The notes below the pieces were generated by a model. It ran no database searches. It saw only the letters and a program-made list of their open reading frames with translations, and had not been told where the DNA came from. A DNA stretch of 33,418 bases, taken from NCBI GenBank assembly GCA_029624815.1, contig JARSSH010000009.1, positions 1 to 33,418 on the forward strand, read 5' to 3'. The first letter of the stretch is position 1. Every line of letters starts with the position of its first letter. The position numbers and the translations under genes are program-made. The stretch is from Candidatus Competibacter sp. GTDB lineage: Bacteria; Pseudomonadota; Gammaproteobacteria; Competibacterales; Competibacteraceae. Shown one piece after another: positions 1-33,418 of this stretch.

Positions 1-197
1 AGTCAATAGCTTAAGATCATTTTGAGACAAATTCAGCGAGGGTTTGCGAGGTTGTTAATTAGCGTTTTGAATGGCCATGCATGAGTGGCGACGTTTCCGG
101 CAGAATTCTATGAATGAGCAACATTATCAATATGTTGCGAGTTGCGCATTAGAATATTAGGAAATTCTAATATACACCGTGCGATGGCAAGGGTTTT
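1..197. other. Left flank or outermost left end, no gene seen
   Basis: No convincing gene is visible. The stretch is AT-rich compared with the coding part. It holds two inverted repeats: GCAACAT at 118-124 with ATGTTGC at 132-138, and TTAGAAT at 149-155 with ATTCTAA at 164-170. It also has a copy (69-85) of the motif found in the terminal repeats. Whether this is host DNA or the outermost part of the prophage left end cannot be settled, because no target duplication was found. Confidence 0.5.
69..85 (+). repeat. Extra copy of the end motif (GAATGGC-N5-ATGAG)
   Basis: The sequence GAATGGC, five bases, ATGAG appears here, at 213-229, and inverted at 33364-33380, always with a five-base gap. 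Mu-type ends carry several transposase-binding sites, so this may be an outer or secondary site. The match is short, and function is inferred from position only. Confidence 0.45.
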
Positions 198-244
198 TGG
201 CGTTGACGCCCCGAATGGCAACAGATGAGATTGATTCTTGTTTG
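198..244 (+). repeat. Left terminal inverted repeat, probable transposase site
   Basis: The block at 209-244 begins CCCCGAATGGC and ends ATTCTTGTTTG. It matches the reverse complement of 33349-33384 over 36 bases with a few mismatches. In both copies a TG dinucleotide lies exactly 11 bases outside the CCCC, at 198-199 here and 33394-33395 (as CA) on the right. Mu-type elements end in TG...CA, so 198 is a candidate terminal base. The five bases outside do not match on the two sides, so the exact terminus stays uncertain. A small palindrome GGCGTTGACGCC lies at 199-210. Confidence 0.6.
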
Positions 245-270
245 GAGGGGGGTTTTAGCCGGATTGGGGA

Positions 271-350
271 ACCACTTGACAACCACTTGACAACCGACTT
301 GACAACCGACTTGACAACCACTTGACAACCACTTGACAACCACTTGACAA
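271..350. repeat. Seven tandem TTGACA-containing repeats, 11-12 bp period
   Basis: TTGACA occurs at 276, 287, 299, 311, 322, 333 and 344, in units CCACTTGACAA (11 bp) or CCGACTTGACAA (12 bp). The period is about one DNA turn, so any bound protein would sit on one face. TTGACA is also the sigma-70 -35 consensus, but no good -10 sits 17 bases after the last copy. It could be an array of operators, a transposase or host-factor binding array, or a transcriptional enhancer for the gene at 450. It is not a CRISPR, because there are no spacers. Confidence 0.75.
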
Positions 351-415
351 CCCGCTGATAAGGGAACGCGGCGCGTTTCAGCTTAAAAATATGGGAATAA
401 ATGAAATGTCCTATG

Positions 416-435
416 CTATCAGTAGGTTCTGATAG
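416..435. promoter_or_regulatory. Inverted repeat just before the exported-protein start
   Basis: CTATCAG (416-422) and CTGATAG (429-435) form a perfect 7-bp inverted repeat with a 6-base loop, ending just before the Shine-Dalgarno stretch of the gene at 450. A TATGCT -10-like box overlaps it at 412-417. It may be an operator or a 5' leader hairpin. Confidence 0.4.
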
Positions 436-449
436 AAGAGGGGCACAAA

Positions 450-1010
450 ATGCAAAAACCCATTTCATTGTTATTGTTCATCGCGATTTCCACGGCATTC
501 GCTCAAGCGCCGCCCATATTGGTGCCTGTTGATGATGTCACGCGGTTGGTAAGCCCGGCCAATCGCACTCCATCCCCCCGTACTCTTCCTCATGCCCCCG
601 CGTCGCCACGCTTGACTGCGCCAGCGCAGAATCAAAAATCGGGGATGACGCCGGAAGAGGTTGAAATGTTCCGTAAAGCGGAAGAGCGAGGACGGCGCCA
701 AGCGTTGGAGCAATCGAAAACGCAAACGTCAATCTCGCCCGACAAGAAAGAGTCGTGCAGAAAGATCGGGTTGTTCGCCAAGAGCATAGCTGAGGCCCGC
801 CAGAAAGGCGTCCCTCTTCATGTGGCAGAGGCTGGAGTGGGGGTTATTCTTGGAAAACACACAACCCCAGATGGGCTTAAGTTTGCTAAGGACGTTGTAA
901 GGTCAGTATATGCAAACAAATTAACCACGGAAAATGCGTCCGAGATTACTGCGGCATCCTGTGAGGTGATGGTGTTTGTTGGAACCCTGATGGAAAGCGA
1001 CAACAAATGA
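450..1010 (+). CDS. Exported protein of unknown function, left-end cargo
   Basis: The protein is 186 aa. Residues 1-19 form a clear Sec signal peptide (MQKPISLLLFIAISTAFAQ), so it should act in the periplasm or outside the cell. Residues 20-95 are proline-, glutamine- and charge-rich and look disordered. A C-terminal helical region follows, with two cysteines (in KESCRK and AASCEV) that could form a disulfide. This Cys-helix-helix-Cys layout resembles small secreted proteobacterial proteins of unknown role. A GAAGAGGGG Shine-Dalgarno precedes the start. The gene lies between the prophage end and the repressor and is transcribed toward the convergent repressor gene. That is the place and type expected of a lysogenic-conversion gene rather than a phage replication gene. 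I do not recognise a named family. Confidence 0.75.
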   Translation: MQKPISLLLFIAISTAFAQAPPILVPVDDVTRLVSPANRTPSPRTLPHAPASPRLTAPAQNQKSGMTPEEVEMFRKAEERGRRQALEQSKTQTSISPDKKESCRKIGLFAKSIAEARQKGVPLHVAEAGVGVILGKHTTPDGLKFAKDVVRSVYANKLTTENASEITAASCEVMVFVGTLMESDNK

Positions 1011-1060
1011 AGGTCGAGTCGGTCTGGATAGGAGGCGCGTCACTGAAAAAAAGAATAACG

Positions 1061-1405
1061 TCATCCCCCTCTCTTTTTCACTTCGTATTCCCCCGGCGGT
1101 TCCGCTGTCGCAAAAGCAGTCTGTTCGATGATTTTCCTCCCCTTCTCGTCGCTATGCCGGTAATTGTCGAGTAGCGCCGCCTCCCTGCTGGGCAGCCGTT
1201 CCACCGAACGCTGGCCAGTGATGATGTATTGCACATCTGCCCCCGCTGCTGCGATAGCCGCCAAATAAGCGCTATCAGGCGCTCTTTTGTCCTGTTCGTA
1301 GTTGATCTGGGCAAGTTTCTTTAGGCCGCCAATTGCCGCGAAATCGGTTTGATTGAATCCCAAACGCTCTCGCTCTTCACGTAATCGCTCGCCTTGAGTT
1401 TTCAT
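1061..1405 (-). CDS. XRE-family phage repressor (c-like)
   Basis: The protein is 114 aa with an N-terminal helix-turn-helix at about residues 4-60 (RLREERERLGFNQTDFAAIG, then a second helix pair), typical of Cro/C1-type DNA-binding proteins. The C-terminal half has a conserved phage-repressor tail (DVQYIITGQRS) and a short charged end. It lacks a LexA-like protease domain. It is divergent from the early operon, with 67 bp between the two starts, and should repress the early promoter to hold lysogeny. No clear Shine-Dalgarno precedes its ATG, so it may be leaderless or weakly translated. Role is inferred from family and position; the fold call is confident. Confidence 0.82.
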   Translation of the reverse strand: MKTQGERLREERERLGFNQTDFAAIGGLKKLAQINYEQDKRAPDSAYLAAIAAAGADVQYIITGQRSVERLPSREAALLDNYRHSDEKGRKIIEQTAFATAEPPGEYEVKKRGG

Positions 1406-1421
1406 GTGAATAAAAAGACTA

Positions 1422-1450
1422 TTGACAAGTTCTCGTTTGAATACCAGAAT
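1422..1450 (+). promoter_or_regulatory. Probable early promoter
   Basis: TTGACA (1422-1427), a 17-base gap, then CAGAAT (1445-1450) gives a good sigma-70 promoter pointing into the early operon. The predicted start of transcription, near 1457, falls inside the dyad at 1451-1480. Confidence 0.6.
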
Positions 1451-1480
1451 AGGCTCATTGTACTAGCCAACGATGAGCCT
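1451..1480. promoter_or_regulatory. Dyad operator between repressor and early genes
   Basis: AGGCTCAT (1451-1458) and ATGAGCCT (1473-1480) are perfect inverted arms. The arms extend inward with one more mismatch-tolerant block (ATTGT versus ATCGT). The dyad lies just downstream of the predicted -10 and covers the first possible ATG of the Ner-like gene. It is the best candidate binding site for the repressor or for the Ner-like protein. Confidence 0.65.
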
Positions 1481-1700
1481 GCCGACGATGAAAACCTCAG
1501 AAAACCAAAAGGATATGGACTTCAAGGAGCGCCTCCGTAAGCGGGGAGATAGTTTGCGTGCCTGGTCGCTGCGCAATGGTTTTGCGCCGCGTACAGTGTA
1601 CGTCACCATCAAGCGTTGGGGGAGTCGAACCGACCGCCAACCTCACGGCGGTTTTGGGCGTCAGATCATGGCCTTGCTACGGAAAGAAATGGCAGGCTGA
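1473..1700 (+). CDS. Ner/BcepMu gp16-like DNA-binding regulator
   Basis: The protein is 75 aa from the first ATG. Its core (RGDSLRAWSLRNGFAPRTVY followed by a short basic stretch) matches the small helix-turn-helix proteins found just before the transposase in Mu-like phages, called Ner in Mu and gp16 in BcepMu. It probably down-regulates early and repressor promoters. The start is uncertain: ATG 1473 lies in the operator and has no ribosome site. ATG 1515 gives a 61-aa protein whose N terminus fits the family better and has AAAAGGAT just upstream, though very close. The stop is one base before the transposase ATG, so translation is probably coupled. Confidence 0.72.
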   Translation: MSLPTMKTSENQKDMDFKERLRKRGDSLRAWSLRNGFAPRTVYVTIKRWGSRTDRQPHGGFGRQIMALLRKEMAG

Positions 1701-1701
1701 C

Positions 1702-4005
1702 ATGGATGTGTGGCTGGAAGTGGCGGATGTTGTCGCCGCGGTCGGGATCAGCAGGCAAGCCGTTCGTAAACGGCTTGCTTCCCTCGTTGTCCGCAAGGTT
1801 CCCGGCGTTGGTCATGCCGGTGTGCGATTGCAACTCCTCCTCTCCAGTCTTCCGGCCGCCTGGCAAGCCGCTTACTGGCAAAAACAAGGCGATTCGGCGC
1901 CGTCCGCCGTTCAGAATGAAACGATCCAGTCTCTTTCTGAAACGCACCCCGCTGTTTCCGAACCGATTCCCGATCCCGACGCCCGTCCCCTGCGTGGCGC
2001 CTTGATTCCGATTTCCTCCACTCCCTTGCCCAAAGCCTCCAGCCCTGGAGGTCCCGTGACGGTTCGCCCAGCGCCCACCGATCCAACGGGTTCCAGCCCC
2101 CCGCCGCCTGACGCGCGGATGCCGGCCTTGTCTTCCGCGCGGGCGGTTTCGGGTTCCGTCCGCGCCGCTTCCGGCGACGCTTTGACGCCGGCTTTTTCTG
2201 CCAACGACACGGCGCACCTCAAGGACTGGCAGCGCCGCTGTCTGGATGCCCGCCTGGCCCTGCTGCAAGACCTGGATCGACGGATGCTGATGCAAACGAC
2301 CGCCCGCGCCGCGCTGGACAGCCTGATCGCGGATGCGCACGCCCAGCAATTGCCGGTCGAACTGCAAGCCCTGGTGCCGGTCGCCGCCCGCAGCGGCGAA
2401 CTGTCGCGGCGCACCCTCACGCGGTGGGTGGCGGAACGCGCCCAAGGCTTGACGCAACTGGCCCCGCAATCGATGGAGCGCTTTCAGCAAGTGCCGGTCT
2501 GGGCCGGCCCCTTGCTCAAGCTCTGGCAGCGCCCGCAAAAGCCCGCCCTGAAATGGGCGCTGGCGGAATTGGCGATGCCGGACGGCGCCGAACTGCCTAG
2601 CTACAGCCAAGCTCGGCGCTTTTTGAAGAAAATGGATGCGGTGGATCGGGAGCGGGGCCGCATGGGGCCGCGCGAATTGAAGAATATCCGCCCCTACCAG
2701 CGGCGCGACGCCTCCTACCTGTGGCCCGCCGAAATCTACTCGATGGATGGGCACAAATTCGATGCCGAAATCGCCCATCCCTTCCACGGGCAACCGTTCC
2801 GCCCGGAAATCACCACGGCGATCGATGTCGCCACCCGGCGGTTGGTCGGCTGGTCGGTGGCGCTGGCCGAATCCAGTCTGGCCGTGCTCGATGCTCTACG
2901 CCATAGCGTCGAAAACGCCGGCATTCCAGCGGTTTTGTACGTGGACAACGGGTCCGGCTACGTCAACGCGCTGATGGAAGACCCCGCCACCGGCTTCATG
3001 GCGCGGCTGGGCATCACCAAAAAACACTCCATGCCTTACAACTCGCAAGCGCGGGGGGTCATCGAGCGTCTCCATCGCACGGTGTGGGTGCGATTGGCCA
3101 AGGATTTCGCCACCTACATGGGCGCGGACATGGACGATGAAATACGCAAGCGCGTCCACAAGATCACTCAGCAGGACATCAAGGCGGTCGGCCGTAGCCG
3201 GCTGTTGCCGCAATGGCCCGATTTTCTGGCGCGCTGCGAAAAAGCGGCCGCCGATTACAACAATCAGCCGCATTCCAGTCTCCCAAAAATCATCGACGCC
3301 GCCACCGGCAAGGTCCGGCACCAAACGCCGAACGAAAGCTGGGCGGAATTAACCGCCACCCATCCTGAATGCGTGGTCGCCATTGCGCCCGACGAAGTGG
3401 CGGATCTGTTCCGGCCCTACAAAACCGGCATCACCCGCCGAGGTCAGGTGCAACTCTTCGGCAATGTCTATTACAGCGCCGACCTCAAGGGCTTTCACGG
3501 CGACACGGTTTTTATCGGCTACGACCTGCACGACCCCAGCCGGGTCTGGGTGCGGGATCGCAATCAGCGGCTGATCGCCGTCGCGCAATTGGACGGCAAT
3601 AAAAGCAGCTACATGCCGATTTCCGCCCTGGAGCACGCCCACCGCACCCGCGCGAAAGGCCGAAAAGCCCGATTGGAGCGGCGCATGGACGAAGTGCAGC
3701 TCGAATTGCAGGGCAGTCGCCCGGTGATCGAGGGGCGCGACGCCACGCCCGAGGAAAAACAGATGACCGCCGACACGCTGGCGCGCATCGCGGCGGAGAA
3801 CGCTCCACCCCCACCGGCCGACCCCAATGCGCGTCCGGCCCGGTTCACCACCGACTTGGAGCTGTGGCGCTGGGTCCAGGATCACCCGGACCTCGCCACC
3901 GCGCAAGACCGCTCCTATCTCGATGACTGCCTGAAGAGTTCCACCTTCCGGCTGCAAGTCGAGATCGAGGAGCAAAAAAAAAGCCGCGTGAGTAACGCGG
4001 CGTGA
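1702..4005 (+). CDS. Mu-like DDE transposase (MuA homologue)
   Basis: The protein is 767 aa and should cut and join the phage ends for integration and replicative transposition. The start at 1702 directly follows the Ner stop and begins MDVWLEVADVVAAVGISRQA, a MuA-type N-terminal winged-helix DNA-binding domain. The same frame is open upstream to 1558 but overlaps Ner and lacks family similarity. Residues 80-170 are a proline/serine-rich linker. The integrase core has D349 (SMDGHKF), D415 (YVDNGSGY) and E455 (GVIERLHRT). A beta-barrel domain follows, and a charged C terminus that in MuA contacts MuB and ClpX. The catalytic triad is intact, so the enzyme looks active. A run of nine A and a hairpin lie at the 3' end. 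Confidence 0.95.
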   Translation: MDVWLEVADVVAAVGISRQAVRKRLASLVVRKVPGVGHAGVRLQLLLSSLPAAWQAAYWQKQGDSAPSAVQNETIQSLSETHPAVSEPIPDPDARPLRGALIPISSTPLPKASSPGGPVTVRPAPTDPTGSSPPPPDARMPALSSARAVSGSVRAASGDALTPAFSANDTAHLKDWQRRCLDARLALLQDLDRRMLMQTTARAALDSLIADAHAQQLPVELQALVPVAARSGELSRRTLTRWVAERAQGLTQLAPQSMERFQQVPVWAGPLLKLWQRPQKPALKWALAELAMPDGAELPSYSQARRFLKKMDAVDRERGRMGPRELKNIRPYQRRDASYLWPAEIYSMDGHKFDAEIAHPFHGQPFRPEITTAIDVATRRLVGWSVALAESSLAVLDALRHSVENAGIPAVLYVDNGSGYVNALMEDPATGFMARLGITKKHSMPYNSQARGVIERLHRTVWVRLAKDFATYMGADMDDEIRKRVHKITQQDIKAVGRSRLLPQWPDFLARCEKAAADYNNQPHSSLPKIIDAATGKVRHQTPNESWAELTATHPECVVAIAPDEVADLFRPYKTGITRRGQVQLFGNVYYSADLKGFHGDTVFIGYDLHDPSRVWVRDRNQRLIAVAQLDGNKSSYMPISALEHAHRTRAKGRKARLERRMDEVQLELQGSRPVIEGRDATPEEKQMTADTLARIAAENAPPPPADPNARPARFTTDLELWRWVQDHPDLATAQDRSYLDDCLKSSTFRLQVEIEEQKKSRVSNAA
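3974..4001 (-). terminator. Minus-strand intrinsic terminator inside the transposase 3' end
   Basis: GCCGCG (3983-3988) and CGCGGC (3996-4001) form a 6-bp GC stem with a 7-base loop. Read on the minus strand, it is followed by nine T (3982-3974), the textbook intrinsic terminator form. It would stop leftward antisense transcription. On the plus strand no T tract follows. The sequence also encodes the last residues of the transposase. Confidence 0.5.
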
Positions 4006-4033
4006 AAAAGTAAAACCATTAAGGATAGTCTAC

Positions 4034-4825
4034 ATGAAAAATATCTTCGCTGTCACTAGCAATGCCGAACGGTTTATCGGGGCGATTCGGGCGCTCGAAA
4101 ACCGTGGCGCCGCCGAATCGACCTGGGTCTTGCTCACCGGGGTGCCGGGACTCGGTAAAACCGAGCTGGCCGAGTGGTGGGCGCTCACCGAAGACGCGGT
4201 GTATCTGCGCGCCAAGGCCGCCTGGACGCCGCGCGCCGCGCAACTCGAACTGGCGGAAAGATTGGGCATCGCGCCCAGCCGCGGCAATGCCGAACTATTC
4301 GGGCAGATCCTCAGCACATTGGGTCGAAATCCGACGGCCATCGTCATTGATGAGGTCGAGCACTGCTTGCGCGACGCAAAGGTGTTGGAGGTCTTTCGCG
4401 ATCTGTCCGATTTATTGGAAATCCCCATCGTCATTGTCGGAATGGACGCGGTGCGCACCAAAATCCAGCGTCACGAGCAGATTTCCAGCCGGATTCATCA
4501 AGTGGTGGACTTTCTGCCCGCGACCCTGGCGGATGTGCGGATTATGGCGGAAACCCTGGTCGAGTTGCCTTTGCGGTGGCACGACGATCTGATCGAAAAA
4601 ATCTGCGTGGAAAGCGAGGGGCGGTACCGCCTCATCATGGACGCGTTGGCGGTGGTCGAGCGTCAAGCCAAGCGCGGCGGCGCGACCGCCGTGCATGCCG
4701 CCGATTTCCCGGAGCGCCTCACTCACGACTGGCGCTTGCGGGTCAGCCGCCACAAAGCCGCCAGGGCCAATAAATCCGCCAAGCCCGATAAAACCGCCCT
4801 CGCCAGCGCGGGAGAACAGCCATGA
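4034..4825 (+). CDS. MuB-like AAA+ ATPase, transposition target protein
   Basis: The protein is 263 aa. Walker A is GVPGLGKT at residues 36-43 and Walker B is IVIDEVEH with D106-E107. In Mu, MuB binds DNA with ATP, delivers target DNA to the transposase and helps target immunity. The family is ExeA/TniB/MuB-like. It is shorter than Mu MuB (312 aa) because the N-terminal helix-turn-helix domain is missing, as in many Mu-like siphophages. The C terminus is Lys/Ala-rich and may bind DNA. AAGGA precedes the ATG after a 28-bp gap from the transposase, and its stop overlaps the next start. Confidence 0.92.
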   Translation: MKNIFAVTSNAERFIGAIRALENRGAAESTWVLLTGVPGLGKTELAEWWALTEDAVYLRAKAAWTPRAAQLELAERLGIAPSRGNAELFGQILSTLGRNPTAIVIDEVEHCLRDAKVLEVFRDLSDLLEIPIVIVGMDAVRTKIQRHEQISSRIHQVVDFLPATLADVRIMAETLVELPLRWHDDLIEKICVESEGRYRLIMDALAVVERQAKRGGATAVHAADFPERLTHDWRLRVSRHKAARANKSAKPDKTALASAGEQP

Positions 4826-5040
4826 CGCCCCAACAGCAAGTGGAAGCGCGGGCGCTGCTGCTGGAGAAGCTGATTCACGCTTTCATGACCGGGGCATACG
4901 TCGCGCTGAAGCACCCGGAGGCCGTGTCAGAAATGCTCGACAGTGATATGGACGTGGTGAACGCGGAGTTTGTCAGGCAACTCTCGCCCGAAGTGGGCGC
5001 GCTCCTGAAAAAGCTCGAAACATTGGGGGTGACGTCATGA
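4822..5040 (+). CDS. Small early protein of unknown function
   Basis: The protein is 72 aa, helical and mildly acidic, without recognisable motif. GGAG lies 7 bases before the ATG, and the ATG overlaps the MuB-like stop (ATGA). Its own stop overlaps the next ATG. This tight coupling supports it as a real gene of the early operon. Function unknown. Confidence 0.7.
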   Translation: MTPQQQVEARALLLEKLIHAFMTGAYVALKHPEAVSEMLDSDMDVVNAEFVRQLSPEVGALLKKLETLGVTS

Positions 5041-5630
5041 GCTGGCTCGCCCATCACGTCCTGACCGAATGCGCCCGCGACCCCCAGCAGCTTTTCACGT
5101 TGGACGACCTGGCGGCCCGCATCGACCGTCCGGCCAAAAACGTCGGCATGGCCTGCGCCGCGTTGTGTCGGCGCGAGCTGCTGGAGCACCCGGCGCATGG
5201 CCACTACCGCATCCTCCCTGATGGCCTGGCCCTGCTGGAATCCGGCAAGGCGCTGCGCTCCGGCCCCTCCCAGGGGCGAGCCGCCCGGATCAGCGCCAAG
5301 ACCCTGCGGCACCGGGTCTGGAAAGCCCTGGGCCAACGCCGCAAGGCCACATTGCGCGACCTGTTGCGGCTGGCCTCGACCGGCACGGAAGGGGCGGCGG
5401 CCAGCAACATTCGCCGGTATCTGCGGGCGCTGGAGCAGGGCGGCTATCTGCTGCGGGTCAAGGCCCGCGCGCCCGGCGACGCCCCGACCAGCAACGGCCA
5501 CCTGCAATTTGTGGTGCTGCGCTGGACCGGCCCACGCGCGCCCAGTTACGACGCCAGCCACCGCACGCTGCATGACCCCAACACGGCGGTCACGCAGCGC
5601 CTGGTCATCGAGGAGACCGCCCATGGCTGA
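5037..5630 (+). CDS. Winged-helix early protein
   Basis: The protein is 197 aa and appears to hold two winged-helix units. The first is at about residues 1-65 (FTLDDLAARIDRPAKNVGMA, helices plus a wing HYRILPDG). The second is at about 85-160 (ATLRDLLRLASTG, then SNIRRYLRALEQGGYLLRV). Both resemble phage and plasmid DNA-binding proteins, so a role in early gene control or replication is inferred. A proline-rich tail ends the protein. It overlaps both neighbours by a few bases. No named family recognised. Confidence 0.75.
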   Translation: MSWLAHHVLTECARDPQQLFTLDDLAARIDRPAKNVGMACAALCRRELLEHPAHGHYRILPDGLALLESGKALRSGPSQGRAARISAKTLRHRVWKALGQRRKATLRDLLRLASTGTEGAAASNIRRYLRALEQGGYLLRVKARAPGDAPTSNGHLQFVVLRWTGPRAPSYDASHRTLHDPNTAVTQRLVIEETAHG

Positions 5631-5979
5631 CCTCCCCGTGATCGACGCGGCCGAGCCGCGTAGCGACTGGCTGGAGCTGCTCCGCGCCGCCGCCGCCCGC
5701 GAAACCATCGCCGGCGCCGCAGAACGGGTGGGGCTGTCGCGGGCCACCGTCAGTCTGTTGCTGGCCGGTAAATATCCCGCCAAGTCCTTGATTCACGTCG
5801 AACGCAAGGTGCGCGCGGCGCTGGATCGGTGGTGGTGCCCCTACCTCGACCGAACCATCAGCGCGCAAGACTGCCGCGCTTATCACGATCGCCCCGCGCC
5901 GCGCTCCAGCTCGCGGGAAATCAAGCACTGGCAAGCCTGCCAGCAGTGTATTCACTCGAATACCATCGGAGGGAAATGA
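5623..5979 (+). CDS. HTH regulator with C-terminal cysteine cluster
   Basis: The protein is 118 aa. A helix-turn-helix lies at about residues 25-55 (ETIAGAAERVGLSRATVSLL), of LacI/XRE type. The C-terminal half has cysteines in WWCPYL, QDCRAY and ACQQCIH that could bind zinc. Such proteins are common in the early region of Mu-like phages and probably bind phage DNA. The start at 5623 overlaps the previous gene by 8 bases. The open frame runs further upstream but only as overlap. Confidence 0.75.
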   Translation: MADLPVIDAAEPRSDWLELLRAAAARETIAGAAERVGLSRATVSLLLAGKYPAKSLIHVERKVRAALDRWWCPYLDRTISAQDCRAYHDRPAPRSSSREIKHWQACQQCIHSNTIGGK

Positions 5980-5980
5980 C

Positions 5981-6415
5981 ATGAGTCGCCATCGCAAACT
6001 CGACACCGTTCGCGCATTGGCCGCCAGCGTCTGGCGACCCGAGCCGCTCGATGTCACCGCGCCGACCGTCGTCGCCGTGGTCCCGCCCGCCGACGTGTTG
6101 GAAGAGTCGCCGCTGGCCGTGCCGCGCTTCGACGCCGACAAGCCCTGGTGGCCCAGGGACGAGGATGAAATCGACCTGCCCAGCGAGACGCCCGAGCCTC
6201 GCGTCGATGGCCTTCCCCACCAACTCTACATCGGCAGCGTGCGAGCCGAACGGCACGGTCCCACCGGCCCATTCGACATCGACGTGACCGTCGAGCCGCG
6301 CGGCGACGACGGAGAAAAGGATTTGATCTGGGTGGGGATGGCGCGCTTCGAACGCATCGAAGCCCTTCGACTGTGCAATTTTCTGGTTCGCGCGCTGCGG
6401 AGGGATGCGCCATGA
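5981..6415 (+). CDS. Hypothetical early protein
   Basis: The protein is 144 aa, acidic and proline-rich in its first half, with a short beta-rich C-terminal half (residues 75-140). A GGAGGG Shine-Dalgarno lies before the ATG, and the start is one base after the previous stop. The stop overlaps the next ATG. No domain recognised; it is supported by tight operon packing. Confidence 0.68.
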   Translation: MSRHRKLDTVRALAASVWRPEPLDVTAPTVVAVVPPADVLEESPLAVPRFDADKPWWPRDEDEIDLPSETPEPRVDGLPHQLYIGSVRAERHGPTGPFDIDVTVEPRGDDGEKDLIWVGMARFERIEALRLCNFLVRALRRDAP

Positions 6416-6648
6416 GTCCATGCAAACCCAAAACCGGTATCACCTTCAACGCTACCGAGAGCCTGGCCGAATGGGCATGGAAGTATGGCGAGGATGCCAT
6501 CCCGCATCGATATGTCGGAGGGTACTGGCTGTATCCCGACGGGTCGTCCCTCTGGAGAAGATGGTGCGTGCATACCGCGCGCAGTCATCGCCTTATCGTC
6601 GAAGTCACCCTCGGCCATGCGCCGACTTTGACGCGGAGCATCGCCTGA
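6412..6648 (+). CDS. Small hypothetical protein rich in aromatic residues
   Basis: The protein is 78 aa, starting MSPCKPKTGITFN. It has many tryptophans and tyrosines (ESLAEWAWKYGEDA, GGYWLYPDG). The ATG at 6412 overlaps the upstream stop as ATGA and has GGAGGG nearby, so it is preferred to an in-frame ATG at 6373. The stop overlaps the next start. Unknown function. Confidence 0.6.
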   Translation: MSPCKPKTGITFNATESLAEWAWKYGEDAIPHRYVGGYWLYPDGSSLWRRWCVHTARSHRLIVEVTLGHAPTLTRSIA

Positions 6649-7265
6649 TGCTCCCCGGCGTCTGCCCCGGCTGCGGCCTGCGCGCCGACCTGGACGTGTT
6701 CGCCGTCCAGGCCGACAGCAATCAAGCCCTGGCCGCCGCGCTCGATCTGCCGCCCAGCCTGGGTTCGCGGGTGCTGCGCTATCTGCGGCTGTTCAGCCCG
6801 CCGAAGAAGCCCCTGGCGCTGGCCAAGGCCGGTCGCTTGCTGAGCGAATTGGCCGAGGCGGTGCGGTCCGCCACGGTGACTCGGCGCGGCATCGCCCATG
6901 CCGCCCCCTTGCCATTGTGGTCCACCGCGCTGGATACCTTGCTGGCTCATCCGCCGGAAGTCCTGCCGCTTTCCGATCACAACTACCTGTTTCAGGTCGC
7001 CTGGAATCTGGCCGAAAAAGCCGCCGCCCGTCAGGAGCAGCAGCAGGAAGCCCGATTGCGGCGCGGCGATCCGTCCACCACCCCCGCATCGGCATCTTCT
7101 CCTCCCGTCGATGCGGGTTCCGTCCCGGCCGGCGTCCCGACAACTCCTTTGCCAGCCGAGACGGCTTTTTCTTCCTCCGCCCCCGAGCGCCGCGCCCGCA
7201 ACGCGCGAGCCGCTCGGGATCTGCTCAAGACCCTCACCCCTCGACTTCTTCAACAACAGGAGTAA
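6648..7265 (+). CDS. Early phage protein with N-terminal zinc-binding motif
   Basis: The protein is 205 aa. It begins MLPGVCPGCGLRADLDVFAV, a CxxC zinc-like motif, followed by a conserved helical region (SLGSRVLRYLRLFSPPKKPL and PLSDHNYLFQVAWNLAEKA). The second half is a low-complexity Pro/Ser/Ala linker and a basic tail. The same layout is widespread in temperate proteobacterial phages, where its function is not known; DNA binding is a guess. The ATG at 6648 overlaps the previous stop, while the longer in-frame extension upstream only overlaps another gene. Confidence 0.72.
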   Translation: MLPGVCPGCGLRADLDVFAVQADSNQALAAALDLPPSLGSRVLRYLRLFSPPKKPLALAKAGRLLSELAEAVRSATVTRRGIAHAAPLPLWSTALDTLLAHPPEVLPLSDHNYLFQVAWNLAEKAAARQEQQQEARLRRGDPSTTPASASSPPVDAGSVPAGVPTTPLPAETAFSSSAPERRARNARAARDLLKTLTPRLLQQQE

Positions 7266-7270
7266 TCCGC

Positions 7271-7756
7271 ATGTTCACCAAGATCTTCCCCGGTTTCTCG
7301 GACAGCGCCGCCGAAACGCCCGCGCAAAAATCGCCCAGCGGCTTTCTGGAGCGCGACGGCCAAGCCATCCATGCCAGTCCCGACCTGGTCGCGCTGGCCA
7401 TGGATGGCTGGGATCTGAAGTTGCGGATCGACGGCCTGCAAACGCAGCTCAAGGCCATCAACGAGAAGATTCAGAACGCGCTGGGCGCGGGCGCGAAATT
7501 GCGGGTCGATGGCCTCTGCACGGTCAACGTCAGCGGTCGCCAGAGCCTGACGCTGACCGATGTCGAAATGTGCCGGCTCCTTCTCGGTGGACGGTTTCAG
7601 GATCTGGTCGATGAGCGCGCGGAATACACCCTGAGCGATCGGCTCAAGGACATCGTGCTCGACGCGGACCATCCGCTGAACGCCGGCCTGCGGCAGTGCG
7701 TGCAGGTCAAGGACAGCGTCTCGGTCAGCTATCGCGCCGCCGCCAAGGCCGCTTAA
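7271..7756 (+). CDS. Hypothetical early protein
   Basis: The protein is 161 aa, with a central helical segment (KLRIDGLQTQLKAINEKIQN) that could be coiled coil and a mixed alpha/beta C-terminal part. CAGGAGTAA before the ATG gives a good ribosome site. It lies between the CxxC protein and a zinc-ribbon protein in the early operon. No family named. Confidence 0.68.
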   Translation: MFTKIFPGFSDSAAETPAQKSPSGFLERDGQAIHASPDLVALAMDGWDLKLRIDGLQTQLKAINEKIQNALGAGAKLRVDGLCTVNVSGRQSLTLTDVEMCRLLLGGRFQDLVDERAEYTLSDRLKDIVLDADHPLNAGLRQCVQVKDSVSVSYRAAAKAA

Positions 7757-7809
7757 CCCACCACGGCGGGGCGCGTCGCGCCTCGCCCGCGTCCGAGGGA
7801 GGATGCATC

Positions 7810-8025
7810 ATGACTGCTCGCTTTTCGCTGCTGACCCCCCACCCGCCCATGCTGCCGTTGGTCTATCCGCCGGCCCCACCCGCCCCGGTGTATGTGTGTT
7901 GTCACTGCAAGCGAGCCGTAACGGCGTATCGTTTTGCGTGCGATGGGCATCCGGTCGGCACCTTCCACTGCCGGCATTGCGGCGACACGACCGCGATCCT
8001 CAGCGCGGTGGTCAATCGGTACTGA
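7810..8025 (+). CDS. Small zinc-ribbon protein
   Basis: The protein is 71 aa. Two cysteine pairs, CCHCK and CRHCG, about 30 residues apart, form a likely zinc ribbon after a proline-rich N terminus. GAGGGAGG precedes the ATG. Zinc ribbons of this size in phage early regions usually bind nucleic acid or a protein partner. Function unknown. Confidence 0.65.
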   Translation: MTARFSLLTPHPPMLPLVYPPAPPAPVYVCCHCKRAVTAYRFACDGHPVGTFHCRHCGDTTAILSAVVNRY

Positions 8026-8029
8026 GCCC

Positions 8030-8485
8030 ATGGCTAACCTGAAGATCACGGCCGCGCGCCGCAACAATCTGGCGAAAATCCACATCGCGAGGAAGCAGTT
8101 ATGTCTGGAGGATGAGGATTACCGTCTGATCGTCAAGCGGGTCTGCGGGGTCGAGAGCGCCGCCGACGCGGATTTTGCCGGCCATTTGCAACTGCTCAAG
8201 GAATTTAAGCGGTTGGGCTGGAAACCCAAGCCGGCGAAAACCGCCCAGGCGCACAGCATCAAGGATCCGCAGTCGCGGCGCATTCGCTGGCTGTGGCTGC
8301 GGCTGATCGAGGTGGGTCAGGTGCGGAGTACCGAGCTGTCCGCGCTGGCGAGTTATGTCAAGCGCCTGACCGGCGTGGATCGGCTGGAATGGCTGACGGC
8401 GGCACAGGCGCATCGGGTCATCGGCAGTCTGCAACAGTGGGCCAGCCGGGTGGGGGCACTGGATGAGCCGCTTAGAAAATCCTAA
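8030..8485 (+). CDS. gemA: GemA-like regulatory protein (Mu gp16, DUF1018)
   Basis: The protein is 151 aa. The conserved pattern (RNNLAKIHIARKQLCLEDED, then YRLIVKRVCG, then the LEWLTAAQAHRVIGSL region) is that of the DUF1018/GemA family of Mu-like phages. In Mu, GemA affects host gene expression and DNA supercoiling during the early phase. The start is ATG 8030, four bases after the zinc-ribbon stop. The gene overlaps the Mor-like start by 23 bases, the order seen in Mu-like phages. Confidence 0.85.
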   Translation: MANLKITAARRNNLAKIHIARKQLCLEDEDYRLIVKRVCGVESAADADFAGHLQLLKEFKRLGWKPKPAKTAQAHSIKDPQSRRIRWLWLRLIEVGQVRSTELSALASYVKRLTGVDRLEWLTAAQAHRVIGSLQQWASRVGALDEPLRKS

Positions 8486-8915
8486 TAGACCAGCGGCCCG
8501 GCAACTCGAATTCGCCGGCGACCCCTCGTTCGATCGCTCCGGGACTTCGCCCCTTGACGGTGAGTTAACGGACTTGAGCGCGGGCGTGCGGGAGCTTCTG
8601 GAGGGGCTGGGTTATGACGGCCTCATGCGGTTGCTCGATGCCTATGCCGGCGAGCAGATCTACGTGCCGCGCGAGGTGACGGCGGATCATGCGCTGGCCC
8701 AGGCGCTGGGGTTGGACACCGCCCAGGCGTTGTGTCGGACGGTGGGGTGCAGCGGCGGGTTCCGGGTGCCGACCGGCCACGACTTGCGCCGCAAGCTACG
8801 CGACCGGGAGATTCGCGCCCAGCGCGCGGCGGGGCTGTCACTGCGGGCACTGGTGCGGCGGTTCAAGCTGTCGGAATGCCGAATTTGCGCGGTGTTGGCG
8901 CAAGAAGATCGTTAG
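8463..8915 (+). CDS. mor: Mor-family transcription activator
   Basis: The protein is 150 aa. The C-terminal third (REIRAQRAAGLSLRALVRRF, then KLSECRICAVL) is the helix-turn-helix of the Mor/C family. The preceding beta-alpha part (LMRLLDAYAGEQIYVPRE) is its dimerisation domain. In Mu, Mor activates the middle promoter that starts later gene expression. No second Mor/C paralogue is seen here, so this protein may drive the late genes directly, as proposed for D3112-type phages. Confidence 0.85.
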   Translation: MSRLENPNRPAARQLEFAGDPSFDRSGTSPLDGELTDLSAGVRELLEGLGYDGLMRLLDAYAGEQIYVPREVTADHALAQALGLDTAQALCRTVGCSGGFRVPTGHDLRRKLRDREIRAQRAAGLSLRALVRRFKLSECRICAVLAQEDR

Positions 8916-8956
8916 CCTGATGGGAGAATGCCCCATGAAACCCGACGCGCCCAGCC

Positions 8957-9127
8957 ATGGCTGATCCGATCAATGCCGTGCATTGCCCGGCCTGTTCCGG
9001 CACGCTGTTGTTGCCGATCAAGCCGACCCCGATGGCCATCAAGATTGCCTGCCCACACTGCAAGCGGGCGCTGCGGGCCACACTGCGCGGCCCCAAGAGT
9101 CGGCCCGAGCTAAAGGTGATGCGTTGA
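8957..9127 (+). CDS. com: Com-like zinc-finger protein
   Basis: This is a short gene of 56 aa. It begins MADPINAVHCPACSGTLLL and has a second pair, IACPHCKRALRA, giving CxxC-18-CxxC. Mu Com has the same size and spacing and is a zinc-finger RNA-binding activator of mom translation. Upstream, ATG 8935 opens a nine-codon ORF with GGGAG before it, and its TGA (8962-8964) overlaps the start of this gene, so translation may be coupled. No Mom-like modifier gene follows, so the target is unknown. Confidence 0.7.
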   Translation: MADPINAVHCPACSGTLLLPIKPTPMAIKIACPHCKRALRATLRGPKSRPELKVMR

Positions 9128-9243
9128 TTTTGCCGGATGCCGGGTATACCTTGCTGACCGTCCTCACCACCCTGGAGCGCGCCGTGCAAACCGTCGCCGC
9201 CGCGCCCGGCGACCGAAATCCCTCCATCGGGCAACGGAGCTAA
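9124..9243 (+). CDS. Possible 39-aa ORF with TTG start
   Basis: A 39-aa frame starts at TTG 9124, overlapping the Com-like stop as TTGA, with AAAGGTGAT upstream. It has one hydrophobic helix (AGYTLLTVLTTLERAVQTVA). Coupling and ribosome site argue for translation; small size and rare start argue against. No family. Confidence 0.3.
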   Translation: MILPDAGYTLLTVLTTLERAVQTVAAAPGDRNPSIGQRS

Positions 9244-9266
9244 AAGCCCCGCCGGTCCCCGCCATC

Positions 9267-9294
9267 ATGGCGCTCAATGACACTTGAGCGCCAT
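9267..9294. promoter_or_regulatory. Perfect 11-bp hairpin at the endolysin start
   Basis: ATGGCGCTCAA (9267-9277) and TTGAGCGCCAT (9284-9294) pair perfectly around a 6-base loop. It covers the first possible endolysin ATG (9277) and ends 3 bases before the second (9298). There is no T tract, so it is not an ordinary terminator. It may limit endolysin translation, mark an mRNA processing site, or be a protein-binding dyad. Confidence 0.55.
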
Positions 9295-9789
9295 GCCATG
9301 CCAAACACGCTGTCCCCATCGTCCGCCGCGCTGGAACTGATCCACGAATTCGAGCAAGGCCCACAGGGCGGCATGGCGTCCGTGCCGTACCGCTGCTCGG
9401 CGGGAAAACTCACCATCGGCTGGGGGCATGTGATCCGCGATCATGAACAATTCGTCATGCCGTTAACAGCCGCCCAGGCGGATGCGCTGCTTCAACAAGA
9501 CTTGGCCCAATTCGCGGCCGGCGTCAACGAGCGCGTCACGGTGCCGCTCACGCAATCGATGTTCGACGCGCTGGCCTGTTTCGCGTTCAACGTCGGGCTG
9601 GGCGCTTTCGCCGGTTCGACGTTGCTGCGTCTGCTGAACCAGCGCTTTTACGCCGCCGCCGCCGAACAATTTCCACGCTGGACCAAGGCCACGGACCCGA
9701 AGACCGGACAGAAGATCATTCTCCCCGGCCTGAGTCGCCGTCGGGCCGCGGAACGTGCGCTGTTCGAGCGGGACGGGATGCTGCCGTGA
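9277..9789 (+). CDS. Endolysin, GH24 phage lysozyme
   Basis: The protein is 170 aa from ATG 9277, or 163 aa from ATG 9298. It cleaves the glycan strands of peptidoglycan to lyse the cell. From ATG 9298, the catalytic Glu is E19 (HEFEQG) and the conserved TIGWGH lies at 39-44; the Asp of T4 lysozyme is replaced by Cys33 (YRCSAG), as in many phage lysozymes of this type. The C-terminal LSRRRAAERALFERD is also typical. No signal or SAR segment is visible, so release should depend on a holin. No good ribosome site is present because a hairpin covers the region. Confidence 0.92.
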   Translation: MTLERHAMPNTLSPSSAALELIHEFEQGPQGGMASVPYRCSAGKLTIGWGHVIRDHEQFVMPLTAAQADALLQQDLAQFAAGVNERVTVPLTQSMFDALACFAFNVGLGAFAGSTLLRLLNQRFYAAAAEQFPRWTKATDPKTGQKIILPGLSRRRAAERALFERDGMLP

Positions 9790-10133
9790 TTCCCATTCGT
9801 GCGTTATTGAAAATCGATGTCGCGGCGCGCAAACAAGAGGCGTCCACCGCCGTGGCCATCGTTCGCTTGCTGGGCTGGTCGGGGGCCATTGGGCTGTGGT
9901 GGTGGTTGGGGGCGCTGAACGATGAACAAGTGTTGCTGCTCATCGCTGGCGTGGAGTCGGTTGCGGCTCTTGCGCGGGCCGTGCTGCCTGATCGGTTCGG
10001 CGGGGAGGTGGCTTCTTCCGATCGCGTTCTCGGCGCTCGTGGGATGCGCCCAACCGCCGACGTGCCGCCCGATGCTACAAGTTCGGGACGCCGGGTGGAC
10101 CAGCGCGATACATACCCCGACGGGAATCATTGA
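9786..10133 (+). CDS. Holin-like membrane protein
   Basis: The protein is 115 aa with two adjacent hydrophobic segments at about residues 20-42 (AVAIVRLLGWSGAIGLWWWL) and 48-66 (QVLLLIAGVESVAALARAVL). This resembles small phage membrane proteins found next to endolysins. It overlaps the endolysin stop by 4 bases. A holin role (timed pore for endolysin) is inferred from position and topology. The polar tail after residue 72 coincides with an overlapping lipoprotein frame and may have little function of its own. Confidence 0.65.
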   Translation: MIPIRALLKIDVAARKQEASTAVAIVRLLGWSGAIGLWWWLGALNDEQVLLLIAGVESVAALARAVLPDRFGGEVASSDRVLGARGMRPTADVPPDATSSGRRVDQRDTYPDGNH

Positions 10134-10167
10134 GCACGCCGGCATGGCGTGTGAGTGGATTTATTGA
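9961..10167 (+). CDS. Embedded lipoprotein, possible o-spanin (Rz1-like)
   Basis: In the +1 frame of the holin-like gene, a 68-aa frame starts at TTG 9961 with GGAG four bases upstream (ATG 9922 is an in-frame alternative). It has a signal sequence ending in the lipobox LVGC at residues 26-29, then a short mature peptide beginning CAQPPTC. Outer-membrane spanins (Rz1) are small proline-containing lipoproteins often embedded in another lysis gene. Here the host frame is not a typical i-spanin, so the partner is unclear. It rests on lipobox, position and ribosome site. Confidence 0.45.
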   Translation: MRLLRGPCCLIGSAGRWLLPIAFSALVGCAQPPTCRPMLQVRDAGWTSAIHTPTGIIEHAGMACEWIY

Positions 10168-10183
10168 CCTGTGGAGAATGCTG

Positions 10184-10492
10184 ATGAATGAGCAACAAAT
10201 CGAACAAGAGATTCAAGATAAAGGCTTGACCGCCGCTCGGGTGACGCCTGAGTTGGTGGACGCGGTGATTGTGGGTGAGGATTACCATGTCTTCCCCGGC
10301 ACGACGCTGACCGTATGCTGCCTGAAGCTGCGTAATGGCTTTACCGTGACGGGAGAGAGCGCTTGCGCCAGCCCGGAGAACTTTGACGCCGAGCTAGGCA
10401 GGAAAATCGCCCGCAAGAACGCGCGCGACAAGATTTTGGCGCTGGAGGGCTATGCCTTGTGCGAGCGCTTGTGGATTTCTCGGCAACCCTAG
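10184..10492 (+). CDS. Gp49/gp66-like phage protein
   Basis: The protein is 102 aa. The conserved stretches VTPELVDAVIVGEDYHVFPG, LTVCCLKLRNGFTVTGESAC and GRKIARKNARDKILALEGY match the phage Gp49/gp66 family (PF13876), whose function is unknown. ATG 10184 is chosen because GGAG lies 7 bases upstream; earlier in-frame ATGs at 10130 and 10178 fit less well. It lies inside the lysis region, which is unusual for a protein often found near replication or structural genes. Confidence 0.85.
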   Translation: MNEQQIEQEIQDKGLTAARVTPELVDAVIVGEDYHVFPGTTLTVCCLKLRNGFTVTGESACASPENFDAELGRKIARKNARDKILALEGYALCERLWISRQP

Positions 10493-10502
10493 GAGAACCG
10501 CC

Positions 10503-10703
10503 TTGATCCATTTTAACTTGGCAACCGGTTGGTTTTTCGTCTGCCTGGTCGCGTCGGTGGTGGTGATCGGCAACGTGCTTCCACCACTCGGGCTCTCGTG
10601 GTGGTGGTCGCTGATCATCTTTGTCGTCGGAGCCCTGCCTATTGGCTGGATGTTCATCCGCCTGTTTTTCGCCATGCGGTCTTACCAGGAGTACCCACAC
10701 TGA
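10503..10703 (+). CDS. Small membrane protein, TTG start
   Basis: The protein is 66 aa from TTG 10503, with AGGAG seven bases upstream overlapping the previous stop. Two transmembrane segments are visible (about residues 8-28, FVCLVASVVVIGNVL, and 32-55, WWWSLIIFVVGALPIGWMF). It could be a second holin or antiholin. An in-frame ATG at 10452 is inside the previous gene and less likely. Confidence 0.6.
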   Translation: MIHFNLATGWFFVCLVASVVVIGNVLPPLGLSWWWSLIIFVVGALPIGWMFIRLFFAMRSYQEYPH

Positions 10704-10828
10704 ACTCGAAACCCTTTCTCTTCGCGGCGCTGGCCGCGTTAAGCACGCCGGTGCTGGCCTGCGGCGACTTCGGGCCGGATTACGGCGAACCGTGCCCACC
10801 GGGCGCGCCTATTTCGGTGAGATATTGA
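10700..10828 (+). CDS. Tiny exported protein with GDFGPDYGEPCPP block
   Basis: The protein is 42 aa, apparently starting at CTG 10700, which overlaps the previous stop (CTGA), with AGGAG 8 bases upstream. A signal peptide (FLFAALAALSTPVLA) precedes CGDFGPDYGEPCPPG; the Cys after VLA could be lipidated or disulfide-bonded. The block LACGDFGPDYGEPCPP is identical to that in the protein at 11094. The rare start keeps confidence moderate. Confidence 0.5.
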   Translation: MNSKPFLFAALAALSTPVLACGDFGPDYGEPCPPGAPISVRY

Positions 10829-10842
10829 GGGGGTTTCTTCCG

Positions 10843-11073
10843 ATGAGTGCGTTTTGGAAAGCGCTGTTGGTGCGCGCCGTCAGAGCATTGGCCGGCGCGG
10901 TGGTATGGGATGCGGCGCTGCGCGCCGTGGCCGACTTAATGAACGCCGATCTGCCCGGCGATGAAAAGCGCCGGCGGGTACTGGCCGATTTGAAAGCCGC
11001 GTTCCAGTACGTGCCGACCCGACTGCTGAATGTTGCAATCGAGGTCGCCGTGCTGGACAGCAAGACCTCGTAA
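10843..11073 (+). CDS. Small hypothetical protein of the lysis region
   Basis: The protein is 76 aa, helical and basic-amphipathic at its N terminus (FWKALLVRAVRALAGAVVWD), with GAGGGGG before the ATG. It lies between the two GDFGPDYGEPCPP proteins. No clear transmembrane helix or family. Confidence 0.6.
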   Translation: MSAFWKALLVRAVRALAGAVVWDAALRAVADLMNADLPGDEKRRRVLADLKAAFQYVPTRLLNVAIEVAVLDSKTS

Positions 11074-11093
11074 CCTGATCTGGAGACGCATCG

Positions 11094-11501
11094 ATGCCCT
11101 ATTCCTCTTCCTCTTCCCCTGTCGCCGGCCTGATCCTGAGCGCCGCGATGCTGATGAACGCGCCCACCCTGGCCTGCGGCGATTTCGGCCCGGATTACGG
11201 CGAACCGTGCCCGCCGGTCACTCCAGTCCCGGTGGAACGCATCCCCCTGGCCGGGTGGGATAGACCACTGTGGTTGGGGGCCGACGCCGACGGGAACCCC
11301 ATTCCCGATGCGCCGGTGCAGGGATTCGTGGTAGCAAACGACTTCGCCGTTTTGGTGGCGACGCTGCCCAACGAAATCAAAATCATCGGCACGAGCAACC
11401 AGTGCATTCAGGCGTCTTGCCCGTGGCTGGGCAATGCCGCGCGCCAGGCGCTGGAGCACCAGGCCGATTTGGTCATGCGCGTGCTCCATCAGACGCCCTA
11501 A
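11094..11501 (+). CDS. Exported protein with GDFGPDYGEPCPP block
   Basis: The protein is 135 aa. A hydrophobic signal (VAGLILSAAMLMNAPTLA) precedes CGDFGPDYGEPCPP, the same peptide as in the small protein at 10700, and then a mixed domain with later cysteines (NQCIQASCPW). Four cysteines may form disulfides in the periplasm or the first may be lipidated. Over the 47-bp shared block the two genes differ at only about three codon third positions. GGAG precedes the ATG. A lysis or superinfection role is only a guess. Confidence 0.65.
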   Translation: MPYSSSSSPVAGLILSAAMLMNAPTLACGDFGPDYGEPCPPVTPVPVERIPLAGWDRPLWLGADADGNPIPDAPVQGFVVANDFAVLVATLPNEIKIIGTSNQCIQASCPWLGNAARQALEHQADLVMRVLHQTP

Positions 11502-11512
11502 TCCGAGCCGCC

Positions 11513-11884
11513 ATGTCCGATCACCCCGCGCCGCCGCGCCGCCGCGCCTCCGACGCCATCGATGGCCCAGAATCGTCGGGGCCATTGACCCGGCGGGCCG
11601 TCGATCATGACATGCACGCCCTGGTTTGCTCGGTCCATCATTTGGGCGAACGCGTGTTGGTGCTGGAGACCAAAATGGGCGTGTCGGATGGTCGGCTTCG
11701 GTCGATCGAGGATGAAATCAGGGGCACGAAAACCGAAGTCGGTAACGTGTTGGGCTGTCTGCAAGGGCATATCCAGAACGAAGAAAAGCAGAAAAACCAG
11801 GTGTTAATGTGGGTCATCGCCACCCTGCTCTCCGTGCTCGGCTTCGGAGCGGCGGCGCTGATCAATCATCTGCTCTCGAAATAA
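11513..11884 (+). CDS. C-tail membrane protein, XhlA-like
   Basis: The protein is 123 aa with a polar N terminus, a coiled-coil-like middle (RVLVLETKMGVSDGRLRSIE, then GHIQNEEKQK) and one C-terminal transmembrane helix (VLMWVIATLLSVLGFGAAAL). This layout resembles XhlA-type haemolysin/holin accessory proteins of phages. It closes the lysis region just before the terminase genes. The call is by topology. Confidence 0.6.
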   Translation: MSDHPAPPRRRASDAIDGPESSGPLTRRAVDHDMHALVCSVHHLGERVLVLETKMGVSDGRLRSIEDEIRGTKTEVGNVLGCLQGHIQNEEKQKNQVLMWVIATLLSVLGFGAAALINHLLSK

Positions 11885-11885
11885 C

Positions 11886-12425
11886 ATGCCGCGCGCACGC
11901 CACCCTGACGCCCTGGACGGCAACAACGGCTATCAAAAAAATATCCGCGACGAGGTGCGGGCGCTGTACGTGCATAGCCATCTCAATATTCCGCAAATCA
12001 GCGACCGGCTGAACCTGCCAACCCGCACGATCCACCGCTACCGCGCCAATGCCCGCAAGGACGGCGACGATTGGGAGGACGCGCGGCTATCGGCGCTGGT
12101 TGCCGGGCAAGGCTATCAAGCCGCTGTCTCGCAAGTCCTGGAAGGGCTGCTGAAACAGTCGCAATGCGTCATGCAGGCGATCAACGAAGACGAAACCCTC
12201 GACCCAGAAAAGAAAATGTCGATGCTGGCGCAACTGGCGTACAGCATGAACATGGCGCGAAAGGCCGCCGAGGGGCTGAACCCCAAAATCAGCAAGCTGA
12301 CGGTGGCGCTGGAAGTGCTGAACCTGCTGACGCGCCACATTCGCGACGAGCATCCCGAGCACGCCGCCGCCTTCCTCGACATCCTGCAACCGTTCGGCAC
12401 GGAACTACGGCGGCGCTATGCCTAG
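11886..12425 (+). CDS. Small terminase-like protein (Mu gp27, DUF1804)
   Basis: The protein is 179 aa. An N-terminal helix-turn-helix (VHSHLNIPQISDRLNLPTRT, then HRYRANARKDG) is followed by a helical oligomerisation part. This matches the DUF1804 family that sits before the large terminase in Mu-like phages and recognises packaging DNA. It starts one base after the previous stop and overlaps the large subunit by 8 bases. Confidence 0.88.
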   Translation: MPRARHPDALDGNNGYQKNIRDEVRALYVHSHLNIPQISDRLNLPTRTIHRYRANARKDGDDWEDARLSALVAGQGYQAAVSQVLEGLLKQSQCVMQAINEDETLDPEKKMSMLAQLAYSMNMARKAAEGLNPKISKLTVALEVLNLLTRHIRDEHPEHAAAFLDILQPFGTELRRRYA

Positions 12426-14079
12426 GCTCTCGACCGCCGCCCTGGAATTCCAGGCACAACTGGACGCGCTGGCAGACGATCTGCGTCGGCATATCGAAAC
12501 CGATTGCCAGGCGTTCCCGCTGGACGCGGCGGCCACCTCGACGCGGCGCGCGCGGGTCATTGCCGGGGCAGACGGCTTCAAGTTCTTCTGCCAGACCTAC
12601 TTCCCGCACTACTGCACCGCCGATCCGGGCATCCTGCACGATTTTCTGTTCGTGGCGTTGCCGGCCCTGGTGGACGATCCGCGCGGGCGCAAGCTGGCCC
12701 TGGCCGCCCCGCGAGGCGAAGCCAAGAGCACCATCGCCACCCAATTGTTCACGCTCTGGTGCGTGGTTACCGCCCGCAAGCCCTACATCGTCATCGTGAT
12801 GGATGCACTGGATCAAGCGCTGCCGATGCTGGAAGCGATTAAGGCGGAACTGGACAGCAACCCTCGACTGCAACAGGATTTCCCCGAAGCCTGCGGACAG
12901 GGCCGGGTCTGGCAACAGCGGGTCATCCTCACCACCAACAACATCAAGGTCGAAGTCTTCGGCAGTGGCAAGCGGATGCGCGGCTTGCGGCATGGCCCGC
13001 ACCGGCCCGGCCTGGTGCTGCTCGACGATCTGGAAAACGACGAAAACGTCCGTAGCCCGCAGCAACGCGACAAGCTGGAAAACTGGCTAAAAAAGACCGT
13101 GCTCAAACTGGGCGCGGCGGATGATAGCCTCGACGTGGTCTACATCGGCACCTTGCTGCACTACGACTCGGTGCTGGCTCGCACCCTCAAGCGCCCGCTG
13201 TGGGAAAGCCACGTCTTCCGCGCGGTGTTGGACTGGCCGCACCGCATGGATCTCTGGGAGCAGTGGGAAGAAAAACTGCTGAACGAGAGCGAAGAGGCTG
13301 CCGACGCCTTCTATGCCGACCGCCGCGCCAACATGGACGCGGGCGCGCGGGTGAGTTGGCCGGCGCAACGGCCGCTGTTGGCGCTCATGAAAGTGCGAGC
13401 GCGTGATGGTCACGCGGCTTTCGATTCGGAACTGCAAAACGACCCGCTCAACAGCGAAGACGCGCTGTTCCGCCAGATTGCTTGCTGGGTCGAGGAGCCG
13501 CGCGGCGGCCTGTATTTTGGCGCGTGCGACCCCAGTTTGGGAAAATCCGGCGCCAGCCGCGATCCCAGCGCTATCCTTGTCGGCAGTTTTAACCGCGCCA
13601 CCGGCGTTCTCGATGTCGTCGAGGCGCGCATCGCCCGCCGGCTGCCCGACAAGATCATCGAAGACATCATTGCCCTGCATGCCCGCTATCACTGCCTGTT
13701 GTGGGGCGTCGAGGCGGTGCAGTTCCAAGAATTTCTGCGTACGGAATTGGTGAAGCGCAGCGCCGCGCGCGGCCTGCCCGTGCCCGCCCGTCCCATCGTG
13801 CCGCACGCCGACAAGCTGCTGCGGATCGAGAGTTTGCAGCCGCATGTCGCCAACGGCCTAATCCGGCTGCATCCCAGCCAGGCCACCCTGCTGGAACAAC
13901 TGCGGCATTTCCCCTTCGCAGATCATGATGACGGCCCGGATGCGCTGCACATGCTCTGGACGCTGGCTACCGGTTCAGGGGCGTGGTTGGGCGCGATTCA
14001 GACCACCAGCCAACTCCAAGGCGCAATGGTCGGCTGGGGATCGGTGCCGGGCGATGGCTCGGTCTGGGCCAATTTTTGA
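12418..14079 (+). CDS. Large terminase subunit (Mu gp28-like)
   Basis: The protein is 553 aa: an ATPase motor plus nuclease that packs DNA into heads. A Walker A-like APRGEAKST lies at residues 97-105 and Walker B LLDD at 201-204. The nuclease half carries D371 (GACDPSLGK), E432 (WGVEAVQF) and D508 (DDGPDALHM), an RNase H-type metal triad. Both activities look intact. In Mu-like phages packaging starts in the prophage and includes host DNA at the ends. Confidence 0.95.
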   Translation: MPRLSTAALEFQAQLDALADDLRRHIETDCQAFPLDAAATSTRRARVIAGADGFKFFCQTYFPHYCTADPGILHDFLFVALPALVDDPRGRKLALAAPRGEAKSTIATQLFTLWCVVTARKPYIVIVMDALDQALPMLEAIKAELDSNPRLQQDFPEACGQGRVWQQRVILTTNNIKVEVFGSGKRMRGLRHGPHRPGLVLLDDLENDENVRSPQQRDKLENWLKKTVLKLGAADDSLDVVYIGTLLHYDSVLARTLKRPLWESHVFRAVLDWPHRMDLWEQWEEKLLNESEEAADAFYADRRANMDAGARVSWPAQRPLLALMKVRARDGHAAFDSELQNDPLNSEDALFRQIACWVEEPRGGLYFGACDPSLGKSGASRDPSAILVGSFNRATGVLDVVEARIARRLPDKIIEDIIALHARYHCLLWGVEAVQFQEFLRTELVKRSAARGLPVPARPIVPHADKLLRIESLQPHVANGLIRLHPSQATLLEQLRHFPFADHDDGPDALHMLWTLATGSGAWLGAIQTTSQLQGAMVGWGSVPGDGSVWANF

Positions 14080-14086
14080 GGTGCTC

Positions 14087-15658
14087 ATGGGTAAACGCCA
14101 ACGCCATCCCCCATTGCGGCCCATGAGGTCACGCGTGAATCCCGCTGATTTCGCCGCGCCCGCCGCGCCGGTGCGGCAAGAGATCGCCAGCACCGCTGAT
14201 GGTCGCGATATCACGCGCTTCTATGTCCGGCCCGATCTGCGGCTGTCGCCGCAGGACACTATTCTCAATACCGCGACCTACCGCAACCTGGCTGGCTATG
14301 ACCTGTTCCAGGATCTGTTGACGGACTGGACGGTGTTTTCGACGTTGCAACAGCGGCGGCTGGCCATGGTGTCCGCCGAAACCGAAGTGGTTCCGGGCGG
14401 CAAGCGGCAGGCGGACAAAAGCGCGGCGGCCTTTATCGAACAAGTGCTCAAGCACATCGGCTGGGATCGCGTCAGCGCGAAGATGCACTTTGGCATCTAC
14501 TATGGGCTGGGCGTGGCCGAGTGTTTATGGGCTACGGATGGCGCGCAGGTCATCCCGGACGCGATCAAAGCCCGTGATCGCCGTCGGTTTTGTTACGACG
14601 GCGCGATGCGCTTGCGATTGTTGACCGCCGCGGACGCGCAACCGGGCGAACTCTTGCCCGAGCGCAAATTCTGGGCGTTTCAGACCGGCGCGGATCACGA
14701 CGACGAGCCTTATGGTGTCGGCCTGGCGCACTGGTTGTACTGGCCGGTGACCTTTAAGCGATCGGGCGTCAAGTTCTGGCTGGTCGCGGCCGAAAAGTTT
14801 GGATCGCCCACCGCCGTGGGGTTTTTCCCGCCCGAACTCACCGAGGCGGATCAGCAAAAATTGTTGGTGACGCTGGGCAAGATCCGCACCGATGCCGGTC
14901 TGATCGCCCCGGATGGCACCCGAATCGATCTGCTGGAAGCCAAGCGCGCGGCCGGCGGCGATTACGGCGAATTGTGCCGGTACATGGATCAGGCGATTCA
15001 TCGGGTGGTCTTGAGCCAGCTTGCCGCGACGGATTCGACCGCCAGCAAATTGAATGTCTCCAATGACGACCCAGCAACATGGCAGCGGCTCATCAAAGCC
15101 GATGCCGATCTGATTTGCGAGTCGTTTAACGACACCGTCGTGCGCTGGCTGTGCGACTGGAATTTCCCCGGCGCCGCTTATCCGCAGGTCTGGCGACGCA
15201 CCGAGCCCGGTGCCGACTTGGCCCAACGCAGCGAAATCGAGGAGCGCATCTATAAGGTGGGCTATCGCCCGACATTGGCACAAATCCAAGGCGAGTACGA
15301 CGGCGAATGGGAACCGGTGCCGGCGCCCGTGCCCGCACTGCCAGCCATCCCCCTTGCCGAACCCGCGCCGCTGGCCTTCGCCGCGTCGCCACCCCCCTTT
15401 GAAAAAGGGGGGGCGGGGGGGATTCATGACCGTCTGGGCCGCGAGGCCGCGCCGCTGATCGATGGTTTGCTGGAACCGGTGCGGTCGTTGCTGAAACGCG
15501 GCGCCGATTTTGATGAGTTGCGCGATGGATTGCTCAAGCTCTATCCCGATCTGGATGCGACCGCGTTCGCGGAGCTGCTGGGACGGGCGTTCGCGGTGGC
15601 GGATGCGGCGGGTCGGTTTGCCGTGATGGACTCAACGAAAGAAGGTGATGAATCATGA
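14087..15658 (+). CDS. Portal protein (Mu gp29-like, DUF935)
   Basis: The protein is 523 aa and forms the ring through which DNA enters the head. The DUF935 pattern is clear (QRRLAMVSAETEVVPGG, GLAHWLYWPVTFKRSG, HRVVLSQLAATDSTASKLNV). ATG 14087 follows GAGGTG, just after the terminase stop; upstream in-frame codons overlap the terminase. A low-complexity palindrome at 15392-15425 adds the peptide PPPFEKGGAGGI near residue 440, in a proline-rich linker before the C-terminal helical domain. Confidence 0.93.
   Translation: MGKRQRHPPLRPMRSRVNPADFAAPAAPVRQEIASTADGRDITRFYVRPDLRLSPQDTILNTATYRNLAGYDLFQDLLTDWTVFSTLQQRRLAMVSAETEVVPGGKRQADKSAAAFIEQVLKHIGWDRVSAKMHFGIYYGLGVAECLWATDGAQVIPDAIKARDRRRFCYDGAMRLRLLTAADAQPGELLPERKFWAFQTGADHDDEPYGVGLAHWLYWPVTFKRSGVKFWLVAAEKFGSPTAVGFFPPELTEADQQKLLVTLGKIRTDAGLIAPDGTRIDLLEAKRAAGGDYGELCRYMDQAIHRVVLSQLAATDSTASKLNVSNDDPATWQRLIKADADLICESFNDTVVRWLCDWNFPGAAYPQVWRRTEPGADLAQRSEIEERIYKVGYRPTLAQIQGEYDGEWEPVPAPVPALPAIPLAEPAPLAFAASPPPFEKGGAGGIHDRLGREAAPLIDGLLEPVRSLLKRGADFDELRDGLLKLYPDLDATAFAELLGRAFAVADAAGRFAVMDSTKEGDES
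15392..15425. repeat. Small C/G-arm palindrome inside the portal gene
   Basis: CCCCCC TTTGAAAAA GGGGGGG is a hairpin followed by a CGGGGGGGATT tail. This form (C-run, TTT, A-run, G-run, G-rich tail) is a known type of short dispersed palindrome in some proteobacterial and cyanobacterial genomes, here kept in frame. It may have been captured from the host chromosome. The dispersed-copy claim needs host genome data. Confidence 0.5.
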
Positions 15659-16032
15659 TTAAATATGCAAAATCAAAAGTATTGGCGTTGGCGATGATCG
15701 CTTTTTCCTTGCCTGCCGCCGCCGACACCTATCAAGTCACGTTTGGTTGGACCGACCCGACGACGTATCTCCCCTCCGACGTGCCCGTTTACGAAGCAAA
15801 ATATCGAGTGGCGGGCGGGGCCGAAACCGCGATCGCGGGGTTAGCCACGCCGGGGGGGGCTCGTGTAGTGACTGCCGCTCCTGGGCAAACGATTGAGATC
15901 GCCGCGCGGACTTGTAACTTGACCCTCTGTTCGCCCTGGACGCCATGGGTGACGGCTACCGCGCCACATCCGGCGACTCAGCCTGGGAACCAGACCGGTC
16001 TGACGATCACCGTGGTGCGCACGGGGCCGTGA
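15655..16032 (+). CDS. Exported Fn3-like protein in virion cluster
   Basis: The protein is 125 aa with a clear signal peptide (residues 1-24, MIKYAKSKVLALAMIAFSLP then AAA) followed by a single beta-sandwich-like domain (YQVTFGWTDP start, EIAARTCNLTLCSPWTPW near the end). It overlaps the portal stop (ATGA). The N-terminal pattern and paired cysteines resemble the first domain of the next protein. A Sec signal is unexpected for a structural protein, so it may be an envelope-located or adhesion-related phage protein. Confidence 0.7.
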   Translation: MIKYAKSKVLALAMIAFSLPAAADTYQVTFGWTDPTTYLPSDVPVYEAKYRVAGGAETAIAGLATPGGARVVTAAPGQTIEIAARTCNLTLCSPWTPWVTATAPHPATQPGNQTGLTITVVRTGP

Positions 16033-16033
16033 G

Positions 16034-18106
16034 ATGCGTCGCGCCCTTTCCCTGCTGCCGCTGGCCTTGGCGACGAGTGTCGCCTGGGCCGGGCTGCTGA
16101 CCACGTTTGCTTGGGATGCCGATCCAGCGTGGCCAGTCGGTACCGCCGTCGAGCTTGAAGCCAATGGGGTCAATGCCGGCGGGATCACCGATGCCCAGCA
16201 TACGCTTGATGTCCCTGTGTTGCCTGGGGGAGTCATTGCGGCGCGGGCGCGGGCGGTTCCACCATCGGGATATCAATGCGGAGAACCGATCGGCCCATGC
16301 CCACCGTCCGCGTGGTCTACGCTGGCGCAAACCCTGCCGGCCACTCCGTCTGGGCTGTGGGGGCGGTGGACACGTTTGGAGAGTCCACCCATGACCATCG
16401 CGCGGCGCGGCAGTACTGCTTACTCGGTTCAGTGGCTTAACAGTTCTAGTGCGGTCATTACCAAAGAGCCATCGGTCCAAGTCGGAGATATTATATTTAT
16501 TGGAGTTTCCTCTTACTCGAACGAGGGCTTCAACGCAGGAGGCGCAGTCTCAATCTCGGGGTTCTCTGTCGTGGGGGGTGCTGGGGTCGCCTACGCAACC
16601 TATGGTGATGACGGAGCCTCCAAGGGAATCGTTTTTTATCGCGTGGTAGACGGTACTGAGGGGGCGTCTTTCACGATCAACACCAATCCGAATAGCGGCG
16701 CCTATCCATACGGTTCGGCGGTACTGCTTGCTTTTTCCGGCAGTTCAGTGTCGATTGAGGCGTTCGGCACGACAGACAACGCCAGTGGCACCAACCCCAG
16801 CGCCCCCAGCGTCACTGCCGCGGGTAGCAATACCTTGTTGTTGTCGTTTTATCTGTATTCAGACCCGGCCGCATTTACCGCGCCGACTGGATCTGACGGG
16901 TCATTCGCAAATAGCCCGCAGAACACCAATGGGTCGGCGGTATCGTGGGATGCCATCGCATCGTCTGGCGCTACGGGGGTGCGAATCGCCACGTTGGGGG
17001 GCTCTCGGGACTGCCTGGGATTCTCTGTATTACTGAAAGAAACGGCCGGCGGATCGGCGGTGACACTGCCCGGTATATCTGGGGCTGGCGCCATCGGGAC
17101 CATCGCCGCGAGCGGTGGCGCAACCAAAACGCCGACTGGCGTCGCTGCTGGCGGCGCGGCTAACAGCCTCTTGCTATCGGGCGGCGCGGGGAAATTGCTA
17201 TTAGGCCTGTTCGGGACGGGTGGCGCGGGCTCGGTTGGCGCGCATGGCGGCGCGGGGAAATTGCTATTAGGCCTGTTCGGGACGGGTGGCGCGGGTTCGG
17301 TTGGCGCGCATGGCGGCGCGGGGAAATTGCTATTAGGCCTGTTCGGGACGGGTGGCGCGGGTTCGGTTGGCGCGCATGGCGGCGCGGTTGTTGCGTCGGA
17401 AGGGGCAGGGGCTGGCGGCGCGGCGGGGGCCCTTTCGCTCTCGGCCGGGGCTAATGTGACCCCTATCGGCATCTACGTCACTGGGCTGGCGGGCGCTGTC
17501 TTTGCCAGCGCGGGCGGCAACGTCAATGTCAGTCTGTCCGGCCTGGTGGCCGTGGGCAATACGGGCGCGCTGGCGCTTTCCGGGGGTGCGCAACCGACGA
17601 TTTCCGGTCTGGCGGCCCTCGCCGGCATTGGCGTGGCGACCGCGCATGGCGGCGGGACGGCCGCGACAGCCGGTGTTGCGAGTTCTGGAGCGGCCGGCGC
17701 GCTTTCGCTCTCGGCCACGGCTCTGCTGAATCTGCTGGGCGCATCGGGCGCGGGCACGGCGGGATTGCTGGCGCTGGCGGCCGATGCGGCGGTGACACTG
17801 ACCGGCATCGGCGCCAATGGGCAAATAGGCACGATTACCGTTTCGGCTGGCGCCACCGCGTCAATCGCTCTGTCGGGCGTCGCCAGCATCGGCCAAATCG
17901 GTACGGTCTCGCTATCGGCGGATGCGCTGACGCTGTTGACGGGCATTCAAGCGCTGGGGCAGGCCGGATTCTTGCGATTGGTTGAGCTGATTACCCCGGC
18001 TGGCCGATTGCTGTTGGTCGAAAGCGAGGGGCGTTTGCTGTTGATCGAGCCCGAAGACCGACTGCTCTCGATCCAGTCGGACGGTTCCAATCTGAACATC
18101 AATTGA
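16034..18106 (+). CDS. Glycine-rich repeat protein, probable fibre/appendage
   Basis: The protein is 690 aa. It has a signal-like N terminus (1-19), an Fn3-like domain (20-100) similar to the previous protein, and a beta-sandwich domain (about 115-340). A long Gly/Ala-rich region (about 345-650) is built of roughly 22-residue units with the pattern GVxAxGxxGTxxLSA. A terminal block repeats GRLLLVESEGRLLLIEPEDR. Such repeats are common in phage tail-fibre proteins and may form a beta-solenoid. It sits before a fibre-tail adaptor, supporting an appendage role, though the signal peptide is odd for a virion protein. Confidence 0.7.
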   Translation: MRRALSLLPLALATSVAWAGLLTTFAWDADPAWPVGTAVELEANGVNAGGITDAQHTLDVPVLPGGVIAARARAVPPSGYQCGEPIGPCPPSAWSTLAQTLPATPSGLWGRWTRLESPPMTIARRGSTAYSVQWLNSSSAVITKEPSVQVGDIIFIGVSSYSNEGFNAGGAVSISGFSVVGGAGVAYATYGDDGASKGIVFYRVVDGTEGASFTINTNPNSGAYPYGSAVLLAFSGSSVSIEAFGTTDNASGTNPSAPSVTAAGSNTLLLSFYLYSDPAAFTAPTGSDGSFANSPQNTNGSAVSWDAIASSGATGVRIATLGGSRDCLGFSVLLKETAGGSAVTLPGISGAGAIGTIAASGGATKTPTGVAAGGAANSLLLSGGAGKLLLGLFGTGGAGSVGAHGGAGKLLLGLFGTGGAGSVGAHGGAGKLLLGLFGTGGAGSVGAHGGAVVASEGAGAGGAAGALSLSAGANVTPIGIYVTGLAGAVFASAGGNVNVSLSGLVAVGNTGALALSGGAQPTISGLAALAGIGVATAHGGGTAATAGVASSGAAGALSLSATALLNLLGASGAGTAGLLALAADAAVTLTGIGANGQIGTITVSAGATASIALSGVASIGQIGTVSLSADALTLLTGIQALGQAGFLRLVELITPAGRLLLVESEGRLLLIEPEDRLLSIQSDGSNLNIN
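17183..17386 (+). repeat. Three near-identical 66-bp tandem units
   Basis: Inside the glycine-rich gene, a 66-bp unit encoding 22 residues (starting GAGKLLLGLFGTGGAGSVGA) occurs three times, with GGGGAAA markers at 17188, 17254 and 17320. Only one base difference (GGGC versus GGGT) is seen, so expansion is recent. Copy number could vary by slippage and change appendage length. Confidence 0.9.
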
Positions 18107-18116
18107 GGATCTCAAA

Positions 18117-18563
18117 ATGGCCGCGACCACGGCGATGTGTACCAGCTTCAAATCCGAACTCATGCAGGCCCTGCATAACTTCCTGCTGACCGGCGGCAAT
18201 GCCTTCAAGTTGGCGTTGATCAAAACCGGGATGGCCGGCACCTACGGCGCGGCCAGTACCAACTACAGCAATATCACCGGCAATAGCGACGAGGCCAGCG
18301 GCACGGGCTATACCGCCGGTGGCGCGGCCTTGACTCGGGTCGATCCGGCCACCAGCGGCACGACGGCCTATACCGATTTTGCCGATGTGTCGTGGTCATC
18401 CGCGACGATCAGCGCCGCCGCCGCGATGATCTACAACACCACCAGCGGCAACAGAGCGGTGTCGGTGCATGATTTTGGCGGCACGGTCACCAGTACGAAC
18501 GGAACATTTCAAGTCACGTTCCCGACGCCAGACGCCAGCAATGCCATTCTGAGGCTGGCCTGA
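18117..18563 (+). CDS. Phage structural beta protein, paralogue of 28784 gene
   Basis: The protein is 148 aa: a short helix (FKSELMQALHNFLL), then a beta-rich domain with the marks GTGYTAGGAALTRV, SWSSATISAAAAMIYNT and FGGTVTSTNGTFQVTFP. The protein at 28784 has the same pattern (GGYTTGGITLANG), so the two are distant paralogues. Such proteins lie near fibre genes in many tailed phages; decoration or fibre attachment is likely. Confidence 0.75.
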   Translation: MAATTAMCTSFKSELMQALHNFLLTGGNAFKLALIKTGMAGTYGAASTNYSNITGNSDEASGTGYTAGGAALTRVDPATSGTTAYTDFADVSWSSATISAAAAMIYNTTSGNRAVSVHDFGGTVTSTNGTFQVTFPTPDASNAILRLA

Positions 18564-18817
18564 TGCGTCCCTTGATCCACGACCGGCTGGCCGGAAAAAC
18601 CGTCCAGGCGGTGCTGACCAATGGGCGGGAGTTGATCCTGCAATGCACGACGGGTGAAGAAATCGTGATTGGCTGGGGAATCGATGGTCCGGTGTTCCTG
18701 CGTCAGGATGTGCGGATCGTGCTGCCAACCACCGCCGCCGCTGGTGTCGGGGATCGGCTGATGATGCCCGGATCGGGGCAGACGATTACGCTCGATGCGT
18801 TGTTCCGGGAGCACTGA
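18563..18817 (+). CDS. Small protein of the fibre cassette
   Basis: The protein is 84 aa, beta-rich (VQAVLTNGRELILQCTTGEE). Its start overlaps the upstream stop and its stop overlaps the next start, as expected of a coexpressed virion cassette. No named family. Confidence 0.68.
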   Translation: MRPLIHDRLAGKTVQAVLTNGRELILQCTTGEEIVIGWGIDGPVFLRQDVRIVLPTTAAAGVGDRLMMPGSGQTITLDALFREH

Positions 18818-19161
18818 TGCCCACCTATCCGTCCAACAAAGCCGTTCCCGCCGCGATGGGGTTCAAGGATCCACAAGCGATTCTGGATTATGCGTTTTTA
18901 TGGCAGGACTGGCTGGCGGCGGACGAGACGATCACGGCGCACACGATCACGCCATCCGCCGCGACGATTACCGTGGATTCCAGCAGCGTCAACGCGGCGG
19001 CGGTGACACTGGACAGCGTTGAGCAGAAAATCGGTAGCGTGGTGACGGTATGGCTGTCGGCCGGAACGGCCGATACGATCTATGTGATCAGTTGCCGGGT
19101 GACGACCAGCGCCGGCCGCGTCGATGAGCGCAGTTTCAAGCTGATCGTGCGAGATCGCTGA
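18817..19161 (+). CDS. Phage fibre-tail adaptor-like protein
   Basis: The protein is 114 aa. The pattern KDPQAILDYAFLWQDWLAAD, then TWT-type beta strands and TSAGRVDERSFKLIVRDR at the end, matches the short Ig-like adaptor proteins (Gp77-like) found beside tail-fibre genes. It probably joins the glycine-rich fibre to the virion. Both ends overlap neighbouring genes. Confidence 0.78.
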   Translation: MPTYPSNKAVPAAMGFKDPQAILDYAFLWQDWLAADETITAHTITPSAATITVDSSSVNAAAVTLDSVEQKIGSVVTVWLSAGTADTIYVISCRVTTSAGRVDERSFKLIVRDR

Positions 19162-19988
19162 TGCCCGCCCAGTACGGTTCGCTGACCTTCGATGAGGCGC
19201 TGCAATACCTGCAAGAGCAGCTCGCGCTGCCGACCGAGCGCTGGGACGATTTGTTGGGCGCGGCGCATGACCGCGCTTTTGTGGTGGCCGGGGCGCTGCA
19301 AGCCGATTTGCTCCTCGACCTGCAAGCCGCCGTCGAAAAAGCCCGCGCCGAAGGCATGACGTTCGAGCAATTTCAGAAAGAGTTCGAACGGATTGTGGCC
19401 GAACGCGGCTGGACCGGCTGGACGGGCGAAGACTCGGCAGCGGGCCGAGCCTGGCGGGCACGGGTGATCTACGACACCAATCTCTTGGTCAGCGAGGCCG
19501 CCGGCCGTTATCAGCAGATGAAGCAAATCGCCGACCGCCGTCCCTACTGGCGCTATCGGCATGACGACAGCGTCGTTCATCCGCGTGAAGAGCATGAGGC
19601 GTGGGATGGCAAAGTGCTGCGTCATGACGATCCATGGTGGGGCAGCCATTATCCGCCCAACGGGTTCGGGTGCCACTGCTTCGTCGAAAGCTTGGCCGAG
19701 CGCGATCTTCGCAAGCTGAAGCTGAAGGTCGAGACGGGCAAGGATATGCCCCACGGCGGCACCGTCCGCTATGTCGATAAGCGCACCGGCGAGGAATTCG
19801 AGTTGCCTGAGGGCGTCGATCCGGGTTGGGATCATGCGCCGGGCGCGAATACCGGCACCGATTTGACGGCGCTGTTGCGGGCAAAGATGGCGGTCTGGCC
19901 CGAGGATCTGAAACGGCAGGCACTGGATGCGCTGCAAGGCAAAGTGGATGCGGCAACCTGGGCGGAGTTGTCGGCGTTGCTTAAATAA
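19161..19988 (+). CDS. Head morphogenesis protein (Mu gpF-like)
   Basis: The protein is 275 aa. The gpF domain is clear: ARVIYDTNLLVSEAAGRYQQ, PYWRYRHDDSVVHPREEHEA and HYPPNGFGCHCFVESLAERD. It is a minor head component needed to assemble infectious heads, often fused to or placed after the portal. Here it is separated from the portal by the fibre cassette. Start overlaps the previous stop as TGATG. Confidence 0.92.
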   Translation: MPAQYGSLTFDEALQYLQEQLALPTERWDDLLGAAHDRAFVVAGALQADLLLDLQAAVEKARAEGMTFEQFQKEFERIVAERGWTGWTGEDSAAGRAWRARVIYDTNLLVSEAAGRYQQMKQIADRRPYWRYRHDDSVVHPREEHEAWDGKVLRHDDPWWGSHYPPNGFGCHCFVESLAERDLRKLKLKVETGKDMPHGGTVRYVDKRTGEEFELPEGVDPGWDHAPGANTGTDLTALLRAKMAVWPEDLKRQALDALQGKVDAATWAELSALLK

Positions 19989-20003
19989 GGAGCATGAGCC
20001 AAC

Positions 20004-20477
20004 ATGGCCGGCGCACTGATCGAAATCGAGGTCAAGGATGATGAAGCCCGCGCGGCGCTGGAAAAACTCCGGGGGAAATTGGCCAGCCCTGAACCGGTGT
20101 TCCGCGACATTGGCGAAGCGCTGACGAACAACTTTCGCGATCGCTTCGGTCGCGGGGTCGATGCCGCGGGCCATCCGTGGGCGCCGCTGTCGCAAGTCAC
20201 CCTCGACCGCAAGCGCAAAAACAAGGACAAGATTCTGGTGCTGGACGGCTATCTCAGGCGCCTCGCTTATCAGGCCGACAACAACGGCGCGCGAATCGGC
20301 ACCGACCGCATCTACGGCGCCCTGCATCAGTTCGGCGCGCGAAAGGGCGAATTCGGCCGCACGCGACGCGGCGCCCCCATCCCCTGGGGCGATGTGCCGG
20401 CCCGCGAATATCTGGGATTGTCCGACGCCGACGAGGGCGATATCCTCGACATCCTCCACGAATGGCTGGTCTCGTAA
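20004..20477 (+). CDS. Virion morphogenesis protein (Mu gpG-like)
   Basis: The protein is 157 aa with the conserved pattern EALTNNFRDRFGRGVDAAGH, PWAPLSQVTLDRKRKNKDKI and VPAREYLGLSDADEGDI of phage virion morphogenesis proteins (Mu gpG). AAGGAG lies before the ATG. Its role is in joining head and tail. Confidence 0.9.
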   Translation: MAGALIEIEVKDDEARAALEKLRGKLASPEPVFRDIGEALTNNFRDRFGRGVDAAGHPWAPLSQVTLDRKRKNKDKILVLDGYLRRLAYQADNNGARIGTDRIYGALHQFGARKGEFGRTRRGAPIPWGDVPAREYLGLSDADEGDILDILHEWLVS

Positions 20478-20712
20478 AAACGGCGATTTCAGGCGCTCGC
20501 AATCATGACCCGCCGCCTTACCACCACCGAGCCCATAACCACCCGTTAACCCCCCGTTAAAATTCGCTGTGAGGCGGTTGTGACAGGCTGTTTGGATCGC
20601 GTCATGCCGCCTCGCCCGCATCGCGGTCATGGCGTCGATCAATGGCGCAATATCGCGCCTCCGTTACCCGACAGAGTTATCTGCTGATTGGCCGTCGCTT
20701 ATATAGGGCGGC
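20478..20712 (+). promoter_or_regulatory. 235-bp gap before the protease gene
   Basis: This is the largest gap in the late region, where other genes overlap. It holds two CCCGTTAA copies (20542, 20553) 11 bp apart, an inverted repeat GAGGCGG (20571-20577)/CCGCCTC (20607-20613), and a TATATA box (20700-20705) with a poor -35. A 14-codon ORF (20503-20547) ends at the first CCCGTTAA. A late promoter, processing site or structured leader is possible. No larger gene seen. Confidence 0.4.
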
Positions 20713-21852
20713 ATGAGCGAAAAATCTCTTCCACTCCAGATTTTCAAGGTCGGCACCTGGACGGATAACGGTGGCGCGACCGCCGCGTTTTCCGATGCCG
20801 AATTAGCGGCGACCGCCGCCGCCTACGATCCCATCAACAGGCACGAAGCGCCCCTGGTCGTCGGGCATCCGACGCTGGAAGCTCCCGCGTATGGCTGGGT
20901 GCAGGCGCTGGCCGTGATCCAGGACGCGCTGGAAGCCACGCCGAAGCAAGTGGACGCCGAATTCGCCGATATGGTGCGCGAAGGGCGATTCAACAAAATC
21001 TCGTCCAGCTTCTGGCGGCCAGATGCGCCCGGCAATCCCGTTCCAGGGGTGTACTACTTGCGTCATGTTGGTTTTCTGGGCGCCGCCGCGCCCGCCGTCA
21101 AGGGCTTGCGTACTCCTGCCTTCGCCGCCAACGAAGCCGGCGTCATCGAGTTCTCGGCGGATTTCTCGGAATGGTCCAGCCGCGCGCAGCTCGATCTTTG
21201 GCGCAGCCTACGCGAATGGCTGCTGACTCAGTTCGGCGCGGAAACCGCTGATCGGGTCGTGCCGGGTTATGCGCTGGATAGCCTGCAATCCGACCTGGAG
21301 CAATCCGCTGTCGAGAGCGCCGTCGAATCCGTCTCTCCATCCCCCCCTCAGGACTCCTTATTTATGAGTGATGCCACCGAACTGGCCGCGCGCGAGGCGG
21401 CCATCAGTGCTCGCGAAACGGCCATCGCCGCGCAAGAGCAGCAGTTGCAAGCCCAGGCCGCCGCCCAGCGCCGCCGCGAAGTCACCGCGTTTGCGGAGGC
21501 GCAGGTCAAGGCGGGTAAGGTCTTGCCGCGCCAGCAGTCCGGCTTGATCGAGCTGCTGCTGGCGCTGCCGGAAGCGCCGTTGGAATTCGCCGAGGCGGGC
21601 CAGACCGTCAAGACCGAGCCGCGCGCCTGGCTGGAGCAGTTTCTGGCGACATTGCCCGCGCAAGTGGATTACGCCGAGCGGACGGGCGGGGCGGGCGTCA
21701 TCCCGCCGGGTAATACCGGCCCGGACCAGCAAAAAGCCGAGTTTGCCGCCAGCTCGGATTTGCAAGCGGAATTCGGCACCGTGGAGCGCTACCAGTCCTA
21801 CCAAAAATCCGTGGCCGACGGCCGCGCCAAGATTCATGGGGAGACCCGCTGA
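20713..21852 (+). CDS. Head maturation protease (Mu gpI-like)
   Basis: The protein is 379 aa. The N-terminal 160 residues carry the Mu-like protease pattern (LVVGHPTLEAPAYGWVQALA, GRFNKISSSFWRPDAPGNPV, HVGFLGAAAPAVKGLRT). A linker leads to a helical, Ala/Gln-rich C-terminal part (residues 218-379) that acts as scaffold. The protease cleaves scaffold and itself during head maturation. An internal start at 21364 probably makes the scaffold alone. Its start region follows a TATATA box. Confidence 0.9.
   Translation: MSEKSLPLQIFKVGTWTDNGGATAAFSDAELAATAAAYDPINRHEAPLVVGHPTLEAPAYGWVQALAVIQDALEATPKQVDAEFADMVREGRFNKISSSFWRPDAPGNPVPGVYYLRHVGFLGAAAPAVKGLRTPAFAANEAGVIEFSADFSEWSSRAQLDLWRSLREWLLTQFGAETADRVVPGYALDSLQSDLEQSAVESAVESVSPSPPQDSLFMSDATELAAREAAISARETAIAAQEQQLQAQAAAQRRREVTAFAEAQVKAGKVLPRQQSGLIELLLALPEAPLEFAEAGQTVKTEPRAWLEQFLATLPAQVDYAERTGGAGVIPPGNTGPDQQKAEFAASSDLQAEFGTVERYQSYQKSVADGRAKIHGETR
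21364..21852 (+). CDS. Internal start for scaffold protein (Mu gpZ-like)
   Basis: Inside the protease gene and in the same frame, ATG 21364 follows CAGGAC about 9 bases upstream and a linker of proline codons. It begins MSDATELAAREAAISARETA, a long coiled coil. In Mu, the scaffold gpZ is made from an internal start of gene I. The product would be 162 aa and helps capsid shell assembly. Confidence 0.75.
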   Translation: MSDATELAAREAAISARETAIAAQEQQLQAQAAAQRRREVTAFAEAQVKAGKVLPRQQSGLIELLLALPEAPLEFAEAGQTVKTEPRAWLEQFLATLPAQVDYAERTGGAGVIPPGNTGPDQQKAEFAASSDLQAEFGTVERYQSYQKSVADGRAKIHGETR

Positions 21853-22265
21853 TGGCCCTTTCCGCTGATACCGTCCGTACATTTGAGATCGGGGATATCA
21901 ATACCCTGGTCGTCGCCGCCGGCGTCACGATCTATGAAGGCGCATTCGTCTTCGCGCTGAAAGCTGACGGGACCGCCGTGGTCGCCAGTCCGGCGATTTC
22001 CACCCATGTCTTCGCCGGCATCGCGATTTTCGGGCAGACGGCCGGCAATAAGGTCGATGTCAAGCACCGGGGCTTCGTCCAAATGCCGGTGACAGGGGCC
22101 AGCGCCGCCAGCGTGGGCGCCATCGTTTACGCCAGCGATGACAATACCCTGACGCTGACTTCGTCCACCAACGTCCCGGTTGGCTACGTGCATCGCCACG
22201 TGTCCGGCACGACCTGCATTGTCGAGTTCCGCAGCACGGCGGAACGCGATATCGCCGTCGCCTAA
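21852..22265 (+). CDS. Head decoration-like protein (DUF2190 type)
   Basis: The protein is 137 aa and beta-rich, with the pattern VAAGVTIYEGAFVFALKADG, VFAGIAIFGQTAGNKVDVKH and PVGYVHRHVSGTTCIVEF. Small proteins of this type lie between scaffold and major capsid genes and decorate the head. Start overlaps the protease stop. Confidence 0.8.
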   Translation: MALSADTVRTFEIGDINTLVVAAGVTIYEGAFVFALKADGTAVVASPAISTHVFAGIAIFGQTAGNKVDVKHRGFVQMPVTGASAASVGAIVYASDDNTLTLTSSTNVPVGYVHRHVSGTTCIVEFRSTAERDIAVA

Positions 22266-22276
22266 GGAGGCGCTTC

Positions 22277-23206
22277 ATGAGTGCTCGTTCCCTCAGTTCC
22301 CGCGCCATCATCGGCGAATTCTTCCTGCGGCTCGATCAAGACCTGGCCGGCACCTGGATTCCGGGGGTATCCCGCGAATTCCAGTCCGATCAAGAATCGG
22401 AGACCTACAAATGGCTCGGCATGTCTCCGGCCATGCGGGAGTGGGTCGGCGGCCGTCAGCCGCGCGGGATGCGTGCCAATGGCATCACCATCCCCAACAA
22501 GAAATACGAGTCCACCCTCGAAGTGACGATGGATGAGATTCGTCGCGATAAGACCGGGCAGGTGATGATTCGGGTGCAAGAGCAAGCCGAACGGGCCAAC
22601 GCTCATTGGGCCAGCTTGCTGTCCACGCTGATCATCAATGGCGAATCGACCGCGTGCTACGACGGGCAGTATTTTTTCGACACCGATCATAGCGAAGGCG
22701 ATAGCGGCACGCAGTCCAACGATATCACCAACGATATCACGACCACGACGGCGCCGACCGCCAGCGAGCTGCAAGCCAGTATTCTGCTGGCGACGCAGGC
22801 CATTCTGGGCTTCAAGGACGACACCGGCGAGCCGATGAACGAAAACGCCCGTGAGTTCCTGGTGATGATCCCGGTGCCCTATCTCGGCGCGGCGGCGACC
22901 GCCCTGGGCGCGACGGTAATCAGTCAGACCAGCAACACGCTGATGGCGCTGGGCAGCCTGGGCGGATTCACCTACAAGTTGGCGACCAATGCCCGGCTGA
23001 CCTGGACCACCAAGCTGGCGGTGTTCCGCACCGACGGCGCGATGTCGGCCTTGATTCGTCAATCCGAAGAAGCCGTCAAGATCGCCGCGCAAGCGGAAGG
23101 GTCGGCGGAAGAGTTCAACAACGACCGCCACCTCTACGGCATTTCCGCGCGCCGGAATGTTGGGTATGGCTACTGGCAGAAAGCCTGCCTCGTGACGCAT
23201 ACCTGA
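22277..23206 (+). CDS. Major capsid protein (Mu gpT-like)
   Basis: The protein is 309 aa with the conserved gpT pattern: FQSDQESETYKWLGMSPAMR, GMRANGITIPNKKYESTLEV, CYDGQYFFDTDHSEGDSG and VWT-like ends. It forms the icosahedral shell. AAGGAGG lies before the ATG. It is close to the usual family length (about 300 aa). Confidence 0.94.
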   Translation: MSARSLSSRAIIGEFFLRLDQDLAGTWIPGVSREFQSDQESETYKWLGMSPAMREWVGGRQPRGMRANGITIPNKKYESTLEVTMDEIRRDKTGQVMIRVQEQAERANAHWASLLSTLIINGESTACYDGQYFFDTDHSEGDSGTQSNDITNDITTTTAPTASELQASILLATQAILGFKDDTGEPMNENAREFLVMIPVPYLGAAATALGATVISQTSNTLMALGSLGGFTYKLATNARLTWTTKLAVFRTDGAMSALIRQSEEAVKIAAQAEGSAEEFNNDRHLYGISARRNVGYGYWQKACLVTHT

Positions 23207-23207
23207 T

Positions 23208-23636
23208 ATGAGCTACGCCACCCAAGCCGACCTCGAAGACACCTTCGGCGCGACCGAAGTCCTACAGCTTGCGGATCGCGATCAAGACGAGGTGATCGAC
23301 ACGGGAGTCATCGAAGCCGCCTTGGCGCGCGCCGACAGCGTGATCGATGGCTATCTCTCGGGCCGCTATGCGCTGCCGTTGGCGACGCCCTTTCCCGCGG
23401 TCATCGTCGCTACCGCTTGCGATTTGGCCCGGTATTGGCTTCACGACAACGAAGCGACCGAGCGGGTTCGTGAAGGCTTCGAGGATGCCATGGTCTGGCT
23501 GAAGGATGTGGCGGCCGGCAAGGTGTTGCTGCAATTGCCCGCCGCCAGCGCCAATGTCGCGGTGGGATCGCCGGACGGTAGCGCGCCGGATCGGGTCTTC
23601 GATCTATCCGGCGAAACCCTGCTCAGTCAATTCTGA
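23208..23636 (+). CDS. Mu gp36-like head completion protein (DUF1320)
   Basis: The protein is 142 aa. The pattern YATQADLEDTFGATEVLQLA, ADSVIDGYLSGRYALPLATP and LARYWLHDNEATERVREGFE is that of DUF1320, a head-completion/connector protein. It starts one base after the capsid stop. Confidence 0.9.
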   Translation: MSYATQADLEDTFGATEVLQLADRDQDEVIDTGVIEAALARADSVIDGYLSGRYALPLATPFPAVIVATACDLARYWLHDNEATERVREGFEDAMVWLKDVAAGKVLLQLPAASANVAVGSPDGSAPDRVFDLSGETLLSQF

Positions 23637-24061
23637 TGCCGCAGCCCTACGCCCTGCCCGAACTGATCGGCGCGCGCTTGGAGGCGCAAAGCCTGGGCGT
23701 GCCGATTCTGTACGCCGCCGATCTGGATGGGGTATCCGAAAATTCCCAAGTCGCGCCCGCGATTCACGTTCTGCCGTATCAGTTGACGGTCGTCGATGCC
23801 AGTGACCCCAACGCCATTGCCTTGAAAGAGGTGGTGGTGGTGGCCGTCGTCGTTCGTTTCGCCAATCAACGTAGCGGCCAGGGCGTGCGGCAACTGGCTT
23901 CGCCCCTGCTGGCCCGCGCGGCATTGGCGCTGGCCGGCTGGCCGCCCACCACCGACTACGAAAAGCTGCAAATCGAAACGCCGCCCCTGCCTCGGCTCAA
24001 AAACGGCCACGGTTCGTATCCAGTCCAGTTTTCCACCCGTTACCAGTTGAGTGCCCCATGA
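23636..24061 (+). CDS. Tail terminator-like protein (Mu gp37 type)
   Basis: The protein is 141 aa with alternating helix and strand (PELIGARLEAQSLGVPILYA, a long hydrophobic VVVVAVVVRF strand, and a C-terminal PVQFSTRYQLSAP). The position between gp36-like and tail tube genes fits the tail terminator that caps the tail tube. Start and stop overlap its neighbours. Confidence 0.75.
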   Translation: MPQPYALPELIGARLEAQSLGVPILYAADLDGVSENSQVAPAIHVLPYQLTVVDASDPNAIALKEVVVVAVVVRFANQRSGQGVRQLASPLLARAALALAGWPPTTDYEKLQIETPPLPRLKNGHGSYPVQFSTRYQLSAP

Positions 24062-25065
24062 CCACGCTCATTAATTCAACCGTCGAATACGAGGCCGGGC
24101 AGTCGCAGAACGCGTTCGCCGCGATGACCGATTCCGGCGATCACGCCATTTTTACGCTGGCGGCCAAGCCTTGGAGTCAAGCGACCGGCTACGAATACAA
24201 GATCGCGCCTTATGGGTTGGCCACCGGTGGCGTCATTTCGCCGGCCGCCGCCGCCGGCAACAATAACGTCGATGTCGCGGCGCTGACGGCTTATGCGCCG
24301 GGCATGACCGGCGCCAGCGCGACCACCGGGCTGATTTCGGTCGGCGCCGCCACCAATATCGCCGCGACGCGCGGCACGACCAATGGCTATCGGATCACCT
24401 CGATCACCGTGGATTCGACCGGAGCGGTGGTCGCCGTGTCGGGCACCGAGTCTACGGCTTTTACCGAGACGCGCGGCGCGGCCGGTGGGCCGCCATTGAT
24501 TCCGGTCGGCAGCATCGAAATCGGCCAAGTACGATTGAGCAGTATCACGGCCGCCGTCATCGCTTCCACCGAGATCTTTCAAGTGGTGGGCACGCATCAA
24601 GAGCGCTACGACTATCCGGTGTGGTCGGAAGACCCAATCCGGGGACAGGTCGAATTTTCCTCGGCGTTGCCACTGATTCATACCGGCCCCGTGCCAAAGA
24701 AGGTCATGGCGCGGGTGGCGACGCCCCTCTTTGCAGTCATCGAGCCGGCCCGCAACTGGAAGCCGGCGGAAACCTCCAACAGCGCCAGCTCGCAGCAGTA
24801 TTACAACGGCAAAACCGTGGGGTCGTTCACCACCTCGCAGGGACAAGCAAGTGTCGAGCTGTCGTTGGGCGATGGAGTCAGCGATGCCATCATCGCCAAG
24901 ATGGGGCAAAACCTGTGCTGGCGCTACAAGCCGGACAAGTACCGGACACCCTATCAGATTACCAAGGGCGTCGGCAGCATCGCTCGCACCAACACGGCGG
25001 GCGCGAGCCCGACCGCGACGATCACGATTTCGGTGCAGCAGCCGTCCGTCGATTTCGCGTCGTAA
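24058..25065 (+). CDS. Tail tube (major tail) protein
   Basis: The protein is 335 aa, beta-rich, with a Thr/Ala-rich insert (residues 60-160) and a conserved core (IEIGQVRLSSITAAVIASTE, YDYPVWSEDPIRGQVEFSSA). The C terminus carries a typical NTAGASPTATITISVQQP strand. It is placed before the chaperone pair and the tape measure, as in siphophages. No sheath gene is present, so the tail should be non-contractile. Confidence 0.82.
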   Translation: MTTLINSTVEYEAGQSQNAFAAMTDSGDHAIFTLAAKPWSQATGYEYKIAPYGLATGGVISPAAAAGNNNVDVAALTAYAPGMTGASATTGLISVGAATNIAATRGTTNGYRITSITVDSTGAVVAVSGTESTAFTETRGAAGGPPLIPVGSIEIGQVRLSSITAAVIASTEIFQVVGTHQERYDYPVWSEDPIRGQVEFSSALPLIHTGPVPKKVMARVATPLFAVIEPARNWKPAETSNSASSQQYYNGKTVGSFTTSQGQASVELSLGDGVSDAIIAKMGQNLCWRYKPDKYRTPYQITKGVGSIARTNTAGASPTATITISVQQPSVDFAS

Positions 25066-25071
25066 GCCGCC

Positions 25072-25542
25072 ATGACCACCGACTTTGATTTCGAAGCACT
25101 GATGGCCAAGCCGTGGGAGCCGCCCACGGCTCAGGTCCAAACTCCGACGGCCTTAATACTTCATGGCGCCCCCCCGCATTTCACGGTGCGCATGGCTACT
25201 GCCGAGGAAATGGCGCGGGCCAACGATGCCCGCATGATCGCGGAAAAGGCGCGGGCGATGCTGGAGGCGCTGGCGGGTCTGGGTGGCCAGCGTCAGGCCG
25301 CGATCTACAAAGAGGCGGTGGGGTTGTCGTCCGAGACCGTTCCCGATGAGTTCGTCAAGCAAGTCGAGTTCGTGACGATGTGCACGGTGTCGCCGCAGCT
25401 CAATCATGAGCGAGCGCTGTGGCTCAGTCGATTCCAGCCGCTGTTCTTTAAGTGGCTATTCCTCAAGATCATGGAGCTGTGCCAAGAGGGCGCAACGTCG
25501 GGGGAAGCGCCGCCCTCTACCGAGACCCCACAGTCCGCCTAG
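25072..25542 (+). CDS. Tail assembly chaperone G-like
   Basis: The protein is 156 aa. Chaperones of this class bind the tape measure during tail assembly. The pattern EEMARANDARMIAEKARAML, then VTMCTVSPQLNHERALWLSR is phage-specific, and the last 30 residues are Glu/Ser/Pro-rich and flexible. Near its end the frame is followed in the -1 frame by a second ORF, so a fraction of product should be extended (see frameshift). Confidence 0.75.
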   Translation: MTTDFDFEALMAKPWEPPTAQVQTPTALILHGAPPHFTVRMATAEEMARANDARMIAEKARAMLEALAGLGGQRQAAIYKEAVGLSSETVPDEFVKQVEFVTMCTVSPQLNHERALWLSRFQPLFFKWLFLKIMELCQEGATSGEAPPSTETPQSA

Positions 25543-25682
25543 CGCTGGCCTTGTGCCGCGAGCATGGGCGTTTTCTGTTCGAAGCGCTGCCCGACCGGTT
25601 TCCGGGGCGGCGCTTGACTCCGGTAGAGGCGCAGGTGTGGGGGCTGTACTACAACGATCTGAACGCACAACGCCATGGCTGA
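25500..25682 (+). CDS. Chaperone T-like extension reached by -1 frameshift
   Basis: The -1 frame from the G-rich stretch at 25500-25506 encodes ALYRDPTVRLALALCREHGR and then GRRLTPVEAQVWGLYYNDLN, about 59 residues, ending at 25682. This frame lacks a good ribosome site of its own; an ATG at 25452 gives non-family residues first. Tail chaperones G and GT of lambda are made by the same kind of slip. The slip site G GGG GAA is not a perfect heptamer. Confidence 0.6.
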   Translation, partial: GGSAALYRDPTVRLALALCREHGRFLFEALPDRFPGRRLTPVEAQVWGLYYNDLNAQRHG

Positions 25683-28443
25683 CCTGACCACCGCAATCAA
25701 AATCATTCTGTCCGGCGGCGATACGGTCAGCGCCGGATTGCGCGCGGTCGGCGGGGCGATGGGCGATCTGTCTGAGCGCGGGAAAAGTCTGACCCAGCCC
25801 TTCGCGGATGCAACATCCGGGATTTTGAAGTTCGAAACCGGCGTCCTTTCGGTCGGCGCGGCGGTGACGGGGTTTGCGATTGGGGCAGCCGACAAGTTCG
25901 ACGCCTCGTTTCGAGAAATCGCGACGCTGACCGATCAGTCGGTGGAAGGCTTGGGCGATTTTCGCCAGGCGATCCTGGATTATGCGTCCAGCTCTACCCA
26001 AAGTTTGGAGAACATTACCGGCGCGGTTTACAACGCGATTTCCGCTGGCGTTGATTATAAAGATTCCCTCAGTTTCATATCGGCGGCGGAAAAGTTGTCG
26101 GTCGCCGGCAAGGCCGAATTGAATCAAACCGTATTGGCGTTGGTGAGTACGCTGAATGCCTACGGTGCATCCACGGATCAGGCCGGCAAGTACGCCGACA
26201 TCTTCTTCCAGGCCGTCAAACAGGGCCAAACCACCTTGCCGGAGCTGGCGTCGTCTTTATCAGGCGTAACCAGCACGGCAGTCTTGGGCGGCGTGTCCTT
26301 CGAACAAGTTGCGGCGGCTCTCGCTACCCTGACTGCCGCCGGAGCGCCGACCAGCGAAGCAATTACCCGCGTCAACGCTTTGTTGTCCGCCATCATCAAG
26401 CCGAGCGGCGAGGCGGCCGATCTGGCCAGAGAATTGAGCCTGCAATGGGATATCCAGGCGCTCAAATCCAAGGGCTTGTCGGGCGTGCTCGAAGACATGG
26501 CCACCAAGACCCAAGGCGCGGGCGACAAGATGGCTATTTTGACCGGTGGCACGGAGGCGCTGAACGCCGCCAATGTCCTGGCGATCAGCAGCGCCGGCAA
26601 GTTCAAGGATAATCTGGCCGCGATGGAGCATGCGGCGGGCGCGGTGGAAACGGCGTTCGGGAAAATGAAGGACGCCACCGATACGCTGGGCCAGGCGTTC
26701 ACGGTCGCGCTGATCAGCCTGGGGGCGCCCTTGCTCGATGAATTCAACGCGATCGAGGATGCGCTAGCGGAGCTGGCCAAGTCCGTTGGCACGGCGGTGA
26801 AATCGGAAGCGTTCGCGCCGCTGATCGCCGTGATCGAAACCAATCTGGGCAAGATCGCGGCGCTGATTGGCGATACGGCCAAGAACCTGCAGGCAGCCAT
26901 GAACGGCGTCGATTTCAAGCCCTTTGCGCAATCGCTACAAGGCTTATTCGATAGCGTTGCCAAGCTCTTCAACTTCGATGCGCTTTCCACCGAAAAAGGG
27001 CTGACAACGGCCATTCAAACCATCGTCAACTTGCTGACGCAGACCACCACGTATTCAACGGGCGCTTTACAGTCGATTGGCCCCTTTGTGAATAAACTGG
27101 GCGAAGTCGCGGTGGCCATTTCGACCATCGACCTCGATAAGATCGCGGCCATCGGCCAAATTGGCGGTTATGCGCTGGCGGCCAATGCGGCTCTGGGTTT
27201 GCTGGGGACATCGGCGCTGGCGATTTCCGGCGCGGCGAACGTGACATCGGCCCTGGGCACGGCGTTCGCGGCGGTCAAGGCCGAAGCGGCGGCGCTCAGT
27301 TTGGTCCTGGTCGGCGGCGGGACGGGGGGCTTGTTGGCAGCGCTGGGCACCGCCGGCATCGCGGGCGCGGTCGGCGTCCTCAGCTATGAGGTCGCGAAGT
27401 CCACGGGACTGGGCGAATGGCTGAACGATGTGCTGGCGCCGGATTGGTTGACGGGGAACGGATCGACGCTGGGTACCGCCATTGCGGATGTCGCCGAAAA
27501 AATGGGGCTGCTCGGTGGGGCGGCCGAACAGGCGCAACCCAAGCTCGCGGCCTTGCCGCCTTATTTCGACGCCGAGGCCAAGGCGGCGGCGGCTACCCGC
27601 GCGGAAATCGACGGCTGGCTCGATGCGCAAGAAGCCGCAGCGAAAAAGGCGGCGGATACCGGGCCGGAAATCGCCAAGCTGACAGAACATTTCCGCGCGC
27701 TGGGATATGTCTATGATGCCTTGACAGGCACGCTGACCAAGTTGAACGTGGAGCAGGCGAAAAACAACGATACCTTGCCCGATGGAGTTAGGGTGTCACT
27801 CGCGTATCAATCCGCGGGGGCGCAAGCCGGCATTTACGCCACGGCGCTGGAAGGCATCGCGACGCAGTATGAGCAGGTGGGAGTGAAAACCGTCAAGGCC
27901 ACCGGGGCATTCAAAGCCGTCGGCGACAGCGCCAGCGATCAGGCCAAGAAAGTCGATGAGGCCACCAAGAAATCCCAGGAATACCAAGCCAAGATGGAGG
28001 AAATCGCCTCCAACGAACGGATCAAGATCATCGAGGCAAAGGTCACGCTGAATGTCGCGGAACTGGAAGCGCAGACCAAGCAAGTCGAAGCGGCCTTTGA
28101 CTCCATCAGCACCACCATCAACAGCACCGGTGACCTCATCGGGTCGCTGTTTGGCAACCTCGCCGGTGCGGACACCTTCACCAAGCTGGAAATCATTGAG
28201 CAAATCGAGGCCGAGAATAAGCGCCGCGATGCCGCGCTGGAGCTTCAGAGAAAGCTCACGGAAGCCGAGATTGAAAACGTCCGGGCGAAGACGCGCGCTC
28301 TGGATCGTGGCGACTCGCTAATCAAGATTGATGGAACAGGGCTAGCCCCTCAACTTGAGGCGTTCATGTGGGAGGTTTTAAAGGCGATTGAGGTGCGCGC
28401 TAATGCGACATATCTTGAATATTTGCAGGGATTGCCGGCGTGA
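25675..28443 (+). CDS. Tape measure protein
   Basis: The protein is 922 aa and sets tail length (about 0.15 nm per residue, so some 140 nm). The N-terminal TP901-type region (residues about 60-330) is clear: KFDASFREIATLTDQSVEGL, SAAEKLSVAGKAELNQTVLA and LLSAIIKPSGEAADLARELS. The middle has hydrophobic stretches (about 495-585) that may enter the host membrane, and the C-terminal third is helical coiled coil. The start overlaps the chaperone stop. Confidence 0.93.
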   Translation: MADLTTAIKIILSGGDTVSAGLRAVGGAMGDLSERGKSLTQPFADATSGILKFETGVLSVGAAVTGFAIGAADKFDASFREIATLTDQSVEGLGDFRQAILDYASSSTQSLENITGAVYNAISAGVDYKDSLSFISAAEKLSVAGKAELNQTVLALVSTLNAYGASTDQAGKYADIFFQAVKQGQTTLPELASSLSGVTSTAVLGGVSFEQVAAALATLTAAGAPTSEAITRVNALLSAIIKPSGEAADLARELSLQWDIQALKSKGLSGVLEDMATKTQGAGDKMAILTGGTEALNAANVLAISSAGKFKDNLAAMEHAAGAVETAFGKMKDATDTLGQAFTVALISLGAPLLDEFNAIEDALAELAKSVGTAVKSEAFAPLIAVIETNLGKIAALIGDTAKNLQAAMNGVDFKPFAQSLQGLFDSVAKLFNFDALSTEKGLTTAIQTIVNLLTQTTTYSTGALQSIGPFVNKLGEVAVAISTIDLDKIAAIGQIGGYALAANAALGLLGTSALAISGAANVTSALGTAFAAVKAEAAALSLVLVGGGTGGLLAALGTAGIAGAVGVLSYEVAKSTGLGEWLNDVLAPDWLTGNGSTLGTAIADVAEKMGLLGGAAEQAQPKLAALPPYFDAEAKAAAATRAEIDGWLDAQEAAAKKAADTGPEIAKLTEHFRALGYVYDALTGTLTKLNVEQAKNNDTLPDGVRVSLAYQSAGAQAGIYATALEGIATQYEQVGVKTVKATGAFKAVGDSASDQAKKVDEATKKSQEYQAKMEEIASNERIKIIEAKVTLNVAELEAQTKQVEAAFDSISTTINSTGDLIGSLFGNLAGADTFTKLEIIEQIEAENKRRDAALELQRKLTEAEIENVRAKTRALDRGDSLIKIDGTGLAPQLEAFMWEVLKAIEVRANATYLEYLQGLPA

Positions 28444-28784
28444 TTTCGTTATCAGCGCCCACTTATGACCCTGCCGGTTTCTTGATCATCAAGACATTCA
28501 TGTCTAATCCGTATGCCGGGAAACGGCGCGGGAACGTTACGGCCACGCTTGATGGGGGGGCGTATCAATATGATGCGGGTTATTCGGACAGTGATATCAC
28601 GCTCACGGCGCGTCTTTCAAAGCCGAGCAAGGAAATCGTACAAACCTTGCAATATCTCGTCGCCTATTACTCAAAATGCATTTTGGCTTATGAGCGCGGA
28701 TGCTTTTGCGTGATTCCATCGTTCGAAGTATCTGGCGTCGATCTTCGTATGGAGTTCAGAATCCTTGAAAGGCTGGATATATAA
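28440..28784 (+). CDS. Small tail protein, GTG start
   Basis: The protein is 114 aa. The start is GTG 28440, overlapping the tape measure stop, with CAGGGA upstream. It has beta content and the mark MEFRILERLDI at the end. Sequence here turns less GC-rich than the head genes. Position after the tape measure fits a distal tail or tail-tip protein; family not recognised. Confidence 0.65.
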   Translation: MISLSAPTYDPAGFLIIKTFMSNPYAGKRRGNVTATLDGGAYQYDAGYSDSDITLTARLSKPSKEIVQTLQYLVAYYSKCILAYERGCFCVIPSFEVSGVDLRMEFRILERLDI

Positions 28785-29245
28785 TGGCTTCGACGATCAC
28801 GCCATACACCCATTATTGGGGATTGATACACACAGCCGGAGTTGACCTGTCATCGGCAACCATCAAGGTTGCTTTAGTGTCAAGCGGTTATACGTTTTCT
28901 GCGGCTCACACGATTTTCGATCCGGGCACGGATGATGCGGCGGACCCAAGCTATAACGAAGTAGCTAGCGGTGGCGGATATACGACGGGCGGCATTACGT
29001 TAGCAAATGGCTCGTCTCATCCTGCTTATATTGGCTACGATAATCCGGCCTGGGTGGCGCTCACCAAGACCTTTCGCGGCGCGATTTTCTATTTTTCCGG
29101 GAGCGTCGGTGGGTTGACAGACCCGCTCATCGCTTATTTGTTATTCGATTCGACGCCGGCGGATATTATGGTCACAAACAGCAGCTATGTAATCGCGCTT
29201 GACTTGCTGAAAGGTCTTTTTTATAACCCGGCGGCCTATGCATGA
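28784..29245 (+). CDS. Tail-tip beta protein, paralogue of 18117 gene
   Basis: The protein is 153 aa with the same layout as the protein at 18117: an N-terminal segment, a VALVSSGYTFSAAHTIFDPG strand block, GGYTTGGITLANG and a strand-rich rest. It is likely a structural protein of the tail tip. Lower GC than neighbours suggests later acquisition. Confidence 0.7.
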   Translation: MASTITPYTHYWGLIHTAGVDLSSATIKVALVSSGYTFSAAHTIFDPGTDDAADPSYNEVASGGGYTTGGITLANGSSHPAYIGYDNPAWVALTKTFRGAIFYFSGSVGGLTDPLIAYLLFDSTPADIMVTNSSYVIALDLLKGLFYNPAAYA

Positions 29246-30741
29246 TCGTTGTTTATGTCTGCGGAGTTGTTAATTCAACGGTCTATGTCCGCTCCTACTT
29301 GTGGGACGGCGCAACGGTCAACTGGAGCTATAACCACGGCGCAACCCTCTACGGGATTGCCATCGCGCCCGATGGCCGCATAGCGATATGCGGCGAGTGT
29401 TATGGGCAAGTTGGCGTTCGTGTCTTATCCGAAAACGGCGTTCAATTGTGGAGCTACATTCACGGGGCGACCGCCCCCGTTCGCGCGGTCGCTTTTGACT
29501 CATCGGGGAATCTGATCATCGGTGGCGATTATAGCGACGGAACGAATCTTTATACGCTACGCAAGCTGGATTACAGCGGGTCAGTGCTCTGGTCAAAAGC
29601 CGCGAACGGGACCCGAACTCGATGCGTGGCGGTGGATGCCGATGGTCGGGTCTATGCGGGAGGAAGCGACGGCGTCTTAAGACGGTATCTATCAGACGGC
29701 ACTGTCGATTCGACGTACACGCACAACGCGGAAATCTACGGCGTCGCGATTGATTCGGGCGGAAATGTTTATCTCGGTGGCTCTCGCTATCTGAGCAATT
29801 CCACCCGCAAGCTCAATTCGTCAATGTCGCTACAGTGGTCGAAAGACCATGGCAATGCCGTTTATGCGGTTGCGGTAGACCCTGACGATAACCTGATCAC
29901 TGCAGGCGCGGTCGCGAGTTCGACGTATACCACCCGCAAATATCAGCCGGATGGCACGCTGGATTGGTCGGTGAATCACGGCGATATCGTGTATGGTTGC
30001 TGTGCCGACCCAGCAGGAAACATCTATACGACCGGCGTTCGGATCGGATCAACTACAACACGAAGGTATCTTTCTGACGGATCGCTGACGATTGATCCCT
30101 GGATTGATTGGGGAGCCACTTCGTATGGTGTAAAAGTGCGCTGGGACACGGCGCCGGCTATTCCGTTGGGGCTGGGTATCGCGCAGCCGCTACCGCTGCG
30201 GGAAATCGGTTCATCGGCGCTGCTGACCGGGTTTATTATCTATCGCTGCTACCTGACAGGTGGCAGCGGCACGATTCAAATCCCGCTTTCCTCCTTCCAA
30301 TCCCGTCGCCGAACGGATACGCCCGTTTGGCTTTCCGTTGTTTCTCCCGCCGCAACAGACACGATGATTACCGACATCAATGCCCGCGCCGACGGACAAA
30401 TCATCATCAAGCGTGGTGTCAAATACCCGGACGGCAGCGAACAGCTCGATGAGCTTATGCGCGCCGATTTTGAATCGCTGCGGATCGACAAGGGCGCAAC
30501 GTCCGCCAGTCTGTCACTGACCGGGCGATCCACGGAGATCGCCACGGCTAAAACCCGCGTGCTGCAAGGCGTCTCATATCGCCCCACCAGCAGCGGCGCG
30601 CGGCGCGTGCGGTGCGCGGTGGATACCTATCTGGCGCCGGGCGATACGGCGGATTTAGGCGGGGGGGAAACAATGCCGGTGAATGAGATCGTGATCTGGG
30701 TCAGTCCGCAACAGGCGTACATGGAAGTCGCGGAAGCCTAA
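29242..30741 (+). CDS. Tail protein with seven-bladed beta-propeller
   Basis: The protein is 499 aa. Residues 1-310 hold repeats of about 38-48 residues, each with a YGIAIAPDGRIAICG-like strand pair and a WSYNHG-like turn. Six full units follow an N-terminal half unit, and a final ATSYGVKVRWD would close the ring with the N-terminal strands, giving seven blades. Residues 320-499 are a conserved tail domain (FIIYRCYLTGGSGTIQIPLS, VKYPDGSEQLDELMRADFES, VRCAVDTYLAPGDTADLGGG) found in Mu-like siphophage tails. The propeller may bind a receptor or sugar. The start overlaps the previous stop. Confidence 0.8.
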   Translation: MIVVYVCGVVNSTVYVRSYLWDGATVNWSYNHGATLYGIAIAPDGRIAICGECYGQVGVRVLSENGVQLWSYIHGATAPVRAVAFDSSGNLIIGGDYSDGTNLYTLRKLDYSGSVLWSKAANGTRTRCVAVDADGRVYAGGSDGVLRRYLSDGTVDSTYTHNAEIYGVAIDSGGNVYLGGSRYLSNSTRKLNSSMSLQWSKDHGNAVYAVAVDPDDNLITAGAVASSTYTTRKYQPDGTLDWSVNHGDIVYGCCADPAGNIYTTGVRIGSTTTRRYLSDGSLTIDPWIDWGATSYGVKVRWDTAPAIPLGLGIAQPLPLREIGSSALLTGFIIYRCYLTGGSGTIQIPLSSFQSRRRTDTPVWLSVVSPAATDTMITDINARADGQIIIKRGVKYPDGSEQLDELMRADFESLRIDKGATSASLSLTGRSTEIATAKTRVLQGVSYRPTSSGARRVRCAVDTYLAPGDTADLGGGETMPVNEIVIWVSPQQAYMEVAEA

Positions 30742-30744
30742 AGC

Positions 30745-33276
30745 ATGGGTCGCGCCACCATCCTTTCCGGCGGCACGGACGGCCTCTATACGATCCGTCC
30801 CGAATACAACAATGCGCCGCTGGACAAGCTGATTGCCGACCTGACCGCCGCTAAGGATGCGGCATTACCCGTGCTGGGCCGCGCCACATTAACGCTGAGC
30901 CTCCTGGAAGATGAGACGGAAATCGCCCGAGCTGCGATGAATCAAGTCATCAATCAATGGCAACAGGATTTGCTGAATGCTGGCAATCCGCCGCCGCTGG
31001 AGCCGCCCACGGAAGACGACCCGGAAACCGGGATGCCGTGGGACCCATCTGATAAAGCACAGGAAGGGCCACTCTTCGATGCGATCAATGCAGCCCGCGC
31101 CGCCGCTGGGAAAGCCGCGCTGACTCGTGATGACGACCTGGACTTTGCCGCGCGGCGACAGGTCTATGATATGTCAGGCAGCAAGCTCATGGGGCATGTC
31201 GGCAGCGACAAGAGCGTCCCCAGCAGCCGTGTCGCGGCAACCGGTTACCAAGCTGATTTGGTTGTTGAGTTGCTCTCATGCGGCGCTTTTACGGCTGCCA
31301 GCGCCGTCAACGTATGGACCGTCAATGGCTCATATCCCATCTTTTCGGACGTAGCGACGCAAATCGGCGTCGCCTACACCTACAGCACCAACCACCCGGC
31401 TACACATATTTGGGTCGCGTTGCTCGCGCATCCAGATCCCGATCCTGACCCATCGCCGCCCACGATCACCTACCCCGATGATCCAGCGCAAAAAACGGCG
31501 CGTGAGCAAGAGGCAGGGCTCGAAAAGATCGAGCCGCCAAAAACCGAGGTGACGACCCCTGAGAAACTCGGGGAAGTCGTGCGGAAATTTGGCATCGCGG
31601 CTGCGAAAGAGGCGGCGGCGCGACGGGAACTTGCGCGGCTACTGGCTGAGTATGACTCGAATGTCCGCAAGCTGAACGAATTGGAGGCGCTGAAAACCGC
31701 GCATGATGCCGCGTCTATCGAAGCCTGGTGCGCTGATCTTTCGGAAGAAATCGCCGCTTCAACCCTAGTGGACACCTTCGAGCCGCCCGGTTATCGGGAC
31801 GGCGATGCAATCCACATTGCGCCCTACGAGTCCGATCCGCATTCGTGGGATTCAACGAAAGTGGGGCAGCTTCGATATGCGGCAACGCTGAACGAAGCCC
31901 AAGTTTTTGTGAATCTGGCGATGGAAGCCGGACACTTGAAATGGAGGCCGCTTTGGCGCTACGGGATCATTACGGATATCCAAAGCGGCGCGGATACCTG
32001 CAATCTGACCCTTGAAGCGGCCACTTCGCGCGGGCCGGCCGGCGCTCTCTCACTGAATGAAACAGCAAATCTGGCCACGGTTCCCGTCGTCTACATGAAT
32101 TGCAACAGCGCCGCGTTTGAAGTGGGCGACCGCGTGATCGTGCTGTACGAAGGCCAGGACCGCACGCAGCCCAAGGTCATCGGCTTTGCGGATCACCCGC
32201 GCGATTGCGGAGGGTGGATCGAGAGCTTTGATGCAGCAGTTTACGACTTGGGTGCGAACGATCCGACCGCATGGGCCAGCTTGATCGTGCCGTCCGGCGA
32301 CGGTTGGCCCATATCAAACACGGTGCCGTATCTCGGCGCGCCGGGCATTCGCTTCCAAGAGTGGGCCGGCGATCAATACTGGTGGGTTGCTTCTGGAATA
32401 GTCAGGGCTAACTGGCCCGGCGGACAATTTTACTCGAATACCGTTGATGATTTGACAACAACCGCCGGTTTATCGGTATTTATGACGGGCAGCCATCATA
32501 AAATGATCGTTGTTGATGTTAACGAGAACTCATCAAATTCGGCTTATGTCGGCGATGGAAGTTTGCTCCTTTCTTACGATGCCGGAGATAAAGACGGATT
32601 GCCGCCGCGCCGGCATAGTTATGCGTATATTTTCCCCGACGATTGCCAGGACTTTCTTGTTGACGGCGAGGCTTCATTTGATTTTCCGATTTGGCTGGAC
32701 TGGGATAAATTGGAGGTGCAATTCACGGTAACGGCTAATCCTTCATCCGGGGGCGCCGGCCTAGAGCCGGCATGGCTAAAGTTGTTTTTTTGGGCCGGGT
32801 TTAGTTTGTACGATTTTACTATTTCCGGGCAGAGGCATCTCGGGTTGTATGGCGTTAGCGATGATGGAAATCCGCTTGGCACCAGCATGGCATTTTGTCC
32901 ATTTGAGCTTGGCGATTACTCGCATGGAGACTCGCCAATGGGGCAACTTTGGCATGACCGTTATTTGAGCTATACCATTACCCATAACTATGATCATTAT
33001 ATCTGGAGCAATAATAACCCGTCGCCATACGATTTAGGATGGGCGCACGCGCCGTCCGGGTGGCGCTATTATTGCGTTTATGACCCATCAATAAAGATGA
33101 TGATCAATGAGGTTGGTGGATTTGACGGCGTTTCGAGCGCGATCAATGGTCGTCACACATTTAAAACAGAAAGATCATTGATCGACCCCGATCATACGAT
33201 TGATTGCGTGCAAATCGCGGCCGGCGGTCTTGGGGCGGTGCGGCTACATTCGGTTCGCTTTTACAAAGCAGAATAG
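30745..33276 (+). CDS. Large tail-tip protein with inserted CAP/SCP domain
   Basis: The protein is 843 aa, starting MGRATILSGGTDGLYTIRPE, a mark of central tail proteins in Mu-like siphophages. Residues about 110-230 are a CAP/SCP (PF00188-type) domain: LFDAINAARAAAGKAALTRD, H151 (LMGHVGSDKS), E175 (VVELLSCG) and a WVALLAHP end. The second typical His (GHR) is replaced by SYP, so activity is doubtful. A Pro/Asp linker and a coiled coil (270-330) follow, then a conserved tail domain (to about 490) and a long AT-richer C-terminal region (490-843), probably receptor-facing. Confidence 0.82.
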   Translation: MGRATILSGGTDGLYTIRPEYNNAPLDKLIADLTAAKDAALPVLGRATLTLSLLEDETEIARAAMNQVINQWQQDLLNAGNPPPLEPPTEDDPETGMPWDPSDKAQEGPLFDAINAARAAAGKAALTRDDDLDFAARRQVYDMSGSKLMGHVGSDKSVPSSRVAATGYQADLVVELLSCGAFTAASAVNVWTVNGSYPIFSDVATQIGVAYTYSTNHPATHIWVALLAHPDPDPDPSPPTITYPDDPAQKTAREQEAGLEKIEPPKTEVTTPEKLGEVVRKFGIAAAKEAAARRELARLLAEYDSNVRKLNELEALKTAHDAASIEAWCADLSEEIAASTLVDTFEPPGYRDGDAIHIAPYESDPHSWDSTKVGQLRYAATLNEAQVFVNLAMEAGHLKWRPLWRYGIITDIQSGADTCNLTLEAATSRGPAGALSLNETANLATVPVVYMNCNSAAFEVGDRVIVLYEGQDRTQPKVIGFADHPRDCGGWIESFDAAVYDLGANDPTAWASLIVPSGDGWPISNTVPYLGAPGIRFQEWAGDQYWWVASGIVRANWPGGQFYSNTVDDLTTTAGLSVFMTGSHHKMIVVDVNENSSNSAYVGDGSLLLSYDAGDKDGLPPRRHSYAYIFPDDCQDFLVDGEASFDFPIWLDWDKLEVQFTVTANPSSGGAGLEPAWLKLFFWAGFSLYDFTISGQRHLGLYGVSDDGNPLGTSMAFCPFELGDYSHGDSPMGQLWHDRYLSYTITHNYDHYIWSNNNPSPYDLGWAHAPSGWRYYCVYDPSIKMMINEVGGFDGVSSAINGRHTFKTERSLIDPDHTIDCVQIAAGGLGAVRLHSVRFYKAE

Positions 33277-33348
33277 CCTTTATTAAGATTCAGTAATCAA
33301 TTGACGTCCTCCCTGCCCTGCACTATTGCGGGGCGCGCCGAATGGCAA
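33277..33348. other. Right end spacer
   Basis: No gene is seen. A stem GCCCTGC (33315-33321)/GCGGGGC (33328-33334) with a six-base loop follows the last gene after a short AT-rich stretch. Without a T tract it is a weak terminator at best. A direct GAATGGCAACA (33340-33350), shared with the left end, then begins. Confidence 0.4.
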
Positions 33349-33395
33349 CAAACAAGAATGATTCTCATTGTGCGCCATTCGGGGTGTAAATATCA
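33349..33395 (-). repeat. Right terminal inverted repeat, probable transposase site
   Basis: CAAACAAGAAT to GCCATTCGGGG (33349-33384) is the inverted partner of 209-244. Together with the direct CCGAATGGCAACA just before it (33338-33350), the right end forms an imperfect palindrome of about 45 bp, so two motif copies face each other. A CA at 33394-33395 is the candidate terminus. Confidence 0.6.
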
Positions 33396-33418
33396 ACCGG
33401 CGGGGCAAGCCCTTCATG

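Follow-up and report, generated by a model that had tools for sequence, protein, structure and literature searches.

The described systems closest to the repeats considered here are those of phage Mu and of the D3112 group. In Mu, the operator/enhancer is an array of repeats between the repressor gene and ner, and a common form of operator is a set of phased direct repeats placed upstream of a gene. The Mu packaging (pac) site was reportedly mapped by Groenen and van de Putte in 1985 to about positions 32–54, and the packaging cut falls roughly 100–200 bp to the left of pac. For the D3112-type phages, transposase sites L1–L3 and R1–R3 are described as repeats at the two ends, with R1 facing opposite to R2 and R3 (PMC4378225), and the small terminases of pac phages are described as displaying HTH motifs in a ring (PMC4737164).

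The window, by which we mean the whole 33,418 bp stretch of DNA analysed, is the entire contig C9 of a 3.63 Mb genome in 70 contigs (one assembly), and it carries a Mu-like prophage whose transposase has as its best deposited-phage matches, among those listed, the D3112/DMS3-type Pseudomonas phages (47% over ∼440 residues). Its features are as follows.

1–52: left flank, part of a repeated element; positions 1–54 are 100% identical to C56:503–556 and C27:15065–15118
53–54, + strand: best candidate left terminus (TG), with TGGC at positions 20–23 from the TG
58–97, + strand: end site L1, GAATGGCNNNNNATGAG at 69 (motif and matrix)
202–241, + strand: second left end site, GAATGGCNNNNNATGAG at 213 (motif and matrix); 203–244 is an 84% inverted match to the right end
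270–352, + strand: TTGACA array, units AACC(G)ACTTGAC (Tandem Repeats Finder: period 11, 7.4 copies, 97% matches)
333–362, + strand: candidate weak sigma-70 promoter, TTGACA (333), 18 bp, GATAAG (357); 10/12 matches, the −10 lacking its final T
416–435: 7-bp inverted repeat CTATCAG/CTGATAG, just 5′ of the ribosome-binding site of ORF 450
450–1010, + strand: ORF of 186 aa, possibly accessory; weak phrog_2315 match (1.5e-7), signal-peptide-like N-terminus by eye
1061–1405, − strand: repressor-like gene (phrog_8; HTH_3 slightly below the Pfam cut-off)
1422–1450, + strand: early-promoter candidate from a promoter scan, TTGACA, 17 bp, CAGAAT
1473–1700: small gene
1702–4005, + strand: Mu-type DDE transposase, 767 aa
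4034–4825: B protein
11886–12425, + strand: DUF1804 protein (PF08822, 4.1e-42), probably the small terminase, immediately 5′ of the large terminase
12418–14079, + strand: terminase large subunit (phrog_38, 3.1e-129)
25675–28443: tape measure
33329–33368 (+ strand) and 33391–33352 (− strand): two right-end sites in opposite orientation (motif and matrix)

Position 53 is the best candidate for the left terminus, because TGGC stands in the same register from this TG as TGGC/TGAC does in the L181, L135 and DMS3 ends (by eye) and because a repeated element occupies everything to the left of 53. The match at 1–54 falls within a longer sequence common to contigs C56 and C27, probably an IS, and from these matches the prophage appears to sit within a copy of it. 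An exact GAATGGCNNNNNATGAG is found three times genome-wide, always in this contig, at 69 (+), 213 (+) and 33364–33380 (−), and a matrix that adds a fourth copy, at 33340 (+), to these three finds only the same four sites above 9 bits in the window; they score 33.4 to 51.4 by construction, and the next best window position scores 8.7. To judge from motif and matrix together, these four are most likely the prophage end sites. The right-end pair face opposite ways, as R1 does relative to R2/R3 in the D3112 group (PMC4378225). A left terminus at 198 was rejected, since the exact site at 69 would then have no explanation although the motif occurs only three times in the genome, and a host repeat as the origin of the end sites was rejected because all three copies are in this contig. 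The right terminus is probably at ∼33395. The 23 bp beyond it (33396–33418) have no other match in the genome, as searched with their first 16 bases, and they do not extend the left-hand repeated element; the junctions on the two sides may derive from separate copies of the element, or the right end may be incomplete.

A preliminary description of this DNA had reported seven TTGACA hexamers at 11–12 bp spacing, and both exact matching and Tandem Repeats Finder confirm them, on the + strand at 276, 287, 299, 311, 322, 333 and 344 (span 276–349). The spacings are 11, 12, 12, 11, 11 and 11 bp, and the two of 12 bp arise from one extra G (CCGACTTGAC versus CCACTTGAC). Because the mean is 11.33 bp, the further claim that the boxes lie one helical turn apart holds only approximately: at 10.5 bp per turn, successive sites would rotate by ∼28 degrees, drifting ∼170 degrees round the helix over the whole array. 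The placement next to the left end was right in substance, although the array lies at ∼218–300 in phage coordinates (left end = 53), past the left end sites and before ORF 450–1010, and not at the terminus itself. Seven copies are far beyond chance, as 200 first-order Markov simulations of the window gave at most two TTGACA per 74 bp on one strand; window-wide there is no clear excess of the hexamer (15 matches against 10.3 expected, a number reached by 11 of 100 shuffles). The units are near-identical with their spacers included, the inserted G in two copies being the sole difference, which suggests that a recent tandem duplication of one 11-bp unit made the array. The spacers vary no more than the hexamers do, so the array bears no mark of selection acting on TTGACA alone or of long-standing selection.

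The preliminary description also considered the arrangement rare and proposed a search of related prophages, and on both counts the array is confined to this phage among the sequences covered. A two-unit array pattern is present in one of 96 genomes (own and relatives), namely the phage's own genome, and in no stretch of viral_contigs, and TTGACA pairs at 10–13 bp amount to one isolated pair (L103) in 343 loci (3.03 Mb, many overlapping, with the window's own L016 skipped). No TTGACA array is seen in the stretches from the DUF1804-bearing phages and loci with visible left ends (D3112, DMS3, RcapMu, RR1-B, Mannheimia 3927AP2, L070, L074, L076, L086, L091, L135, L141 and L181). Because no close relative that retains its left end came out of these searches, the absence is informative only at ∼50% transposase identity. 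A transposase scan for close relatives found one viral contig, which lacks its left end, and none in genome_contigs; the closest transposase relative, L057 (62% over residues 168–766), is on a contig that starts inside the transposase gene, and the top locus of a large-terminase scan (best 80 of at least 594 loci) is on that same contig. The DUF1804 protein gave no close relative in viral_contigs and matched 136 phage records below 60% identity, and window positions 1–1700 have nothing similar in plasmids (near mode). For comparison with the host, 20 stretches totalling 354,327 bases contain nine arrays of period 9–14 and score at least 50, of which eight are in stop-free frames of 204–776 aa. 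The ninth, GACTTATCCACA × 3.1 at G000:C3:6171–6206 (L284), has a frame of 81 aa and carries TTATCCACA, which we take to be a DnaA box; it is possibly the host replication origin. With eight arrays in long frames and a ninth carrying a DnaA-box-like motif, phased arrays outside coding sequence are uncommon in the host DNA sampled.

Phased arrays near the left end do occur in other Mu-like phages. A profile of seven transposases matched 422 viral and 174 genomic loci, of which the best 80 of each kind were collected, and a search of these for 6-mers repeated at 10–12 bp brought out a cluster of loci with four copies of [TC]GGGA[TA] at 10 bp intervals. This ladder lies ∼1.5–2.8 kb upstream of the transposase match; in most of the loci, judged by eye, it stands immediately inside the left terminus. 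Positions 32–67 of phage Mu (NC_000929, L217) read CGGGAG, TTGGAT, CGGGAT and TGGGAT at 32, 42, 52 and 62. The ladder is also present in L084, L102, L103, L111, L126, L134, L153, L156, L157, L170, L173, L176 and others, and in Mu it presumably covers the location of the packaging site. The earlier statement that Mu-like phages have no described equivalent of the TTGACA array therefore needs qualification, as Mu and many relatives do have a phased left-end array, and it holds insofar as motif and position differ. Our literature searches, which were not aimed at the motif and had the older Mu packaging papers outside their scope, turned up no published description of the ladder in the parts of the sources they covered.

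The ladder is associated with the type of small terminase. We scored it over at most 3,200 bases upstream, with a threshold of 34 out of 40, in those prophages with a placeable terminase, which was assigned to its prophage by hand from contig coordinates; the threshold was set at the same step at which the second set was searched for terminases, and the first set was scored by it afterwards. In the first set, 18 of 26 prophages with a Gp27 (PF11985) terminase reach 34 and none of 21 with a DUF1804 terminase does, the left end being visible by eye in only nine of these 21 (DMS3 included), so that several may lack it. The second set gives 9/16 for Gp27 and 0/24 for DUF1804, for a total of 27/42 versus 0/45 (Fisher 4e-12); the two sets share phages, with eight near-identical pairs in all, and when near-identical loci are collapsed the counts become 26/39 and 0/40 (Fisher 1.6e-11). 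Where nearly the same terminus is combined with different terminases the ladder tracks the terminase, with scores of 38 in L084 (Gp27) and 27 in L074 (DUF1804). Before the count we dropped L185 (score 37, neither terminase family); L186 (31) and L139 (34) were dropped from the first set because their Gp27 match could not be confidently placed in the same prophage, and 10 of 50 were dropped from the second, including L201 (36) and L142 (short upstream).

Fifteen of the 42 Gp27 prophages score under 34 (eight in the first set, seven in the second). Six of them (L081, L088, L093, L113, L121 and L133) start at apparent gene boundaries and have probably lost the left end; L083 scores 32, and the ladder of L092 lies outside the scored 3,200 bases, where it was found at 9–11 bp spacing by a rule not applied to the DUF1804 group. 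Several of those in the second set show a degenerate ladder by eye. In the left ends of L194, L195, L204, L207 and L158, all sub-threshold, degenerate repeats phased at 10 bp can be made out by eye at the ladder position, for example [CT]GAG in L194. L203 scores 34 and is beaten by one of its own shuffles (35), and its near-identical partner L204 scores 30. On the DUF1804 side, L070 scores 33 and L148 and L154 score 31, each above its own shuffles. The simplest reading would make the ladder the pac site, a row of repeats bound by the Gp27 small terminase; the association could also have arisen because end and terminase descend together from a common ancestor. The association may outweigh the TTGACA array in importance, as it makes the choice of packaging start in transposable phages directly testable.

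The window phage has the other type of terminase. The protein encoded at 11886–12425, the only one searched against PF11985, has no match listed to that family; it belongs to DUF1804, and its placement, together with analogy to Mu gp27 (annotated as terminase small subunit), makes it probably the small terminase. The lack of a GGGA ladder is as expected for a phage with a DUF1804 terminase: the best Mu-type score in the window is 29/40, at 641 inside ORF 450–1010, a value reached by three of 40 shuffles, and there is none at the left end. The two kinds of array have in common that they consist of short same-strand direct repeats, about one turn apart and near the left end. Nonetheless, the GGGA ladder has about four copies at 10 bp with freely varying spacers, and starts at 32 in Mu with a Gp27 terminase, whereas the TTGACA array has seven near-identical copies at 11–12 bp and lies ∼218 bp inside a phage with DUF1804. 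On ladder and terminase alike, we reject the TTGACA array as an array of the Mu GGGA type.

We tentatively favor the reading that the TTGACA array is regulatory DNA for ORF 450–1010, to which we give a probability of only about 0.36, and place it narrowly ahead of a neutral minisatellite. Counting only ORFs of 50 aa or more, ORF 450–1010 is the first on the + strand downstream of the array; it stands after the left end sites and before the repressor gene, is convergent with the latter, and would require its own promoter. It is possibly an accessory (moron) gene. No match to it was found in phages or, by a scan whose reach is limited to close relatives, in viral_contigs, so it is conceivable that it is a poor gene call. 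All seven hexamers are perfect −35 boxes reading toward it, and a promoter role is possible for the array, which the preliminary description had suggested, among other things, might be a promoter decoy. The −35 element of ORF 450–1010 would most likely be supplied by the copy at 333 with GATAAG at 357, which is the best −35/−10 pair in the scanned region (256–449) and, at 10/12, equals the early-promoter candidate at 1422. This −10 has the A at its second position and lacks the T at its sixth when sought at 16–18 bp; a −10 matching at more than three of six positions accompanies just one of the seven hexamers, and a stricter promoter scan lists nothing at the array. The remaining copies would serve as spare or competing −35 elements or as regulator contacts, altering the firing rate of the promoter in the lysogen, and the array as a whole would then be non-coding regulatory DNA of the left-end region that arose by recent tandem duplication of the 11-bp unit. 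The rarity of non-coding phased arrays in the host sample counts for such a regulatory role; the uniform spacers count against it, and as relatives with the array were not found, conservation cannot be used. If the array does tune an accessory gene, it would offer a compact natural example of multiple −35 elements in front of a single gene.

The array might instead have no function, replication slippage having grown a single 11-bp spacer unit that contained TTGACA by chance, a reading that we hold only slightly less probable. Like bacterial minisatellites, the array consists of near-identical head-to-tail units with the spacer included; the units differ by one extra G in two copies, the spacer is as conserved as the hexamer, and no array was seen in the relatives examined; a second copy of this phage, in which the number of units could be compared, was not found. 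It differs in being non-coding, of a kind rare in the sampled host DNA, and in carrying a perfect −35 hexamer: only one of the nine host arrays of this size is non-coding, and that one resembles a protein-binding array, while a random 11-bp unit would contain a given hexamer on either strand only ∼0.5% of the time by a post hoc estimate. An operator array for the phage's own repressor (1061–1405) or another regulator, binding also at the early promoter, is unlikely. TTGACAA recurs at 1422, in the short gap that separates the repressor gene from the gene after it, but TTGACA there is accounted for as the early −35 box, and the only further match in the window to the 12-bp unit with at most two mismatches is far off at 10515. 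Like the Mu operator/enhancer, the array is found inside the left end and ahead of the early genes; the Mu repeats lie between repressor and ner, whereas those of the window are on the far side of the repressor gene. A phased operator-like arrangement is seen in L058, where six TGCTAG at 11 bp (2565–2625) directly precede an ORF starting MTEQIALRFPDG; its product looks to be a ribbon-helix-helix protein and the TGCTAG array looks to be of operator type.

It is improbable that the array is a pac site recognized by a ring of HTH domains formed by the DUF1804 small terminase, and we think equally little of the idea that the array is the counterpart of the Mu-type packaging ladder, with motif, spacing and place rewritten when DUF1804 replaced the Gp27 terminase. 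In favor of a packaging role, Mu and its relatives with Gp27 carry a phased left-end array at the reported location of Mu pac, array and terminase type being associated, and the window phage lacks a GGGA array and has a terminase of another family. However, the DUF1804 relatives show no TTGACA array in the stretches examined and 0/45 reach the GGGA threshold, the position at 218–300 is far from 32–67 in Mu, and a cut ∼100–200 bp to the left would fall inside the phage. Given the relatives and the position, packaging is possible but is not suggested by kin, and the view that the array is simply a Mu-type pac is weakened. Accessory transposase-binding sites acting in end synapsis, another proposal of the preliminary description, are very improbable. 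The array begins ∼30 bp after the second left end site, and the D3112, DMS3 and L135 left ends read TTTTGACAC where the window has GAATGGC; but the phage has its own sites of the D3112 type (L1–L3/R1–R3, PMC4378225) at 58 and 202, and its four end sites read GAATGGC and score 33–51 on their own matrix, against a best of −7.7 for the array, a value still within the top 0.35% of window positions. Least credible of all is a coding repeat or an assembly artefact. An open frame of 103 aa on the minus strand spans the array, and the window is an assembled contig; since a reading frame is not preserved at periods of 11 and 12, open frames across the array do not represent a protein repeat, and units with and without the extra G divide the array into distinct stretches, which would argue against a collapsed loop. 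On these comparisons of sequence, the array most likely either controls the neighboring accessory gene or has no role at all.

Elsewhere in the window, a 66-bp repeat at 17180–17387 (3.2 copies, 99%) lies within ORF 16034–18106, where it forms in-frame protein repeats of 22 residues.
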